From the NCBI RefSeq assembly GCF_002077945.1, contig NZ_LVYD01000052.1:1-64000 (forward strand): a stretch of DNA of 64,000 bases. The letters run 5' to 3'. Of the stretch, positions 1 through 64,000 are shown piece by piece. A model generated the notes under the pieces. That model worked only from the letters and a program-made list of their open reading frames with translations, was not told the DNA's origin and made no database searches. The position numbers and the translations under genes are program-made. Numbering within the stretch: position 1 is the first letter of the stretch; every line of letters begins with the position of its first letter. The DNA is from Niastella vici (GTDB taxonomy: Bacteria; Bacteroidota; Bacteroidia; Chitinophagales; Chitinophagaceae).

Positions 1-321
1 ATTCAAACCGGCACTTTGGCTACCAGCAGCACCAGCGACAGCCGCATAACAGAAAACGGTACGTTGAAGCTGGCGCCCAACCCGGCAACAGGAAGCGCTG
101 TCACTATTGAATATACGCTGGCCGATGCTTCGCAACCTGCCAGCATTGTAGTGACCGACAATTTTGGACAGGCAGCGCAACAACGCAATGTGGTATTGCA
201 ACAAGGGGTGAACCGCCTTACCATCAATACCGGCAGCCTGAAACCAGGCATCTATAATGTAACTATCCGTTTGGGCGCTTCTGGCAAAACAACCAGCAAG
301 AAGCTATTGATAGTTAAATAA
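1..321 (+). CDS. C-terminal end of a T9SS-secreted protein (5' end outside window)
   Basis: The reading frame is open from the first base and ends in TAA at 321, so this is the 3' end of a longer gene. The visible 106 residues contain the hallmark of a type A T9SS C-terminal sorting domain: a LAPNPATG motif, then short beta strands with a GVNRLTINTGSLKPGIY segment, and a basic end (KTTSKKLLIVK). Such domains direct export through the type IX machinery and are normally cleaved when the cargo is anchored to the surface. The catalytic or adhesive part of the protein lies upstream and cannot be judged. An internal TTG at 16 is not a likely start. Confidence 0.85.
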   Translation: MQTGTLATSSTSDSRITENGTLKLAPNPATGSAVTIEYTLADASQPASIVVTDNFGQAAQQRNVVLQQGVNRLTINTGSLKPGIYNVTIRLGASGKTTSKKLLIVK

Positions 322-347
322 CCTATGAGTTTATAATTCTAAAATAA

Positions 348-920
348 ATGAAAACTATGAAAAGAAACACCGCAAGAAATGTGTCATTAGGTCTTTTGGT
401 TCTAACAATGGCTTTTATGGCCTGCAACAAAGGAGAGACCTCTGCTGCTACAGAACAGCAGGATTCAGAAGTTGCCCTAACACCTGTTATCGCTGCTGAA
501 GAAACCACCGCTACTGCAGCCGTGGCCGCAGCCGCCAAAGTAAAATCGCCGGTGCCGGGTTATGGCATCAGCTATCCTTATGGCGTTAAGAATCCACGGT
601 ATGCCGCCGGCTATCATACCGGTGATGATTATGCCTCCCCTACCGGTACCAAGGTTGTAGCCGTGCTGGATGGCACCATTGCCTGGTCGAACAATAATGG
701 TGGCGCCTATGGCCGCTGGATCGGGTTGCGCGCTTCTAACGGCCGCGATTATGTGTATTGTCATTTGAGTGTTCGCTCGGTAAGCGCCGGCACTAAAGTA
801 GTTGCCGGCCAAAAGCTGGGTGAAGTAGGCGCTACCGGCAATGTTACCGGACCTCACCTGCATTTTGAAGACCGGCCCAAAGGTGGTGGATATGGTCAGG
901 TGAGAAAACCCAGTTGGTAA
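348..920 (+). CDS. M23 family metallopeptidase, lipoprotein
   Basis: A 190-residue protein with a lipoprotein signal (hydrophobic stretch, then MAC with the lipidated Cys at about residue 26). An Ala/Thr-rich linker to about residue 65 is followed by an M23 (LytM/peptidase) fold. The zinc-site residues are visible: H90 and D94 in HTGDD, H139 in YCHLS, and the HLHFE motif (H170, H172). M23 enzymes cut peptidoglycan cross-links or other Gly-rich peptides, so an outer periplasmic or surface cell-wall hydrolase is likely. It is 26 bases downstream of the T9SS gene on the same strand but looks functionally separate. The catalytic set is complete, so it should be active; the substrate is unknown. 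Confidence 0.85.
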   Translation: MKTMKRNTARNVSLGLLVLTMAFMACNKGETSAATEQQDSEVALTPVIAAEETTATAAVAAAAKVKSPVPGYGISYPYGVKNPRYAAGYHTGDDYASPTGTKVVAVLDGTIAWSNNNGGAYGRWIGLRASNGRDYVYCHLSVRSVSAGTKVVAGQKLGEVGATGNVTGPHLHFEDRPKGGGYGQVRKPSW

Positions 921-954
921 GTTATTTAGTTTTTAAGTTTAAGAACTAAATAAC
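921..954 (+). repeat. AT-rich hairpin after the M23 gene
   Basis: GTTATTTAGTT (921-931) is followed after 12 bases by its exact complement AACTAAATAAC (944-954), starting right after the stop codon. No T-run follows, so it is a doubtful intrinsic terminator. The trailing CAACAACTCAATAA resembles CAACAACTTAATAA in the hairpin at 46791-46836, so it may belong to the same dispersed repeat family. The rest of the spacer up to 1156 shows nothing recognisable. Confidence 0.5.
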
Positions 955-1156
955 CCAACAACTCAATAATTAATAAACTCCCCGTCAGGGGTAAACAACC
1001 CTTTACAAGACGCCCCTCTTCCGGGAAACTGAGGGATTCACCAGTGCTTCTTTAAATGGTTTGTTTCACCAGTAAGCTATGTTCTTTATTAGTGTGACCC
1101 GGTTTGTTCGCCGGGAACGCCGGGTACACTTGTTTTTAAACAGTAAAACTTAACAA

Positions 1157-2404
1157 ATGAAACAAACAAAGTTTCCGGAAACAACAAGCATTAACCGGCT
1201 GCCGGGCCTGCTCACCTTTATTACGGTGATGGCCCTATCGGCCACCGCCTGCAAAAAAGGAATTGCAGACAACAAAGCAGCCACCGGTTCAGCGCGAAAA
1301 GCCAGTACCGAGGCTACCCAAACCCATACCTATGTCAAGATCTTTGATGGCGGTACCGACGGGTATCATTCCTTCCGTATTCCCTCCATTGTACGCACCA
1401 ACGCCAATACATTGCTCGCTTTTGTAGAAGGACGCATGAGCGCCAACAAGGATTACGGAAACATTAATGTGGAGTATAAACGTTCTACCGACAATGGCGC
1501 TACCTGGTCGGCCATGAAGGAAGTGGTAGGCGCGGGTCAGGTTACCTGGGGCAACCCAACGGCGGTAGTTGACCACACTACCGGCCGCATTTGGGTATTT
1601 ATGAGCTGGAATTCTGCTACCAAGAACCAAAGCGGTACCGATGGCTACGATAAAATTGATACCTGGGGCGATCGCCGGGTATATTCTTCCTACAGCGACG
1701 ACGATGGGCTCTCTTTTTCTACCCCCGTTGATATGACCAGCACCCTGCTGCCACCCGGGCGCACCTGGGATGCCATGGGCCCCGGCGTTGGTATTCAAAC
1801 CAGCAATGGCACGCTGGTAATTCCCGCCATTGGCAGAAATATTTACAGCACCGATCATGGCGCAACCTGGCAATACCAGCTGATCCCCGGCGGCACCAGT
1901 GAAGGCGCTATTGTAGAATTGAACGATGGCCGCCTGATGCGGAACGACCGCGCTACCAGCAGCACCTGGGCAACGGCCAAACGCCGCTGGGTATCGCGTG
2001 GTACACTCACCGGTAGTTTCAGCGCTTTTGAACCGGATGATGTGCTGCTCGATCCTGCCTGCCAGGGTTCTATTGTACGCTACACCGGTTCGCCCGACCG
2101 TATTATGGTATTAAATTCGGCCAGTACAGAAACCCGTTGCAAAATGCGGGTACGTATTAGTTATGATGGCGGCGTTACCTGGCCACTTAGCCGTAAAATA
2201 TACGATTGGTTAACCGATGACCAAGCCTGGTCGCAAGGTAAAGGCGGTTATAGCAGTATGGTAAAAACAGCCGACTATACCATTGGCGCGTTGATAGAAG
2301 TGAATGAGAATACCAGTGACAGCGAGAACAGTCACCGCTCTATAGAATTCCATAAATTCAATTTACCGTGGATGACGAGTGGCGCTACCGAGCCCATTCC
2401 ATAA
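1157..2404 (+). CDS. Exo-alpha-sialidase (BNR/Asp-box) lipoprotein
   Basis: A 415-residue protein with a lipoprotein signal (LSATAC, Cys about residue 32). It carries the sialidase FRIP motif (HSFRIPSIV, about residues 72-79) and at least four Asp boxes (STDNGATW, YSDDDGLSF, STDHGATW, SYDGGVTW), which mark the six-bladed propeller of GH33 sialidases. GH33 enzymes release terminal sialic acid from glycans. The length matches the family. The arginine triad and catalytic Tyr/Glu are plausible but I did not assign them individually. Lipidation suggests a surface or periplasmic enzyme. No sialic acid catabolism genes (nanA, nanE) are nearby, so the organism may use it for access to host, fungal or environmental glycans rather than for growth on sialate. 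Other Asp-box hydrolases remain possible. Confidence 0.8.
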   Translation: MKQTKFPETTSINRLPGLLTFITVMALSATACKKGIADNKAATGSARKASTEATQTHTYVKIFDGGTDGYHSFRIPSIVRTNANTLLAFVEGRMSANKDYGNINVEYKRSTDNGATWSAMKEVVGAGQVTWGNPTAVVDHTTGRIWVFMSWNSATKNQSGTDGYDKIDTWGDRRVYSSYSDDDGLSFSTPVDMTSTLLPPGRTWDAMGPGVGIQTSNGTLVIPAIGRNIYSTDHGATWQYQLIPGGTSEGAIVELNDGRLMRNDRATSSTWATAKRRWVSRGTLTGSFSAFEPDDVLLDPACQGSIVRYTGSPDRIMVLNSASTETRCKMRVRISYDGGVTWPLSRKIYDWLTDDQAWSQGKGGYSSMVKTADYTIGALIEVNENTSDSENSHRSIEFHKFNLPWMTSGATEPIP

Positions 2405-2423
2405 CGGTGTACCTATTTAGCAT

Positions 2424-2453
2424 AAAGGGTAGAAGGCGCGCCTTCTACCCTTT
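2424..2453. terminator. Bidirectional intrinsic terminator
   Basis: A perfect 30-base palindrome with arms AAAGGGTAGAAGGCG and its complement, flanked by TTATTTTT on the plus side. It sits between the convergent sialidase and ric genes and can serve both. Confidence 0.85.
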
Positions 2454-2470
2454 TATTTTTATCAATTTGC

Positions 2471-3220
2471 TTACGCCCGCTTCAATTCACCTTCTATTGT
2501 CAGTAAACGGGGCAGCAGGATATTTTTCTCCAGGTGCATGTGCTGCACCAGGTCATTATCGAGCTCGCGCAATTTCATAAACACCACCCAGTGACTGCGG
2601 CAGGCATTGGCCGGCAACGTGTAATCATTGGTAAGGGTACGCATGCGGTGCAATACGCCCATAATGAGCTGGTGCTCCTGGTCCATTACCTTTTCAACGG
2701 GTTTGCGCAGGGTGCGGGTATATAAACCGGCCAGTGAATCCTTTGAGGCCCAGGCCCGGTTCAATTGTTTTATATAGGGGAAAATACTTTCTTCTTCCTG
2801 TATCATGTACAGGGGCAGCTGGGCATGCAGCCGGGTAAATTGTTGCTGCAGCTCATCGAGCCAGGTAAATTTTTTCCGGTGTTCGGCAATGAAATTTGCC
2901 AAGTGAGTTTCAAGCACCGGCAGGGTGTGGCGCAAATAACTGTGGTGCACCTGAACAATATAATCGGCCAGAAAATCGAGCGGCCATTGCGTAAAAGGCA
3001 AAGCCGTGGAAATTTGAACGGTTCGCACCGCTTCTTCCAGTTCCTGTTTTACGATGGCCACATCCAGTCCGCGCATTTCACAGGCTGTTTGCAAAGGCCA
3101 GCGGGCCCCGCAGCAATAGTCGATATTATACTTTTTAAAAATATCGGCGGTGCGGTAATCGCTCAACAGGATCTCTGTCACCAATGCCTGTTCATCAATT
3201 TTATTCAACGGATGCATCAT
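2471..3220 (-). CDS. ric: Iron-sulfur cluster repair di-iron protein (Ric/ScdA/YtfE family)
   Basis: A 249-residue protein. The N-terminal ScdA_N (DUF542) segment has the diagnostic paired cysteines in DYCCGARWPL (C36, C37) after a TADIFKKYNI helix. The remainder is a hemerythrin-like four-helix domain with spaced His and Glu ligands (VHHSYLRHTLP, EEESIFPYI, DQEHQLIMG, HMHLEKNILLPRL). Ric proteins donate iron to repair Fe-S clusters damaged by nitric oxide or peroxide and act in the cytoplasm. It lies 77 bases downstream of a multi-PAS histidine kinase on the same strand, so the two may be co-transcribed. The family call is firm. Confidence 0.92.
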   Translation of the reverse strand: MMHPLNKIDEQALVTEILLSDYRTADIFKKYNIDYCCGARWPLQTACEMRGLDVAIVKQELEEAVRTVQISTALPFTQWPLDFLADYIVQVHHSYLRHTLPVLETHLANFIAEHRKKFTWLDELQQQFTRLHAQLPLYMIQEEESIFPYIKQLNRAWASKDSLAGLYTRTLRKPVEKVMDQEHQLIMGVLHRMRTLTNDYTLPANACRSHWVVFMKLRELDNDLVQHMHLEKNILLPRLLTIEGELKRA

Positions 3221-3297
3221 ACTCCCGGGCTTTCTGTTTGTGCTAATGAATTAGCAACAAATTAAATCCATTGCCCGCAGATTCTACCTGATTTTCG

Positions 3298-5508
3298 TCA
3301 GGTCACCGGTATTTGCACCAGAATTCGGCAGCCACCCATTGGTTTTGTATCAATTATGAGGGTTCCACCCAGTGTTTCGGCCCGGTTCAGGATGTTGAGC
3401 AGGCCAATGCCTTTGGTTTGTTTGGTTATATCGAATCCTTTTCCATTATCCTGTATCAGCAGGGTAAGAGACTGTTCGTTCTTTTCTATGGCTATTCTTA
3501 CATAACCTGCTTCGGCATAGCGCAGGATATTATTGGTTTGCTCCTGTATAATACGGTACAGCATCAGCTGCACATCGTGACTCAGTTCATCTTCCAGCTC
3601 AGGATCGCACTCAAAATCAACCACCACCGGCCGAACCAGCTGCATATTCTTGATAATGTCTTCAACCGGATCAATAAGGCCCACCTCTTTTATGATAGAG
3701 GAATTCAGTGATTTGGAGATCTTCCTTATTTCCTGGATGGCCAGGTCGATATACTGGGTTGTTTTTTCGATCAGGAATTCCTGCTCATCGGCACTGCTGC
3801 GGGCAGTGGTGAGCATGATCATGGCCGATGACAGGATCTGGTTCACATTATCATGCAACTCTTTTGAAATTTCGTTCCGTTCAAAATCCTGACCGGCGAT
3901 CATGGCCTGGTTAATGCGCAGGCGCTCCTTTTCTTTTTGCTGGGTCAGCTCTGCTTCCAGCTTTCTTTTTTCGGTAAGGTCCTGAATGGCGCCGATCGCG
4001 CGTACGGCTATTCCATCTTTATAAATGATATACCCTTTATCTGACAAATATTTATAGCTGCCATCGGCACAACGGAAACGGTATTCATCGTGCCAGTAAT
4101 TATTGCGGGCCATTAAACAGGCATTGATGTGCCCCATTACCCGCTGGCGGTCCTCGATATGGATCTTTTCCAACAACCAGTAAAGGTCATTGTCCATATC
4201 GTTTTGCATATACCCGGTGAGCTGGCTGAAGGGCTCGCTGCGGTAGATGGTGCCTTTTTCAATATTCCAGTCCCAGATATAATCAGAGGAGGCCTTGGTG
4301 GTATAGTAAAACCGTTCGTTGCTTTTTATGATCTCTTCCTGGGCCTTTCTTTCTTCGGTGATATCGATCGATTGTCCGCCAATGAGCCGTTTTGGTGTGG
4401 AGGTTTGCAGCAGGAACTTGAACACCAGGTATACACCGGGCGTGCCATCGCGCCGGATGGAATTTTCAATGGTGATGAGGGGCTGATTCGTATCAAGCAC
4501 CTTGCGGTTGTTGGCCATATACTCTTCCACCATTGCTTTCGGCATCAGGTCGCGCATATTGCTGTACAGGTGGGCATCGTTCAGTTTCCACACCCGCTTG
4601 AAAGTATCATTCATGTAAATTATAAAGCCATCCTCGTCGATGATCCAGGCCGGGCTGTGCGTATTATTCATAAACGACTGAAAGATGTATTCACTTTCAG
4701 TTAAACGCGATTCGGCCTCCTTGCAGGCGGTGACATCATTAAAGGTAACCGCTACCAGTCCCGGTACCCGGGCATTGTATTCTTCGAGCAAACAGGTATT
4801 TATCGATAACCAGGTGAGCCTGCCCCTGGCATTGATGAAACCCAATACCCTGTTCTGGATAACTTCCCCGGTACGCAGGGTCACCATGGCCGGATATTCC
4901 TGAACCTGTAGCGGCGTGCCGTCTTCCTTGAAAAGTTTGCCGCCCAATTCGGTCAGGTTCCGCCCAATGATTTGCTCATGGCTGAAGCCGGTGATATCGC
5001 AGGCCTTGTTATTGGCTGAAATAATGGTCCCCTGTTCGCCCTGCAACAACAGCACCCCTTCATCTAATGAGTTTAGCAGGGTATTATATAATACGCCGGG
5101 TGTGATATTTTTTTTGCGGTGAATGGTGGCCTGCAGGTCGCGAATGATGATCACCACATCGAGCAGGTACTGGGTGCCCGGAAATTTATGCGTATAGCAC
5201 GAGACCCGGTAAGTGCGGTCATCGGGGGCAGCCACAAAAATATCCTCTACCTGTTCATCGAGCGCAATGGCCCGCTGTAACTGGCTATGCACTTCGGCAT
5301 GCCCCGGGAACAGCGTGTTGAGGAAATCGACTATATTTTTTTTAGCAGGTCTTCGCGATTGTTTAAACCACATTTCTTCTGCTGCCACATTCCAGTGCAG
5401 CAGGTTAAAATGCCTGTCGGTTATGAATACGGAATCCTGGCAATCATTCAGGATGGCTTCCAGCCAGGGGGCCATCTCTCGGTAGTTGGTTGTAAAAGAC
5501 GGGTTCAT
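3298..5508 (-). CDS. Multi-PAS sensor histidine kinase (HisKA_3 type), soluble
   Basis: A 736-residue protein without a signal peptide or membrane segments. Four PAS-like domains occupy roughly residues 15-130, 140-265, 265-390 and 395-520; the last has a clear PAC tail (FRCADGSYKYLSDKGYI). A short coiled coil leads into a HisKA_3-type dimerisation helix with the phospho-acceptor in ELHDNVNQIL (H552), then a HATPase_c domain with N (EQTNNILRYA), G1 (DNGKGFD) and G2 (KGIGLLNI) boxes. HisKA_3 kinases normally pair with NarL/LuxR-type regulators; none is adjacent, so it is an orphan here. Lying just upstream of ric, it may sense redox or NO through a PAS cofactor (inference). Confidence 0.88.
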   Translation of the reverse strand: MNPSFTTNYREMAPWLEAILNDCQDSVFITDRHFNLLHWNVAAEEMWFKQSRRPAKKNIVDFLNTLFPGHAEVHSQLQRAIALDEQVEDIFVAAPDDRTYRVSCYTHKFPGTQYLLDVVIIIRDLQATIHRKKNITPGVLYNTLLNSLDEGVLLLQGEQGTIISANNKACDITGFSHEQIIGRNLTELGGKLFKEDGTPLQVQEYPAMVTLRTGEVIQNRVLGFINARGRLTWLSINTCLLEEYNARVPGLVAVTFNDVTACKEAESRLTESEYIFQSFMNNTHSPAWIIDEDGFIIYMNDTFKRVWKLNDAHLYSNMRDLMPKAMVEEYMANNRKVLDTNQPLITIENSIRRDGTPGVYLVFKFLLQTSTPKRLIGGQSIDITEERKAQEEIIKSNERFYYTTKASSDYIWDWNIEKGTIYRSEPFSQLTGYMQNDMDNDLYWLLEKIHIEDRQRVMGHINACLMARNNYWHDEYRFRCADGSYKYLSDKGYIIYKDGIAVRAIGAIQDLTEKRKLEAELTQQKEKERLRINQAMIAGQDFERNEISKELHDNVNQILSSAMIMLTTARSSADEQEFLIEKTTQYIDLAIQEIRKISKSLNSSIIKEVGLIDPVEDIIKNMQLVRPVVVDFECDPELEDELSHDVQLMLYRIIQEQTNNILRYAEAGYVRIAIEKNEQSLTLLIQDNGKGFDITKQTKGIGLLNILNRAETLGGTLIIDTKPMGGCRILVQIPVT

Positions 5509-5625
5509 AGGGATCTCTGTAAAATGTTAAATCAGGTGGAACGCACTGTTGCTACTACCCAAATTGTGCCAATGATGTAATCACTTTACTTTCAACGCTA
5601 ATCAAATCAGGCACCGGGTTTTTCT

Positions 5626-5671
5626 TTCCCACAAATAGAAAAACGTTCCCACATATTAGTATCTTATGTGG
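5626..5671. promoter_or_regulatory. Direct and inverted repeats upstream of the histidine kinase
   Basis: TTCCCACA occurs at 5626-5633 and again at 5646-5653, exactly 20 bases apart (two helical turns). The second copy begins an inverted repeat, CCACATA (5649-5655) with TATGTGG (5665-5671). The position, 118-163 bases before the kinase start codon, suits an operator, but no regulator can be named. Confidence 0.35.
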
Positions 5672-5700
5672 TTGTTTTGTTTGTGCGAAAAAATTTATTA

Positions 5701-5780
5701 ATCACAGAATTACATACAAGTACTTACCATGCGGTACGTACATCTTCAGGTTGTGTAGAATTGTATTAACCGTCTGTGAT
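5701..5780. repeat. Imperfect inverted repeat after the GNAT gene
   Basis: ATCACAG (5701-5707) pairs with CTGTGAT (5774-5780), and ATACAA (5714-5719) pairs with TTGTAT (5761-5766). It lies immediately beyond the stop codon of the minus-strand acetyltransferase. It may end that transcript, but there is no T-tract. Confidence 0.35.
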
Positions 5781-5787
5781 ACATGTA

Positions 5788-6345
5788 TTAATGCTGCGTT
5801 TTGTGGTTCCATTCTTCTTTTAATACAGAATACACATACAGATCAACAAACTGATTGTTCACAAACTCTCCCTGCCTGATGATGCCTTCTTTTTTAAAGC
5901 CCAGCCGTTCGGGAATGGCCTGGCTTTTATAGTTTTCGAGAGCGGCCCTGATCTCTATGCGGTTTAAGTGCAGGTGCCTGAACCCTTCATCGATCACGGC
6001 TTTGCAACACCGGGTGATGATGCCCTTGCCCAGCCATTGCTGACTAAGCCAATAGCCAATGGATGCCGACTTGTTGTGCAGATCAATATTGTACAGGCCC
6101 AGCCGCCCGATCATTACCCCATTGGCCATGACCACATACCCCATTTCAGTATGATTGACATACCGCTGTTTTGAGCCGTTGATGTATTTTCTGAAATCAT
6201 CAACAGAACGCATGTGATCGACCCAGGGAAGCCATTCCCGCAAATGCTGCCGGTTGACCTTCACCAGCTGGCACAATGTTTCAGCATGATGATGATCTAT
6301 GAGCTCAAGAACAATTGACTCATCCACTTTTAATTTAATTGCCAT
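5788..6345 (-). CDS. GNAT N-acetyltransferase, RimJ/RimL type
   Basis: About 185 residues from the chosen start (MAIKLKVDES). The order of motifs fits the RimJ/RimL group: LREWLPWVD near the N-terminus, GRLGLYNID and ASIGYWLSQQWLGKGI (acetyl-CoA binding with the Q/G-x-G-x-G/A pattern degenerate to WLGKGI), then LNRIEIRAALENYKSQAIPERLGFKKEG. Such enzymes acetylate the N-terminus of ribosomal proteins or small amine substrates in the cytoplasm; the exact substrate is unknown. An upstream ATG at 6402 keeps the frame open but its 19 extra residues are encoded by the dispersed AAATCCC-type repeat, so I prefer 6345. Confidence 0.8.
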   Translation of the reverse strand: MAIKLKVDESIVLELIDHHHAETLCQLVKVNRQHLREWLPWVDHMRSVDDFRKYINGSKQRYVNHTEMGYVVMANGVMIGRLGLYNIDLHNKSASIGYWLSQQWLGKGIITRCCKAVIDEGFRHLHLNRIEIRAALENYKSQAIPERLGFKKEGIIRQGEFVNNQFVDLYVYSVLKEEWNHKTQH

Positions 6346-6362
6346 TGCAGGAAGCATGTTGT

Positions 6363-6487
6363 GATTTTTCGGTTTTTGGATTTTGGGATTTAGAGATTTC
6401 AAAATTGCGAATAATTGAATTTACAGATTTATCAGGGGTCCCCAAATAAATAAATCTCAAAATCGCGAAATCCCGAAATCAGCAATT
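6363..6487. repeat. Palindromic dispersed repeat, family R1, copy a
   Basis: The left arm contains GATTTTGGGATTTAGAGATTT-like phrases and the right arm, about 40 bases away, contains AAATCTCAAAATCGCGAAAT and CCCGAAATCAGCAATT in the opposite sense. The same phrases occur at 19616-19728 and 55307-55403, always in spacers and always as a large imperfect inverted repeat. Confidence 0.7.
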
Positions 6488-6712
6488 AACAATAATATCA
6501 TTTTCTGTAAACAAGTCGTCAAGAACCATTAACACATTTACACGCAGTCAATATAAATTCGTACTCATGGGGAGCGTGCACTCTCCCGACCCCGTCAGTC
6601 ACTACCAAAACCTGGTCCAGTACTCTAGCGATTGCCCAACCGAGTAACCGAGTAACACAACCGAAAAACACTTTCCGTAGCATTTTACGACATACAACCA
6701 AAACAATACAAC
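6488..6712. other. Spacer upstream of susC
   Basis: This 225-base stretch should contain the susC promoter, but no good TTTG-N19-TAnnTTTG match is visible. It has a short tandem (CCGAGTAA twice, near 6640-6656) and a GGGAG/CTCCC hairpin near 6570-6587. An open frame on the minus strand here is not supported. Confidence 0.4.
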
Positions 6713-9700
6713 ATGCAATCAAAACTGCTATGTATAATGGCATTCACTGCAGCGCTGTTCATTTACACAGGGGCCCTTGCCCAAAGCAAACTGGTAAAGG
6801 GAAAGGTACAGGATGAGAACGGAGGCCCCGTACCCAAAGCATCTGTGCTGTTGAAAGGTTCAAAATCGGGCACCAGCACCGGTGATGACGGCTCGTTCCA
6901 GCTCAGCGTTCCGGCCAATGCCACGCTGATCGTTACCGCCATAGGTTATAACCGCAGCGAAATAAAAACCGGTGCACAGGAATTTGTAACGGTATCACTG
7001 ATGCCCGATGGCCGCGCGTTGAATGAAGTAGTGGTTACCGCATTGGGCGTTAAGCGGGAGAAGAGAAATCTTACGTTCAGCTCGCAGGAGATCAAGACCG
7101 ATGAACTGGTTCGCGCCAAGGAACCAAACATCCTCAATGCCATGACGGGTAAAGTGTCCGGTGTGCAGATCACCAGCTCATCGGGTACGCCCGGCGCTTC
7201 GAGCCGCATTGTGATCAGGGGCGTTACTTCCATCACCCGTAACAACGAAGCGTTGATAGTGGTAGATGGCATACCGGTAAACAATTCCGAAACCGGCGCC
7301 GTGAACAGTGGGCCCGGCAGCAACCGGCTTATTGATTTTGATCCTTCTATTATTGAAAGCGTGAATGTGCTGAAAGGCGCCGCCGCCACTGCCTTATACG
7401 GCTCTGCCGGGGCCCGGGGCGTGGTGATGATCACCACCAAAAGCGGGTCGGGCAGTAAAAAACCAGCCATCACTATTTCGCAGGACCTCTCGTTCGAGAA
7501 CGGCATCTTCCCCAAAATACAAAACAAGTATGCCCAGGGCGACCGCAAAGTAATTAATGGTGTGTTGTATGACAACGTATATTATGATGGGGAAACAGAT
7601 AAAGCCAGCAGCTCCTGGGGCCCCCTGATGGATACCCTGCGGGTGAACGGCCAGCCGGTGCAGAAAAGGAACCAGGTAAAAGACTTCTTTCAAACCGGTG
7701 TTACCAGTAACAGCACCATCAGCTTCTCCGGTTCAAACAGTCCGGGCTCCAATTATTTTGCGTCATATTCATACCTCGACCAAAAAGGCATTGTACCCAC
7801 TACTTACCTGAAGCGACATACGCTTTTTAGCAAGTTCACCACCAAACTCACCGACAAACTATCGGGTACTTTCCAGTTCAACTATGCCAACAGCCGCACC
7901 AACCGCATGCCTGAGGGATATATACTGGAAAGCCCCATCTGGACCATTTATACAGCGCCCATATCGTGGAATCCCCTGCCCTACCTGAATACCGATGGTA
8001 CGCAACGGCTTTACCGGTTCTCGCGCAATAATCCCTACTGGGTGCTTGACAATGTGTATACGCATGGTACGGTTAATCGTTTTGTACCGGTGGTGACCCT
8101 GAATTACGCCCCGTTCAACTGGATGAACATTACCGAAAGAATGGGCGCCGACATTTACACCGAGCAGGTGAAATATTATGAAGCCGTTGGTTCGGTAGCC
8201 AACCCCAATGGGGTGATCGTTGACCGGGTGAATACGTTCAGGCAATACAACCATGATCTCATCATCGATCTGCATAAACAGTTCAATAAATTCAATGTAC
8301 AGTTGTTACTGGGTAATAATGTGCTTTCGACCTACAACCAGGATGTGCAGGGCCGCGGCGTGGGTTTATCGGTTACCAGCGGTTACGACAATGTGGCCAA
8401 TGCCTCGTCCCAAACCTATAGCGAGAAGCATTACCTCACCCGCAAAACAGGTTTTTATTCGCAGGCGAATATCGACTACAACCATATGCTGAACCTGGCT
8501 TTGACCGGCCGGTACGATGGCACTTCGGTGCTGGCCCAGAAAAAGAACTTTTATCCCTACGGATCAGTGGCGGCCGGGTTTGTTTTCTCAGAGCTGTTCA
8601 ACCCGAAATTATCGTCGGTGATCAACTTTGGTAAAGTGCGGGCCTCCTATGCAACGGTGGGTAATGACAATGTGGATGCATATGCGCTCACCACACCCTA
8701 CCTCAGCGTCAACAGCATCAATAATACCGATGTTGGAGGCATCTCCTTTCCTTACCAGGGGCAAAATGGTTTCCTGTTAAGCGATATACTGGGCAACCCG
8801 CTGCTCAAGAATGAGCTCGTTAAAGAATTTGAGACCGGCATTGAATTGAAAGCATTGAACAACCGCATTGGCGCCGAGATCTCGTGGTTCTATAAAAAAG
8901 TGCAGGACGGCCTTATACCGGTTACCATTTCACCAACAACCGGGTATAACCAAACGACCATCAATACCGCCCGCATGCAAACGAAGGGCATTGAAATATT
9001 GTTGAACGCCAATCCGGTGCGGACAGGTAAATTCAACTGGGACCTGGTATTCAGCTTTACCAAACTCAGGAATAAAATACTGGCCCTGCACGAAGGCCTT
9101 AACAGTGTGAACATTGGGTTTACACAAGCTATTGTAGGCGAACCTTATGGTGTTAAATACGGCACCCGCTTTGCCCGCGACAGCGCCACCGGCAAATTGC
9201 TTATAGATGCCGATGGCCTTCCCTTTGCCGATGACAAGCAGGGCATACTGGGCACAGTTACGCCCGACTGGCTGGCCGGGCTCACCAATAACCTGAGCTA
9301 TGGCCCCTTCAGCCTCAGCTTCTTTTTTGATATGAAGAAAGGCGGGGTCACCGAAAATAACGTAGATGGATACGGTTATTTTTATGGAACGCCCAAAGTA
9401 ACCGAAGACCGGGGTGTTCGTACAGTAGCCGGCATCAGTATCGTCGACGGCAAAGACAACACTGTTGCGGTAAAAGGACAGGATTACTGGCGCCGCGTAT
9501 CGGGCGTGATGGAATCGGTGATACAGGACGCCACCTACATCAAACTGCGCAACGTAACCATTGGTTATGTGCTGCCCGCCAAACTGATCGAGAAAACACC
9601 GCTTAAATCAGCCTCATTGACCGTTACCGGCCGAAACCTGTGGATACACAGTCCGCACTTTACCGGCGGCGACCCTGAGAACAATTCATTCGGTTCTTCG

Positions 9701-9778
9701 AATGGGTCGTTGGGCCTGTACTCTTTTTCAACCCCAACCCCACGGTCGATCAATATCAGTTTGAAAGTTGGCTTATAA
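6713..9778 (+). CDS. SusC/RagA-family TonB-linked outer membrane protein
   Basis: A 1021-residue protein with a signal peptide (MQSKLLCIMAFTAALF, cleavage after ALA at about residue 23). A CarboxypepD_reg-like domain (about 28-105, KGKVQDENGGPVPKASVLLK) is followed by the TonB plug (about 115-225, with the SusC signature RIVIRGVTSI and DGIPVNN) and a long beta-barrel ending in the aromatic/hydrophobic strand SINISLKVGL. SusC proteins form the TonB-dependent import channel capped by a SusD lipoprotein, taking up oligosaccharides, peptides or other large nutrients. The SusD partner follows at 9810. No glycoside hydrolase or dedicated regulator is next to the pair, so the substrate cannot be inferred. 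Confidence 0.95.
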   Translation: MQSKLLCIMAFTAALFIYTGALAQSKLVKGKVQDENGGPVPKASVLLKGSKSGTSTGDDGSFQLSVPANATLIVTAIGYNRSEIKTGAQEFVTVSLMPDGRALNEVVVTALGVKREKRNLTFSSQEIKTDELVRAKEPNILNAMTGKVSGVQITSSSGTPGASSRIVIRGVTSITRNNEALIVVDGIPVNNSETGAVNSGPGSNRLIDFDPSIIESVNVLKGAAATALYGSAGARGVVMITTKSGSGSKKPAITISQDLSFENGIFPKIQNKYAQGDRKVINGVLYDNVYYDGETDKASSSWGPLMDTLRVNGQPVQKRNQVKDFFQTGVTSNSTISFSGSNSPGSNYFASYSYLDQKGIVPTTYLKRHTLFSKFTTKLTDKLSGTFQFNYANSRTNRMPEGYILESPIWTIYTAPISWNPLPYLNTDGTQRLYRFSRNNPYWVLDNVYTHGTVNRFVPVVTLNYAPFNWMNITERMGADIYTEQVKYYEAVGSVANPNGVIVDRVNTFRQYNHDLIIDLHKQFNKFNVQLLLGNNVLSTYNQDVQGRGVGLSVTSGYDNVANASSQTYSEKHYLTRKTGFYSQANIDYNHMLNLALTGRYDGTSVLAQKKNFYPYGSVAAGFVFSELFNPKLSSVINFGKVRASYATVGNDNVDAYALTTPYLSVNSINNTDVGGISFPYQGQNGFLLSDILGNPLLKNELVKEFETGIELKALNNRIGAEISWFYKKVQDGLIPVTISPTTGYNQTTINTARMQTKGIEILLNANPVRTGKFNWDLVFSFTKLRNKILALHEGLNSVNIGFTQAIVGEPYGVKYGTRFARDSATGKLLIDADGLPFADDKQGILGTVTPDWLAGLTNNLSYGPFSLSFFFDMKKGGVTENNVDGYGYFYGTPKVTEDRGVRTVAGISIVDGKDNTVAVKGQDYWRRVSGVMESVIQDATYIKLRNVTIGYVLPAKLIEKTPLKSASLTVTGRNLWIHSPHFTGGDPENNSFGSSNGSLGLYSFSTPTPRSINISLKVGL

Positions 9779-9809
9779 TCCGGTTCCGAACCATTTAAAC
9801 AAGATCAAT

Positions 9810-11228
9810 ATGCGCACTATATTATATGCAGTTCTCTTTATATGTTGTTTCATTCACCTCACGGGGTGCAAAAAATATACAGATGTAAATAGCAATCCCA
9901 ATGACCCTGTAAGCGTACAGGAAGCGTTGATACTGTCGCCGGTTGAATTGAATATAGCATCTGTAATTAACAGTGGCGCCAGCACCGGTACACTCACCAG
10001 TGGCTTTGCTGCCGTACTGGCCAACCATTATATGCAAAACATTGCGTTGAACCAGCCTGTGCCTAATGAGGGCACGTACCGGTTGTTCAACCCCGATATC
10101 AATGACAGCTGGAAGAATATTTATGTAGCCTGCCTCAATAACCTGAAGGCCATGAACGACAAGGGCACCACCAATGGCAACTATAACTACAGCGGCATTG
10201 CCAAAATACTCACGGCCTATTGTTTGGGGGTTGCTACCGATTACTGGGGCGATATTCCTTATTCAGAAGCATTGAACGGCAGCAGCAAACTGCAACCGGC
10301 TTATGACTCACAGGAGAGCATTTATAAGGCCATGCAACAATTGCTCGACGATGGTATTGCCGATATCAATAAGAACGCCGTTAAAACACCCGGAACCGAC
10401 GATTTTTTTTATGGCGGGGACATGGACCAATGGAAACGGTTCGCCTATACTTTGAAGGCACGGTATTATATGCATTTGACCAAAGCGCCGGGTTACACCG
10501 CACTGGCGCAGGCCAACCTGGCTTTAACGGCCCTGCAAAACGGCATGGTGGATAATAACGACAATGTGAAGATGACCTATACGGGCGGCGCAGGTGAACA
10601 AAACCCCTGGTATGTAAACTTTCTGCCGGTGAGTACGCTGGTATTGTCGTCGACCTGTGTTGATACGCTGGTAACACGTAATGATCCGCGGTTGCCGAAG
10701 CTGGTGGCAAAAGCCAAACAAACGGGATTGTATACCGGGCGGCCCATTGGTTCTATAAATATCAGCGGCAGCCTCGATGTGTATTCGCTGCCCGGTTCGG
10801 CCTATGGCGCAACCGGCTCACCGGTGTATGTATTTAATTATGCCGAAGCGTTGTTCCTGAAAGCCGAGGCCACGCTCATAAAATCGGGGTATGCAGCAGC
10901 GCAACCGATATACCAGGATGCCATCAGGGCCGATATGAACAAACTGGGCATTGCAACCAGCGATGCCGACAATTACCTGACGGCCCGCGGCACGCTTACT
11001 GCCGCCAATGCGTTGCAACGGATCATGGAAGAAAAGAAGATCGCCAACTTTTTATCGATAGAGAATTTCAATGACTGGCGGCGGACGGGATTTCCGGTGC
11101 TCACCAAGGTGCCCAATGCGTTATCAGAGATCCCGCGGCGGTTGTTATACCCGGAGGTAGAGGTGCTGAGTAACCCGCAGGCGGGGCAATCGGCCAAGCT
11201 GACTGACAGGGTTTGGTGGGATAAGTAA
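9810..11228 (+). CDS. SusD/RagB-family nutrient-binding lipoprotein
   Basis: 472 residues from ATG at 9810, which gives a proper lipoprotein signal (MRTILYAVLFICCFIHLTGC, Cys20); the open frame extends further upstream but without a signal. Features of the SusD_2-like group are visible: CKKYTDVNSNPNDP at the mature N-terminus, TPR-like helices (YYMHLTKAPGYTALAQANLA), YAEALFLKAEATL and a C-terminal FNDWRRTGFPVL segment. It would sit on the cell surface as the lid of the SusC channel encoded 31 bases upstream; the two are surely co-transcribed. A GC-rich CCCCC-TAAA-GGGGG hairpin at 11240-11253 follows but lacks a T-run. Confidence 0.93.
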   Translation: MRTILYAVLFICCFIHLTGCKKYTDVNSNPNDPVSVQEALILSPVELNIASVINSGASTGTLTSGFAAVLANHYMQNIALNQPVPNEGTYRLFNPDINDSWKNIYVACLNNLKAMNDKGTTNGNYNYSGIAKILTAYCLGVATDYWGDIPYSEALNGSSKLQPAYDSQESIYKAMQQLLDDGIADINKNAVKTPGTDDFFYGGDMDQWKRFAYTLKARYYMHLTKAPGYTALAQANLALTALQNGMVDNNDNVKMTYTGGAGEQNPWYVNFLPVSTLVLSSTCVDTLVTRNDPRLPKLVAKAKQTGLYTGRPIGSINISGSLDVYSLPGSAYGATGSPVYVFNYAEALFLKAEATLIKSGYAAAQPIYQDAIRADMNKLGIATSDADNYLTARGTLTAANALQRIMEEKKIANFLSIENFNDWRRTGFPVLTKVPNALSEIPRRLLYPEVEVLSNPQAGQSAKLTDRVWWDK

Positions 11229-11481
11229 CGCCCCCCAGCCCCCCTAAAGGGGGAGCTTGTACCCGATAATTGGTTGCCGGTTCCTGGTTTCAAAGCTTGC
11301 TCCGACGCCAGGTTCCAGTGCTGGGCGCTACATTTCACGTTTGCTGTTTCACGTTTCGGATTCATTCGCAGTTAGTTTCATATGGCAAGTCAGGGTGAGT
11401 CTTTTTAAGGCTCACCTTTTTATTGCCCACCAGCTAGCCGGGTTACCGGGTTCAACCCATTCAAGTTCAACCAACTTTCTT
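11229..11481. other. Spacer of repeat-like phrases between susD and tRNA-Gln
   Basis: No gene is visible. The stretch holds CCCCCCTAAAGGGGGAGC (11239-11256), then a phrase around GGTTGCCGGTTCCTGGTTTC and CGCCAGGTTCCAGTG that is partly self-complementary, then TTTCACGTTTGCTGTTTCAC with the CACGTTTC unit repeated (about 11334-11357). These look like fragments of the dispersed phrase repeats seen elsewhere in the window. Confidence 0.5.
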
Positions 11482-11512
11482 TTTGTCGCCATTTGTAGAA
11501 GCTTTATTTTTG
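11482..11512 (+). promoter_or_regulatory. Bacteroidota-type promoter for tRNA-Gln
   Basis: TTTG (11482-11485), a 19-base spacer, and TATTTTTG (11505-11512) match the -33/-7 consensus TTTG-N19-TAnnTTTG of the Bacteroidota housekeeping sigma factor exactly. Transcription would start around 11518, about 32 bases before the tRNA. Confidence 0.75.
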
Positions 11513-11550
11513 TACCCGCCTTTTTGAACAAGGTGTGTTCTTATTCTGAT

Positions 11551-11621
11551 TGCCCGATAGTATAATGGTAGTACGTCAGATTCTGGATCTGAAGGTTGGG
11601 GTTCGAGCCCCTGTCGGGTAA
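11551..11621 (+). tRNA. tRNA-Gln (anticodon CTG)
   Basis: A complete cloverleaf can be drawn. The acceptor stem is TGCCCGA (11551-11557) with TCGGGTA (11614-11620), including the U1-A72 pair typical of tRNA-Gln, and the discriminator is A11621. The anticodon stem is TCAGA/TCTGA around the loop TTCTGGA, giving anticodon CTG. The T arm is GGGGTTCGAGCCCC. The 3' CCA is not encoded and must be added. It has its own promoter at 11482-11512 and a terminator at 11636-11674. Confidence 0.95.
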
Positions 11622-11635
11622 CTTTCTTGCATGCC

Positions 11636-11674
11636 AAAGGGCTCTTCTGATTTTATCGGGAGAGCCCTTTTTTT
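11636..11674 (+). terminator. Intrinsic terminator after tRNA-Gln
   Basis: AAAGGGCTCT (11636-11645) pairs with AGAGCCCTTT (11661-11670) around a 15-base loop and is followed by a run of seven T. Confidence 0.9.
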
Positions 11675-11791
11675 ATCGTTCAAATACTAAAATGAGGCAA
11701 TGATCTACCCTTTTGGCCGGTCTGTCTCGTTTTCCCCTCTCATATCGAATGATTTCGTAAGTTGTAGCCTCAAATTTAAACGGCCGTCTTT

Positions 11792-12376
11792 TTGAACGAA
11801 CTGGAACTGATACAACAACTCCGGGCAGGAGACGAACTGGCATTCAAATCCCTGGTAGAAAACTATCAGGACCTCGTTTACAATACGGCACTGGGCGTTG
11901 TACAAAACAGTGAGGATGCCGAAGACGTAGCCCAGGAAGTATTTATTCAGGTATACCGCTCCATCGATCAATTCAAGGGCGATGCCCGCCTCAGTACCTG
12001 GATCTACCGCATTACCACCACCAAGGCCCTGGACCATATTCGCAGCCGCAAGCGCAAAAAGCGTTTTGCCTTTATTACCAGTCTCTTTGGCCCCAACGAC
12101 GAGCTTATTCATGAACCCGTTGATTTTCAACACCCGGGAGTGGCTTTGGACAGAAAGGAACAGGCCGCCCTGTTGTTCCGGATGATTGATCAATTGCCTG
12201 AAAATCAAAAAGTAGCATTTACTTTACATAAATCGGAAGAGCTGAGTTACCAGGAAATCGCCGACGTAATGCAACTGTCGGTATCGGCCGTGGAGTCCCT
12301 GTTGTTCAGGGCGCGGCAAAATCTGCGTAAGTTGCTGGAAAAATATTATCAACAGAATAATTCACAAGGCAAATAA
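11792..12376 (+). CDS. ECF-type RNA polymerase sigma factor
   Basis: A 194-residue protein starting at TTG 11792 (MNELELIQQLRAGDELAF). Region 2 is clear (LVYNTALGVVQNSEDAEDVA, EVFIQVYRSIDQFKGDARLS, TWIYRITTTKALDHIRSRKR), as is region 4 (QLPENQKVAFTLHKSEELSY, QEIADVMQLSVSAVESLLFR). A short basic linker with KRKKRF joins the two. It should direct RNA polymerase to a small regulon. The next three genes on the same strand look like its module: a single-span membrane protein where an anti-sigma factor would be, a Spy/CpxP-like protein, and a secreted protein. The TTG start and lack of a clear Shine-Dalgarno suggest modest translation. Confidence 0.93.
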   Translation: MNELELIQQLRAGDELAFKSLVENYQDLVYNTALGVVQNSEDAEDVAQEVFIQVYRSIDQFKGDARLSTWIYRITTTKALDHIRSRKRKKRFAFITSLFGPNDELIHEPVDFQHPGVALDRKEQAALLFRMIDQLPENQKVAFTLHKSEELSYQEIADVMQLSVSAVESLLFRARQNLRKLLEKYYQQNNSQGK

Positions 12377-12440
12377 GCGTTTCGAAGGTTTTGCTTTTTA
12401 TTAGCGTCAAATGTATAAGTTTACATCGTAAATTAGATTT

Positions 12441-12779
12441 ATGTCAGTCGATTCAAATAACAACTCCCGGATAGATGCGGTGCTGAATAGCCTGGAGGGG
12501 ATGCAGCGGGCCAAAGCGCCTGATTTTCTGTATACCCGGCTCAGGGGGAGAATGGAGCAGGAGTTTGACCAGGGCGGACGGCTTGGCCGTTGGCTTACCC
12601 GGCCCGTGCTGGCTTTAACGATTGCAGCTATTATTCTCATCATAAATGCTACCACTGTGCTTAAAATGTGGGGCAGCAATAACGCCGCTAAAAGCAATAT
12701 TGAATCAGGTCAGATAGTAGCTGCTGATTACCCGGCAGGAGTATATCCTGTATATAATGAAAATTCAGTGGAACCATGA
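12441..12779 (+). CDS. Small membrane protein, putative anti-sigma factor
   Basis: A 112-residue protein with a soluble N-terminal half (about residues 1-52, rich in charged residues, with a conserved-looking KAPDFLYTRLRGRMEQEF) and one transmembrane segment (about 55-76, PVLALTIAAIILIINATTV), then a short outer tail. It has no HxxxCxxC zinc motif, so it is not a ZAS-type anti-sigma. The position between an ECF sigma gene and a Spy-like gene, and the topology with the N-terminus inside, make an anti-sigma role the best guess. It starts 64 bases after the sigma gene and its stop overlaps the next start (ATGA). Confidence 0.65.
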   Translation: MSVDSNNNSRIDAVLNSLEGMQRAKAPDFLYTRLRGRMEQEFDQGGRLGRWLTRPVLALTIAAIILIINATTVLKMWGSNNAAKSNIESGQIVAADYPAGVYPVYNENSVEP

Positions 12780-13291
12780 TGAGGCCCCCCCGACAAAAAT
12801 GGCTGTTGGTACTTGTAGCGATCTTACTTATAACCAATATTGCCACCCTTTCTATTTACTGGTTTAAAAAGCCCGACCACGAAGGCGGTCCCGGCCATGG
12901 CGAACCCGGCAACCGGGAAAAAAGATTCGGCCAGTTTATGGTTGACCAACTGAAGTTCGACACTGTTCAGGAGGCTGCCTACTGGAAGCTGCGCGATTCT
13001 ATGATGGCCATTCAAAAACCGGTGATGGATAGCATGCGCAGCTCCAAAAAAAGATTTTTCGACCTGCTGAACGAACCAGGTGCAACAGATTCCATGCTCA
13101 CCGCCCGCAGCAATGAAATAGCTATTATGCAGAAAAAACTTGATTCGGTAACCTTCCGGCATTTCCAGAAAGTACGCGCTATCTGCCGGCCCGATCAATT
13201 GCAAAAGTTCGATACGGTCATCAAAGAGATCGTAAACCGTATGACGCCGTTCAGAAGAAACAGACCAGACTCTACATTTAATAAAAAATAG
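12776..13291 (+). CDS. Spy/CpxP-like periplasmic stress or metal-sensing protein
   Basis: A 171-residue protein with an N-terminal membrane anchor (about residues 9-29), a Gly/His-rich linker (DHEGGPGHGEPG), and a long helical domain resembling the CnrX/Spy/CpxP fold (FMVDQLKFDTVQEAAYWKLR, then MQKKLDSVTFRHFQKVRAIC and PDQLQKFDTVIKEIV). Proteins of this fold sense metals or misfolded envelope proteins and control an ECF sigma or two-component system. Its ATG overlaps the stop of the preceding gene, so the two are translationally coupled, supporting a sigma/anti-sigma/sensor module. No Met- or His-rich metal site can be proved by eye. Confidence 0.72.
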   Translation: MMRPPRQKWLLVLVAILLITNIATLSIYWFKKPDHEGGPGHGEPGNREKRFGQFMVDQLKFDTVQEAAYWKLRDSMMAIQKPVMDSMRSSKKRFFDLLNEPGATDSMLTARSNEIAIMQKKLDSVTFRHFQKVRAICRPDQLQKFDTVIKEIVNRMTPFRRNRPDSTFNKK

Positions 13292-13458
13292 TTCGCTCGA
13301 TAGTTTATAGTTCCTAAATCCTTTAAGCACCATTCAGGTGGGCTATTAGCCATCATCAACCTTCATTTTTACGGTTCAACTTTACCACTAAAAGGGTATT
13401 ATCTCATACTCATTTTGGTTGTTACTTTGCTCATGCAATAACACCAAAATTATTGTTT

Positions 13459-14139
13459 ATGCGATTGACCTTTTTGTTGGCCTGTAGTTTCGGTCTGCTC
13501 ACAAACGCCAGTCAGGGCCAGGACTGCAAGAGCTATTATTTCCTGCAAAAAAACAAAACCATTGAAATGACCATCTACAACAAAAAGGGAGAGGCCAATG
13601 GAAAGCAGGTGTATACCGTTTCGGATGTCACCAATAAAGGCAGCAACACTACAGCTACCGTTAATTCAGAACTGTTTAATAGTAAAGGCAAATCAATGGC
13701 CAAAGGCCATAGTGAAATTGCGTGTTCCGGGGGCGTTATGATGATAGATATGACCATGCAGTTACCGCAACAGCAACAGGAACAATATGCCAAAGCAGAT
13801 GTAAAGGCCGACAAGATCTATATAGAGTACCCGGCCAATATGAAGGCAGGGGATAAATTAAAAGATGCCACACTGGATATGACGATAGACAACCAGGGCA
13901 TGAAACAATCCGTAAATATGGTTACCAGCGATCGTGTTGTTGAAGGGAAAGAAAGCGTTACCACCACTGCAGGCACCTGGGATTGTTTCAAGATCACGTT
14001 TAAAAGCAAGATCACCATAAAAACGATGGGCATTGGAATGCCATTTAACATGGAAGGAACAGAATGGTTTGCACCCGGATTCGGCATTGTAAAAACAGAA
14101 AGCAAACATGGCGGCACAGCCATAACAGCCATCAAATAA
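13459..14139 (+). CDS. Secreted DUF3108-like (TapB-family) protein
   Basis: 226 residues from ATG 13459, giving a clean signal peptide (MRLTFLLACSFGLLTNASQG). The frame also opens at TTG 13453 but that adds only two residues. The mature protein is beta-rich and begins with DCKSYYFLQKNKTIEMTIYN, with later GDKLKDATLDMTI and TAGTWDCFKITFKSK and a WFAPGFGIVKTES segment, which is the pattern of DUF3108/TapB-like proteins found widely in Bacteroidota. The biochemical role is unknown. It lies 167 bases after the Spy-like gene with its own terminator, so it may be a separate unit or a member of the ECF regulon. Confidence 0.7.
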   Translation: MRLTFLLACSFGLLTNASQGQDCKSYYFLQKNKTIEMTIYNKKGEANGKQVYTVSDVTNKGSNTTATVNSELFNSKGKSMAKGHSEIACSGGVMMIDMTMQLPQQQQEQYAKADVKADKIYIEYPANMKAGDKLKDATLDMTIDNQGMKQSVNMVTSDRVVEGKESVTTTAGTWDCFKITFKSKITIKTMGIGMPFNMEGTEWFAPGFGIVKTESKHGGTAITAIK

Positions 14140-14164
14140 GTAATATCCTCAGTACGGAAACCAG

Positions 14165-14190
14165 GCCCCGATGTTCAGTCGGGGCTTTTC
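14165..14190 (+). terminator. Intrinsic terminator after the DUF3108-like gene
   Basis: GCCCCGA (14165-14171) pairs with TCGGGGC (14179-14185) and is followed by TTTTCTTTT. Confidence 0.85.
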
Positions 14191-14247
14191 TTTTGGCGGC
14201 AACAGATGCGTTACTACTTTCATTAATAAACAATGAGGCTTCACCCG

Positions 14248-14360
14248 TCAATGGTGAATGGTCAATGGTGAATAATACCCGGCGGCGCGGCCTACGAAAT
14301 AATAGCGAGGCCCAAAATTGAGCAAACCTATTCACCATTCACCATTGACCATTCACCATA
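14248..14360. repeat. Palindromic dispersed repeat, family R2, copy a
   Basis: Both ends carry repeated CAATGGTGAAT / ATTCACCATTG units in opposite orientation: left arm 14248-14274, right arm 14329-14360, with about 24 matching bases. The core between them reads CCGGCGGCGCG, then about 30 bases, then CAAAATTGAGC. A second copy at 46019-46107 has the same ends and the same core in reverse orientation. Confidence 0.8.
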
Positions 14361-14390
14361 AAAAAACCGGGACCATTGAAATGGCCCCGG
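14361..14390 (-). terminator. Intrinsic terminator of the FnIII-repeat T9SS gene
   Basis: Read on the minus strand, CCGGGGCCATT pairs with AATGGTCCCGG (14367-14390) and is followed by a run of T (complement of 14358-14366). It lies 69 bases after the stop at 14459. Confidence 0.85.
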
Positions 14391-14458
14391 GTGTTCTGAC
14401 TTGTGTATGTATGAATTACCTGTTGTTCGAAGCGTTTATATTGCTCTTATGTAACTGA

Positions 14459-17400
14459 TCACTGTTTCACCATCTTTATGCGGTATTGACGGCTGCCCTG
14501 CTGTACCTGCAGGTAATACATGCCAGCCGTCAGGGATTGTGCATTTACCGTTTGCCCATTGCTGATAGTTTGTTTGTGCACCTGTATACCGGCGGCATTG
14601 TAAATGACCAGTATGGCCGGCGCGCTGTTATCGGGCAATTGCACGCGGAAATTGGTTTGAACCGGGTTGGGTTGCAGGCGGGCTACCTCCTGCTCACCGG
14701 GCTGCACGGTCACGATCTTCGAAAAGCTGTACACCCCATCTTTATCGGTTTGTTTCAGGCGGTAGAACCATTTCTGTTGAACCGGTACGGCATCGGTAAA
14801 GCTGTAATTGGCAGATCCGTTGTGGTTTCCACTGGCGGCCACCCGGCCTGCTTCGCTGAATGCTGCCCCATTTTCGCTTCTTTCCACGATAAAATATTCG
14901 CTGTTGATCTCTGCCGAGGTGCCCCAGGTAAGCACTACCTTATCACTCTTTTGAGTGGCATTGAAGTATAACCAGGTTACAGGCAATGTTCCGGTAGCGA
15001 TGTTGCCACTTAGAACGCTGCTGGTATTGTATACCGGCGCCATTGCTCCATTGTATTCAAATACTTTGTAATAGTATACATCGCCGGCGTTCAAACCGGT
15101 CACTGTTACGCTGCTGCCATTGCCTGCATACACCACATATTCATCAATAGCGATCTGTGATCCCGACTTAAATACGGTGTTGGCAGGATAAGCACTCAGG
15201 TCGGCCGGCATTGCTGACACGTTACTTCCCTTTTTCAGCACCACCAACCTGTTAGCACCATTTCCATTTTGCCAGTTCAGGGTAAGGCTGTTGGTAGTTG
15301 ATGAAGCTACCCCGTTGCTGGCTCCCTGTGTAGGTGCAAACACTGTGGCCCCGGTAGTGGCCAGCACGCTGCTGGTAAGGTAACGCTGTAAAGAGCCGGT
15401 TCCATTATATTCAAAAACGGTGAGGTAATAGGTAGTTGATGGCAACAGATTCGTTACAGTTACGGTATTGCCGGTAGTATTATTAAACACCACATACTGA
15501 TCATTACCCAGGTTGCTGCCACTGCCAAAAGAAGCATTGGCAGTATAATTGGTGGCACTGGCCGGTGTAAAGTTCACTGCACTGCCCGCACGCATTACAA
15601 CCATGCGACCGGCGCCATCTCCGTTTGTCCACTTGAAAGTGAATTTATTGCCATCAACTGCCGAAATAAGCGGCGCTGAGGCAGCTACAGTAGGTGTAGT
15701 GGCGCCAGGCAGATCGGTGGTCGTAAAGCTGAAACTGTTGCCGGGCACCAGATAAGCCAGGGCTGATGACCCATTGAATTCAAAAGCCGTTACATAATAA
15801 GTTGTGTTAGGCGACAGGTTAGTAACAGAAAAAGGTCCAACAGCGCTGGAAGTACGGTATACAATGGCGTTATCGGTGGCGCCAAACTTTACCGTTCCAA
15901 ATGTTTGACTATATCCAAGGTAGCTGGTCATATCCTGTGGCACCGCATCAACCGGTGTATTGGCCCTCATGAAGAAGATACGTGAGGCGCCATTGCCGGC
16001 TGAGAAATTGATATTCGCCTGTGTTGCCTGAATACTGGTTGCATTTAATCCACTGGTTTGAGTAACAGGCCAGGTAATGGTGGCCGCATTGCCAGCTAAA
16101 AATGATGACGTCAAATAATCATTCGCACCAGCAACAGAAGTATTATAGTCATACACAGCAAAATAATAGGTAGCGCCTATTTCAAGCCCGGTCATATCAA
16201 AATAATACGTGGTTCCATCATATACCACAAATTCACCGGGAGCTACCTCTGTACCCTGACCGAAAATAGTATTGGCAGTGTAGCTGCTTCCATCAATGGG
16301 TTTATAGGTTACGGCCATGCCTTTGCGGGCGATCACGATCCTTTTACCGCCGTTTCCGTTTGTCCACAAAACACGCATTCTGTCTCCATCCCGCGATATC
16401 TGGGTAAAACCAGTGGCTGCCTGGGTAGGTTCCAACGGAATGGAAAAGTTGATAGTAGCCGGTGTTTTATTATATACCGGGTAATTAGTGCCGTTATATT
16501 CAAAAATGGCGGCATGGTATGTAAAACCCGCTTTGAGCGAGTTGAGACTAAAGCTGGAGCCATTCATTTGACCGGCCACAGAATAATTGCCGGGGGCTAT
16601 CTGGGGACCGCTACCAAATGCAGCGTTTCCTCCGTACAATGTAAGATCATTAGGAATAGCATCTACTGCACTGCCTTCTTTCACTACCGCCAGGCGGTAA
16701 TTGCCTGAACCAGGGGTAAAATTAACGGTTGCCGTAGAACCGGTTATATTGCTTACGCTAAGGTTCGTGGCAATAGAAGCTGGCGGAATGGCCGTGCTTT
16801 TGTTGCCATCGACTGGTGTATTTAAATAATACGGATAATTACCCGCTGTTTCATCAAATTCGAATATCCGGAAATGATAAACGACACCGGGTTCCAGATT
16901 AGTGACAGTTACACTGTTAGAATTCGTGTTGCTCACTACAAATTCACCCGTTGCGATCTCCTGTCCTGAACCAAATACGGTATTCGCAGTATATACTGCT
17001 CCGTTAATGGGTGTAGCCGTTACAGGAGATCCTTTACGGGCAATGATCAGCCGTTTGCTGCCATTGCCGATAGAACAACCTACAGTAAGCCGGTTGCCTT
17101 CAATATTATTAAATACGATTGACTGGGTAGGTTTGGTTGGACCCGCATTGGTTGTAGTGTTCCAGTTGGAAGCGGGTTTTAAATATACAGGGGAGGCACT
17201 TCCATTGTATTCAAAAAACGCAAAATGATAGGTTGTGTTGGGCTCTAAATTGGTAACGGTCGTGACTGGACCACTACCTACGTATAACGTATAATTATCC
17301 ACGTTGATCACGCTACCGGTTCCATATTCACCGTTCCTGACCGTAGAGTAACTTTTAAGGTCTACCGGTTCACCATTTACCGGCGATGTTTTGCGGACCA

Positions 17401-17920
17401 GAATAAGCCGGCCTGCGCCATTACCATTTACCCAGTTCAATTTTACCGAATTGCCGGTTGCTTCAGAAAAGGTTACGCCGCTGGTTTGTACAGTAGGGGC
17501 GGTTGCAGTAGCCTTGTTACCTGCCAATGGTATCATCAGGTATTTTGTAGCAGTACCGGTACCATTGTATTCAAACACGGCTATATAGTAGGTGGTAGCG
17601 GGTTTCAATTTATCAATGGTTACGGAGTTCCAGCTGTTTTTCTGAACCACATATTCACCAGCCATAGTAAATTCAGAGCCTGCGGTTCCAAAATTTGAAT
17701 TGGCTGTATAATCTACACCGTTCACCGGTGTGCCCATAACGTCACTACCTTCTTTAACAACAATGAGGTGATTGGCGCCATTCCCTACATCAAAGAGAAT
17801 AGTTAATCTTCCGCCATCGATGGTAGTAAACCTCAGGTTGCTGGCCGGTACGGTTGGCGCTGTTTGCGCAGTGGCCATCATACTTAATAAAACAAATAAA
17901 AACGTACAAATGGGTCTCAT
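14459..17920 (-). CDS. Large T9SS-secreted protein with eight fibronectin type III-like repeats
   Basis: 1153 residues with a signal peptide (MRPICTFLFVLLSMMATA). Eight repeats of roughly 110-120 residues follow. Each contains an NGNGAxRLIVxRKGSxV-like strand, a YTANxxFGxGxxI segment and a TNLxPxTTYYxAVFEYNG end, as in fibronectin III domains. After the repeats come another FnIII-like region (LPVTWLYFNATQKSDKVVLT, then EINSEYFIVERSENGAAFSE) and a type A T9SS sorting domain (LQPNPVQTNFRVQLP, ending in QYRIKMVKQ). It is likely a surface adhesin or structural protein; no catalytic domain is visible. The repeats are diverged at the DNA level, so they are old duplications. It is a single-gene transcript. 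Confidence 0.88.
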   Translation of the reverse strand: MRPICTFLFVLLSMMATAQTAPTVPASNLRFTTIDGGRLTILFDVGNGANHLIVVKEGSDVMGTPVNGVDYTANSNFGTAGSEFTMAGEYVVQKNSWNSVTIDKLKPATTYYIAVFEYNGTGTATKYLMIPLAGNKATATAPTVQTSGVTFSEATGNSVKLNWVNGNGAGRLILVRKTSPVNGEPVDLKSYSTVRNGEYGTGSVINVDNYTLYVGSGPVTTVTNLEPNTTYHFAFFEYNGSASPVYLKPASNWNTTTNAGPTKPTQSIVFNNIEGNRLTVGCSIGNGSKRLIIARKGSPVTATPINGAVYTANTVFGSGQEIATGEFVVSNTNSNSVTVTNLEPGVVYHFRIFEFDETAGNYPYYLNTPVDGNKSTAIPPASIATNLSVSNITGSTATVNFTPGSGNYRLAVVKEGSAVDAIPNDLTLYGGNAAFGSGPQIAPGNYSVAGQMNGSSFSLNSLKAGFTYHAAIFEYNGTNYPVYNKTPATINFSIPLEPTQAATGFTQISRDGDRMRVLWTNGNGGKRIVIARKGMAVTYKPIDGSSYTANTIFGQGTEVAPGEFVVYDGTTYYFDMTGLEIGATYYFAVYDYNTSVAGANDYLTSSFLAGNAATITWPVTQTSGLNATSIQATQANINFSAGNGASRIFFMRANTPVDAVPQDMTSYLGYSQTFGTVKFGATDNAIVYRTSSAVGPFSVTNLSPNTTYYVTAFEFNGSSALAYLVPGNSFSFTTTDLPGATTPTVAASAPLISAVDGNKFTFKWTNGDGAGRMVVMRAGSAVNFTPASATNYTANASFGSGSNLGNDQYVVFNNTTGNTVTVTNLLPSTTYYLTVFEYNGTGSLQRYLTSSVLATTGATVFAPTQGASNGVASSTTNSLTLNWQNGNGANRLVVLKKGSNVSAMPADLSAYPANTVFKSGSQIAIDEYVVYAGNGSSVTVTGLNAGDVYYYKVFEYNGAMAPVYNTSSVLSGNIATGTLPVTWLYFNATQKSDKVVLTWGTSAEINSEYFIVERSENGAAFSEAGRVAASGNHNGSANYSFTDAVPVQQKWFYRLKQTDKDGVYSFSKIVTVQPGEQEVARLQPNPVQTNFRVQLPDNSAPAILVIYNAAGIQVHKQTISNGQTVNAQSLTAGMYYLQVQQGSRQYRIKMVKQ

Positions 17921-18162
17921 GGGTCAACTAAATTGTATAATAAATGATTGATTGGCCCTGCTACAGGGCATGCATGGTAATGCTGCATGTAATCTGCGCA
18001 CGATTACATTAGTGAATCATTGGATCATAAATGAGGTCATAACCGGTATGCGGCAGCAAATGTAGGCGTAGCCAGAAAGTATAAAACCAACCGGGTCATG
18101 GAATGCCAAAAAGGAGTTATGAATTGTAGTAGGGTGGAACTGGAATGGGACAGCGAAAACAG

Positions 18163-19038
18163 CTACAGCAATAGTTTTAAACATTCCTGCAACGAATCCT
18201 TCCATTCAGGAATGGTACAATGAAATGTGTGTTGAATTTTACTGGTATCCAGTAAAGAGAAGGCTGGTCTTTTGGCCGGTGTGGGATATTGTTCGGTAGG
18301 AATGGGATTCACCGTACAGGCACTGCCGGTCAGTTCCCTGATGGCAACGGCAAAATCATACCAGCTGATGCGGCCCAGGTTGCTGTAATGATATATTCCG
18401 GGAACCCAATTGGTAGCGGAGACCTGGCTATTGGCCACTATCGTCATCATGCATTTTGCCAGGTCGGCTGCATAGGTTGGCGCCCCCACCTGGTCGTTCA
18501 CTACATTGATGGCGGGCCGGTCGTGCATCAGCTTCATCATGGTCTTTACAAAGTTCTTACCAAATGAAGAGTATACCCAGGCGGTTCTTATAATGATGGC
18601 TTCGGGATTGGTTTGCACACAAAGCTGCTCGCCTTTTAATTTGGAAGCCCCGTACAGGTTAACGGGGTCTGTTGCCGCCTCTTCTTTATAAGGTGTGGGC
18701 GACTGGCCATTAAAGACATAGTCTGTTGAAATATGAATGAACCGGGTATTAAATGTTTTGCAGGCTGCAGCCAGTATACGTGTGCCCTCTGCATTTACCC
18801 TGTAAGCGATCTCCTGTTCCGATTCAGCTTTATCAACCGCCGTATAGGCCGCACAGTTCAAACAATACGCCGGGCGGTGGGCAGCAAAAGTTTGCTGTAC
18901 CGCCGCTTCATCGTGCACCGGCATAGTATCATGCGAGGTAAAAACAAATTCAAACGAGGGATATAATGCCGCCAGCACCCGCAATTCCTGCCCTACCTGT
19001 CCATTGGCGCCGGTCACTAATATAACTGGTTGCGACAT
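18163..19038 (-). CDS. rmlD: dTDP-4-dehydrorhamnose reductase
   Basis: 291 residues from ATG 19038 (MSQPVILVTGANG); the frame extends two codons to a TTG. It is an extended SDR with the nucleotide-binding GANGQVGQEL, the STDYVFNG motif typical of RmlD, and the catalytic YGASKLKGE. It reduces dTDP-4-keto-L-rhamnose to dTDP-L-rhamnose in the cytoplasm, the last step of the pathway. It is the last gene of the minus-strand sugar-nucleotide operon and starts 9 bases after rmlC stops. rmlA, the thymidylyltransferase, is not in the window. A 242-base spacer with no clear feature separates it from the FnIII-repeat gene. Confidence 0.93.
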   Translation of the reverse strand: MSQPVILVTGANGQVGQELRVLAALYPSFEFVFTSHDTMPVHDEAAVQQTFAAHRPAYCLNCAAYTAVDKAESEQEIAYRVNAEGTRILAAACKTFNTRFIHISTDYVFNGQSPTPYKEEAATDPVNLYGASKLKGEQLCVQTNPEAIIIRTAWVYSSFGKNFVKTMMKLMHDRPAINVVNDQVGAPTYAADLAKCMMTIVANSQVSATNWVPGIYHYSNLGRISWYDFAVAIRELTGSACTVNPIPTEQYPTPAKRPAFSLLDTSKIQHTFHCTIPEWKDSLQECLKLLL

Positions 19039-19047
19039 AGTCAATGA

Positions 19048-19608
19048 TTATCCTTTAAATTCAAATGGATTTACGCAATTGGCCAATCCGGGCAATACCA
19101 GGTCTTTATCTGAGATAATAGCTTTTTCAAGCGGTATTTGCCAGTCAATGTTCAATGTGGCATCGTTGTATATAATACCATGTTCATTGGCCTTGCTATA
19201 GAACTGATCGCATTTATACATTACTTCTGCCACCTCGCTTAATACGGAAAAGCCGTGCGCAAAACCTGCCGGTATAAATAATTGCTTTTTATTATCGGCC
19301 GATAATTCAATAGCGAACACTTTACCAAATGTGGGTGAGCCTTTTCTGATATCAACGGCCACATCGAGTATAGAGCCTACCAGCACCCGTACCAGTTTTG
19401 CCTGGGCAAAGGGCGCCACCTGGTAATGCAATCCCCGTATAACGCCATAGGTTGAGCGGGATTGGTTATCCTGTACAAACTGGCATTCAATTCCGGCACC
19501 GCCAAATATTTTCTGGTTATAGGCTTCGAAAAAAAATCCGCGGCTATCTTCAAATACCATGGGTTCAAATACCAATAAACCTGGCAACCCTGTTTCAATA
19601 AAAGGCAC
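19048..19608 (-). CDS. rmlC: dTDP-4-dehydrorhamnose 3,5-epimerase
   Basis: A 186-residue cupin-fold enzyme with the family landmarks FFFEAYNQKIF, FVQDNQSRSTYGVIRGLHYQ (with the catalytic His in GLHYQ), KLVRVLVGSILDVAVDIR, and FIPAGFAHGFSVLSE. It epimerises dTDP-4-keto-6-deoxyglucose at C3 and C5. The length is normal for the family (about 180-190). It sits between rmlB and rmlD in pathway-consistent order, with family R1 repeat DNA in the 126-base gap to rmlB. Confidence 0.95.
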   Translation of the reverse strand: MPFIETGLPGLLVFEPMVFEDSRGFFFEAYNQKIFGGAGIECQFVQDNQSRSTYGVIRGLHYQVAPFAQAKLVRVLVGSILDVAVDIRKGSPTFGKVFAIELSADNKKQLFIPAGFAHGFSVLSEVAEVMYKCDQFYSKANEHGIIYNDATLNIDWQIPLEKAIISDKDLVLPGLANCVNPFEFKG

Positions 19609-19615
19609 TATAAAA

Positions 19616-19728
19616 TAATTTTTGATTTAGAGATTTTTTGATTTTTCGATTTTGAGTTCGCGAGATTTAAAAAAGAAGCACAAATTGAAGAAATCCCGAA
19701 ATCTCAAAATCTCCAAATCAGCAATAAT
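19616..19728. repeat. Palindromic dispersed repeat, family R1, copy b
   Basis: Left arm phrases (TTTGATTTAGAGATTTTTTG, TTTTTCGATTTTGAG) face right arm phrases (GAAATCCCGAAATCTCAAAA, TCTCCAAATCAGCAAT) across about 40 bases. It fills the spacer between rmlB and rmlC, inside the operon, so it should be transcribed and could form a stable hairpin. Confidence 0.7.
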
Positions 19729-19734
19729 AAGCTC

Positions 19735-20808
19735 CTATCTGCGGGCATATTGCTCTTCATAATAATGCTGGTAGTCGCCTGATGTTACATGCTTTACCCA
19801 GTCTTCGTTTTGCAGGTACCAGTCAACCGTTTTTTCGAGCCCTTCTTCAAACTGAAGCGAAGGCTCCCAGCCCAGCTCTTTATTCAACTTGGTAGCATCG
19901 ATGGCATACCTTAAGTCGTGGCCGGGACGGTCGGTTACATAAGTGATCAGTTTGGCTGATGTGCCTTCAGCCCTGCCCAGCTTGCTATCCATTATTTTGC
20001 ACAACAGATGCACCAGGTCAATATTCGTCCATTCATTGAAACCGCCGATATTGTATTTATCACCGGTTTTTCCTTTATGGAAGATGACATCGATGGCCCT
20101 TGCATGGTCTTCAACAAATAACCAGTCGCGTACGTTTTCGCCTTTACCATACACCGGCAGTGACTTATTATTTTTGATGTTGTTGATCATTAACGGGATC
20201 AGCTTCTCGGGAAAATGGTATGAACCGTAGTTATTGCTGCAGTTGCTCATAACCACAGGTAAACCATAAGTATGGTACCAGGCACTTACCAAATGATCTG
20301 AGGATGCTTTGGAAGCAGAATACGGCGACCGCGGGTCATACGAAGTTTCTTCGGTAAAGAAACCTTCTTCGCCCAGCGAACCGTATACTTCATCGGTTGA
20401 AACGTGGTAAAAACGTTTCCCTTCCATCTTGCTTTCTGTTTTTGCCCAGTACTTGCGGCTGCTATTCAGCAAAGTAGCCGTGCCCAGTACATTTGTTTTT
20501 ACAAATGCCAGCGGATCAATGATCGACCGGTCAACATGGCTTTCTGCCGCCAGGTGTATCACTGCATCAAATGCATATTGCTCGAACAGGGCATCTATTC
20601 TGGCCGCATCGGTAATATCGGCTCTTTCGAACCGGTAATTGGATGCCTGCTCTACGTCTTTCAGGTTCTCGAGATTTCCTGCATAGGTCAATGCATCGGC
20701 ATTTACGATCAAATAACCGGGATACTTGTTTACAAATAACCGCACCACATGTGAACCGATAAAACCGGCTCCCCCGGTAACCATGATCGTTTTCGAAAAT
20801 GTACTCAT
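19735..20808 (-). CDS. rmlB: dTDP-glucose 4,6-dehydratase
   Basis: A 357-residue extended SDR with TGGAGFIGSHVVR, the HLAAESHVDRSI motif, FYHVSTDEVYGSLG, and the catalytic YSASKASSDHLV. It converts dTDP-glucose to dTDP-4-keto-6-deoxyglucose using bound NAD. Length and motifs are typical. It is the third gene from the downstream end of the operon. A 28-base palindrome precedes it in the gap to the UDP-xylose synthase gene. Confidence 0.96.
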   Translation of the reverse strand: MSTFSKTIMVTGGAGFIGSHVVRLFVNKYPGYLIVNADALTYAGNLENLKDVEQASNYRFERADITDAARIDALFEQYAFDAVIHLAAESHVDRSIIDPLAFVKTNVLGTATLLNSSRKYWAKTESKMEGKRFYHVSTDEVYGSLGEEGFFTEETSYDPRSPYSASKASSDHLVSAWYHTYGLPVVMSNCSNNYGSYHFPEKLIPLMINNIKNNKSLPVYGKGENVRDWLFVEDHARAIDVIFHKGKTGDKYNIGGFNEWTNIDLVHLLCKIMDSKLGRAEGTSAKLITYVTDRPGHDLRYAIDATKLNKELGWEPSLQFEEGLEKTVDWYLQNEDWVKHVTSGDYQHYYEEQYARR

Positions 20809-20824
20809 AGATTATTTATTAAAG

Positions 20825-20852
20825 TTGCCTTCCGATAGCTATCGGAAGGCAA
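20825..20852. repeat. Perfect 28-bp palindrome TTGCCTTCCGATAG / complement
   Basis: The arms TTGCCTTCCGATAG and CTATCGGAAGGCAA are perfectly complementary with no loop. It lies in the gap between the UDP-xylose synthase gene and rmlB. There is only a short CTTT after it on the minus strand, so it may attenuate rather than end transcription. Confidence 0.7.
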
Positions 20853-20886
20853 ACATAAATTTATGGAACTAAAGCTGCAAGCAGTA

Positions 20887-21870
20887 TTATTTCTTCGCTA
20901 CAAACTCTTTCGGTTGTTTAAACCATTCTTCCTCAGGCAGCGATTTAAAATATTCATAGGTCACTTTCAATCCGTCTTTACGGCTTACTTTAGGCGACCA
21001 GCCGAGGATCTCTTTTGCCCGGCTAATGTCGGGCTGCCGTTGCTTGGGATCATCTACGGGCAGTGGCTTGTATACGATCTTTTGTGTGGTGTTGGTAAGC
21101 GTAATGATCTCTTCGGCAAAGTCTTTCAGCGATATTTCATCGGGATTGCCCACATTAACAGGCAAATGGTAATCGCTCATCAATAACCGGTATATTCCTT
21201 CAATAAGGTCATCAACAAAACAAAAGCTTCTTGTTTGTGAGCCATCGCCGAATACGGTGAGGTCTTCGCCCCGTAATGCCTGGCCAATAAAGGCGGGCAG
21301 GGCGCGGCCGTCGTTCAACCGCATGCGCGGCCCATAGGTATTGAAGATACGCACAATGCGGGTTTGCACCCCATGGAAGGTATGGTACGCCATGGTCATG
21401 GCTTCCTGGAAGCGTTTGGCTTCATCGTACACACCCCTTGGCCCTACCGGGTTTACATTACCCCAGTATTCTTCATTTTGCGGATGCACCAGCGGATCGC
21501 CATAGATCTCTGAAGTAGAAGCAACCAGAATGCGGGCGCCTTTTGCTTTGGCAAGCCCCAGACAGTTATGGGTGCCCAATGACCCTACTTTCAATGTTTG
21601 AATAGGAATTTTCAGGTAGTCGATGGGGCTGGCTGGAGAAGCGAAATGTAAGATATAATGCAGTTCGCCGGGAACATGAATGAACTTCGATACATCGTGA
21701 TGATAAAATTCAAATTGTTCCAGCTTGAATAAATGTTCAATATTGCGCAGGTCGCCCGTGATCAGGTTATCCATACCAATAACATGGAAACCTTCTTTAA
21801 CAAAACGATCGCATAAGTGTGAACCTAAAAAACCAGCAGCTCCGGTAATAAGTACTCTTTTCTTTGACAT
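20887..21870 (-). CDS. uxs: UDP-glucuronate decarboxylase (UDP-xylose synthase)
   Basis: A 327-residue extended SDR with [12 protein letters not shown], the UXS-type [29 protein letters not shown], catalytic [10 protein letters not shown], and [13 protein letters not shown]. It converts UDP-glucuronate to UDP-xylose. The gene immediately upstream (ugd) makes UDP-glucuronate, so the pair forms a two-step route from UDP-glucose to UDP-xylose, 12 bases apart. Xylose in the surface polysaccharide or LPS is the likely use. Other NAD-dependent UDP-sugar epimerases share the fold, but the SPASPxxY signature favours UXS. Confidence 0.9.
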
Positions 21871-21882
21871 GGGAAAGGTTAT

Positions 21883-23211
21883 TTATTTTTGTTTAACTGC
21901 CGGATCTGCTACGGCCCGGCCCACACTTTCATAGTAAAAGCCTAATTCCTTAATAGCATCCGTTTCGAACAGGTTACGTCCGTCGAAGATCACCTTATTC
22001 CTGAGTGCCGTTACGATCTTCAGGAAGTTGGGCGTGCGAAACTCATTCCACTCGGTGGCAATGATCAGTGCATCGGCGCCTTCCAGACAATCGTACTGGT
22101 TTTCGGCATATACAATTTTATCGCCCAGCAAATGGCGCACGTTGTTCACCGCTTCGGGATCATAGGCACAAACGGTTGCACCTTCTTTTACCAGTTCATC
22201 GATGATGTATAAAGCCGGGGCTTCGCGAATATCATCGGTGTTGGGCTTAAAGGCCAGTCCCCACAGGGCAAAACGTTTGCCTTTCAGGTTATTCTTGAAA
22301 TAGCTTTTGATCTTGGGCAGCAGGTGCAGCTTTTGTTTTTCATTCACATCCATCACGGCATTGAGGATCTGAAAATCGTACCCTACTTCATTGGATGATT
22401 TCACCAGGGCCTGCACATCTTTGGGGAAACAGCTTCCACCATACCCAATGCCCGGGAACAGGAAGCGTTTACCAATGCGGTCGTCGCTGCCGATACCACG
22501 GCGCACCATATCTACATCGGCGCCCAGGCGTTCACACAGCTGGGCAACTTCATTCATAAAAGAGATCTTGGTTGCCAGGAAGGAGTTAGCGGCATATTTG
22601 GTAAGCTCGGCCGAGCGAACATCCATATAAATAACAGGGTTACCCGAACGTACAAAAGGGGCATACAATTCACCCATTACCTTGCGGGCCCTTTCAGAAG
22701 AAGCGCCTATTACAACGCGGTCGGGTTTCATGAAATCATCCACAGCCACCCCTTCGCGCAAAAACTCGGGGTTACTCACTACATCAAAATCACCTACATA
22801 TGTTTTGGAAATTGCATCGTATACTTTTTCAGCAGTACCTACAGGCACGGTGCTTTTATCAACGATCACTTTATAATCGGTCATCAGCCCGCCCAGGTCT
22901 TTGGCAACGCCGAGGATATATTTAAGATCGGCGCTTCCATCTTCACCCGGCGGTGTGGGCAATGCCAGGAAAACGATCTCGGCATCTTTTACGCCATCAT
23001 ACAGGCTGGTGGTAAAGCGTAACCGCTCTTCTTTTACGTTGCGCAAAAATAATTTTTCGAGTCCTGGTTCGTAAATAGTGATCTGGCCTGAAGAAAGTTT
23101 CTCAACTTTTACCTTGTCAATATCTACGCAGGTAACATCATTACCCGTTTCGGCAAAACAGGTTCCTGTCACCAATCCTACGTAGCCCGTGCCTACTACA
23201 GCAATTTTCAT
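21883..23211 (-). CDS. ugd: UDP-glucose 6-dehydrogenase
   Basis: A 442-residue protein with an N-terminal Rossmann fold (MKIAVVGTGYVGLVTGTCFA), a central dimerisation helix with FMNEVAQLCERLGADV, the catalytic Cys in GIGYGGSCFPKDVQAL, and a C-terminal UDP-binding domain (LWGLAFKPNTDDIREAPAL). It oxidises UDP-glucose twice to UDP-glucuronate with two NAD. The motif pattern fits the Ugd/TuaD branch rather than the UDP-N-acetyl-mannosamine dehydrogenases. It feeds the downstream UDP-xylose synthase. Confidence 0.95.
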   Translation of the reverse strand: MKIAVVGTGYVGLVTGTCFAETGNDVTCVDIDKVKVEKLSSGQITIYEPGLEKLFLRNVKEERLRFTTSLYDGVKDAEIVFLALPTPPGEDGSADLKYILGVAKDLGGLMTDYKVIVDKSTVPVGTAEKVYDAISKTYVGDFDVVSNPEFLREGVAVDDFMKPDRVVIGASSERARKVMGELYAPFVRSGNPVIYMDVRSAELTKYAANSFLATKISFMNEVAQLCERLGADVDMVRRGIGSDDRIGKRFLFPGIGYGGSCFPKDVQALVKSSNEVGYDFQILNAVMDVNEKQKLHLLPKIKSYFKNNLKGKRFALWGLAFKPNTDDIREAPALYIIDELVKEGATVCAYDPEAVNNVRHLLGDKIVYAENQYDCLEGADALIIATEWNEFRTPNFLKIVTALRNKVIFDGRNLFETDAIKELGFYYESVGRAVADPAVKQK

Positions 23212-23249
23212 TTTGAGGATGTTTTAATAGTGCCTTAATAGAAATAAGG

Positions 23250-24383
23250 TTACTGGTTATTAATAAACTCCAACACTTTGCTGGTAATGAACTGGAGCTG
23301 CTCATTACTCAGTTCGGTATGCATAGGAAGGGATATTACCCGTTCGGTCAACCAGTCGGTTGTTTTCAGTTCGAATTGGGAACCGCCAAAAGCTGCAAAC
23401 ATTTGCTGGCGGTGGGCAGGTACCGGATAATAGATCATGGAAGGAATGCCATGGTCGGCCAGGAATTTGTTCAACGCATCGCGGTCAACGCCTTCAAGCA
23501 ACAGGGTATACTGGTGAAACACGTGGTTGCTGTAAGGCGCCCTGTAAGGTACCGTGATCTTTTTATTTCCGGCAAAGGCCTTATCATAAAAATCAGCGGC
23601 ACTGCGGCGTGCGGCAATATATTCATCCAAATGCGGCAGCTTTACGTTCAATACTGCTGCCTGTATAGTATCGAGCCGGCTGTTACAGCCAACACGGTCG
23701 TGGTAATATCTTTTCGATCCTCCATGGTTGGCTATCATCTTCAACACAACAGCCAGTTCATCATCATTGGTAAAGAGGGCGCCGCCATCACCATAGCAAC
23801 CCAGATTTTTTGAAGGGAAAAAAGAAGTGGTACCAATAGTACCCAGGGTGCCGGTCTTTTTCGTTGTGCCGTCGTTCAACTGAATATCACCGCCAATGGC
23901 CTGCGCATTGTCTTCAATAACATAGATCTTATGGCGGTTGGCGATGTCCATGATGGCTTCCATATTGGCTGCCTGTCCGTACAGGTGAACCGGAATAATG
24001 GCTTTCGTTTTTGGCGTAATTGCCTTTTCAATGGCAATGGGATCTATACAGAAAGTTTTAGGGTCTACTTCAACAAAAACAGGTTTCAATTGCAACAGGG
24101 CAATCACTTCTGTGGTAGCAATAAAGGTAAAAGAAGGTGTTATCACTTCATCGCCCGGTTTAAGGTCCAATGCCATTAAAGCGATCTGCAGGGCATCGGT
24201 TCCATTGGCGCAGGGAATAACATGCTTAACCCCCAGGTATTTGCTCAGCCCGGCAGCAAAGTCCTGCACCGCCTTGCCATTAATAAAAGCAGTGCTGTCG
24301 ATCACCTCTTTTATAGCTAAATCTACCTCAGTTTTTATTTTTGCGTATTGCTGCTTTAAATCAACCATTTGTATGGGCTGCAT
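23250..24383 (-). CDS. DegT/DnrJ/EryC1-family sugar aminotransferase
   Basis: A 377-residue PLP enzyme. The fold-type I landmarks are PCANGTDALQIALMAL, GDEVITPSFTFIATTEVI, VIEDNAQAIGG and the Schiff-base lysine in FFPSKNLGCYGDGGA. These enzymes transfer an amino group from glutamate to a keto sugar nucleotide, for example 3- or 4-keto dTDP- or UDP-sugars. It is the first gene of the operon, 38 bases before ugd. Its substrate could be the RmlB product (4-keto-6-deoxyglucose) or an oxidised UDP-sugar; the sequence does not decide. No acetyltransferase or N-formyltransferase is adjacent. Confidence 0.9.
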   Translation of the reverse strand: MQPIQMVDLKQQYAKIKTEVDLAIKEVIDSTAFINGKAVQDFAAGLSKYLGVKHVIPCANGTDALQIALMALDLKPGDEVITPSFTFIATTEVIALLQLKPVFVEVDPKTFCIDPIAIEKAITPKTKAIIPVHLYGQAANMEAIMDIANRHKIYVIEDNAQAIGGDIQLNDGTTKKTGTLGTIGTTSFFPSKNLGCYGDGGALFTNDDELAVVLKMIANHGGSKRYYHDRVGCNSRLDTIQAAVLNVKLPHLDEYIAARRSAADFYDKAFAGNKKITVPYRAPYSNHVFHQYTLLLEGVDRDALNKFLADHGIPSMIYYPVPAHRQQMFAAFGGSQFELKTTDWLTERVISLPMHTELSNEQLQFITSKVLEFINNQ

Positions 24384-24621
24384 GCTATTCTATTTTTGAT
24401 TAAAAACGGGCACAAACGTACTGCAAAAAAACGGTGTTAGCAAGCCTATCACAAAGTGCGGCAGCCTTACAACCCAATTGGCTGCAACCATATAAAAAAT
24501 ATTTATAGTACATATACCTGCGGCCCGAATTAACGTTTTGGCAAAATGAACCATTCCGGAGCTGAAAAAGGGGTGGCAGCACACACTATAAAAACAACCG
24601 CAAAACCGCTATTTTGCGCTA

Positions 24622-24653
24622 TTTGACAATTCTGACGATAAAAACGACATTTG
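24622..24653 (+). promoter_or_regulatory. Possible promoter for waaA
   Basis: TTTG (24622-24625), 20 bases, then GACATTTG (24646-24653) resembles TTTG-N19-TAnnTTTG with a weakened -7 box. It is 28 bases ahead of the GTG start. The rest of the 297-base divergent spacer shows no gene. Confidence 0.35.
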
Positions 24654-24680
24654 TTTTTTTTTCTGGATTAAATTATTACC

Positions 24681-26090
24681 GTGCACCTGTTTATTTATAA
24701 TATCTTTTTGATTATATATTCGATCGGCATCCGTATTAGTTCCCTTTGGAACCCCAAAGCGCGTTTATGGCTCAGGGGCCGCAGGTCAATATGGACTGAA
24801 TTACAGGAAATAAGAGGGCAGGAAGTTGGAAAACAACTCCCGGAAATCAAGGGGCCGAAGTCGGAAGTAAGAAGTAAGAAAGTGGAAAGCGAACCCGAAA
24901 ACCCGGAGGGCGCCCACTCACCACTCACCACTCACCATTCGCCCCTCGTGTGGATACATTGTTCTTCCCTCGGTGAATTTGAACAGGGCCGGCCGGTGCT
25001 GGAAGCCATCAGGCACCAATATCCCACCGCCAAAATTTTACTGACCTTCTTCTCCCCCAGCGGTTATGAAGTACGTAAAAACAGTTCCGGGGCCGACTAT
25101 GTAATGTACCTGCCACTGGATTCGAAGCCAAATGCCCGCCGGTTCATCAAAACGGTTCAACCCGATCTGGTGATCTGGATCAAATACGAATACTGGTTCT
25201 ATTATTTAACTGAATTAAAAAAGAAGCAAATCCCGCTGTTACTGGTATCGGGTATTTTCAGGAACGACCAGCCATTTTTCAAATGGTATGGCCGCCTGCA
25301 CTGGTACATGCTTGAAAGTTTCAACCACCTGTTTGTTCAAACAAAAGAGTCAAAACAATTACTGGGCACCATAGGCTTCAACAATAATGTAAGTGTAAGC
25401 GGCGATACGCGGTTCGACCGGGTTGTACAAATAGCGGAACAATTCAGGAACATTGACCCAATAGCTCATTTTTGTGGCGATAGTGCCGTGGTGGTGGCCG
25501 GCAGTACCTGGCCCGAGGATGAAGAAGAACTCGATCATTATGCCAATACCCACCCCGAAATAAAGTTCATTATTGCCCCGCACGAAATACATGAAGAGCA
25601 TTTGAAAGAAGTGGAGAAGCTGTTTAAAAACAGTGTGCGTTTTTCGGGCCTGCCCGCTAACCCCGAGGCGCCCCGCCCGGTGCCCAGAGGCCGGCAGCTC
25701 GACAGCCCCGCCCCGGCGCCCAATACTCTTATTATCGACAATATTGGCATGTTATCGAAACTGTACAAATATGCCACTATTACGTATGTAGGCGGTGGAT
25801 TTGGCGATGATGGCGTACACAATGTGCTGGAGGCTGCGGTCTATGGCAAACCGGTAGTGATTGGTCCGGTGTACGATAAATATATAGAAGCGGTGGAACT
25901 GGTTCAGCAGGGTGGCGCGTTGGTGATCAATACGGCCCTTGAACTGGAGAAAACATTAAATGACCTGCTATCCGATGGCCCTGCGTACAGGGCAAGCTGT
26001 GAAGCCGCCCGTAATTACGTATATAATAATAAGGGAGCTACAGAAAAGATAATGCAATACATTCAGGAGAACCGTCTTTTAACCAGCTGA
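24681..26090 (+). CDS. waaA: 3-deoxy-D-manno-octulosonic acid (Kdo) transferase
   Basis: A 469-residue GT30-type enzyme from GTG 24681, with an N-terminal membrane anchor (LFIYNIFLIIYSIGIRIS) and the family motifs WIHCSSLGEFEQGRPVLEAI, FFSPSGYEVRKN, VWIKYEYWFYYL, VSGDTRFDRV, VVAGSTWPEDEEEL, APHEIHEEHL, and GGGFGDDGVHNVLEAAVYGK. It adds Kdo to lipid A at the inner membrane. The protein is longer than usual (about 410-430). Two low-complexity segments absent from typical members lie at about residues 44-88 (repeat-like DNA, SKKVESEPENPEGAHSPLTT) and about residues 323-348 (PEAPRPVPRGRQLDSPAPAP). Its 3' end overlaps the convergent next gene by 28 bases. Confidence 0.9.
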   Translation: MHLFIYNIFLIIYSIGIRISSLWNPKARLWLRGRRSIWTELQEIRGQEVGKQLPEIKGPKSEVRSKKVESEPENPEGAHSPLTTHHSPLVWIHCSSLGEFEQGRPVLEAIRHQYPTAKILLTFFSPSGYEVRKNSSGADYVMYLPLDSKPNARRFIKTVQPDLVIWIKYEYWFYYLTELKKKQIPLLLVSGIFRNDQPFFKWYGRLHWYMLESFNHLFVQTKESKQLLGTIGFNNNVSVSGDTRFDRVVQIAEQFRNIDPIAHFCGDSAVVVAGSTWPEDEEELDHYANTHPEIKFIIAPHEIHEEHLKEVEKLFKNSVRFSGLPANPEAPRPVPRGRQLDSPAPAPNTLIIDNIGMLSKLYKYATITYVGGGFGDDGVHNVLEAAVYGKPVVIGPVYDKYIEAVELVQQGGALVINTALELEKTLNDLLSDGPAYRASCEAARNYVYNNKGATEKIMQYIQENRLLTS

Positions 26091-26893
26091 TAGAAGTGGC
26101 GGGTGCTTTCTTTATTTTCATCCCAGCCCAGTTTGACCTTTAATTCCCGTTCGATCCAGTATTGGGCTTCGGGCAATATGCGAAAACTGTTAATGGTCTT
26201 TATGCTGCGTTCGTACATCACTTCGTCGTTGCGGAAGAGTTCGCTGATAAATACAAAGCGGTCGTTGATGCCGATAGCCCGGCGCAGATCGCGTACCGGT
26301 GCATCGTTGAGCACATGTGCTACTTCCTTTACCTCTTCTTTTAACTTTTCATTAAGGGAAGCGTCTTTGGTAGCCATTACCTCGTTCAGTTCTTTTACCG
26401 CATGTTGATGAGCCAGGGTAGGAATTTCGCGCAGGGGGTCGAATTTGTACCCATATTCGGCCTGTTCGGCCTCGTGGTGATGGCCATTATTTTTTTCCAC
26501 AGTTCCGTTGGTTCCGTTTACGGTAGCATTTACCACGGGCTGGGTTTCAACCACTACCGGAGCTTCTACCACCACGGGGGCGGCAGCCACAATGGCTGGT
26601 GCAGTTACAACAGTTGAAGTTTCTTCAACGGTTGGGGTTTCTACTACAGCCGGTTTATTTACCACTGGCTGATGTCTTGCTTCATCCGCTGTACGCCGGT
26701 TGGGGTAGGCATGCCCATTAGCCGCCGGCATCACCACTGCCACTTTAGACGAATTGACAGTTCGGTGTGTGGACGTCGACATCTGTACCAATTCTGTTTC
26801 AATTAATTGGGTAGTGACTAATAGTTGAAACGGATCGGCATTTTGTGCAAATTGTTCATTTAATTTGCCAATAAGTTGTGCTAAACGTTCCAT
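26063..26893 (-). CDS. Conserved Bacteroidota protein of unknown function
   Basis: A 276-residue soluble protein. The N-terminal helix (MERLAQLIGKLNEQFAQN) is followed by a disordered linker rich in Val, Pro, Glu and Thr (about residues 75-130, with units like APVVVEAPVVVETQPVV). The C-terminal half is charged and helical, with a conserved-looking core RDLRRAIGINDRFVFISELF and a YWIERELKVKLGWDE segment. I recognise this C-terminal pattern as widespread in Bacteroidota but without an assigned function. It is convergent with and overlaps waaA by 28 bases, and divergent from tdk. Confidence 0.75.
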   Translation of the reverse strand: MERLAQLIGKLNEQFAQNADPFQLLVTTQLIETELVQMSTSTHRTVNSSKVAVVMPAANGHAYPNRRTADEARHQPVVNKPAVVETPTVEETSTVVTAPAIVAAAPVVVEAPVVVETQPVVNATVNGTNGTVEKNNGHHHEAEQAEYGYKFDPLREIPTLAHQHAVKELNEVMATKDASLNEKLKEEVKEVAHVLNDAPVRDLRRAIGINDRFVFISELFRNDEVMYERSIKTINSFRILPEAQYWIERELKVKLGWDENKESTRHFYQLVKRRFS

Positions 26894-26965
26894 AATAAGC
26901 GGGTACTTTTTTATGGTTAGAGTTAATTGATAAAGTTAACAATTATTGTACCTATTTCCGTTAAG

Positions 26966-27535
26966 ATGTTTATAGAACCTAATATATCAGGTGAACGCCG
27001 GGGCAGTATTGAAGTAATTTGCGGGTCTATGTTTTCCGGAAAAACCGAAGAATTGATCCGGAGACTAAAACGGGCAAAGATCGCCAACCTGCGGGTAGAA
27101 ATCTTTAAGCCGAAGCTGGATGTGCGGTATGATGTGCTGAACATCGTATCACACGATGAGAACGCCATTCTGAGTACCCCTATTGATAACTCCCAAACAA
27201 TATTATTATTGCATGGGGAGGCTGACGTTATCGGCATTGATGAAGCGCAGTTCTTTGATGATCAGCTACCCGATGTTTGCGATCAGCTCGCATTAAAAGG
27301 AATAAGGGTTATTGTAGCCGGCCTCGATATGGATTTTACCGGTAAACCGTTCGGGCAAATGCCCTTTCTGTTATCAAAAGCCGATTTTATTACCAAGCTG
27401 CACGCTATTTGCGTAAAATGCGGCCATATCGCTAATTATTCCTTTCGTAAAAAAGCGGTCAATGCACAGGTCTTGCTGGGTGAAAAAGATCTGTACGAAC
27501 CAAGATGCAGGAAGTGTTATTATGAACGGCAATAA
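26966..27535 (+). CDS. tdk: Thymidine kinase (type II)
   Basis: 189 residues from ATG 26966, the usual length; the frame is open 13 codons further upstream but without conserved sequence. It has the P-loop [11 protein letters not shown] (about residues 20-30), the DEAQFF Walker B-like motif, the lasso segment DFTGKPFG, and zinc cysteines in CVKCGHIA and CRKCYYERQ. It phosphorylates thymidine to dTMP with ATP in the cytoplasm. It starts 72 bases from the divergent unknown gene and is followed 48 bases later by ccmB, but a functional link to cytochrome maturation is not expected. Confidence 0.95.
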
Positions 27536-27583
27536 GCAAGCCGGTGAAATGTAAGTAAATAGTTAAAAGTAAATTTCAGGGCA

Positions 27584-28234
27584 TTGAATCATATACTGGC
27601 ACTTATTAAAAAAGACCTGCTGCTCGAGATCAGGCAGCAATACACTTTTTACGGTATTTTACTGTATGTAGCCTCCACCATCTTCGTATTGTACCTCGCG
27701 ATGGGACAACCCGAAGAAAAAGTGTGGAACGGGTTGTTCTGGATGATACAACTGTTTATTTGCGTGAATGCGGTTGCCAAAAGTTTTTTACAGGAAAGCC
27801 AGGGCCGCATGTTATACTTTTATACAGTAGCCGGTGCACGTGATTTCATTCTTGCCAAATTATTATTCAATGCCGGCTTAATGATACTTATGAGCATTGT
27901 AAGCCTGTTGTTGTTTCAGGTGCTTATGGGGAACCCGTTGCAAAATCCCGTACGGTTTATCGGGTTTGTGTGCCTCGGCGGCTGCAGTTTAAGCCTGGTA
28001 TTTACCTTTTTGGCAGCCATTGCCGCCCGTGCCCGCCAGGGCGCTGCCCTTATGGCCATTCTGGGTTTTCCGTTAATAATTCCCCAGGTATTGTTGCTGA
28101 TGAAAATGTCGAACACCGCCTTTGCCGATGTAATACAGGCAGGTCTGCTGCAGATCGTTCTATTGCTGGTGGCGCTTGATGTGCTCGTCATTGCACTGGC
28201 GGTCATTCTTTTTCCATTCCTCTGGAAAGACTAG
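27584..28234 (+). CDS. ccmB: Heme exporter subunit CcmB
   Basis: A 216-residue inner-membrane protein with about six transmembrane helices, beginning with the CcmB signature KKDLLLEIRQQYTFYGILLY. Other marks are SFLQESQGRMLYFYTVA and the late ILGFPLIIPQVLLL. It starts at TTG (27584). CcmB is the permease of the CcmABC heme-handling complex for c-type cytochrome maturation (System I). ccmC and a ccmD-like gene follow, but no ccmA ATPase gene is in this cluster, so it must be elsewhere. Confidence 0.9.
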   Translation: MNHILALIKKDLLLEIRQQYTFYGILLYVASTIFVLYLAMGQPEEKVWNGLFWMIQLFICVNAVAKSFLQESQGRMLYFYTVAGARDFILAKLLFNAGLMILMSIVSLLLFQVLMGNPLQNPVRFIGFVCLGGCSLSLVFTFLAAIAARARQGAALMAILGFPLIIPQVLLLMKMSNTAFADVIQAGLLQIVLLLVALDVLVIALAVILFPFLWKD

Positions 28235-28334
28235 GGGCCTGGTAACTGGAAACTGGTAACCGGAAACTACGGTACAATTCATCCAAAGAACTTGCAGGTA
28301 ATCCAAAAACCCCTTCTAATTACTTTCTTTCCCC

Positions 28335-28342
28335 TAATTTTG
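28335..28342 (+). promoter_or_regulatory. Possible -7 box upstream of ccmC
   Basis: TAATTTTG matches the TAnnTTTG consensus, but the -33 region lacks TTG. It is 78 bases before ccmC, in a 185-base gap that also contains a phrase-like repeat (GGTAACTGGAAACTGGTAAC, 28240-28259). Confidence 0.3.
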
Positions 28343-28419
28343 CCCCACCTATTTCGGATCATTGGGTTGGTCGGATTGCTTACAGGTACCAATGATCATT
28401 CAACAAACTACAGGACTCT

Positions 28420-29106
28420 ATGCGCCTCCAATGGTGGAAAATACTGAGTATCATATTACTGCTCTATACTTTTATTGCAGGCCTATTAATTCCCCTTCCA
28501 TACGAAACGGCGTATGCCAACAGTAACCTGTACGAAAGCATGCGCAATTTCTTCTTCCATGTGCCCATGTGGTTCGGCCAGTTAATATTAATTACTGTAT
28601 CGCTGGTGTATTCCATTCTCTACCTGCGTAAACCCAACCACAGGTACGACATTATTGCCACGGAATTTGCCCGTACAGGAACAGTAATGGGCTGCCTGGG
28701 TTTGCTCACCGGGGCCATTTGGGCCAACTATACCTGGGGGGCAGCCTGGAGCAACGACCCCAAACAAATTGGCGCTGCCATTGCCCTGCTTATCTATATA
28801 GCCTACTTTGTACTGCGCAATTCCATGCCCGATATGGATAAAAGAAGCCGGGTGGCGGCTGTTTATAACATATTTGCCTATTTTATTTATATACCCATGA
28901 TCATGATCTTACCCCGGTTAACAGAATCCCTGCATCCCGGCGGTAAAGGAAATGAAGGAAACCCGGGGTTAGGCGGCAGTAGTTTGGATGCTACCATGGA
29001 AACCGTTTTCTGGCCTGCCGTATTTGGCTGGACCCTTTTGACCACCTGGATATCTACCCTCAGACTACGTGTTCGTATACTGGAAGAGAAAAAACATTCT
29101 GCATAA
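28420..29106 (+). CDS. ccmC: Cytochrome c biogenesis heme protein CcmC/CcsA family
   Basis: A 228-residue integral membrane protein with six predicted helices. The WWD-domain region is present (GAIWANYTWGAAWSNDPKQI), with flanking conserved histidines (FFFHVPMWFGQL and the late LTESLHPGG). It presents heme to the maturation chaperone on the outer face of the inner membrane. The tryptophan-rich motif is shortened relative to long CcsA proteins, which fits the CcmC subgroup. It precedes the ccmD-like gene by 8 bases. Confidence 0.88.
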   Translation: MRLQWWKILSIILLLYTFIAGLLIPLPYETAYANSNLYESMRNFFFHVPMWFGQLILITVSLVYSILYLRKPNHRYDIIATEFARTGTVMGCLGLLTGAIWANYTWGAAWSNDPKQIGAAIALLIYIAYFVLRNSMPDMDKRSRVAAVYNIFAYFIYIPMIMILPRLTESLHPGGKGNEGNPGLGGSSLDATMETVFWPAVFGWTLLTTWISTLRLRVRILEEKKHSA

Positions 29107-29114
29107 ATTTTAGT

Positions 29115-29333
29115 ATGAAGCAACTAATTGTCACCCTGATCGTTTTATTTGTCCAATTACTGGCCAAGGCCCAGGACACCGCGAACCATACAACAGCGCA
29201 AACCCCTACCGGTTTGGGCGCAGGAAACAAGATCTATGTTGTGCTGGCCGTTGCCGTTACTATCCTGATCGGTTTATTCCTGTACGTGATCCGGCTCGAT
29301 AGAAAGATCTCAAAGTTGGAGAAAAGCGCTTAA
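29115..29333 (+). CDS. ccmD: CcmD-family small membrane protein
   Basis: A 72-residue protein with a signal-like N-terminus (MKQLIVTLIVLFVQLLAKAQ) and one transmembrane helix (YVVLAVAVTILIGLFLYVI) followed by a basic cytoplasmic tail (RLDRKISKLEKSA). This layout, and the position immediately after ccmC, matches the Bacteroidota CcmD-like family that stabilises the CcmC complex. The call rests on position and topology more than on sequence motifs. Confidence 0.75.
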   Translation: MKQLIVTLIVLFVQLLAKAQDTANHTTAQTPTGLGAGNKIYVVLAVAVTILIGLFLYVIRLDRKISKLEKSA

Positions 29334-29499
29334 AGCGCCTGGTGAAGCAGATGTTGTATAGCCGTACCATTTGTATCTGAATCTATTAACGGGGCGGTAG
29401 TTTTTGGTTAGAACCGGAACTTTATTCCGGCAGCTACCCGACTATTAGCCATCAGCTTGTCATATACTGCTCAATACATAAACAAAAACAGCTTAAGTC

Positions 29500-30909
29500 A
29501 TGTCAGATTACAGTTTTTTTGGCGCGGTTGAAAAAAGCTTCGACAAAGCCGCCCAATTCACTACCTGGGATCCCGGTATCCTGGAACAGATCAAACAATG
29601 CAATGCAGTATACCGCATGCATTTCCCGGTTAAGATCGGCGATAAGATAGAAGTGATCAAGGCTTATCGCGTACAGCACTCACATCACAAACTGCCCTGT
29701 AAAGGGGGTATTCGTTTTGCCCTTTCAGTGAACCTCGATGAAGTAATGGCCCTTGCCGCCCTCATGACCTACAAATGCGCCATCGTGAACGTGCCATTTG
29801 CAGGCGCCAAAGGCGGTATCACCATCGACCCCAAAAAGTACACGCCCTATGAACTGGAAAAAATTACCCGGCGATATACTTCCGAGCTGATCAAAAAGAA
29901 CTTTATTGGCCCCGGCATCGACGTACCGGCCCCTGATTATGGTACCGGCGAACGTGAAATGGCCTGGATCGTGGATACCTATACCAGCATGCGCCCCGGC
30001 GAAATTGACGGACTGGGTTGCGTAACCGGTAAACCCGTTACGCAAGGGGGTGTACGCGGCCGTCGCGAAGCAACCGGTTTGGGTGTTTTCTTTGGCCTGC
30101 GCGAAGTACTGTCAATGCATGAGGTAATGGATAAACTCGGTTTACCCGTTGGTGTTGAAGGTAAACGCGTAGTGGTGCAGGGTTTGGGTAATGTGGGCTA
30201 CCACACCGCCAAATTCTTCCAGGAACACGGCGCTAAAATTGTAGGCTTAAGTGAATATGAAGGCGCTATTTATAATATGGACGGGCTCGATATTGAGAAA
30301 GTGATAGAGCACCGCAAAAACAAAGGTTCTCTCCTGAATTTCCCCGGCGGCACCAATTTCGCCAAAAATACCGACGCCCTGGAAATGGAGTGCGACATCC
30401 TGATCCCGGCAGCGCTGGAGAACGTGATCAATGGTCAAAACGCACCTAACGTAAAAGCAAAGATCATTGGTGAAGCCGCGAACGGACCGCTTACGCCTGA
30501 AGCCGATGAAATATTTGCCAAAAGAGGCATACTGGTAGTGCCCGATATGTACCTCAATGCCGGTGGGGTAACCGTTTCTTATTTCGAATGGCTGAAAAAC
30601 CTTAGCCATGTGCGTTATGGCCGTATGGAAAAACGCTTTACTGAAAATTTGAACACACATATATTGGGAAGCATTGAAGATCTTACCGGTAAAAGAGTGG
30701 ATGGCAAAGAGAAAGAGCTCATTCTGCATGGTCCGGAGGAAGTTGACCTGGTGCGCAGTGGTTTGGAAGAGACCATGATCACCGCCACGCGCGAGATCAT
30801 GGATGTGTGGAAAAAGAACCCGCAAATTCCTGATATGCGTACCGCCGCCTATGTAGTTGCCATCAACAAAGTAGGTACCAGCTACGCTGAGTTGGGGATA
30901 TTCCCATAG
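29500..30909 (+). CDS. gdhA: Glu/Leu/Phe/Val dehydrogenase, likely glutamate dehydrogenase
   Basis: A 469-residue protein with the dimerisation domain (CNAVYRMHFPVKIGDK), the substrate-binding KGGIRFALSVNLDEVMALAA, the catalytic-lysine region VNVPFAGAKGGI, the PAPDYGTGEREMAW motif, and a Rossmann domain with VVVQGLGNVGYHTAKFF. It interconverts glutamate and 2-oxoglutarate with ammonia, in the cytoplasm. The 40-50 residue extension near the C-terminus (TGKRVDGKEKELILHGPEEV) is typical of one Bacteroidota/Gram-positive subgroup. Coenzyme preference is not certain. It is monocistronic with a strong terminator. Confidence 0.93.
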   Translation: MSDYSFFGAVEKSFDKAAQFTTWDPGILEQIKQCNAVYRMHFPVKIGDKIEVIKAYRVQHSHHKLPCKGGIRFALSVNLDEVMALAALMTYKCAIVNVPFAGAKGGITIDPKKYTPYELEKITRRYTSELIKKNFIGPGIDVPAPDYGTGEREMAWIVDTYTSMRPGEIDGLGCVTGKPVTQGGVRGRREATGLGVFFGLREVLSMHEVMDKLGLPVGVEGKRVVVQGLGNVGYHTAKFFQEHGAKIVGLSEYEGAIYNMDGLDIEKVIEHRKNKGSLLNFPGGTNFAKNTDALEMECDILIPAALENVINGQNAPNVKAKIIGEAANGPLTPEADEIFAKRGILVVPDMYLNAGGVTVSYFEWLKNLSHVRYGRMEKRFTENLNTHILGSIEDLTGKRVDGKEKELILHGPEEVDLVRSGLEETMITATREIMDVWKKNPQIPDMRTAAYVVAINKVGTSYAELGIFP

Positions 30910-30932
30910 AAGAATGCTGAACACATTTTAAA

Positions 30933-30964
30933 AGAGCCCCGATGGTACCGTCGGGGCTCTTTTT
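30933..30964 (+). terminator. Intrinsic terminator of gdhA
   Basis: AGAGCCCCGA (30933-30942) pairs with TCGGGGCTCT (30951-30960), followed by TTTTTGT. Confidence 0.9.
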
Positions 30965-31021
30965 GTACCGGCACTAAATAAAAAGACTCTTTGATCCATT
31001 ATTCATTTCTTTAAGATAATT

Positions 31022-31387
31022 TTATTTATACAACGCCTGGTCCTTCACATAATCGATCCCATTCTCTTTTAAATAACCGATGCCCCATTCACTAATGAAG
31101 GCGTAAAGCGGCGACAGGCTTTTGCCAAACGCCGTTAAACTATATTCCACTCTATACGGCTTAAGTGATAATACTTTCTTCTCAATTAATTTATCACGCT
31201 CCAGCTCCTTCAATTGCTGACTTAACATTTTTTCAGAAACCCCGGGCAAATTATCCCTGATCTCACTGAAGCTTTTCTTTTCAAACTGATGCAGGTGCGA
31301 TAATATCAGCAACTTCCACTTACCGCCAATAAAGCTGAGCGTAACATCAACCGGACAGGTATAGGTTTTGTTGTGCAATTTGATCAT
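31022..31387 (-). CDS. HxlR-family winged-helix transcriptional regulator
   Basis: A 121-residue protein with the HxlR signature at the N-terminus: a conserved cysteine (CPVDVTLSFIGGKWKLLILS), then SFSEIRDNLPGVSEKMLSQQ, LKELERDKLI and PYRVEYSLTAFGKSL. Proteins of this family act as dimers, often sensing quinones or aldehydes through the N-terminal Cys. It faces away from the ABM-domain gene at 31500, with a dyad CTTAC-N6-GTAAG in the 112-base intergenic region, so it probably controls itself and that neighbour. Confidence 0.93.
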   Translation of the reverse strand: MIKLHNKTYTCPVDVTLSFIGGKWKLLILSHLHQFEKKSFSEIRDNLPGVSEKMLSQQLKELERDKLIEKKVLSLKPYRVEYSLTAFGKSLSPLYAFISEWGIGYLKENGIDYVKDQALYK

Positions 31388-31431
31388 GAGATAACAGTTT
31401 CTGCAATTTAATAAACAAACAACAGGCCGGG

Positions 31432-31447
31432 CTTACTTTCAGGTAAG
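31432..31447. promoter_or_regulatory. Probable HxlR operator
   Basis: CTTAC (31432-31436), six bases, GTAAG (31443-31447) is a perfect dyad between the divergent genes. GTAAG-containing dyads are typical of HxlR/DUF24 regulators such as YodB. Confidence 0.55.
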
Positions 31448-31499
31448 TTATTGTTTCACCCATTTGTACCGGCTAACTTGGACGCCGAAATCTTATACA

Positions 31500-31907
31500 A
31501 TGAAACATGCACTATTACTGCTGCTGTTAACAGGCGGCCTTTTATCGAAACACAACTTTGCACAAACCAATAGTAACAAAATGGAAAAGAAAAAAGATTA
31601 TTCCGTTGAAATTATCCGGTACAACATTGCTGCCGGTCAGCAAGCCAGCTTTGAACAGGCGTATACCAGCGCCGGCAAATACCTGCAATCATCACCCTAT
31701 TGTTTAGGATATAAAGTGGTGCATGGTAAGGAAGAACCCAACCGGTATATCGTTATCATTCATTGGACCTCTATGGATGAGCATTTGAACGGCTTTAGAA
31801 AAAGCGCTGACTTCATGCCCTTCTTTAATCTCGTAAAACCATTTTTTAATAACATAGAAGAAATGAAGCATTACGAAACAACGCCTATTGAATGGAATAA
31901 AGAATAA
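31500..31907 (+). CDS. Secreted antibiotic biosynthesis monooxygenase (ABM)-domain protein
   Basis: 135 residues from ATG 31500, which yields a proper signal peptide (MKHALLLLLLTGGLLSKHNF); the frame opens 12 codons earlier at a TTG with no signal. The mature part is a single dimeric alpha-beta barrel: DYSVEIIRYNI, AGQQASFEQAYTSAGKYLQS, GYKVVHGKEEPNRYIVIIHW, PFFNLVKPFFNNIEEMKHYE. ABM proteins act on quinones, heme or small aromatic substrates, or simply bind them. Given the divergent HxlR gene it is likely induced by a reactive electrophile. Export to the periplasm is unusual for the fold but clear here. Confidence 0.85.
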   Translation: MKHALLLLLLTGGLLSKHNFAQTNSNKMEKKKDYSVEIIRYNIAAGQQASFEQAYTSAGKYLQSSPYCLGYKVVHGKEEPNRYIVIIHWTSMDEHLNGFRKSADFMPFFNLVKPFFNNIEEMKHYETTPIEWNKE

Positions 31908-31914
31908 TAACAAG

Positions 31915-31932
31915 GCGGGAACCTGTTCCCGC
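31915..31932. terminator. Short terminator between ABM gene and DUF2339 gene
   Basis: GCGGGAA (31915-31921) pairs with TTCCCGC (31926-31932). The stem is short and the downstream T-content modest, so it is a weak bidirectional terminator. Confidence 0.5.
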
Positions 31933-31934
31933 TC

Positions 31935-34268
31935 TTATTCCCCACTCCTGTCTGGTTCACCAAACAATACTTCCTTATACTTATTATACAGGAACGACAC
32001 TACCAGCAACAATACACCCAGCGAAATGAACGATACCGTTTTGGTAATGGTGCCGGCACCGGCCAGGTCGTACAGGAATAATTTGATCAGCGTAACGGAG
32101 AACAATACAATACCGGCCAGCCGCAAATGCTTTTGCTTTTTGCGGATGCCCAGCACCACCAGCGCCAACGCATATATGCCCCAAAGAATGCTCAATCCTA
32201 ATTTGTATTGATTGTCGGAACCATCGGCAGTCGTCCAGCTCAGGTACTCCGCGCTCATAAAAGAAAATATAATGGTATGCACCATCAATGACCAGGCTTT
32301 TGGCACCCAGGCCTCCCGTACAAATGCCAACCGGGTTTGGTTCCCGGTGTACAGCATAATAGCTGTGAATGCGACCACGGCATACCTGATAATAAATTCC
32401 ATTACTCCAAAATAGCCCGGCCCATGTTGATGGTAAGTTCGCGTTATTTCGTTCAACACCGATAAAGCCTTCGTCACCAGCACGATCATCATCAAAGCAA
32501 TACCAAGTTGCGAAAAAGCCGCCAGTATTTTATTGCGTACCCATCGCTGGTTGATCAGCATTAGTACAATATTAAACGTCATGGAATATAACAGCAATAC
32601 AATAAATTCAAACGCTTCATAGCGTGAGCCCCAGACTCCCTCATATATACCATACGAAAGATGCTGTGTTTCGACCTGCAGGAAATATCCTCCAATTTCA
32701 AAAAAGAATAAAAAATAAGCGGTAACAAGGAATATAGCCGGCAAGGCATAATTATAAAAACCCCGGTAAATACTGCCGGCCGGTAATTCAGACTGGTATT
32801 TTTTATTGTTGTTATAAAAAATAATGGCTCCCTGCGCCACCGCTACCAGCACCCCGGTGGCAAATACAATATTTATAAAAGGATGAACCGGATTTTTATC
32901 GGGATAAAGGAACGTGTTTGTGTGGTTGAACCAGTCCTGCACCAGGCTTACAAAGCTCAGTATCACCAGCCCGGCGCCCAGCTGTTCATAAGCAGGCGCC
33001 TTTCGCAACCGCCCTATTAAAAATACCAGCACCGCTTCGGCGGTCCATAACAGGGTAACCCAGTTACCATCCAGCTGCACAGGAATGGCAATGGTACAAA
33101 ATACGATCACCAGCCCCAGCACCAGGTAATATAAAGACCGGTCGGCCAGTTGCAGCCGCCTGATCACCTGGCTTACCACCAAATGAATGGCCGCATTGAC
33201 AAGCGTAAATGCGCCGGCGTAATTAATACCCGTTTGCTCATACTGCAACAGGCTATACCCAATACCATAAAAGATGAACGCATTGCTCAACAGCACAAAC
33301 ACATCATGCAGCTCATACTTTTCTTTCCTGATGATCTTGTACGCGAGAAAGGTTATATAAAAGATCAGGAAGAAAATACTGAGGTAGGTCCAGGCAATGG
33401 TGTTATGCAACCCGTTTTTAAAACTCAAAAAATACCAGGAGCCATAAATGATCCAGGTAAGTATAAAGGCGGCATAGAACAACGACTTCCAGTACTTGTA
33501 CAGCGACACTACCAGTATGCCGGTATTAATGACCGCCATATAGGCAAAGAAAACGGCATACCGTCCTGAATTATCACTTAATAAGAATGGGATGGCATAG
33601 GCGCCTATTTGCGCCAGGTGTGCAATAATAACGCGGTTATATAACAAGGCGGCATATACAGTGCCGGCGGTAAACACCAGCATCAATCCAAAGGCTGCCA
33701 GTTGTGGCATCAGTGCGTAAAAGCTGTACCCAATGTAGGTGATGAAATACAATACTGCCAGTCCGCCCCCCATTAATACACTGCTATAGGCTTCATATTT
33801 CTTCTTTAACCAGGCGGCAACGGCAATCAATGCGGCCCCGCTTATATACCCGGCCATCACCCGTACCGCCGGGCTCACCATATCATGGTCAATAGCGTAT
33901 TTGGCGCCAATAAAAATACCTATAATGGTAACCAGTATACCTACCTTGCTGGCAACATTCTTTCCAATGAATTCTTCAAAAGAGGAAGACGAACGTGGCG
34001 CCGCCGGGCGAACTATTCTGCGCGGTGGTGGTGGCGGTGGTGGCAAATGCGTGGGGGCTTCTATTACCTCATGTACTTCAATGGTTGTTACCGCGGGTTG
34101 TTCTATTGCAGATCCGGTTACGGTTGTTGACGTATTAATTGACCGCTTCAGCTCGTCGAGCTCATTGATCAACTGTAGCAGTTGATTGCTGATGGTTGTT
34201 TGCTGCCTCGCCAGCGCCTGAATGCGGCTGGTGAGGGCTTCAATTTTCTCATGGATAGATCTATCCAT
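31935..34268 (-). CDS. DUF2339 polytopic membrane protein
   Basis: A 777-residue protein. The N-terminal coiled coil (about residues 1-47) is followed by a Pro-rich linker (HLPPPPPPPRRIV) and then more than twenty transmembrane helices, starting at KNVASKVGILVTIIGIFIGA. This is the architecture of the DUF2339 family, common in Bacteroidota and some proteobacteria. The function is unknown; a transporter, a polysaccharide-related or an envelope-organising role has been suggested for similar proteins but nothing in the sequence decides it. It is alone on its strand, 52 bases from the upstream nuclease-fold gene. Confidence 0.88.
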   Translation of the reverse strand: MDRSIHEKIEALTSRIQALARQQTTISNQLLQLINELDELKRSINTSTTVTGSAIEQPAVTTIEVHEVIEAPTHLPPPPPPPRRIVRPAAPRSSSSFEEFIGKNVASKVGILVTIIGIFIGAKYAIDHDMVSPAVRVMAGYISGAALIAVAAWLKKKYEAYSSVLMGGGLAVLYFITYIGYSFYALMPQLAAFGLMLVFTAGTVYAALLYNRVIIAHLAQIGAYAIPFLLSDNSGRYAVFFAYMAVINTGILVVSLYKYWKSLFYAAFILTWIIYGSWYFLSFKNGLHNTIAWTYLSIFFLIFYITFLAYKIIRKEKYELHDVFVLLSNAFIFYGIGYSLLQYEQTGINYAGAFTLVNAAIHLVVSQVIRRLQLADRSLYYLVLGLVIVFCTIAIPVQLDGNWVTLLWTAEAVLVFLIGRLRKAPAYEQLGAGLVILSFVSLVQDWFNHTNTFLYPDKNPVHPFINIVFATGVLVAVAQGAIIFYNNNKKYQSELPAGSIYRGFYNYALPAIFLVTAYFLFFFEIGGYFLQVETQHLSYGIYEGVWGSRYEAFEFIVLLLYSMTFNIVLMLINQRWVRNKILAAFSQLGIALMMIVLVTKALSVLNEITRTYHQHGPGYFGVMEFIIRYAVVAFTAIMLYTGNQTRLAFVREAWVPKAWSLMVHTIIFSFMSAEYLSWTTADGSDNQYKLGLSILWGIYALALVVLGIRKKQKHLRLAGIVLFSVTLIKLFLYDLAGAGTITKTVSFISLGVLLLVVSFLYNKYKEVLFGEPDRSGE

Positions 34269-34320
34269 AAAACAGGTTGTTGGTTAAGCTAAAGAAAGCA
34301 TAAAAAGCGTTAACAACAAC

Positions 34321-34761
34321 TTAAATTCCAAACTCGGGCAAAGCCTCAAGCAATTGCAGCTGGTTATTTTTTCTAATATAAGCAAAACAGGCTGAACCAT
34401 TGGTAATTACCAAATAAGGAACGGGTACGGCTATGTTATATCGCAATACCTGTTGCAATACAGCATCATTTAATGCAACCTCCATTCCTTTGCATTCAAC
34501 CATTAACCAGGGTTGATGCTGCGCATCATATACCAGTATATCGAACCGCTTTTTCAACTCCCCCAGCCTGATCTCTTTTTCAACAGCAGTGAGCGAACCC
34601 GGATACTTCTTAACCTGTAATAAGTATTGCATAAAATTCTGCCTTACCCATTCTTCGGAGGTCAGCCGCAGCCATTGCCGGCGGTTCTCATCAAAAATAA
34701 ATTCCTTCCCTTCTTCCTTTTTCATCCGGAACGGGAAGTCGGGATATTCAATCCTGATCAT
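34321..34761 (-). CDS. HsdR_N-like (type I restriction N-terminal fold) protein
   Basis: A 146-residue protein with the PD-(D/E)xK nuclease core of the HSDR_N_2 family: KRFDILVYDAQ (Asp), PWLMVECKGMEVALNDAVLQ (ExK) and LRYNIAVPVPYLVITNG. It is a stand-alone domain with no helicase, methylase or specificity genes nearby. Such free-standing copies are common in Bacteroidota and have no confirmed role; they may be DNA-binding or nuclease remnants. The active-site triad appears intact. Confidence 0.85.
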   Translation of the reverse strand: MIRIEYPDFPFRMKKEEGKEFIFDENRRQWLRLTSEEWVRQNFMQYLLQVKKYPGSLTAVEKEIRLGELKKRFDILVYDAQHQPWLMVECKGMEVALNDAVLQQVLRYNIAVPVPYLVITNGSACFAYIRKNNQLQLLEALPEFGI

Positions 34762-34968
34762 AGCCTCAAAACTACTATTTGTTGTACAAAAGGCTGCCGG
34801 TTACAAATCACACGCTCCCCTACTTCATAACTAATTAACCAAAAAACACCGCCTGTTTGCCTAAAATAAACGAAATTTATTGATTAACTTAAACGGTATC
34901 ATCATCTGCGATCAGCAAATGCCCACCGGGAATAACGATTGACCCAACTAAAAAAGAAGAATAAAAAA
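34762..34968. other. Spacer upstream of the AMP nucleosidase leader
   Basis: AT-rich, with no open frame of note. It must hold the promoter of the downstream leader, but I see no strong match to TTTG-N19-TAnnTTTG. Confidence 0.4.
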
Positions 34969-35072
34969 GATGAAACGTCAATGGCAAAATTTTCATTATT
35001 ACATTCAGCGAAATGAAAATTTTGCCATTGTAAGTTCCATCTGGCCAAAAAAAAATAATATATTTTCAGATG
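34969..35072 (+). promoter_or_regulatory. Structured RNA leader sequestering the AMP nucleosidase start codon (copy A)
   Basis: In order: GATGAAAC (34969-34976); a perfect 19-bp hairpin, CAATGGCAAAATTTTCATT (34979-34997) with AATGAAAATTTTGCCATTG (35012-35030), loop 14 bases; GTTCCATC (35034-35041); an A-rich spacer; and CAGATG (35067-35072), whose ATG is the start codon. CATCTG (35038-35043) pairs with CAGATG, hiding the start; alternatively GTTCCATC pairs with GATGAAAC (7 of 8, one A-C mismatch), freeing it. The same arrangement, with compensating base changes, precedes aspartokinase at 63156-63270. It resembles a translational switch but I do not recognise the family. Confidence 0.75.
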
Positions 35073-35086
35073 AAAACAAAAGATGA
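34970..35086 (+). CDS. Possible leader peptide overlapping the AMP nucleosidase start
   Basis: An ATG at 34970, at the beginning of the RNA leader, opens a 38-codon frame (starting MKRQWQNF) that runs through both arms of the 19-bp hairpin and ends at TGA 35084-35086, 14 bases beyond the AMP nucleosidase start in another frame. The corresponding ATG in the aspartokinase leader also encodes MKR at its start. Whether it is translated is unknown; it could be chance, since the RNA sequence itself is the conserved part. Confidence 0.25.
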   Translation: MKRQWQNFHYYIQRNENFAIVSSIWPKKNNIFSDENKR

Positions 35087-35840
35087 AATCGTCAAAAACT
35101 GGCTGCCCCGTTACACCGGAGAGTCCCTCGAGAATTTTGGTCAATACATTCTGCTCACCAACTTCAGCGGTTATGTAAAAATGTTTGCCGAATGGAACAA
35201 TGTTCCCGTAATTGGCAACGACCGCCCCATGCAATGCGCCACTGCCGAAAACATTACCATCATCAATTTTGGTATGGGCAGCCCCACCGCAGCTACTGTT
35301 ATGGACCTGCTAACAGCCATTGAACCCAAGGCCGCCCTGTTCCTGGGTAAATGCGGCGGATTGAAAAAGCGCAACAACATCGGCGACCTCATTCTCCCCA
35401 TTGCAGCCATTAGAGGAGAAGGTACTTCCAACGACTATTTTCCACCCGAAGTGCCTGCCCTGCCGGCATTCGCCCTGCAAAAAGCCGTTTCCACCACCAT
35501 TCGCGATTATGGCATCGATTACTGGACCGGAACCGTATACTCAACCAACCGCCGGGTATGGGAACACGATGAGAATTTCAAGGAATACCTGCAAAAGATC
35601 AGGGCCATGGCCATTGATATGGAAACAGCCACCATCTTTTCTGTAGGCTTTTACAACAAGGTACCAACTGGTGCGCTGTTACTGGTAAGCGATCAGCCCA
35701 TGGTGCCCGAAGGCGTAAAAACCGAGGAAAGCGACAAAAAGGTTACCGCTAACTTTGTAGAACGTCATGTACGCATTGGCATCGACTCGCTGAAACAGCT
35801 GATCAATGATGGGTTAACTGTAAGGCATCTGAAGTTCTAA
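35070..35840 (+). CDS. amn: AMP nucleosidase
   Basis: A 256-residue protein of the nucleoside phosphorylase (PNP_UDP) superfamily. Landmarks are ENITIINFGMGSPTAATVMD, FLGKCGGLKKRNNIGDLILP, AIRGEGTSNDYFPPEVPALP, and AIDMETATIFSVGFYNKVPT with LLVSDQPMVPEG. These mark the short Bacteroidota AMP nucleosidase group, which hydrolyses AMP to adenine and ribose-5-phosphate; the E. coli enzyme is much longer with an extra N-terminal domain. The start codon is inside the RNA leader described at 34969-35072, so expression is likely controlled at translation initiation. Confidence 0.88.
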   Translation: MKTKDEIVKNWLPRYTGESLENFGQYILLTNFSGYVKMFAEWNNVPVIGNDRPMQCATAENITIINFGMGSPTAATVMDLLTAIEPKAALFLGKCGGLKKRNNIGDLILPIAAIRGEGTSNDYFPPEVPALPAFALQKAVSTTIRDYGIDYWTGTVYSTNRRVWEHDENFKEYLQKIRAMAIDMETATIFSVGFYNKVPTGALLLVSDQPMVPEGVKTEESDKKVTANFVERHVRIGIDSLKQLINDGLTVRHLKF

Positions 35841-35857
35841 CTACCTGCCCCAAAAAA

Positions 35858-35891
35858 AGGAAGAGCCTCCGCAACTGGCGGAGACCCTCCT
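35858..35891 (-). terminator. Terminator between amn and the T9SS gene
   Basis: GCCTCCGC and GCGGAGAC plus the flanking AAGGA/TCCTT form a hairpin; on the minus strand a run of seven T follows (complement of 35852-35858). It ends the minus-strand T9SS gene and probably also amn. Confidence 0.75.
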
Positions 35892-35922
35892 TATCAAATA
35901 CCTGGCTGTTATCAACCCATAG

Positions 35923-38900
35923 CTATTGTTTAACCAGCCGGAACACCCTTTTATTTTCGTTGATAGAAAGGGAAAGCATGTAGACACCCGTCTTCAGGGT
36001 ACCTGTTACAGGAAACCGGTAAGTTCCCTGGGTCATATTTTGTTTGCCTGTTACGCCAGGAACCGCATACCGCCGGCCCATTGCATCGAACAGGGCTAAT
36101 TCCACTGCTGCATGTTGGGATAATTGCAGGAACAACTCCGACTCCCCGCTTGTGGCATCGGTTGCCAGCCGAACCAGTTCAGTTCCACAATCAACAAACG
36201 TCATTATGGAAGAATAACTGGTTGTATTATCGGCACCGGTGGTTTTTATGCGGTAGTAACTAGTTCCAGCCAGGGGCGCTGCATCTGTCCAACGGTACGA
36301 CTGCTGCCCCGTAGCAGCACGGCTTTTTACATCGGCCAAAGGTGTAAAGTTCCTTCCATCGGCACTGCGTTCAATTGAATAGCGATCAGTATTTATTTCA
36401 TTCTCGGTCGTAAAGTTTATTTGAGCCGTACTGCCGGCACAATTGGCATTCAATTTCACAAACCGTAACGGCAATGGCGTGCTGGCCGATACAGAGGCCA
36501 GGGTAAAGTAGGGCGTACTGGTGAAATTGGCCGCCGGCACCGTAACAGTAACAACACTGGCCGAAACGGTGATGGTTACGGCCGGACTGCCCAGTATGGT
36601 GGCATTGGTAAAGTTTCCGTCATTATCAACCAGCAAACGCAGATCGGCCGTGTTCAATGGCGAATAGCCCGGAGTGATCACATTAAAATCGAATTCCAGT
36701 TTGAGATCGGTATTGGTGAAATTCGTTTTTTGCGACAACCACTCCCGTTGCAACCGGCAGCAAATACCGGCTGGCACCTCAGTGGCAGCGCCGGTGTATA
36801 AATAAGGGTCACCGTTATGCGCAGCCATAAAGAACGATTGATCGCCGGCAGTGAACGTTCCGGTATTACCGGCCTGGTTCACTATTTTTGACGGCCCTAC
36901 ATACAGTGTAAGAATATCAGGCACCACAGCCGTGCTTTTCGATTGCTTCTGGTTCAACCCGCTGTTATTATCCTGCGCAATGCCAATGATATTGTTATTG
37001 TATACCGTATTTATGCTCCGGTTCCATACCGTAGTACCTACTGACGATAAATAGTTATGCGAAAGCGTAACCCCGTATTTGATGGCGAGGTACGATTCAA
37101 TCTTATACCGGGTAGTGGCGTCGTGCGAAGTATTTGCATAGGAAATGATCTCGGCAATACCGCCATCATAAAATTCCTTGTTGGGTGTAACAGCCCGTTG
37201 ACAACCCAGCGCACAATTGAGGTCACTCGAATTGCGGGCGCTGCCAACTTTTGCGCCCACCGATGTACCGGCGTTAAACATCTGCCGTTGTACCGAATTA
37301 AAATCATAGGTAGCCAGGCTGGGATAGCTGGCCGTCCACTGACCAGTGGAGATGAGGTCATTCAAACACCACGAATCGTTAAAGGATGTATTTGAGCGGA
37401 TATCAAAAGAATTAAAAGTATTACCTGCCGCATCGAAGATCCCCGAAAAAAGGAATTTACCCGGCGTACTCAGGTTACCGGTACCCGGTTTTAATACCGC
37501 ATATACCGTATAAGGATTATTGCCCGATGATAAGATCCCGTTTGAGGAGATGTCCATAAAATCGGCCAGCGCCGTGTTTTGGGCAGCCGCATCAAAATTT
37601 ACAACCGGATTGAAATTTATGTTGTTGGTGCTGTTATCATAATACACCGGACTGGTTGCAGCAACTGCGGAAGTGGCATTGCGGCTGTTACCCGATTGAT
37701 CGCTCCACAAGGTCAATGCAGTAGTATTGACCGTAGAGGAAGTGCCTGCATTTGCTTTCACCCAGAAGGCCAGGTTGCTCTTCACACTGCCCGGCGCTAT
37801 TGCGCAGGCGGCAATGGCGCGGTTGCCTGCCGGGTTGGTGGTTACAGGTGTATAGTTGAGGCCGGTGATCGTGAGCTGGGTACACTGCGCATCGAGCACA
37901 TTACCGGTAGTGGCGGTAGCCGTATTGATATCATACACGATCCAGAAATAATTGATACCGCTTACCAGCGCCTGCGAGCCGCTGGCCGTAACAGTACCCG
38001 TAGCCGGTGTTACACCGCCGCTTACAAATTCATTGGCAGTGGCCGCAACCGCAGAATTGCCGGTATAATAAATATGGATCTTCGATACGTCGTTGGTATT
38101 GGTACCCGCAATGGTTGAACCGGTCATATTGAATTGCAGCTGTGTAAGGCTTTGCGATGCTGCGCACGACGAAACCGTAACCTGTACCCCCAGTATAACC
38201 TGGTTCTGCTCACATTTGGGAACAGCAGCTGTGCTGGCCTGAACCGCCGTGACCGTACCTATGCCCGGCACAAACCGGTAGACCTGGTTGCTGGCAGGTT
38301 GACTGTTAAGATCGTATTTTTCTATGCCATACACCGCTGCAGGGGCTGTACCAGTCCCATTCAGCGAATAATAGTCAGTAGCACTGCTGCCTCCATTTAT
38401 CCCAATGGAAGCCGTTGGATTGTTTAAAGTGGTTGATTCACGCCTGTAAATAAACTCAATAACATTGGAGGTTTCATACAACTTAACCTGGAAAGAAGTG
38501 GAAGCTACGGGGGCCTGGTAATTCCATTTCATATTCAACCATTCTACGGTGAGCACCCGGTTGGGCGCGGTGCCGGTAAGCACATAATTTACACTGCCGC
38601 CGGTACCAACGACAAGATCATCCCATAGCGGCGCAATAAGCGGCCCCTGGCCGGTTGTTGCAAGTGCATTAGTATAGGTATTGTTGGTTGCAGCTGCTCC
38701 CAGACTTATAAATCCGTTTGAACACACTTTAAATTGCGTATAACTGTTGCAGCCATAAACAAAGGTGAAGCCGATATTCTGTGCGGCCGACAGCTCATCA
38801 TCGGTGCCGGCGGAATACAAAGTGGTGGCCCCGGTATTGGGAGTGAACGTACCCGTAGCAGCGGTAAATCCATACTGGATCTGCGCTTCGGTTACAGCAG

Positions 38901-38964
38901 TGAATAAAGTTGCCAGCCACAGTAAAGCAACTTTACCAAAGCTTTGGTTCAGGATGGTTCTCAT
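35923..38964 (-). CDS. T9SS-secreted protein with sialidase-associated and LamG-like domains
   Basis: 1013 residues with a signal peptide (MRTILNQSFGKVALLWLATL). An N-terminal beta domain (to about 235) has FKVCSNGFISLG and GPLIAPLWDDLV. Next comes a segment like the BNR-associated N-terminal domain of neuraminidases (about 245-390; LVSGINYFWIVYDINTATAT, GNVLDAQC). A concanavalin/LamG-like domain follows (about 400-640; FWVKANAGTSSTVNTTALTL, WSDQSGNSRNATS), and the C-terminal quarter holds an FnIII-like module (INFTTENEINTDRYSIERSA) and a T9SS type A sorting domain ending in RVFRLVKQ. No catalytic site is evident; carbohydrate binding or adhesion is likely. Confidence 0.82.
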   Translation of the reverse strand: MRTILNQSFGKVALLWLATLFTAVTEAQIQYGFTAATGTFTPNTGATTLYSAGTDDELSAAQNIGFTFVYGCNSYTQFKVCSNGFISLGAAATNNTYTNALATTGQGPLIAPLWDDLVVGTGGSVNYVLTGTAPNRVLTVEWLNMKWNYQAPVASTSFQVKLYETSNVIEFIYRRESTTLNNPTASIGINGGSSATDYYSLNGTGTAPAAVYGIEKYDLNSQPASNQVYRFVPGIGTVTAVQASTAAVPKCEQNQVILGVQVTVSSCAASQSLTQLQFNMTGSTIAGTNTNDVSKIHIYYTGNSAVAATANEFVSGGVTPATGTVTASGSQALVSGINYFWIVYDINTATATTGNVLDAQCTQLTITGLNYTPVTTNPAGNRAIAACAIAPGSVKSNLAFWVKANAGTSSTVNTTALTLWSDQSGNSRNATSAVAATSPVYYDNSTNNINFNPVVNFDAAAQNTALADFMDISSNGILSSGNNPYTVYAVLKPGTGNLSTPGKFLFSGIFDAAGNTFNSFDIRSNTSFNDSWCLNDLISTGQWTASYPSLATYDFNSVQRQMFNAGTSVGAKVGSARNSSDLNCALGCQRAVTPNKEFYDGGIAEIISYANTSHDATTRYKIESYLAIKYGVTLSHNYLSSVGTTVWNRSINTVYNNNIIGIAQDNNSGLNQKQSKSTAVVPDILTLYVGPSKIVNQAGNTGTFTAGDQSFFMAAHNGDPYLYTGAATEVPAGICCRLQREWLSQKTNFTNTDLKLEFDFNVITPGYSPLNTADLRLLVDNDGNFTNATILGSPAVTITVSASVVTVTVPAANFTSTPYFTLASVSASTPLPLRFVKLNANCAGSTAQINFTTENEINTDRYSIERSADGRNFTPLADVKSRAATGQQSYRWTDAAPLAGTSYYRIKTTGADNTTSYSSIMTFVDCGTELVRLATDATSGESELFLQLSQHAAVELALFDAMGRRYAVPGVTGKQNMTQGTYRFPVTGTLKTGVYMLSLSINENKRVFRLVKQ

Positions 38965-39195
38965 TGGGATACGATTAGGGTTACGGTATCCTTAAAATTG
39001 TAGCTTATATTTTTTAGCTGCAAACGGAAAACTACGCATATTACAGCCCGTTGTTTATTTTAATAAGTAATCGTTTGCTGTGCTCCGTATTACAAATTAG
39101 AAGTACATCGAAAAACTTTGAGAAACCGCTCAAAAAACGTTGAGGCATTGCTAGAAATAACAATGTAATGCATATACGAAGAAACCTGTTAAGGC

Positions 39196-40914
39196 CTACA
39201 GTACCTCTCTGTAAACAGGATACCGCAGGTATTCCGGTTCAAAATAAGGGGAGTTCTTATAAATAAAATCAAGCTGTGCCGATGCGCTGTTGGCAAAAGT
39301 GGAATCGCTGGCCTTACGTGCTTCCAGTTGTTTTTTAAGCTCAGGATGTTCATTCAGGTACGTTGCCGCAATGTCTTCAAAAGCGTAAGCGCTGTAGCCT
39401 TCCTTGCGGCCGAGAATGCCATCAAAATAATTCCAGGCAAAATAAGAGTCGTCTGACTGGGGTTCCAGTACGGTTACGATAAAACGCGCGTCGGTCCTGA
39501 ATGTAGGAATATAATAATCCCCTTTGCGAAATTTCACCACCTGTTTGGTGGTACTTACTTTCACCTCGGTGTTCAAATGATGCATCTCGTACGGGCGGGG
39601 TAATGTTTTATAATCCTCGATATGGTATACCTCCACTTCAATGCTCGTATCCTGGCGAAAGGCCATCATGCCCACCTGGTTCAGCTTCAGCAGTTCTATC
39701 ACTTTATACCAGCCTTGCGGAATAATATAGGCCATGGGTTTTTGAATGGTGGTCTTCGGCGTATAGAAGTTATAGTAAGGCAATTGCTTTACGTAAGGTT
39801 TGTTGCGGTCGTAATACAACCTGGGCAGGCCCGATACGTCGCTGTTCTTATAGCCAGCCTCATACCCTTTGAATTGCACCTGCTCCTGGCGGGTGGTATC
39901 CAGCTTCCAGCTCACCGGGAAACCGCTCGCCTTCAGATCATTTATTCGGGCATTAGACCGTAATTGACTAATGGCAGCGCTGTTGGTGGAAGTAAATTCA
40001 ATAAACGACCGCATAAGGGCATAAGTAGCTTTTACGCGTTGCTCATAGGGCTTCAACATATGGGTTTCGGGCACAAATGCAAAGGTGTGCCACAGCGAGG
40101 CGTATCCGCTGCTGTACCGGGGGCCGTCGAAATAAGCGGTAAGCCCCGCATCGGGGGTATTGCCGGCAAAATCAACATAGGGCACCAGGTCGTACCCTTT
40201 ATCCTTCATCAGCCTGTACAAACCGGGTTCAAAAGTATTATGCAGGTATTCGCCCATAACACCGCCCAGTTTATTATACTCACTGGTAAGCAGGGTCATT
40301 ACATGCTGGTAATCGGCCCCGTTGCTTACATGGTTGTCAACAAATACATCGGGATCGCACAGGTGAAAGATGGCCGCAAAGGAGCGGGCTTCTCTGGAAT
40401 CGCATTTTATAAAATCGCGGTTAAGGTCGAGGTTTTGAGAATTGCCACGGGAGCCAAAACTGTCGGGCCCATTCTGATCGGCCCGGTACCAGGGGCTGCG
40501 GTTCAAACAGCCGCCGATATTGTAAACCGGTATAATGGCCAGCACCACATTATCGGGCAGGGTTATTTTATGAACAGCAATATCGCGCACCAGCAGCATG
40601 CTGGCATCGATGCCATCGGGTTCGCCGGGATGAATGCCGTTGTTGATAAGGATAATGCGTTTGTTCTTCCGGCGCAGGCTGGCCATATCAAAATCGCCAT
40701 CGTTCGACACCACTACCAGGTGCAGGGGAAAACCGGCATCGGTGGGCCCCATGGTTTGCATTTTTATGGTGGGGAACCGGGCATCCATCATTTTCCACCA
40801 GGAAATGATCTCGCTATAGGTAGGCGTTTCTTTTGCCTGGGTTTGTTCGAATTTGGTTGGAATGGATTGGCTGAAAAGGGATACAGGTAATAAAATAAGC
40901 AGCAGTATTCTCAT
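39196..40914 (-). CDS. M14-family zinc carboxypeptidase, secreted
   Basis: A 572-residue protein with a signal peptide (MRILLLILLPVSLFSQS). The metal site is visible: HPGEPDG (His and Glu ligands, about residues 95-101), the substrate-binding NLDLNRDFIKCDS, and DVFVDNHVSNGADYQH (third His ligand). The C-terminal half (about 320-572) is a beta-rich extension typical of large Bacteroidota M14 proteins. It would remove C-terminal residues from peptides, or act on cell-wall peptides, outside the cytoplasm. The general-base Glu was not assigned. It is monocistronic. Confidence 0.88.
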   Translation of the reverse strand: MRILLLILLPVSLFSQSIPTKFEQTQAKETPTYSEIISWWKMMDARFPTIKMQTMGPTDAGFPLHLVVVSNDGDFDMASLRRKNKRIILINNGIHPGEPDGIDASMLLVRDIAVHKITLPDNVVLAIIPVYNIGGCLNRSPWYRADQNGPDSFGSRGNSQNLDLNRDFIKCDSREARSFAAIFHLCDPDVFVDNHVSNGADYQHVMTLLTSEYNKLGGVMGEYLHNTFEPGLYRLMKDKGYDLVPYVDFAGNTPDAGLTAYFDGPRYSSGYASLWHTFAFVPETHMLKPYEQRVKATYALMRSFIEFTSTNSAAISQLRSNARINDLKASGFPVSWKLDTTRQEQVQFKGYEAGYKNSDVSGLPRLYYDRNKPYVKQLPYYNFYTPKTTIQKPMAYIIPQGWYKVIELLKLNQVGMMAFRQDTSIEVEVYHIEDYKTLPRPYEMHHLNTEVKVSTTKQVVKFRKGDYYIPTFRTDARFIVTVLEPQSDDSYFAWNYFDGILGRKEGYSAYAFEDIAATYLNEHPELKKQLEARKASDSTFANSASAQLDFIYKNSPYFEPEYLRYPVYREVL

Positions 40915-41260
40915 AATGTGACTGTTGGGCCTTAAATATAGGAAAACTGCCGGTTATTGGATGCCAGTTTGGAGTTCAAGGGTACCTCCACGCTCCCGAT
41001 ACGGTATTTTAGGACGAGACATTTGTAGCAATTTGCTGATAGGGGTTGCACCGGAGTTGCACTGGGGTTGCACTGCAGCCTTAACATCCAGTGCAACTCC
41101 GGTGTAATACCCAGGCCATTAGACTACCATGCCCAGGCAATAAGAGCACCATTGCACTACCATCAGCGCCTACAATTACAAGTGTTTGAAATGGGGCTTC
41201 CTTTTTTCATCCTCAATATTAATATGTTATACGGCCGGGGCCCCTGAACCAGCCACAAAT
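40915..41260. other. Spacer between rpsT terminator and the M14 gene
   Basis: No gene is visible on either strand. It contains the 17-bp inverted repeat at 41049-41104 and otherwise unremarkable AT-balanced sequence; a promoter for the M14 gene must lie near 40930-41000 but no good match was found. Confidence 0.45.
41049..41104. repeat. Perfect 17-bp inverted repeat with GTTGCAC units
   Basis: CACCGGAGTTGCACTGG (41049-41065) is exactly complementary to CCAGTGCAACTCCGGTG (41088-41104) across a 22-base loop. GTTGCAC occurs three times in tandem-like spacing from 41045 to 41074. No T-run follows on either strand, so it is not a simple terminator. Confidence 0.75.
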
Positions 41261-41287
41261 AAAAAAACCTCCCGCGTGAACGGGAGG
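41261..41287 (-). terminator. Intrinsic terminator of rpsT
   Basis: CCTCCCG (41268-41274) pairs with CGGGAGG (41281-41287); on the minus strand seven T follow (complement of 41261-41267). Confidence 0.85.
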
Positions 41288-41365
41288 AAAAAACAAAAAA
41301 AATAATATCTTCTAATCTATTGTGTTGGCTCATTATGCTAACGCATAATTAAAAGCAAACACAAC

Positions 41366-41623
41366 TTATTTTGCCAAGGTATTGATTTTCTTAGCCAGCT
41401 TACTTTTCAGGTTAGCGGCTTTATTCTTATGGATAATACCTCTTTTAGCTAATTTATCGATCATAGAAGCTACTTCAGGAAACTCTTTTGTAGCTTCAGC
41501 GCCAGTCTTGAGTGCTTTCAGATCACGGATGGCATTACGGGTAGTTTTACCGTAATACTTATTTCTTTCACGTCTTTTAGCAGCTTGACGCACGTCTTTT
41601 TTGGTAGCCTTATGATTTGCCAT
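41366..41623 (-). CDS. rpsT: 30S ribosomal protein S20
   Basis: 85 residues from ATG 41623 (MANHKATKKDVRQAAKRRER). The frame remains open 41 codons upstream but that part is promoter DNA. The protein is a basic three-helix bundle with NKYYGKTTRNAIRDLKALK and GIIHKNKAANLKSKLAKKIN, which match S20. It binds 16S rRNA early in small-subunit assembly. A promoter at 41663-41693 and a terminator at 41261-41287 make it a single-gene unit. Confidence 0.96.
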   Translation of the reverse strand: MANHKATKKDVRQAAKRRERNKYYGKTTRNAIRDLKALKTGAEATKEFPEVASMIDKLAKRGIIHKNKAANLKSKLAKKINTLAK

Positions 41624-41662
41624 TTCGTTCCAATGTTTAAGTCCGAATAATTTTCGGGGATG

Positions 41663-41693
41663 CAAAGGTAGGGATTTGCACCAAAAAACGAAA
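41663..41693 (-). promoter_or_regulatory. Bacteroidota-type promoter of rpsT
   Basis: On the minus strand TTTC (41693-41690), 19 bases, TACCTTTG (41670-41663) matches TTTG-N19-TAnnTTTG in all but one base. Transcription would begin about 33 bases before the rpsT ATG. Confidence 0.65.
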
Positions 41694-41936
41694 AATAAAA
41701 CTGGAAAAATCTTGAACCCGGTCGCCTGGCCATGAATAACAATCATTTAACCGGTCTTTTATCCACTAAATTACCATAGAATGCCCGTCCCTTGCAGGTT
41801 TTAGCGGCGGCCTGGTAATATTGCGGGCAAAAAACACAAAATCAGGGAAATTGACTTCCGTTCCTACCTTTTTTGACCGATATTTGTACCCCGATTTTAA
41901 ATAACTCAATACACATTAAGTTTCAATTGCATCCTC
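41694..41936. other. Divergent spacer upstream of sucA
   Basis: No gene is visible. A GATATTTG near 41884-41891 may be a weak -7 box for sucA, but its -33 region is poor. Confidence 0.35.
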
Positions 41937-44690
41937 ATGAAGGATTTTTCGTATATCACCAATTCCCACCCGGCCTTTATTGAAAACCTGTATCAGGATT
42001 TCTTACAAGACCCAAACAGTGTTGATCCCGACCTTAAAAAATTTTTTGAAGGATTTGACTTTGCCGTGGGACAAGGCAAAAATGGGACAAACGGAACCGC
42101 AGTAGCCGGCGAAACGACCGGCGCCACAGAAAGTTTCGACTGGAAAAAAGAAGTGGGCGCCTACCGCCTCATTCTGGGTTACCGCAACAAAGGCCACCTC
42201 ATCGCTAAAACCAACCCCATACGGCAACGGAAAGACCGTGGCGCCAATCTCGACCTCGGGTTCTATGGTTTTACCGAAGCTGACCTCGATAAAACTTTAC
42301 ATGCAGGCAATATGATCGGGCTGGGTACCACTACCCTGCGCAATATTCTGCAGCACATGCAGAATACCTATGCCGCCCATGTAGGTATCGAGTTCAAGTA
42401 CATCAGCGAGCAGAAAAAGGTTGACTGGCTCACCAATGAAATGGAACGGAGCTTTACCAAACCATTGGCCATCAACCAGAAAAAACGCATCCTCGACAAA
42501 CTCAACCAGGGTGTCATCTTCGAAAAGTTCCTCCACACCAAATATATCGGCCAAAAGCGGTTCTCCCTTGAAGGTGGCGAAACCACTATTGCCGCCCTCG
42601 ACGCTATCATCACTACCGCTGCCAATAACGATGTGCAGGAAGTGGTGATCGGGATGGCGCACCGCGGCCGTTTGAACGTGCTGGCCAACATCATGGGTAA
42701 AACCTATGAGCAGATCTTCAGCGAATTTGAAGGAACCGCAACGCCCGACCAAACCATGGGCAGCGGCGACGTAAAATACCATAAAGGCTACGGCAGCGTG
42801 GTGCAAACAGCCGATAACAAGGAAGTTCACCTGAAACTGTTGCCCAACCCATCGCACCTTGAAGCCGTTGACCCGGTTGTAGTAGGTTTTGCCCGCGCAA
42901 AAGCCGATGTACTGTACAAAAGCGATTTCGACAAAATACTACCCATACTCATTCACGGTGATGCGTCAATTGCCGGACAGGGCGTTGTTTACGAAGTGCT
43001 GCAAATGAGCGACCTCGATGGCTATTACACCGGTGGTACCATTCACTTCGTGATCAATAACCAGATCGGTTTCACTACCGATTTTGAAGATGCCCGCAGC
43101 TCCGACTACTGTACTTCACTGGCAGCCATGATTCAGGCGCCGGTATTGCACGTAAACGGCGATGATGCAGAAGCGGTGATCAAATGCGTGGAAATAGCAA
43201 CCCGCTACCGCCAGGAGTTCAATTCAGATGTGTTCATTGATATGGTTTGTTACCGCCGTCATGGACATAACGAAGGCGATGATCCCAAATTCACCCAGCC
43301 TCAGCTGTATGCACTCATCGAAAAACACGCCAACCCGCGTGAAGTGTATACCAACTATTTGCTCGAGAACGGGGAATCAGACGCCAAAGACCTGGCCAAG
43401 GAAATGGAGAAGAAATTCTGGGCCGACCTGCAGGAACGCCTCGATGAATTAAAGCAGAAACCACTGCCCTACTATTACCAACAGCCTGAACTGGATTGGA
43501 AGAACCTGCGTAAAGCCACTGAAGAAGACTTCGACAGATCACCTGCAACCGCGCTTAGCGAAGGCGATTTCAAAAAAGTGTTCGACGCCCTCATGAAATG
43601 GCCTGCCGATTTCAAACCATTGAAAAAGGTAGAAAAGATCATAAACGATAAAGTAAAATTATACAACGAGGAAGGCAAGGTTGACTGGGCTACCGGTGAA
43701 CTGCTCGCCTATGGCAGCCTGTTGCTCGAAGGCAAGGATGTGCGTATGAGCGGACAGGATGTACGCCGCGGCACCTTCTCGCACCGCCACGCTGTACTGC
43801 GCGACGAGAACACCGACAAAGCCTACAGCCGGTTAAGCCAGATACCCGATGCCAGCGGTCAGTTCAGGATTTACAACTCCCTGCTGAGCGAATATGGTGT
43901 ACTGGGTTTTGAATATGGCTATGCCATGGCAAATCCCAACTCCCTGGTATTATGGGAAGCCCAGTTCGGCGATTTCTGTAACGGCGCGCAAACCATGATC
44001 GACCAGTTCATTTCGGCCGGCGAAACAAAATGGCAACGCATGAACGGTATAACCATGTTATTGCCCCACGGTTATGAAGGACAGGGTCCTGAGCACAGCA
44101 GCGCCCGTATGGAACGCTTCCTGCAAATGTGCGCCGAAAACAATATGGTGATCACCAATATTACAACGGCCGCCAACTTATTCCATGCCCTGCGCCGCCA
44201 GCTGGCATGGCCTTTCCGCAAGCCGTTGATCAACTTCTCACCCAAAGCCAACCTGCGCCATGTAGGCTCCTATTCACCCGCACAGGAATTCCTGAGCGGC
44301 GGCTTTAAAGAAGTGATCGACGATACGTATGCAGATGATGCCAACCGGGTTCGGAAAGTATTATTCTGCACCGGTAAAGTGTATTTCGACCTCGCAGAAC
44401 GTCAGCAAAAAGAGAACAAGAAAGATACCGCCATCGTACGGCTCGAACAGTTGTATCCTTTACCTGTTAAACAACTGGAAGAACTGTATCGCAAATACAG
44501 CAAAGCCACCTGGTTCTGGGTACAGGAAGAACCATTGAACATGGGCGCAGCCAGTTTCCTGCAAATGAACCTGAAGAGCATTAACTATGGTGTTATCAGC
44601 CGCCAGCCAAGCGCTGCCACGGCTACCGGTTATGCCAAAGTACATGCCCAGGAACAAGCTGAAATTATTGATACTGCCTTTTCGATTTAA
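41937..44690 (+). CDS. sucA: 2-oxoglutarate dehydrogenase E1 component
   Basis: A 917-residue protein. The N-terminal helix (PAFIENLYQDFLQDPNSVDP) that docks to the complex is present. The thiamine diphosphate region includes VVIGMAHRGRLNVLANIMGK, HGDASIAGQGVVYEVLQMSD, NNQIGFTT and DMVCYRRHGHNEGDDPKFTQ. The transketolase-like C-terminal part has GQDVRRGTFSHRHAVL, EYGVLGFEYGYAM and LPHGYEGQGPEHSSARMERF. It decarboxylates 2-oxoglutarate in the TCA cycle. It is followed 27 bases later by the E2 gene. Length is normal for the family. Confidence 0.97.
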   Translation: MKDFSYITNSHPAFIENLYQDFLQDPNSVDPDLKKFFEGFDFAVGQGKNGTNGTAVAGETTGATESFDWKKEVGAYRLILGYRNKGHLIAKTNPIRQRKDRGANLDLGFYGFTEADLDKTLHAGNMIGLGTTTLRNILQHMQNTYAAHVGIEFKYISEQKKVDWLTNEMERSFTKPLAINQKKRILDKLNQGVIFEKFLHTKYIGQKRFSLEGGETTIAALDAIITTAANNDVQEVVIGMAHRGRLNVLANIMGKTYEQIFSEFEGTATPDQTMGSGDVKYHKGYGSVVQTADNKEVHLKLLPNPSHLEAVDPVVVGFARAKADVLYKSDFDKILPILIHGDASIAGQGVVYEVLQMSDLDGYYTGGTIHFVINNQIGFTTDFEDARSSDYCTSLAAMIQAPVLHVNGDDAEAVIKCVEIATRYRQEFNSDVFIDMVCYRRHGHNEGDDPKFTQPQLYALIEKHANPREVYTNYLLENGESDAKDLAKEMEKKFWADLQERLDELKQKPLPYYYQQPELDWKNLRKATEEDFDRSPATALSEGDFKKVFDALMKWPADFKPLKKVEKIINDKVKLYNEEGKVDWATGELLAYGSLLLEGKDVRMSGQDVRRGTFSHRHAVLRDENTDKAYSRLSQIPDASGQFRIYNSLLSEYGVLGFEYGYAMANPNSLVLWEAQFGDFCNGAQTMIDQFISAGETKWQRMNGITMLLPHGYEGQGPEHSSARMERFLQMCAENNMVITNITTAANLFHALRRQLAWPFRKPLINFSPKANLRHVGSYSPAQEFLSGGFKEVIDDTYADDANRVRKVLFCTGKVYFDLAERQQKENKKDTAIVRLEQLYPLPVKQLEELYRKYSKATWFWVQEEPLNMGAASFLQMNLKSINYGVISRQPSAATATGYAKVHAQEQAEIIDTAFSI

Positions 44691-44717
44691 CACGTAAACA
44701 AGCAAGAAACGTTTTTT

Positions 44718-45956
44718 ATGATAGATATAAAAGTTCCGACAGTTGGAGAATCCATTAGCGAGGTTACTTTATTAAAATGGGTAAAGAACAGCGGAGATTA
44801 TGTTGAGCGTGACGAAGTGATCGCTGAGCTGGAAAGCGAAAAAGCCACGTTTGAAGTAAATGCCGAACAGGCAGGCGTGCTGAAACAATCAGCCCAGGAA
44901 GGCGACACCCTGAAGATCGGTGACATCCTGGCTTCTATTGATGAAACAGCTGCCAAACCCGAAAAAGCAGCCTCCAACGGAACACCGGCAAAAGAAGAAA
45001 AAGCGGAACCTAAAAAAGAGGCCCCCGCAACACAAACTTCACAAGCACCTGTAACAGCTGTATCAAACGATATCAAAGCTACACCTGTTGCTGCTGCCAT
45101 CATTGCCGATAAAAAGGTAGATCCCAAATCAGTTACACCCAGCGGATTCAGCGGAAAGATCGTGAAGAACGATGTACTGGCCGCCTTATCAAATCCCGGC
45201 AGGGTAACCGGCGGTAAACCGCTGTTCGGCCGTGAAGAAAGAAAGGAAAAAATGAGCCAGCTGCGCAAGACCATCAGCCGCCGCCTGGTTGAAGCCAAGA
45301 ATACCACGGCCATGCTCACCACCTTTAATGAGGTTGACATGAGCCGCATTATGGAGATCCGCAGCAAGCATAAAGACAAGTTCAAGGAAAGCCATGGGGT
45401 TAACCTCGGTTTCATGAGCTTTTTTGCCAAAGCCTGCGCCATCGCTTTACAGGAATGGCCCGCCGTTAATGCCTATATCGATGGCGACCACCTGGTTTAC
45501 CACGACTACGCCGACATTTCTGTTGCCGTTTCTACACCCCGCGGGTTGACCGTTCCGGTTATCCGTAATGTAGAAAGCCTGAGCATGGCTGAAATTGAAA
45601 AGAAAGTGATTGAGCTGGCCGGTAAAGCAAGAGATAATAAATTATCAATGGATGAGCTCACCGGCGGCACCTTTACCATCACCAATGGTGGTGTGTTTGG
45701 TTCTTTAATGAGCACACCCATCATCAACCTGCCACAAAGCGCCATCCTCGGTATGCACAAGATACAGGAGCGCCCAATGGCCATAAACGGACAGGTAGTT
45801 GTTAAACCCATGATGTACCTGGCATTAAGCTACGATCACCGCATCATCGATGGCCGTGAATCAGTAAGCTTCCTGGTACGGGTGAAAGAATTGCTCGAAA
45901 ATCCTGAGCTGTTGCTGTTTGGTAAAGATCCGGTGAAAGCGTTACTTGAGTTGTAA
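44718..45956 (+). CDS. sucB: Dihydrolipoyllysine-residue succinyltransferase (E2 of 2-oxoglutarate dehydrogenase)
   Basis: A 412-residue protein. The N-terminal lipoyl domain ([20 protein letters not shown]) carries the lipoylated lysine in ESEKATFEV. After an Ala/Lys-rich flexible linker comes a peripheral-subunit-binding segment ([20 protein letters not shown]) and then the catalytic acyltransferase domain ending with the [20 protein letters not shown] active-site motif. It transfers the succinyl group to CoA. The binding segment looks short at its N-terminal side, where other E2 proteins have an extra helix. It is co-transcribed with sucA; a terminator follows. Confidence 0.96.
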
Positions 45957-45980
45957 TTGAAACCTGAAATAATATAGAGA

Positions 45981-46012
45981 AGCCTTCGCAGAGAGCGGAG
46001 GCTTTTTCTTTT
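45981..46012 (+). terminator. Intrinsic terminator of sucAB
   Basis: AGCCTTCGC (45981-45989) pairs with GCGGAGGCT (45995-46003), followed by TTTTCTTTT. Confidence 0.9.
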
Positions 46013-46018
46013 AAACTC

Positions 46019-46107
46019 GTCAATGGTGAAAAGCTCGCGAATTTTGAATTAATGGAAAATCTCGCGCCGCCGGAGATTCATTGACCATTCACCATTGACC
46101 ATTCACC
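46019..46107. repeat. Palindromic dispersed repeat, family R2, copy b
   Basis: The left end GTCAATGGTGAA and the right end TTGACCATTCACCATTGACC/ATTCACC face each other. The core, AGCTCGCGAATTTTG then CTCGCGCCGCCGG, is the reverse complement of the core of copy a (14248-14360). It lies between the sucAB terminator and the end of the convergent response-regulator gene. Confidence 0.8.
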
Positions 46108-46108
46108 T

Positions 46109-46735
46109 TCATACAATCCTTTCACTCAGCGCCTTTGCAATTGCTTCCTTACCGCAGTTCACATGCAGTTTCTGGTAAATATTCTTCAGGTGCGAACGAA
46201 CTGTATCGAAGGCCAGTTTCATTTCAGCAGCAATGATCTTGATGCTATAGCCCTTTATAAGCCATTGCAGCACCTCTATTTCGCGGGGCGACAAATTATA
46301 CTTATTGGAAGTTGCCTTTACCTGAAATGTGTTCAACACCTTACGCGCAATCACCGGGCTCATGGGCGCGCCGCCTTCCAGCACTTCCTGTATGGCATCG
46401 AACAACCGGGCCGGGGGCGTTTTCTTGAGCAGGTACCCATTGGCGCCGGCGCACAAACATTCGAAAAGCTTTTCATCATCCTCAAAAACCGTATACATGA
46501 TCACCGAGGTTTGCGGGCGCGATTCCTTGATCCACTGCACGCCTTTTATGCCATTATCGCCCGGCATGTCGATGTCCATCAGCACCACATCGGGCTCGTA
46601 CACCCTGGCAATATTGGCCGCATCGGTACACTGGTTATAATCCCCCACCACATCGTACCCATTCATCTTTAGCAGATAGGCCAAAGACTCACGCAACCGG
46701 TCATTATCTTCAAATAATACGATCTTTATAGGCAT
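46109..46735 (-). CDS. NarL/FixJ-family response regulator
   Basis: 208 residues from ATG 46735 (MPIKIVLFEDNDRLRESLAY); an in-frame TTG lies two codons upstream. The receiver has the acidic pair EDND, the phospho-acceptor Asp in DVVLMDIDMP (about D54), a Thr in IMYTVF and a Lys in YLLKKTPPA. The C-terminal LuxR-type helix-turn-helix is YNLSPREIEVLQWLIKGYSI and KIIAAEMKLAFDTVRSHLKN. It is encoded just after a propeller sensor kinase on the same strand and is its probable partner. The gap of about 100 bases holds a repeat-like hairpin (46791-46836). Confidence 0.93.
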   Translation of the reverse strand: MPIKIVLFEDNDRLRESLAYLLKMNGYDVVGDYNQCTDAANIARVYEPDVVLMDIDMPGDNGIKGVQWIKESRPQTSVIMYTVFEDDEKLFECLCAGANGYLLKKTPPARLFDAIQEVLEGGAPMSPVIARKVLNTFQVKATSNKYNLSPREIEVLQWLIKGYSIKIIAAEMKLAFDTVRSHLKNIYQKLHVNCGKEAIAKALSERIV

Positions 46736-46790
46736 ATACAAATGTAACTATGTTATACAACTTAAGGGTATCGCTCATTAGGGGGAGTTT

Positions 46791-46836
46791 GTTAGTTCAT
46801 GAGTTTACTCAACAACTTAATAACTCAAAAACTAAC
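46791..46836. repeat. AT-rich inverted repeat, family R3, copy b
   Basis: GTTAGTT and GAGTT on the left (46791-46805) pair with AACTC and AACTAAC on the right, with an internal cat/aaa mismatch; the loop contains CAACAACTTAATAA. Similar phrases follow the hairpin at 921-954. It separates the kinase and regulator genes. Confidence 0.5.
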
Positions 46837-46839
46837 GAA

Positions 46840-49800
46840 CTAAGAAAGCGGAAAATGAACCCGGGTTTCTGTCCCCTTTCCCGGCACTGATGACAACGCG
46901 ATGTGACCGTTCCACTTTTCTATCCGGTTACGAATGTTCTTGATGCCGTTGCGATGGGTAGCGGTATTGATATCGAATCCTTTGCCATCGTCCTGGATAA
47001 CCAGGTGCAACCGGCTTTTCTCAATCCATACTTTTATTTCAACATGTTTTGCATTGGCATGCTTGTAAATATTATTGATGGCCTCCTTAAAGATCAGAAA
47101 AATATCGCGCCGCTGTTCCATATTCAGCTTATACTTTTCGAACTGTTCATCGAGCTGCAGGGTATAGGTAATATTGGCAGCGTCAAATACTTCCGCCGCA
47201 TACCGGCGCATACGCGCTACGGTTTGCTCCAGCGTATCGTTCTTGGTGTTGATGCTCCATACAATATCATCCAGGGCCTGGCTCGAATTATGCACTTCTT
47301 CAGCAATGCGGTCGAGGAAGGTGCCCGCGTCTTCCTTTTGCAGCAGCTTCTTTTTACTTAGCTCAGACAGGATGCTGATATTGGTGAGTGTAGTGCCTAT
47401 ATCGTCGTGCAGATCGGTAGCTATGCGGTTGCGAACCTTTTGCAAACGCAATAGCTGGTTAATGCGGTACCGGTAAACGGCATACAGTAAACCCGCCAGT
47501 GCCAGCACACACAACAAAACAAACCAGGGCGTACGCCAGAAGGGCGGATCAATAATGATGGTGAGCAGGGTTACCGGACTGTTCTCAGGCAACTGCATGG
47601 CCGCTTTTACCTTGAACACATACCGGCCCGGCGGCAGGTTGGTATAGGCCACATAATTTCTGTTGCCCGCATCGATCCATTTGGTATCGTAGCCCGAAAG
47701 CTGATAATAATAGTTGAACCGGCGGGGCGAAACAAAATCAAGTGCGGCAAAATTGAAAGAGACCGCATTCTGGCTATACGGCAGGCGCAGGAATTTCTTA
47801 TATGCCATACCGGTATCGCTCAACAACGGCTGATTGTTCACCATCGCCTGGGTGATCACCACCCGTGCCGGCTGGTTAAGCAACGCAATTTGATCTGGTT
47901 GAAAAATAGTAAGTCCATTGATGCCGCCAAACAAAAACCGGCCATCGGCTGCCTTGTGATACGCGCCGGTATTGAACTCATTGCTTTGCAATCCGTCTTC
48001 TGCCAAAAAAGTGGTAAACGCAGAACGGTTAACCTGGCCCAGATTGCCAGGCGATACAAAACGGCAAATGCCTTTGTTGGTGCTTATCCATACATGCCCC
48101 AGCTCATCGCACAACATACCATATACCGTGTTATTGGGCAATCCCTGTTCATCGTTGATGACATGCGTTTCACCGGTATTGAGGTTACAGGCTACCATGC
48201 CCCGGCCCAGCGTACCGATCCATAAGACAGGCTGCCGGTACCAGCAGCATTTGAAAATGGTTTCCTTCGCCATCATACCATCGAGCGTAGCGTTGGGCCT
48301 GGTAAATAAGCGGCCCGTTTTTGTTTGCAGGAACTGGATCCCTCTTTTCTCGAACCCTATACAAAGCGTGGTATCATTGATAAGGGTTAAAAAGCGCACA
48401 TTATTCTCCAACGTACGGTAGCCCGCCTCACCGCTGGTATTGTAATTCTTTATAAGTCCTTTTTGTTTATCCATGAGGCAAAGCCCGCCGTTGCGGGTGC
48501 CGGCCCATACCTGGTTGTTGGGCGCCGGCAACATACACCAGATGGTATGATCGGGAATATGCTGTACCCCTTCCCCATCGGGGAAAAACCGGGTCTTTAT
48601 TTTTTTGGTGACTGCATCAACCACCAGCAAGCCATTGCCTTGTGTACCCACCCATATATCGCCCTGCGCATCGGTGAACAGCGATACCACCCGGTCGTAA
48701 TTGCCCTGCGCCCAGGGCGCCGGTGGGTAATGGAATGTTTCGAAGGCATTATTTCGGATGTTGGCAAAGGTGAGCCCACTATTACTGGTGCCTATCCATA
48801 CATTCCCTTTTTGATCGGTGGTAATGGCCCGCACCTGTTCAATGGAAATGCTTTGCGGTACATTATTACTGGTAAGCATTGCAAAATTATTCAGGCGCTT
48901 GTCATAATGACTTACACCGCCGCCATCGGTGCCGATCCAGATACCGCCCTGTTTATCTTCTTTAATACTCAGGATATCGTTATAACTTATGGAGAACGGA
49001 TCTTTTTTATTGACCAGGTAGTGTGTGATGGTAGCTTTGGCGGGGTTGATCAAATACAACCCATTGCCATAGGTGCCCACCCATATTTGACCATCTGCAT
49101 CTGCTTTTACCGATTCAATCACCAGGTTGCCTGGTAAATTGTTCTGGCCGCCATAACCGGTAAAGGGGACAAAATCAAAATTTTGCCCTTTTTGCATATA
49201 AAGTCCTTTACCATATGTTCCTATCCACAGCGTTTTGGCTGTATCTTCATCCATAACACTAAATGGAATACCTTCTTTCATGGGCGACATAGAACCCATC
49301 AACCCGTTTGATAACGGAACAAGTATTGTATACCCGTTGTTTGTTAACACCCATATTCCTTTTTGGCTGTCCTGAAAAATGTACAGAATTGAACTTCGTT
49401 GGTTCCGGCCGAAATCATCAACGTTTACATGATCAACCACTTTATTTTTTGCAACATCATATTTATACAACCCATCATTTTCCGTTCCAATCCACAGTAT
49501 ATTTTTTTTATCCGGGAGCAAACTGGTCACCGGCGGCGGCACCATACTATCGGCGCCGATGGTACGAATGGGTGTGAATTTCTCATTATACAGATCCAAC
49601 TTTTCGAGCCTGCCGCCACTGGTGATCAGCCACAGGGTGTTGTTTCGCCCGTTCACGATCTTGCCCAACCGGCTGCCGGTGGTAGTGGTAATATCATCGA
49701 AGTTCTTTTTGAAGATCACCAGTTCGCGTCCATCGTAGCGGTTCAGCCCATCCTGCGTGGCCAGCCATAAAAAACCGGCATCATCGGTGGCAACATCCAC

Positions 49801-49920
49801 CACGCTGCTTTGGGAAAGCCCTTCATTGATGCTCATATTCCGGAAAGAAAAAGGAACAGCCTGGCCTTCTGCAAACAAATGCCATAAAAGCATCGATACT
49901 ATAAAAAGCCATGTACGCAT
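46840..49920 (-). CDS. Two-component propeller sensor histidine kinase
   Basis: 1026 residues. A signal peptide (MRTWLFIVSMLLWHLFAEGQ) precedes a periplasmic double beta-propeller of about 14 Reg_prop blades (repeats such as GFLWLATQDGLNRYDG and KGNVWIGTSNSGLTF; to about residue 700) and a Y_Y_Y domain (about 715-780; GYDTKWIDAGNRNYVAYTNL). One transmembrane helix (WFVLLCVLALAGLLYAVYRY) leads to a HisKA_3 helix with ATDLHDDIGTTLTN (phospho-His) and a HATPase_c domain (DDGKGFDINTATHRNGIKNI). This architecture senses extracellular oligosaccharides or other nutrients and signals to a LuxR-type regulator, which is encoded immediately downstream. The ligand is unknown. Confidence 0.94.
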   Translation of the reverse strand: MRTWLFIVSMLLWHLFAEGQAVPFSFRNMSINEGLSQSSVVDVATDDAGFLWLATQDGLNRYDGRELVIFKKNFDDITTTTGSRLGKIVNGRNNTLWLITSGGRLEKLDLYNEKFTPIRTIGADSMVPPPVTSLLPDKKNILWIGTENDGLYKYDVAKNKVVDHVNVDDFGRNQRSSILYIFQDSQKGIWVLTNNGYTILVPLSNGLMGSMSPMKEGIPFSVMDEDTAKTLWIGTYGKGLYMQKGQNFDFVPFTGYGGQNNLPGNLVIESVKADADGQIWVGTYGNGLYLINPAKATITHYLVNKKDPFSISYNDILSIKEDKQGGIWIGTDGGGVSHYDKRLNNFAMLTSNNVPQSISIEQVRAITTDQKGNVWIGTSNSGLTFANIRNNAFETFHYPPAPWAQGNYDRVVSLFTDAQGDIWVGTQGNGLLVVDAVTKKIKTRFFPDGEGVQHIPDHTIWCMLPAPNNQVWAGTRNGGLCLMDKQKGLIKNYNTSGEAGYRTLENNVRFLTLINDTTLCIGFEKRGIQFLQTKTGRLFTRPNATLDGMMAKETIFKCCWYRQPVLWIGTLGRGMVACNLNTGETHVINDEQGLPNNTVYGMLCDELGHVWISTNKGICRFVSPGNLGQVNRSAFTTFLAEDGLQSNEFNTGAYHKAADGRFLFGGINGLTIFQPDQIALLNQPARVVITQAMVNNQPLLSDTGMAYKKFLRLPYSQNAVSFNFAALDFVSPRRFNYYYQLSGYDTKWIDAGNRNYVAYTNLPPGRYVFKVKAAMQLPENSPVTLLTIIIDPPFWRTPWFVLLCVLALAGLLYAVYRYRINQLLRLQKVRNRIATDLHDDIGTTLTNISILSELSKKKLLQKEDAGTFLDRIAEEVHNSSQALDDIVWSINTKNDTLEQTVARMRRYAAEVFDAANITYTLQLDEQFEKYKLNMEQRRDIFLIFKEAINNIYKHANAKHVEIKVWIEKSRLHLVIQDDGKGFDINTATHRNGIKNIRNRIEKWNGHIALSSVPGKGTETRVHFPLS

Positions 49921-49993
49921 TCCAGGGAAGTATTGAAGATCAAGTTATTATTTTTTTGGGAAAGAACCGGTGGTGAATGGTAACTTGCGCCTT

Positions 49994-51232
49994 ATGAAAT
50001 ACTTCTCCCATTTGAACACCGCTGTGCAGTTGCTGCAACAATACAACGGCAGCCAACCGTTCGGGAGTTTTATTAAACAATTCTTCAGCCAGCATAAGAA
50101 ATACGGGTCAAAAGACCGCAAGAATATTTCCCAGTTATGTTATGCATTCTTTCGCCTGGGCAAGGCATTGCCGCAACTGCCGGCAGAAGAACGCATCGTC
50201 ACAGCACTGTTCTTTTGCAGCCACGAACCCAATGAACTGCTGCAACACCTGAAACCGGCATGGAACGAAAAAACGCGCTTACCGTTACCTGAAAAAATAC
50301 AGGTCTTTAATGATGACCAGGGTGCAGCCGGACAAATATTGACCATGTATGACCTGTTTCCCTGGCGCGAAGCCTTAAGCGATGACATAAACTATGAACA
50401 TTTCTGCGTTTCCTTTTTCACCCAACCCGATCTGTTTTTGCGGGTACGCGCGGGTGCAGGAGCAACCGTAAAAGGGAAACTGCAACAGGCAGGCATTCCC
50501 TTCGGCGAACCAGGTGCTTCCTGTGTGGCCTTACCCAATGCATCGAAGATCGATGGAGTGATTGAAATAGATAAAGAAGCAGTGATACAGGACTTTAGCT
50601 CGCAAAGGATTGGGGAGTTAATGGAGTATATACGCGATTCAATAGAACGCCCCTCGACTACGCTTGGGGCCCGCGGTTCCGCCCCTTCCACTTCGCCCAA
50701 AGCGCTCAGGATCTGGGATGCCTGCGCAGCCAGCGGCGGTAAATCTATTCTGGCCCATGATATCTTTCCGAAGATCGACCTCACGGTGACGGATGTAAGA
50801 AAATCGATCCTTTTTAATCTGGAGAAGCGTTTTGCTGCAGCAGGCATCAGGCATTATCATTCCTATGTAGCAGACCTTTCCTCTTCTATGCTTCCGGGCG
50901 AACATCCATTATTCGATATCATCATCACCGACGTGCCCTGCACCGGTTCCGGCACCTGGAGCCGTACACCCGAGCAATTGTATTATTTCGATCCGCAACA
51001 AATAGAAAAGTACAGCAACCTGCAAAAAAAGATCGTCAGCAATGCCATTCCCCACCTGAAGCCGGGCGGCTTTTTTTTGTATTGTACCTGTTCGGTATTC
51101 AGAAAAGAAAATGAGGAAGTACTTCAGTTCATCCAGGAACAGCATTCGCTGCAACTGTTACGCTCAACCTTGCTGACTGGTTATGATCAAAAGGCAGACA
51201 CCTTATTTGGAGCGGTATTTCAAAAACAATAA
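49994..51232 (+). CDS. NOP/RsmB-family RNA (cytosine-5) methyltransferase
   Basis: 412 residues from ATG 49994 (MKYFSHLNTAVQLLQQYNGS). The N-terminal helical part resembles the RsmB NusB-like region. The SAM-dependent domain has motif I DACAASGGKSILAHDI, motif IV DVPCTGSGTWSR (catalytic Cys in PC), and motif VI LYCTCSVFRKENEEVL (second Cys). It should methylate a cytosine of 16S rRNA or a tRNA. A 20-residue segment (RPSTTLGARGSAPSTSPKAL) immediately before motif I is low-complexity and repeat-derived; it is in frame and leaves the motifs intact. The convergent S8 protease gene ends 6 bases away. Confidence 0.88.
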   Translation: MKYFSHLNTAVQLLQQYNGSQPFGSFIKQFFSQHKKYGSKDRKNISQLCYAFFRLGKALPQLPAEERIVTALFFCSHEPNELLQHLKPAWNEKTRLPLPEKIQVFNDDQGAAGQILTMYDLFPWREALSDDINYEHFCVSFFTQPDLFLRVRAGAGATVKGKLQQAGIPFGEPGASCVALPNASKIDGVIEIDKEAVIQDFSSQRIGELMEYIRDSIERPSTTLGARGSAPSTSPKALRIWDACAASGGKSILAHDIFPKIDLTVTDVRKSILFNLEKRFAAAGIRHYHSYVADLSSSMLPGEHPLFDIIITDVPCTGSGTWSRTPEQLYYFDPQQIEKYSNLQKKIVSNAIPHLKPGGFFLYCTCSVFRKENEEVLQFIQEQHSLQLLRSTLLTGYDQKADTLFGAVFQKQ

Positions 51233-51238
51233 GCAGGC

Positions 51239-53209
51239 TTATTTCTTCAACACCTTACGGTTGTAGATGCGTTTGGTATTGTTGTACAATGCAACATCAT
51301 AAATACCGGCGTTCCAGCTGGCTGTTTGCACGGTTGTGCTATAATAGCCGGCCGGCTTATCAGCTTTTTTCGAATATACAATACGGCCCATCATATCAGT
51401 TATCTGGATACCCATATTGGCGATCGCTTCCGGTAAATTAACCACTACCTGCAACTGCTGATTGAAGGGGCTGGGCAGGGCCATTAACGTATTATCGGGA
51501 AAACAAACTGTGTTAACCGTCTGTTGCAGGTTGGCTATTTCAACAGCCGTATCGGCCGACCGTATGGTTTGTACAATACGGTACTGAATAATTCCGGCGC
51601 CTGCTGCGCGTAAGGTATCGTTATAAATATAACTGTTCGCTTTAAATGACAGGGAGGAAGAATTGATCTGATTAACGGTTGAAAAACCGGCCTCGCCTGG
51701 CAATTGCCGTTGCAGGGTATACACCGAGCTGGTATCGTCCCTGCTCTTCCAGTTTATGGTAACTACGCAATTGTTTATTGAAGTGCCGGCCGACGCAGAT
51801 CTTTTGATCAACAGGGCCACCCCTCTTTTGAAATTGGGAAGGCCATAGCCGAACCGGAAATCAGGATTGGTGTATTTGCTGGCGCTTTGTTGAATGGCGT
51901 CGATGATCTGCATATTACCGAATTCGGGGAACATCTGCCATAAACAGGCTGTCATGCCGGCCATGAGCGGACAGGCATAGGAAGTACCGCTGCCCGTAGT
52001 AGGATTACCCGTTGTTAAGGTGGAGATCACGGCGTTTTGCCCAACAGATACTACATTCGGTTTTAGCAGTCCGGCCCCGTTAGGTCCCCAGCTGCTCGAT
52101 GACGCAATATTCTGGTTTATATCAATTGACCCTATTGTGAACACGCTATCGCCATCGGCCGGGCAGCCCACATATTTCGTGTCGGTTGAACTGCCACCAC
52201 TGTTACCCGCAGCCACTACTACCAGTATACCCTTCTTTGCAGCCAAATCGGCCGCGATGGTGATCATAGCCGTATTGCCATTGCGTTGTGCGTAAGCATG
52301 ATTGAAAACAGAATTATCGAAATCAGTATAACCAAGGGAGCTGGAGATCATATCGACCCCGGCGCTATCGGCAAATTCAGCCGCTACCGCCCAGTTTTGT
52401 TCTTCAACCGGGTATTCGCTGCTCACGTCTTCTGTACGCAACAGCCAATAACTGGCATGTGGCGCCGAACCTATCAGCACACCCGGCCGGTTACTGGCCA
52501 GTAAGGAGAACACATAGGCGCCATGCGAATAATCTTCATTTACACTGGCTTCATTATTTACATAATCCCAGGTGCCCAGCACCCGGCCCTGCAACCGCAC
52601 ACTGTCAAAAGCGGGGTTTACGAGATAGTTATTAAAGCCCGCATCGAGTACGGCAATGGTCATGCCCCGGCCCGTAAAGCCAAGCTTATGCATGTAATCG
52701 CCGTTAAAGAGATGTATCTGGTTGTACATGCTGCCATAATCCGCGGCAGTATAGGTAGTGGTACCGAAAGACTGTTTAACCGAAACGGGCGATTGGCCGC
52801 TTTCATTTGGCTGTTCGGTCGAGAGTATATGTCTTGTACTGCTGCGGGGCGCAATACCGTTCGACTTTTTTACAAAAGGCAATGCATTGATGGTGGCAAT
52901 GGCATTGGCGTCGGAGGTTTTAATAAGCACCTGGTTCAGCCATTTGGAAGTATTCAAAATGGTCACATTGGGAACATTGCGAATGCTTTCGAGATAAGCG
53001 GGGTTTACCGGCAGGTCGGTTGAATCAAGGAGGATATTCTGGTTGATCCTGCGGGTAATTGATTTCGGTGATAAATAGGCAGCTGGCGAAGAAAGCGTAT
53101 AAGGCGTTCCATTTTTATCGGTAAACTGAACTATATATCGGGTAAACTGAGCTTGCGTAATACCGGTAATTACCGTCAATCCTATTATCAGCGTAACTAT
53201 TTTATTCAT
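51239..53209 (-). CDS. S8 (subtilisin-like) serine peptidase with T9SS sorting domain
   Basis: 656 residues with a signal peptide (MNKIVTLIIGLTVITGITQA). The catalytic triad is visible: Asp in MTIAVLDAGFN, His in YSHGAYVFSLLASN, Ser in GTSYACPLMAGMTA; the oxyanion Asn region is VVVAAGNSGGSST. An FnIII-like segment follows, and the C-terminus carries LPSPFNQQLQVVVNLP and ends in KRIYNRKVLKK, a T9SS sorting domain. It is a secreted, probably surface-bound protease for protein degradation. A propeptide-like region (about 20-130) precedes the catalytic domain. Confidence 0.93.
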   Translation of the reverse strand: MNKIVTLIIGLTVITGITQAQFTRYIVQFTDKNGTPYTLSSPAAYLSPKSITRRINQNILLDSTDLPVNPAYLESIRNVPNVTILNTSKWLNQVLIKTSDANAIATINALPFVKKSNGIAPRSSTRHILSTEQPNESGQSPVSVKQSFGTTTYTAADYGSMYNQIHLFNGDYMHKLGFTGRGMTIAVLDAGFNNYLVNPAFDSVRLQGRVLGTWDYVNNEASVNEDYSHGAYVFSLLASNRPGVLIGSAPHASYWLLRTEDVSSEYPVEEQNWAVAAEFADSAGVDMISSSLGYTDFDNSVFNHAYAQRNGNTAMITIAADLAAKKGILVVVAAGNSGGSSTDTKYVGCPADGDSVFTIGSIDINQNIASSSSWGPNGAGLLKPNVVSVGQNAVISTLTTGNPTTGSGTSYACPLMAGMTACLWQMFPEFGNMQIIDAIQQSASKYTNPDFRFGYGLPNFKRGVALLIKRSASAGTSINNCVVTINWKSRDDTSSVYTLQRQLPGEAGFSTVNQINSSSLSFKANSYIYNDTLRAAGAGIIQYRIVQTIRSADTAVEIANLQQTVNTVCFPDNTLMALPSPFNQQLQVVVNLPEAIANMGIQITDMMGRIVYSKKADKPAGYYSTTVQTASWNAGIYDVALYNNTKRIYNRKVLKK

Positions 53210-53261
53210 GGAAGGTTATCGTTTTGGTAAGGATCCCATGCCTAACCGGAGATGTGCCCGG

Positions 53262-54032
53262 TTAATTATGATCAATAATAGTCATTTTCACGCCAAATCC
53301 ATGCCGGTAACCAGAAACATTGGTGGGCGGTTGGTATTCCCACAGTTCCACTTCTTTATAAACAAGGCCTATTCCTTTTGCATATTTTTCAATCCAATAT
53401 GATTTGGAAGCAGGTACGGTTACCTGAATGGGCAAATTGGTTGAATCGGCTATCTGTAAAACAGAAATGGTGCTGTCGTAATTCTTGTTATTCAGCGTAA
53501 GGCTGGCGCCAATATCCTGGTAGGTATAATCCCATTTCTGAATATCTTCATCGTTGCTGAAATCGTACAGGTCCTGGTAAGGGTTATCGGGTAAATAGCC
53601 ATTACCCCGCCAGGTATGCCCATCCGTTACAGGGGTGGTAAGCTTTATGTACCGGAAATTGCTCTCACTCACTTCAACCTGTTGGTGCGAGGGGATCACC
53701 ATATAGGTCATTATCGGCCTCCAGTCGTTTTCGTTGGTACTGTTGACACCACGCAGGTACCTTATAATTCGCCAGCCGCTGCGGCCCAGGTTATCGGTAG
53801 CGGGCCCTTCCACCATATCTTTTGCCTGGTACGACACAATGGTATCTTTTTGCCCGTAATTGGTGAACCCCAGGGAATCGTACCGGTAGGTGATGTATTT
53901 ACCGGTTTGCAGATTCATATAATCTTCCAGTGCTATGGAGGAAAAACTATCATCTTTCTTATCGCAACCGGCAACCAGAAAACTTACAACCAGCACACCG
54001 GCGGCAATTATGGAGATAAAACATTTCTTCAT
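53262..54032 (-). CDS. Hypothetical lipoprotein
   Basis: A 256-residue protein with a lipoprotein signal (MKKCFISIIAAGVLVVSFLV, then AGC with the lipidated Cys). The mature part is beta-rich and polar, with NLQTGKYITYRYDSLGFTNY, GWRIIRYLRGVNSTNENDWR, and a late YWIEKYAKGIGLVYKEVELW. That last segment resembles lipocalin-like or DUF4249-type envelope proteins, but I do not recognise a named family. It starts 54 bases after the S8 gene is to begin on the same strand, so it may be transcribed together with it. Confidence 0.7.
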   Translation of the reverse strand: MKKCFISIIAAGVLVVSFLVAGCDKKDDSFSSIALEDYMNLQTGKYITYRYDSLGFTNYGQKDTIVSYQAKDMVEGPATDNLGRSGWRIIRYLRGVNSTNENDWRPIMTYMVIPSHQQVEVSESNFRYIKLTTPVTDGHTWRGNGYLPDNPYQDLYDFSNDEDIQKWDYTYQDIGASLTLNNKNYDSTISVLQIADSTNLPIQVTVPASKSYWIEKYAKGIGLVYKEVELWEYQPPTNVSGYRHGFGVKMTIIDHN

Positions 54033-54101
54033 ACAATGATTTGTAAAACAGCGACTTTGTTACAGGACAACCTTAGGGGTTATTTAGTTGCTTTATAAAA
54101 G

Positions 54102-54128
54102 AACCGTCCCGGCAAAACCGGGACGGTT
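54102..54128 (-). terminator. Intrinsic terminator of mnmA
   Basis: AACCGTCCCGG (54102-54112) pairs with CCGGGACGGTT (54118-54128) around a CAAAA loop; on the minus strand CTTTTAT follows. It lies 37 bases after the mnmA stop. Confidence 0.8.
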
Positions 54129-54164
54129 GGTAACGTTCTATAATATTTATTTATTGCCTGAGAA

Positions 54165-55268
54165 TCAGGCTATTTGTCCGCGCTGAATTACCCCGCCGCC
54201 GATCACATCATCGCCTTCATAAAAAACCGCGCTTTGGCCGGGGGCAATGCCTTTGGCATAATGGGAGAACTGTACCCGTACGCCATTATCCTGGTTAAAC
54301 AGGGTGGCCAGTGCCCCTTTATCTTTATAACGGATCTTGGTAAGTGCTTCCAGCCCGTCGGTTATACCTTCGTATTTTATCCAGTTTATCTTGTTCACCA
54401 GCATATCCTGGCGGTTCAGGTCATCTTCTTCGCCCAGCATCACGGTATTGGTTTCGGGTATAATGTTGGTTACATAAACCGGTTTGCCAAAAGTGATATC
54501 GAGGCCCTTCCGTTGCCCGATGGTATAAAAAGGATAGCCTTTATGTTTTCCCAACACCTTACCGGTTTTGTCAACAAAATTGCCACCCAGTACTTTTTCT
54601 TCCAGCCCTTCTACCCTTCTTTTCAAAAAGCCCCGGTAATCGTTATCGGGTACGAAGCAGATCTCATAGCTTTCGCTCTTTTTTGCCAGTTCGGGATAGC
54701 CGTAATCGAGCGCCATTTGGCGGATCTCGGTCTTATGATAGGTACCCAGTGGTAACAGGGTACGGCTCAACAGGTCCTGCTGTAAACCCCATAGTACATA
54801 GCTCTGGTCCTTGGTTTCGTCGGCTCCCTTGCTGATGTAAAAACGGCCATTGTTATGCTGATGCACATTGGCATAATGGCCGGTGGCAATATAATCGCAG
54901 CCCAGCGCATCGGCCCGCTTTAACAGCGCCCGCCATTTGATATGGGTATTGCACATAACGCAGGGATTGGGGGTGCGGCCAGCCAGGTATTCTTCTACAA
55001 AATTCTCGATCACAAAATCGCCGAACTCATCCCGTATATCGAGGATATAATGCGGGAACCCATGCTGCACCGCAGCCATGCGCGCATCATTGAAAGAATC
55101 GATATTACAACAGCCGGTTTCTTTTTTACTGCCGCCACTGGCAGCGTAATCCCATGTTTTCATGGTAATACCCACCACTTCATATCCCTGATCATTGAGC
55201 ATCAGGGCCGTAACGGTACTGTCGATACCGCCGCTCATTGCCACCAAAACTTTTCCTTTCCGGCTCAT
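54165..55268 (-). CDS. mnmA: tRNA-specific 2-thiouridylase MnmA
   Basis: 367 residues from ATG 55268 (MSRKGKVLVAMSGGIDSTVT); the frame is open eight codons further but without conserved sequence. The PP-loop SGGIDST, the catalytic Cys in NPCVMCNTHIKWRALL, and the second Cys in SYEICFVPDNDYRGFL are all present. It thiolates U34 of tRNA-Lys, -Glu and -Gln, which includes the tRNA-Gln type read by UUG anticodons; the CTG tRNA in this window is not its usual substrate. Sulfur comes from a persulfide relay encoded elsewhere. The upstream spacer contains repeat R1c. Confidence 0.96.
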   Translation of the reverse strand: MSRKGKVLVAMSGGIDSTVTALMLNDQGYEVVGITMKTWDYAASGGSKKETGCCNIDSFNDARMAAVQHGFPHYILDIRDEFGDFVIENFVEEYLAGRTPNPCVMCNTHIKWRALLKRADALGCDYIATGHYANVHQHNNGRFYISKGADETKDQSYVLWGLQQDLLSRTLLPLGTYHKTEIRQMALDYGYPELAKKSESYEICFVPDNDYRGFLKRRVEGLEEKVLGGNFVDKTGKVLGKHKGYPFYTIGQRKGLDITFGKPVYVTNIIPETNTVMLGEEDDLNRQDMLVNKINWIKYEGITDGLEALTKIRYKDKGALATLFNQDNGVRVQFSHYAKGIAPGQSAVFYEGDDVIGGGVIQRGQIA

Positions 55269-55306
55269 ATCATAATAAAAATTAGCGTGCAAAGATAATC
55301 TGGATT

Positions 55307-55403
55307 TCTGATTTCGGGATTTAGAGATTTAGAGATTACCTATTGCTCAGCAGTTCAACTAATTGCGAAATCCCAAAATCCCGAAATCCCGAAATCTCAA
55401 AAT
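55307..55403. repeat. Palindromic dispersed repeat, family R1, copy c
   Basis: The left arm has GATTTCGGGATTTAGAGATT and the right arm CCCGAAATCCCGAAATCTCA in opposite sense, separated by about 40 bases, so a long hairpin can form. It sits in the divergent spacer between mnmA and the M14 gene. Confidence 0.75.
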
Positions 55404-55457
55404 TTGTGTCTTATCTTCCCGGGCTAAACCTAATCAAACCACAAACGTAGAGTCATT

Positions 55458-58052
55458 ATGAGAAGACCCGATTTCAACAATCGTGCATGGGCGATTGTTC
55501 CCCTGTTTTTATTTATTTTCTTCCCCTCCACGGCCCAGGACCTTAGCTATTATCTTCCCGACAGCGTAACGTACAACCCGGCCATTCCCAAACCAAAAGA
55601 GATCATTTACCATGAACCCGGCGAATGGCATGTTACCCACGACCGGCTGGTGAATTATATGCAGGCCATTGCAAAGGCGGCGCCCGACCGGGTAAAGCTG
55701 GAGTTGATGGGATTTTCGTATGAAAGCCGGCCGCAGGTGTTGCTGATCATTACTTCGCCCAAAAACCTTCAACGGCTGGAAGAGATCCGGGAGCAGCATA
55801 TTCAGTTAAGCGACCCGCGCCGTTCAGCCGGTCTCGATATAGAACATATGCCCATCGTGGTATACATTGGTCATAGCATTCATGGCAATGAATCGAGCGG
55901 GGCCAATGCCGCCCTGGTAAGCGCCTATTACCTGGCGGCGGCCCAGGGAAAACAAATTGATGAGTTACTGGAAAATACGGTGATCCTTTTTGACCCTTCC
56001 TTTAACCCCGATGGATTGCAACGCTTCAGTACCTGGGTGAACCAGCATAAAAGCAAGAACCTGGTCACTGATCCGGATAGCCGCGAATTCAATGAAGTAT
56101 GGCCCGGCGGCCGGTTCAACCATTACTGGTTCGATTTGAACCGCGACTGGCTGCCACTGGTACATGTTGAAAGCCGGAACCGCTTGCAATGGTTCCACAA
56201 ATGGAAACCCAATATTTTAACCGATCACCATGAACAGAGCAGCAACGCCACCTTCTTTTTTCAGCCCGGCGTGCCATCGCGGGTGAATCCATTAACGCCA
56301 GCTGGCAACCAGGAGCTTACCGGCAAACTCGCTGCATACCATTCGGCCTTTCTTGACCGTATTGGTTCCCTGTATTTTACGCGTGAGAATTATGATGACT
56401 TTTATTATGGTAAAGGGTCTACCTACCCCGACATCAATGGCGCCATTGGAATTTTGTTTGAACAGGCCTCTTCGCGCGGGCATGCACAGCAAACAGAGAA
56501 CGGCATTTTGCGTTTCCCCTTCACCATCAAAAATCAATTCACCACTACGCTCAGCACCCTCGAAGGTGCCAAAGTCCTGCGTAAGGAATTTCTGGCCTAT
56601 CAACGCGATTTTTATAAGAACGCGCTGGTTGAAGCAGCGGTCGCACCGGTAAAAGGATATGTATTCGGAAGCGTTCGCGATAAGAACAAGACTGCGTTGT
56701 TTGTTGACCTGTTACGCCGCCAGCAGATCGATGTATATGAACTGAACACGGCCCTGCAGGCAGAAGGGTTTTCGTTTGAAAAAGGCAATGCATTTGTAGT
56801 GCCCGCCAATCAAACCCAATACAAAGTGATCAGGGCGATCTTTGATAAAACGCTCAACTATAAAGACAGTTTGTTTTACGACATTACCGCCTGGACGTTG
56901 CCGCTGGCTTTTGGCCTGCCTTATGCAGAATTGAATGCCACCCGTTTTAATACCGCGTTGATGGGCGCAAAAATTGATAAAGCGGTTCTACCCACCGGCA
57001 CTGTATCGGGTGGGAAAAGCCAGTATGCCTATCTGTTTGAGTGGGATGAATATTATGCACCACGTGCGCTATACGCCTTGCAGCAAGCCGGCGTTTTGAC
57101 CCGCGCCGCCACCAATACATTTGATATACCCACCCATGATGGCGACCGGACATTCAATTACGGCACTATTTGTATTCCGGTAAAACTGCAGCAAATGGAT
57201 GCCGACAAATTGTATCAGCAGATGCAACAGGTAGCCGCACAAAACGGCATTACCATTTATGCCATCAATACCGCCAATGCGATCAGCGGCAGTGATTTGG
57301 GCAGTCCGAAAATGCGGCCGCTTGTACAACCGGCCATTGCCATGCTTACCGGAACGGGCGTGAACCCAACTGATGCCGGTGAGATCTGGTTTATGCTCGA
57401 CCAGCAGTTTAATATGCCATCTACACACCTGGAAGTGCCCGTCTTCAACCGCGCCGATCTGAGCAAATACAACACGCTGATCATGGTGAGCGGTTCGTAT
57501 AATAACCTCGACAAAGAGAAGCTGCGCAACTGGATACAGGCCGGCGGCACTTTTATTGTTACGGAAGAAGCGGTACAATGGGCCGCGCAAAACGGGTTCA
57601 CCAATATTACATTTAAAAAGGCCAAAGAAGATACGAGCAAACAGATCGCTTATTCGGAACGCGATTACCGCACCGGTGCGCAAAGAATGAATGGCGCTAT
57701 TTTCAGGGCCATCACCGATTTAAGCCATCCATTGGCTTACGGCTATAATTATCCGTACGTTGATCTGTTCAAGGCCAACACGGTGTATCCTGAGCGGAAT
57801 AAAAATCCGTATTCCAATCCGTTTGTGTATGGCGACAAGCCTTTGCAAAGTGGATTTGTAACCAAAGAGAATTATGATGCCATTAAAAACTCCGCAGCGG
57901 TGCTGGTAAATACGTTGGGGAATGGGCGGGTGATCTCCATTGCCGACAATCCCAATTTCAGAGCGTTTTGGCTGGGCGGAACGAAGTTGTTTATGAATGC
58001 GATATTTTTTGGAAGATTGATAGAATTGGGATCGGGAAAGAATGAAAAATAA
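55458..58052 (+). CDS. Large M14-family zinc carboxypeptidase, secreted
   Basis: An 864-residue protein with a signal peptide (FLFIFFPSTAQD region). The M14 metal site is GHSIHGNESSGANAALVS (His, Glu); substrate-binding motifs are FNPDGLQRFS and FDLNRDWLPLVHVESRNRL; a further His is in LTDHHEQSSNATFFFQPG. The catalytic domain ends near residue 400, and the long remainder (about 400-860) includes a glutamine-amidotransferase-like beta/alpha region (NTLIMVSGSYNNLDKEKLRN). It should process peptides outside the cytoplasm. With the enzyme at 39196-40914 this is the second M14 protein in the window; the two differ in length and domain order. Confidence 0.88.
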   Translation: MRRPDFNNRAWAIVPLFLFIFFPSTAQDLSYYLPDSVTYNPAIPKPKEIIYHEPGEWHVTHDRLVNYMQAIAKAAPDRVKLELMGFSYESRPQVLLIITSPKNLQRLEEIREQHIQLSDPRRSAGLDIEHMPIVVYIGHSIHGNESSGANAALVSAYYLAAAQGKQIDELLENTVILFDPSFNPDGLQRFSTWVNQHKSKNLVTDPDSREFNEVWPGGRFNHYWFDLNRDWLPLVHVESRNRLQWFHKWKPNILTDHHEQSSNATFFFQPGVPSRVNPLTPAGNQELTGKLAAYHSAFLDRIGSLYFTRENYDDFYYGKGSTYPDINGAIGILFEQASSRGHAQQTENGILRFPFTIKNQFTTTLSTLEGAKVLRKEFLAYQRDFYKNALVEAAVAPVKGYVFGSVRDKNKTALFVDLLRRQQIDVYELNTALQAEGFSFEKGNAFVVPANQTQYKVIRAIFDKTLNYKDSLFYDITAWTLPLAFGLPYAELNATRFNTALMGAKIDKAVLPTGTVSGGKSQYAYLFEWDEYYAPRALYALQQAGVLTRAATNTFDIPTHDGDRTFNYGTICIPVKLQQMDADKLYQQMQQVAAQNGITIYAINTANAISGSDLGSPKMRPLVQPAIAMLTGTGVNPTDAGEIWFMLDQQFNMPSTHLEVPVFNRADLSKYNTLIMVSGSYNNLDKEKLRNWIQAGGTFIVTEEAVQWAAQNGFTNITFKKAKEDTSKQIAYSERDYRTGAQRMNGAIFRAITDLSHPLAYGYNYPYVDLFKANTVYPERNKNPYSNPFVYGDKPLQSGFVTKENYDAIKNSAAVLVNTLGNGRVISIADNPNFRAFWLGGTKLFMNAIFFGRLIELGSGKNEK

Positions 58053-58167
58053 TTTTCTAATAGGCTAATAGAAAGGCATCTACGAAACCCAGGATTGTGT
58101 AGCAGGTACAAAATCATATCTGGGGAAGAGACTTAGCAAGAATTTTTCCCCACGCTTAAACACCCTG

Positions 58168-58197
58168 TTGCCACTAATGCGGGAAACCGTAAATTGC
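58168..58197 (+). promoter_or_regulatory. Possible promoter of ssb
   Basis: TTG (58168-58170), 19 bases, TAAATTGC (58190-58197) approximates the Bacteroidota promoter. Transcription would begin about 35 bases before the ssb ATG. Confidence 0.4.
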
Positions 58198-58238
58198 CCC
58201 ACAAACAATATTTAAGTACGAAGCTAAATTTATTAAGT

Positions 58239-58688
58239 ATGATCAAGTTACAAGTAATCGGCAACCTGGGTAAAGATTGTGTTACCAACAATGTGAATGG
58301 AAAAACAGTAATGAATTTTACGGTAGCCCATACAGAAAGATTTCGTGATGCCCAGGGGAACCAGAAAGACAAGACCATTTGGGTGGATTGTGCTTACTGG
58401 AGTGACCGTACAGGCATTGCGCCATATTTGCGCAAAGGCACACAGGTGTATGTAGAAGGAAATCCAGAATTAAGAACATTTACTAAGCAAGATGGTACAT
58501 ATGGCGCTTCGTTGACGCTGCGGGTAATATCGATTCAATTATTAGGTGGTCGTCCTGAAGGTGGTAGCGGCGGAAGTGATTTTAGCGGCGGCAATCAATA
58601 TTCAGCACCAGCGGCGCCTAAAGCAGGCGCTAATGTTTCATCGGGCGGCGGTGGCTTCAATGAGCCGGTTGATGATCTGCCGTTCTAA
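58239..58688 (+). CDS. ssb: Single-stranded DNA-binding protein
   Basis: 149 residues from ATG 58239 (MIKLQVIGNLGKDCVTNNVN); the frame is open 15 codons further upstream without conserved sequence. An OB-fold (to about residue 105; FTVAHTERFRDAQGNQKDKT, CAYWSDRTGIAPYLRKGTQV, YVEGNPELRTFTKQDGTYGA) is followed by a flexible Gly-rich linker and the acidic end EPVDDLPF that recruits repair and replication partners. It binds single-stranded DNA as a tetramer. Confidence 0.95.
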   Translation: MIKLQVIGNLGKDCVTNNVNGKTVMNFTVAHTERFRDAQGNQKDKTIWVDCAYWSDRTGIAPYLRKGTQVYVEGNPELRTFTKQDGTYGASLTLRVISIQLLGGRPEGGSGGSDFSGGNQYSAPAAPKAGANVSSGGGGFNEPVDDLPF

Positions 58689-58723
58689 CTTAAGAATAGA
58701 GTCGCCTAAAGTTTTGGCATAAT

Positions 58724-58760
58724 AAAACGGGTAACGTCATAAAGAGGTTGCCCGTTTTTT
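58724..58760 (+). terminator. Intrinsic terminator of ssb
   Basis: AAAACGGGTAAC (58724-58735) pairs with GTTGCCCGTTTT (58747-58758) with one G-T pair, followed by TTTT. Confidence 0.88.
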
Positions 58761-58824
58761 ATTTCGTAATTTGCAATAAAGGAATTTTATGGAAGGTAAT
58801 GCTCCAAACTTGACGCAACTCAAT

Positions 58825-60135
58825 TTATTGTGTTCTGTTCTTTTCAAACTCCTTCACCAACCTTTCCACCTCTGCCTTACTCACCGCCTTTTTCTGATCA
58901 TCAAGATCAATCACATACAAATATCCTTTGTTGCCGGCAGTGGCGCTGAACGCACTCACCAAATTAAACTGATCGCTTACCAGTAAACGCCCGTTCGAAA
59001 CATTCCACAATTCTTTCGCACACAAACAACCCATCGTAGGCGTCAATGGATAATACGGCTTGTTCCTGAAATACTCCGGATCAATTGTAGTACCATGGGC
59101 AATAATGGAATTACGCCCCACCTTGCCGGCATAAAATGCTTCTGTTACCCAGGGCATGGTTCGCATGGCTGGCGGCAGCAATTGCAAATACCCCCAAAGC
59201 ATATCATTATTGGGCGTGTACACCACACTGTCGCCTGCATGAAAAAAGGTGGTCCATTTTCTTTCAAACGGCATTACCAGTTGCAGATTGGGCGTGGGCC
59301 CAATAAGTTTATTATACGTTACCGCAGTGCCCTGAATACTGTAAACACCTTGTGGTGTATTGCCATCGGGAATAAAATAGGGAAGTCCGGAAGCAGAGCG
59401 GGCCAGTTGCTCAAACACCATTAACCGGCCATCGGCATACCGCATAAAGCTGCCATCGGCATTTTGAACGATGGCCAGTCCGGCATAATCGCGGTTATGC
59501 CGCTGAAACGAATACACGGCTTTTTTCTTAACCGTTTGCTGATAGCGGAACAATTCAATGAGGTCATTGACAGCAGGTGCTTTATAGCGGGTATACGTGT
59601 TCAGGTATTTATCCAGCTCGGCCAGTATGCTGATATTACCATAATTGGGGAACTGTTCCCTGATCCTTTTGCGGATCGTTGCTGCATTTACGGCAGCGGT
59701 ATCATACCGTAAACAATAAGTGGCGGCAATGGCGAACAAAATGGGATTCGTTTCTTTGGCCAGCAGCAGCTGAATGCTTTGAATGTATTGATCGGGATAT
59801 ACGCCATACACGGTTTCGAGCATGGCCCGTTTGGTATCGTATTGTAATGAATCGTACTGAACGAATAACTGGGTAATACCCTGCTGGGTTGTATCATTAT
59901 CCAGCGCAAACTGAACGATGGCCCGGCAGGCTGCTTCATACCGGTATTCTGTATTGCTATCGAGGGGCGACAGAAAAGCTTTTCCCACCACATTCTCATG
60001 CAGGTCTTTTACCAGTAACTGCCGCTTTTTATATAGCACAAAATCGCTATAAATATCTTCCCGGCGCGGCTGGGCATCAATATCATATTGTATTAAAAAA
60101 ACAAGTAGACAAAGAAGTACGGCCTTACCATTCAT
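58825..60135 (-). CDS. Secreted L,D-transpeptidase-like protein
   Basis: 436 residues from ATG 60135 (MNGKAVLLCLLVFLIQYDID), which gives a signal peptide; the frame is open 26 codons upstream without one. The N-terminal half (about 30-230) is helical, TPR-like. The C-terminal half resembles a YkuD/L,D-transpeptidase domain: YFIPDGNTPQGVYSIQGTAV, NSIIAHGTTIDPEYFRNKPY, and PTMGCLCAKELWN, where HG and GC would be the catalytic region. The usual SxGCxR is changed to TMGCLCAK, so the assignment is tentative. If correct, it would cross-link or attach to peptidoglycan. The last residues (AEVERLVKEFEKNRTQ) form a charged helix. Confidence 0.55.
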   Translation of the reverse strand: MNGKAVLLCLLVFLIQYDIDAQPRREDIYSDFVLYKKRQLLVKDLHENVVGKAFLSPLDSNTEYRYEAACRAIVQFALDNDTTQQGITQLFVQYDSLQYDTKRAMLETVYGVYPDQYIQSIQLLLAKETNPILFAIAATYCLRYDTAAVNAATIRKRIREQFPNYGNISILAELDKYLNTYTRYKAPAVNDLIELFRYQQTVKKKAVYSFQRHNRDYAGLAIVQNADGSFMRYADGRLMVFEQLARSASGLPYFIPDGNTPQGVYSIQGTAVTYNKLIGPTPNLQLVMPFERKWTTFFHAGDSVVYTPNNDMLWGYLQLLPPAMRTMPWVTEAFYAGKVGRNSIIAHGTTIDPEYFRNKPYYPLTPTMGCLCAKELWNVSNGRLLVSDQFNLVSAFSATAGNKGYLYVIDLDDQKKAVSKAEVERLVKEFEKNRTQ

Positions 60136-60360
60136 ATTTATCAAATATACTTTTACCGGCTGAAAAAAGTCTTTAATAATTGGTAACTTCCCAAGCCTGT
60201 GTGCAATTAGCAATGCTTACTGGCGGGTACTCAGCAAGAAACGTGCAGTTATTAATTTATTTAGTTTAAATCTGATTTTAATGTTTGTGGTTTGGTTTTT
60301 GCACTTTGCCCTTTGCCCGCCAACCCCACCAGCCGGTGGAGAAAGCGGGTTGCCCAATTG

Positions 60361-60392
60361 CTCCTGAGCGCAGTCGAAGGATCCGCCCCCTA
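60361..60392. repeat. Short phrase repeat related to the methyltransferase insert
   Basis: CTCCTGAGCGCAGTCGAAGG (60361-60380) is the complement of a CCTTCGACTGCGCTCAGG phrase. A close variant, CCCTCGACTACGCTTGGG, is found inside the methyltransferase gene at about 50653-50670. Confidence 0.55.
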
Positions 60393-60417
60393 CCCGATAC
60401 CTTAATTCTATTGAAAT

Positions 60418-61824
60418 ATGTCAAAAGATTACGCATCTACCCGCCGTAAATTTTTAAAGCAGTTAACAGCTTCTTCCGCCTTGCTGGCCGCTGGCCCGTT
60501 TGCCTCTGTAGCCAACCAGGAACAGCTGGAAGAACGCATCATCCGTTACCAAAAACCCATCAGCGCAAACGACACCATTCGAATAGGCATTATTGGTACC
60601 GGTATCATGGGCCACAATGATCTGCAAACAGCCCTGAAAGTCCCCGGTATTGAACTGGCCGGCGCCTGCGATCTGTATACCGGCCGGCTCGAAAGAATAA
60701 AAGAACTATACGGCAGCACTATCTATACTACACAGGATTACCGCGAACTGCTCAATAAAAAAGACATTGACGCCGTGATCATTGCAACCAGCGATCACTG
60801 GCATGCCCGCATAGCCACCGATGCATTCCGCAAAAACAAACATGTGTATTGCGAAAAGCCCATGGTGCATAAATTATGGGAAGGCCTTCCATTGATAGGC
60901 GCCCAGCGGTTGAGCAAAAAAGTAATGCAGGTGGGCAGCCAGCGCGTAAGCAGCATGGCCTACATAAAAGCAAAAGAATTATACAAGGCCGGGGAAATAG
61001 GCGCCCTCAATTGTGTGGAAGCCACTTACGACCGGCAAAGCGCTATTGGCGCCTGGGAATATACCATGCCTACCGATGCTTCGCCGCAAACCGTTGACTG
61101 GCGGCGGTATATCAGCGGCATGCCGCAGATACCCTTCGATCCTAAAAAGTTTTTCTGGTGGCGCAATTATAAAGCGTTTGGAACCGGAATGGCCGGCGAT
61201 CTGTTTGTGCATTTGCTCTCGGGCATTCATATGATCACCGATTCAAAAGGCCCTACCCGCATTGTTTCGAGCGGACAACTTTCTTACTGGAAAGACGGCC
61301 GCGACGTTCCGGATGTAATGACGGCCATTATGGATTATCCGCAAACCAAAGAGCATCCTGCATTCCAGGTAATGTTACGCGTGAACTTTATCAGCGGTGG
61401 CGGCAATAAAAGCGTTATCCGTTTGTACGGAACCGAAGGGATGATTGAAATGGAAGGGAATGGTTTCACTGTTACGCACAGCCTGCTGCCCAAAGCGCCG
61501 GGTATTGGCGGCTATGATGCGCTGAACACCTACCCCACCGCCATGCAGGAAGAACTGAAAAAACAATACAGCGACCGCTGGACCAAAGACGACGAAAAAA
61601 GACCCGAAAAAGCACCGGTGAAATATAAAATGCACGAAGGGTACAGTGAGCACCTCGATCACTTCACCAATTTCTTCGACGCCATTCGAAACGGCACCCA
61701 GGCCAATGAAGGACCCGAATTTGCCTTCCGCGCCGCGGCGCCCTGCCTGGCTGCCAATGACAGTTATTTTACGAAAAGGATCATTTACTGGGACCCGCTG
61801 AATATGCGGTTGAAAGGGGCGTAA
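60418..61824 (+). CDS. Gfo/Idh/MocA-family oxidoreductase with Tat signal
   Basis: A 468-residue protein. The N-terminus has a twin-arginine signal (STRRKFLKQLTASSALLAAG), so it is exported folded to the periplasm. A Rossmann fold follows (TIRIGIIGTGIMGHNDLQTA), then AVIIATSDHWHARIATDAFR, the conserved EKPMVHK motif and a C-terminal beta-sheet domain (GTGMAGDLFVHLLSGIHMIT). Such enzymes oxidise or reduce sugars using NAD(P) that stays tightly bound, as in secreted glucose-fructose oxidoreductase-like or glycosidase-type members. The gene is 71 bases ahead of the Ldh-family gene on the same strand. Confidence 0.9.
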   Translation: MSKDYASTRRKFLKQLTASSALLAAGPFASVANQEQLEERIIRYQKPISANDTIRIGIIGTGIMGHNDLQTALKVPGIELAGACDLYTGRLERIKELYGSTIYTTQDYRELLNKKDIDAVIIATSDHWHARIATDAFRKNKHVYCEKPMVHKLWEGLPLIGAQRLSKKVMQVGSQRVSSMAYIKAKELYKAGEIGALNCVEATYDRQSAIGAWEYTMPTDASPQTVDWRRYISGMPQIPFDPKKFFWWRNYKAFGTGMAGDLFVHLLSGIHMITDSKGPTRIVSSGQLSYWKDGRDVPDVMTAIMDYPQTKEHPAFQVMLRVNFISGGGNKSVIRLYGTEGMIEMEGNGFTVTHSLLPKAPGIGGYDALNTYPTAMQEELKKQYSDRWTKDDEKRPEKAPVKYKMHEGYSEHLDHFTNFFDAIRNGTQANEGPEFAFRAAAPCLAANDSYFTKRIIYWDPLNMRLKGA

Positions 61825-61895
61825 GCAGCATGGCCTAAACGCTGCGGTCATGGGTTAATTGAATTCGAAAGCAGGAACTTTCTTTTCTTTGCACC

Positions 61896-62975
61896 ATGGC
61901 TGAAAAAATATACTCGTACCAACATCTATTCAATTTTACCAACCAGGTATTCCAACAAATAGGCTGTCCGGCAGAACAGGCCGAACTGGCGGCCGAAGTA
62001 CTGTTAAGCGCCGACCTGCGGGGTATTGACTCCCATGGCGTTGCCCGCCTCAGCGGATATGTGCGCCTGTGGGAGGCCAAACGCGTGAACGCCACCCCCA
62101 ATATCAGGATCATTCATGAAACCCCCTCCACCGCAGTCGTTGACGGCGATAGCGGGCTGGGCCTGGTAGTGGCGCCCTTCGCCATGCAGGTGGCCATTGA
62201 AAAAGCAAAAAAAGCAGGCACCGGCTGGGTCAGCGTGCAAAACAGCAATCACTTTGGCATCGCCGGCTACCACGCCATGATGGCCCTTGAATATGAAATG
62301 ATCGGTATGGCCATGACCAATGCCAGTCCGCTCGTTTCTCCCACATTTTCTACTGAACGCCTGTTGGGCACCAACCCCATTTGCGTAAGCATACCCGCCG
62401 GGGAAGAACCGGCTTTTGTAGCCGACCTGGCCACCACCACCGCCGCCAATGGCAAACTGGAAATTTTACAGCGCAAGAACCAGGAAGCCCCCCTGGGCTG
62501 GATCCAGGATAAAGAAGGAAATCCTTCGACCAACGCCCATGAATTAAAAACCGGTGGCGCCCTGCTGCCCCTGGGTGGCGACCGTGAGCATGGCAGCCAT
62601 AAAGGCTATGCGCTGGGAGCAGTGGTCGATATTTTCTCCGCCGTATTAAGCGGCGCCAATTACGGCCCCTGGGTGCCCCCCTTCCCGGCCTATGTGCCCA
62701 TGCCAACCGGTATGCCCGGCAAAGGCATCGGTCACTTCTTTGGCGCCATGCGGGTTGATGCTTTCAGGCCGGCCGCCGACTTCAAACATCATATGGACAA
62801 CTGGATCAGGCGTTTTCGCAGTGCCAAAACCGTAGCAGGAGAAGAAAAAGTGCTTATTCCAGGCGATCCCGAACGGGAAATGGAAGCGCTGCGGATGAAG
62901 GAAGGCATTCCTTTGCTCGATGCGGTAGTAACTGACCTAAGCGCTGTTGGTGAACGATTTGGGGTAAAGTTGTAA
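61896..62975 (+). CDS. Ldh-family (malate/L-lactate dehydrogenase type) oxidoreductase
   Basis: A 359-residue cytoplasmic NAD(P)-dependent oxidoreductase of the Ldh_2 fold (not the classical lactate dehydrogenase). Motifs are ADLRGIDSHGVARLSGYVRL (with the catalytic His), GDSGLGLVVAPFAMQVAIEK, VQNSNHFGIAGYHAMMALEY, MTNASPLVSPTFSTERLLGT, and LGGDREHGSHKGYALGAVVD. Family members reduce malate, lactate, ureidoglycolate, 2,3-diketogulonate or delta-1-pyrroline carboxylates; the substrate here cannot be told from the sequence. Because it follows a secreted Gfo/Idh-type gene, a sugar-acid pathway is possible. Confidence 0.88.
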   Translation: MAEKIYSYQHLFNFTNQVFQQIGCPAEQAELAAEVLLSADLRGIDSHGVARLSGYVRLWEAKRVNATPNIRIIHETPSTAVVDGDSGLGLVVAPFAMQVAIEKAKKAGTGWVSVQNSNHFGIAGYHAMMALEYEMIGMAMTNASPLVSPTFSTERLLGTNPICVSIPAGEEPAFVADLATTTAANGKLEILQRKNQEAPLGWIQDKEGNPSTNAHELKTGGALLPLGGDREHGSHKGYALGAVVDIFSAVLSGANYGPWVPPFPAYVPMPTGMPGKGIGHFFGAMRVDAFRPAADFKHHMDNWIRRFRSAKTVAGEEKVLIPGDPEREMEALRMKEGIPLLDAVVTDLSAVGERFGVKL

Positions 62976-63114
62976 TGGTGAATATTGATTCGCCCCGGGC
63001 CGGGGGTGCGCAACCATCCCGTAGCGTCCTGTAATGCAGTCGCAGCAAAGGCCTTCACCAAAAACGAGATGGCATTATCCTGCAAATACAACACACAAAC
63101 TACGATCTGTACCT

Positions 63115-63122
63115 TATCTTTG
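63115..63122 (+). promoter_or_regulatory. -7 box of the aspartokinase leader
   Basis: TATCTTTG matches TAnnTTTG exactly and is followed by CA. The -33 element is weak. Transcription would start near 63128, giving a leader of about 140 bases that contains the whole RNA structure at 63156-63270. Confidence 0.55.
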
Positions 63123-63155
63123 CAGCCCTTAATAAAACGCAACTAAATATCTTTA

Positions 63156-63270
63156 GATGAAACGAGCCAGGCAAAAATTTTCATTAACCCTTTAATGCAA
63201 TTTAATACAATGAAAATTTTTGCCTGGGGAGTTCCATCAGGCAAAAACAAAAAATTAATATTTTCTGATG
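63156..63270 (+). promoter_or_regulatory. Structured RNA leader sequestering the aspartokinase start codon (copy B)
   Basis: Same order of elements as the amn leader: GATGAAAC (63156-63163); a perfect 19-bp hairpin, CCAGGCAAAAATTTTCATT (63167-63185) with AATGAAAATTTTTGCCTGG (63209-63227), loop 23 bases; GTTCCATC (63231-63238); an A-rich spacer; and CTGATG (63265-63270), ending in the start codon. CATCAG (63235-63240) pairs with CTGATG. An alternative hairpin, TTTTTGCCTG (63217-63226) with CAGGCAAAAA (63238-63247), would instead free the start. Relative to copy A both the 19-bp stem and the start-codon stem have changed on both strands so as to keep pairing. Confidence 0.75.
63157..63195 (+). 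CDS. Possible leader peptide in the aspartokinase leader
   Basis: ATG 63157 to TAA 63195 encodes 12 residues (MKRARQKFSLTL) that run through the 5' arm and stop inside the hairpin loop. A ribosome here would open the 19-bp stem. In the amn leader the matching ATG also encodes MKR. Translation is unproven. Confidence 0.25.
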   Translation: MKRARQKFSLTL

Positions 63271-64000
63271 AAAATCATGAAGTTTGGCGGCACCTCGGTG
63301 GGCAAACCCGACAGAATGCACCAGGTAGCGCAACTGATAACCAAAGACGACAGTGAGCCAGTTATCGTAGTGTTGAGCGCATTAAGCGGCACTACCAATT
63401 CACTCGTAGCCATTGGCGAAGCTATGGCCGCCGGCAGTCGCGACCAGGCTAAAGAACTGATCGACAAACTGGAAGCCCATTACCAGTCATTTATAAAGGA
63501 ACTGGTGAAGACCGATAAAGCTTATGCCAAAGCCAGGAGCATCGTATCTGAACACTTCGAGTTCCTGAACATCATATTGAAGATCTCTTTCAGCGAAGCC
63601 CTGAGCAAGGATATTCTGGCACAGGGAGAATTGCTTTCTACCAAATTATTCAGCGTATACCTCGAAGAAAAAGGTATCGATCATATGCTGTTGCCCGCGC
63701 TCGAATTCATGACCATCGACGCACAGGATGAACCGCAGCTGAGCACCATCAAGGTGAAATTGTCGCGCATTCTGCAACAGAACAGCAATAAAAAATTATT
63801 TATCACCCAGGGCTATATCTGCCGCAACTCCCGTGGTGAGGTTGATAACCTGAAACGCGGTGGCAGTGATTATACAGCATCACTGGTAGCCGCAGCGGTG
63901 AATGCTTCGGTTTGTGAGATCTGGACCGACATCGACGGCATGCACAACAACGATCCCCGTATCGTTAAAAAGACCGTTCCTGTTGAACAGCTGAGTTTTG
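63268..64000 (+). CDS. Aspartate kinase, N-terminal part (3' end outside window)
   Basis: The frame from ATG 63268 is open to the window end (244 codons visible). It begins MKIMKFGGTSVGKPDRMHQV, the nucleotide-binding KFGGTSVG motif of aspartokinases, and continues with VLSALSGTTNSLVAIGEAMA, AQGELLSTKLFSVYLEEKG, ITQGYICRNSRGEVDNLKRG, GSDYTASLVAAAVNAS and IWTDIDGMHNNDPRIV, all family hallmarks. It phosphorylates aspartate, the first step to Lys, Met, Thr and diaminopimelate. Whether it is a single enzyme or a fused aspartokinase/homoserine dehydrogenase (ThrA) cannot be seen. The start codon lies inside the RNA leader at 63156-63270. Confidence 0.93.
   Translation, partial: MKIMKFGGTSVGKPDRMHQVAQLITKDDSEPVIVVLSALSGTTNSLVAIGEAMAAGSRDQAKELIDKLEAHYQSFIKELVKTDKAYAKARSIVSEHFEFLNIILKISFSEALSKDILAQGELLSTKLFSVYLEEKGIDHMLLPALEFMTIDAQDEPQLSTIKVKLSRILQQNSNKKLFITQGYICRNSRGEVDNLKRGGSDYTASLVAAAVNASVCEIWTDIDGMHNNDPRIVKKTVPVEQLSF

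What the first reader, a model, noticed from the sequence alone, without database searches (positions are those of the whole stretch)
63156..63270. Second copy of the same leader in front of aspartokinase, with compensating base changes
The aspartokinase start is preceded by the same ordered elements at nearly the same spacing as the amn leader. The 19-bp stem changes from CAATGGC.. to CCAGGC.. with the matching change on the other arm, and the start-codon stem changes from CATCTG/CAGATG to CATCAG/CTGATG. Two unrelated genes sharing structure but not exact sequence is evidence for selection on RNA pairing. An A-C mismatch in the outer GATGAAAC/GTTCCATC helix is kept in both copies.
Basis: seen in the sequence. 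Interest (0 to 1): 0.88.

Follow-up and report, generated by a model that had tools for sequence, protein, structure and literature searches.

The report
Mobile hairpin element at start codons
The matching hairpin in front of the aspartokinase and AMP nucleosidase genes is not an inherited gene leader but a roughly 100-base insertion element that has landed precisely on the start codons of many unrelated genes in this bacterium and its relatives, and whose internal guide sequence can pair with the start-codon site it sits on.

Summary
They belong to a dispersed family: 31 places in this genome (E<=0.01), matches in 71 of 244 genomes of the family. The element is an insertion. Relatives of the genus lack it at lysC (2 of 10 filled), amn (1 of 9) and malic enzyme (5 of 9), and empty sites run straight through ATGAA, the sequence found at both ends of the insert. 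In 75 of 85 loci the right-hand ATGAA is the start of a sense gene, against 44% expected for harmless sites. One guide (GTTCCATCTG) pairs with the left end (P1) and with the right end plus start codon (P3); both covary. Read on the bottom strand, this is the layout of IS200/IS605 single-strand transposons, and the A-C becomes a G-T wobble. No transposase was found beside it, and 3 element-bearing genomes show no Y1 transposase hit, so the mover is unknown. Hairpin mismatches show no G-U bias, which argues against RNA selection there. Guide and ends are well kept at orthologous sites, so a later cis role is possible.

The parts
63115..63122 (+). TATCTTTG, promoter -7-like motif of lysC; TATCTTTG is also present upstream of the element-free lysC genes of relatives
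   Evidence: the assignment as a Bacteroidetes -7 element is from recall.
63157..63267 (+). Inserted element at lysC, from the left ATGAAAC to CTG; the gene's own ATGAA follows
   Evidence: Empty sites in 8 of 10 genus genomes; R1 match 63150-63273, E 8.9e-17.
63157..63163 (+). Left end ATGAAAC; bottom strand GTTTCAT, candidate right cleavage site
   Evidence: Pairs with the guide; 83/85 at each of the two variable pairs; 99.3% of cells in A4.
63167..63185 (+). Hairpin P2, 5' arm (19 nt)
63209..63227 (+). Hairpin P2, 3' arm (19 nt)
63231..63240 (+). Guide GTTCCATCAG: pairs with the left end (P1) and with CTG-ATG at the right end (P3)
63241..63264 (+). A-rich linker
   Evidence: linkers are 71% identical at orthologous sites against 92% for guides, although the two lysC copies have the same linker (24/24).
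63265..63267 (+). CTG, the element's last three bases, pairs with the CAG of the guide
   Evidence: None of the 8 empty lysC sites has CTG here; covariation.
63268..63999 (+). Aspartokinase gene (cut by the window end); its ATGAA is the target copy
34970..35069 (+). Second inserted element, at amn: left end 34970-34976, arms 34979-34997 and 35012-35030, guide 35034-35043, CAG 35067-35069
   Evidence: Filled in 1 of 9 genus genomes; R1 match E 1.7e-20.
35070..35840 (+). AMP nucleosidase gene (amn)

Best explanation
A short, non-autonomous, palindromic insertion element of IS200/IS605-like design. On the bottom strand it reads: target TTCAT (the complement of ATGAA), element start CNG, linker of about 22 nt, guide CNNATGGAAC, hairpin P2, and an element end like GTTTCAT. 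Shown: it is an insertion; it lies between two copies of ATGAA; the guide is complementary to both ends and covaries with them. Inferred: a single-strand transposase uses the guide to pick both cleavage sites and the target, so insertion just 3' of TTCAT leaves the gene's start codon intact and merely lengthens the 5' UTR. Start codons of the common form ATGAA[A/T] are then natural harmless landing sites. P1 and P3 are guide-to-cleavage-site pairings rather than a regulatory RNA switch. The enzyme is unknown.
For: Filled/empty sites: lysC 2 of 10, amn 1 of 9, maeB 5 of 9; empty sites read straight through ATGAA. Dispersed family with variable copy number. P1 and P3 are paired in 99.3% and 98.6% of cells of 49 copies, with covariation score above all 500 shuffles. 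On 85 copies the two variable P1 pairs hold in 83/85 and 83/85 (shuffled means 57.3 and 71.8) and the two variable P3 pairs in 80/83 and 76/83 (70.9 and 64.9). The base outside the left ATGAA is mixed, as expected for the host flank of a one-sided target. The A-C mismatch, kept in 75 of 85, is G-T on the bottom strand; as DNA the lysC bottom strand's best fold contains P1 and the top strand's does not. No G-U bias in P2. Guides 5' of palindromes that pair with both cleavage sites, and tetra- or pentanucleotide targets, are described for IS200/IS605 (passages of PMC5934647, PMC8266576 and PMC6006769).
Against: No transposase gene was seen carrying or adjoining the element in the loci looked at (19 Y1 loci and two pairs of neighbouring copies); autonomous relatives elsewhere were not sought systematically. 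Three genomes with 5 to 14 matches (G112, G242, G258) have no Y1_Tnp hit at E<=0.01. Association with IS200-like TnpA is weak: 49 of 71 element-bearing against 89 of 173 others, p 0.015, and for the closer TnpA type outside the genus 10 of 67 against 14 of 173, p 0.15. The guide is longer than the tetranucleotides of IS608. Start codons are enriched beyond harmless insertion (75/85 against 44%). P3 covariation lies mostly in the element's own CNG; the target ATG hardly varies, so target choice by the guide rests on one case (L024, ACG with guide CGTCTG) and is not matched in L159 and L164. For amn the DNA top strand's best fold also holds part of P1 and P3. Only two pairs vary on both sides in each of P1 and P3, a number that shuffles often reach (306/500 and 112/500). 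Best identity between copies within a genome is 93% among the 25, 21 and 11 copies compared, so no very recent copy was seen.
Confidence: 0.6

Rival explanations
1. A cis-acting RNA leader. One anti-start-codon segment (CCAUC) pairs either with the decoy AUG at the element's left end (P1, true start free) or with the gene's AUG (P3, start hidden), so the leader tunes translation. It may have spread by insertion and been kept for this use.
For: 75 of 85 loci have it in sense on a start codon against 44% expected for harmless ATGAA sites. At orthologous sites the left end, guide and CNG are 95, 92 and 95% identical against 56% for the loop, 71% for the linker and 68% for the upstream flank. P1 and P3 exclude each other, and the RNA folds of 8 copies split 4 to 4 between them. 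Start of the abstract of PMC6847099, seen in a listing: initiation in Flavobacterium johnsoniae is tuned by mRNA structure.
Against: Copies are absent from many orthologues. Hairpin mismatches are G-T 19 against A-C 17. A-C in P1 is unfavourable in RNA. Downstream genes show no common pathway (by reading protein starts). One search used mostly copies picked by the model, which favours kept guides; of five maeB copies found through the gene, three keep the guide intact, one has one change and one is broken.
Confidence: 0.2
2. A mobile element moved by another enzyme, such as a tyrosine recombinase using ATGAA as crossover core, or an attC-like folded site.
For: ATGAA flanks the insert on both sides, as a crossover core would. 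Three of 27 genomes checked carry the element without a Y1_Tnp hit.
Against: It does not explain one guide covarying with both ends.
Confidence: 0.15
3. Palindromes with covariation made by template switching within hairpins, no function.
For: P2 arms change together at orthologous sites (L137/L165, L141/L166, lysC), as quasi-palindrome correction would produce (recalled mechanism).
Against: It cannot explain insertion at the same motif in unrelated genes, nor P1 and P3, whose partners lie roughly 25 to 70 nt apart.
Confidence: 0.03

Closest known systems
IS200/IS605 family ends (IS608 as model) and miniature derivatives
   Same: Hairpin with a guide on its 5' side (bottom strand); the guide pairs with both end sites; short fixed target kept on one flank; a non-canonical pair in the recognition helix.
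   Different: One hairpin and one 10-nt guide serve both ends; no tnpA seen inside or beside it; the target is the complement of a start codon. Natural IS608 uses tetranucleotides; extended pairing was engineered there (abstract and passages of PMC5934647).
REP elements and RAYT/TnpAREP transposases
   Same: Short dispersed palindromes with a tag at the hairpin foot, variable among genomes; RAYT-like genes exist in some of these genomes.
   Different: No GTAG/GTGG tag; the RAYT-like loci looked at are not flanked by the element; copies sit mostly on start codons.
CGTC-tagged palindromic repeats (PMC3733652, passages read)
   Same: Many copies in this genus have CGTC at the left hairpin foot; that paper reports no dedicated transposase and some Bacteroidetes hosts.
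   Different: Those stems are 8-9 bp; here 19-20 bp in most copies of the genus, and other subfamilies have CGAG or TGAG instead of CGTC.
Riboswitches and other structured leaders in Rfam
   Same: 5' UTR position, mutually exclusive helices, start codon in the last stem.
   Different: No match at gathering threshold; with E<=1 there are 22 hits, 16 of them microRNA models, the best (MIR476, minus strand, E 1.6e-5) at 36 bits against a gathering score of 80; not conserved among orthologues.

Membership tests
IS200/IS605-type miniature element | Guide 5' of a hairpin, complementary to both end sites | tested here: met
   (bottom-strand reading).
IS200/IS605-type miniature element | Insertion beside a short fixed target, seen as clean empty sites in relatives | tested here: met
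   Three loci; target ATGAA = TTCAT on the bottom strand.
IS200/IS605-type miniature element | Y1 transposase inside or beside the element, or an autonomous relative with the same ends | tested here: not met
   19 Y1 loci of the genus: best R1 match E 0.015 (L118:162-266, over 1 kb from the gene), none flanking; two pairs of neighbouring copies enclose ordinary genes. No wider search for autonomous relatives. So it is not filed as a proven member; it works like one.
IS200/IS605-type miniature element | Single-strand, strand-specific transposition (lagging-strand template) | not testable with these tools
   Only indirect: G-T on the bottom strand.
REP/RAYT | GTAG or GTGG tetranucleotide at the hairpin foot | tested here: not met
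   Alignment A4, (by eye).
REP/RAYT | Copies flanking a RAYT gene | tested here: not met
   Loci L127-L135: no R1 match better than E 3.9; the guide-like 7- to 8-mers printed look like coding sequence, judged by eye.
Riboswitch or cis-regulatory RNA | Presence in front of orthologous genes of close relatives | tested here: not met
   lysC 2 of 10, amn 1 of 9, maeB 5 of 9.
Riboswitch or cis-regulatory RNA | Compensatory changes in the helices | tested here: met
   such changes are also expected of guide pairings.
Riboswitch or cis-regulatory RNA | G-U preferred over A-C in the helices (RNA-strand signature) | tested here: not met
   19 G-T against 17 A-C in P2; 112 against 111 in the looser count.
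Riboswitch or cis-regulatory RNA | Ligand binding or regulation in vivo | not testable with these tools
   Needs experiment.

The most novel reading that the evidence does not exclude
A self-installing translational switch. A mobile element chooses start codons by pairing its guide with them, and after insertion the same guide toggles in the mRNA between a decoy start codon (its own left end) and the true one, so transposition itself plants a ready-made start-codon control in front of unrelated genes.
Probability: 0.2. Interest if true: 0.92.

Novelty: new variant of a known kind. Interest (0 to 1): 0.7.

Why it matters
It gives filled/empty gene pairs in which the effect of a 5' UTR insertion can be measured in a phylum that does without Shine-Dalgarno sequences. 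It may be a natural case of the extended guide-target pairing so far engineered in IS608. It is also a warning that covariation between unrelated genes can come from a transposon's end-recognition logic rather than from a riboswitch.

Tried and rejected
Rfam scans of the window and of 63100-63300 with loose thresholds: no credible family. The TnpA in the aro operon as mover: present in all 10 genus genomes, but the association across 244 genomes is weak, and for the close type not significant outside the genus. RAYT-like genes as mover: no element beside those looked at. Pairs of copies about 1.7 and 3.6 kb apart (G242, G203) as composite transposons: only ordinary genes in between. Target-site duplication that copies the sixth base: rejected, because the sixth bases of the two ends are not linked in the list (read by eye). 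Short upstream ORF as attenuator: ATGAAATGA begins many copies outside the genus, but no frame is common to the family; not pursued. Viral contigs: 7 exact matches of a 17-mer, none an element by R2. Functional grouping of the downstream genes was judged only by reading protein starts. Strand bias relative to replication was not tested.

Results against the main reading are listed in the Against line. Rows dropped: 144 matches were reduced to 87 by keeping the best of overlapping matches, then to 85 distinct rows; A4 used 49 copies chosen by hand for diversity; the maeB copies of G005 and G007 and the mutY pair were left out (wrong automatic ends or too divergent), and its 13 pairs come from 9 genes and are not independent. 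The models contain the 3' ATGAAA, so the share of copies ending in ATGAA is somewhat favoured by detection. One search scored only 15 candidates per genome, so its counts are lower bounds.

Full report
What is there. The lysC leader at 63157-63267 and the amn leader at 34970-35069 have the same parts in the same order: ATGAAAC, a perfect 19-bp hairpin (P2), GTTCCATC[A/T]G, an A-rich linker, C[T/A]G, and the start codon ATGAAA. GTTCCAT can pair with the left ATGAAAC (P1, with one A-C mismatch), and CATC[A/T]G can pair with C[T/A]GATG at the gene start (P3). The two pairings share CAT and exclude each other. RNA fold z-scores are -5.10 (lysC) and -5.95 (amn); two of the six other copies folded are weaker (-1.88 and -3.03).

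It is a family. An inner-stem pattern found 15 places in the genome with 0 control matches. A covariance model from 10 copies (R1) found 43 matches at E<=0.01 in this 10-Mb genome (listed); merging overlapping matches on the two strands gives 31 distinct places, 23 of them at E<=1e-6. R1 matched 20 of 59 genomes, among them all 10 of the genus. A broader model (R2) matched 71 of 244 genomes and 43 of 101 genera of the family, with only 15 candidates scored per genome. R1 found no credible match in 80 named loci around malic-enzyme starts of other genera (2 weak matches away from the start, E 0.6 and 0.86). The genus itself is unnamed in the data; one genome's size recalls Niastella koreensis, which is recall only.

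It is an insertion. At lysC, 2 of 10 genus genomes carry it. G007, empty, reads ...AATATTCCCAG-ATGAAAATC; G005, filled, reads ...AATATTCCCAG-ATGAAAC...TTTTCTG-ATGAAAATC. At amn, 1 of 9 carries it. At malic enzyme, 5 of 9 carry it: empty ...AATAACTG-ATGAAAAAAGAATTG (G003), filled ...AATAACTG-ATGAAAC...TTTCAG-ATGAAAAAAGAACTG (G002). ATGAA thus stands at both ends and once in the empty site. The gene keeps its start codon, and the 5' UTR grows by roughly 100 to 110 nt.

Where it lands. In 75 of 85 loci examined, the right-hand ATGAA starts an open frame of at least 60 codons (raw list). Of 23 loci fetched with R2, 20 do so by the same rule (one, L330, is the same place as L186, and one starts with GTG); a further one lies before the short gene rpmH. 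In 464 kb of this genome there are 1072 ATGAA[A/T] sites, of which 100 are near in-frame gene starts and 125 intergenic (ORFs of 60 aa or more; 37 to 41% with stricter cut-offs), so harmless insertion alone predicts about 44%. The excess (binomial p about 4e-17, treating copies as independent) means start-directed insertion, better survival at starts, or in part detection, since the models contain the 3' ATGAAA.

Pairing evidence. In 49 copies P1 and P3 are paired in 99.3% and 98.6% of cells, above all 500 shuffles in that measure and in covariation score; slid controls reach at most 39.1% for P1 and 36.3% for P3. Only two pairs per helix change on both sides, and shuffles often reach that count (306/500 and 112/500). 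P2 is less kept, 83.9%. P3 variants include CATCTG/CAGATG, CATCAG/CTGATG, CATCCG/CGGATG, CATGTG/CACATG, CATGCG/CGCATG and CATGAG/CTCATG; P1 variants include AAAC/GTT, AATC/GAT, AAAT/ATT and AAGC/GCT. In 75 of 85 copies the fifth P1 position is A opposite C.

Which strand works. The A-C of the top strand is G-T on the bottom strand, a true wobble. As DNA, the lysC bottom strand's best fold contains P1 and the top strand's does not; for amn the bottom-strand best fold has P3 and the top-strand best fold has part of P1 plus P3. In P2, enclosed mismatches are 19 G-T, 17 A-C and 65 others, so there is no excess of G-U as RNA selection would leave. Together these favour a DNA-level structure on the bottom strand, although the evidence at P1 is a single position and at P2 is the absence of a bias.

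Mechanism. On the bottom strand the order is TTCAT (gene side), CNG, linker, guide, hairpin, GTTTCAT, mixed host base. IS200/IS605 transposons insert beside a short target and choose both cleavage sites by guides lying 5' of the end hairpins, including non-canonical pairs (passages of PMC5934647, PMC8266576 and PMC6006769 found by term search). This element fits that logic with one hairpin and one guide shared by both ends. Steps inferred and not shown: single-strand excision, the enzyme, and target choice by the guide.

The missing enzyme. Each of the 10 genus genomes has one hit to an IS200-like TnpA (NCBIfam transpos_IS200); in this genome it lies between a DAHP synthase/chorismate mutase gene and aroB, named by reading the ORFs. 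Its Y motif YIEKQEEHH fits the signature given for subclass 1.2 in PMC6006769, a class of Cyanobacteria and Bacteroidetes generally without IS200 end structures (sections 13, 18 and 25 read). Across 244 genomes, 49 of 71 element-bearing and 89 of 173 other genomes have a TnpA-like hit (p 0.015); for close relatives of the aro-type protein outside the genus it is 10 of 67 against 14 of 173 (p 0.15). Of 8 genomes with at least 3 matches and no such hit, 3 (G112, G242, G258) also have no Y1_Tnp hit at E<=0.01. The mover is therefore not identified.

Cis role. At 9 genes with two or three orthologous copies (13 pairs), identity is 95% for the left end, 92% for the guide and 95% for CNG, against 56% for the loop, 71% for the linker, 68% for the upstream flank, 83 and 78% for the hairpin arms and 81% for the coding flank. 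Most copies were found by the model, which favours intact guides. In the five maeB copies found through the gene, three guides are intact, one has one change, one is destroyed. So constraint after insertion is likely but not proven. If real, the simplest RNA reading is a choice between a decoy and the true start codon.

Verdict. Insertion nature: about 0.95. IS200/IS605-like guide mechanism: about 0.6. A regulatory RNA as main reason for the pairing: about 0.2. Searches for a published description listed none that I recognised as this element; only open-licence papers are held, and apart from passages or sections of PMC3733652, PMC6006769, PMC2864571, PMC5934647 and PMC8266576 I saw listings and abstract starts only.

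Noticed in passing
L117:1474-1902 (G000:C46:19865-20290): IS200-like TnpA (subclass 1.2-like Y motif, read by eye) between a DAHP synthase/chorismate mutase gene and aroB; one homologue in each of the 10 genus genomes, so probably domesticated.
   Followed up: partly
L130:505-1032 and 1387-1989: Two RAYT-like genes in tandem in G002 (the first judged by eye); the first lacks the NHLH motif at the expected place (LMPSYITI instead of LMTNHLHM).
   Followed up: no
L012, L006, L008, L153, L163, L307, L314: GC-rich small palindromes such as CCCGGCTTGTCGGG or CCTGCCTGCCGGCAGGCAGG lie inside several copies, between hairpin and guide or within the guide: nested palindromic insertions.
   Followed up: no
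L334 (G100:C3:1257321-1257395): A minimal copy with a short hairpin (GTCACGC/GCGTGAC) stands directly before rpmH (ribosomal protein L34, named from its protein start), showing that hairpin sequence and length are free.
   Followed up: no
L146 and L158: The same start codon in two species carries copies of different P1 subfamilies (AATC/GATC and AAAC/GTTC) with different loops and linkers: repeated insertion or replacement at one site.
   Followed up: no
G147:C1: Eleven Y1_Tnp genes with 145-aa open frames and nearly equal scores, which looks like a recent IS200-type expansion in a genome that also carries the element.
   Followed up: no
11551-11621: tRNA gene, the only Rfam match in the window at gathering threshold.
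   Followed up: no
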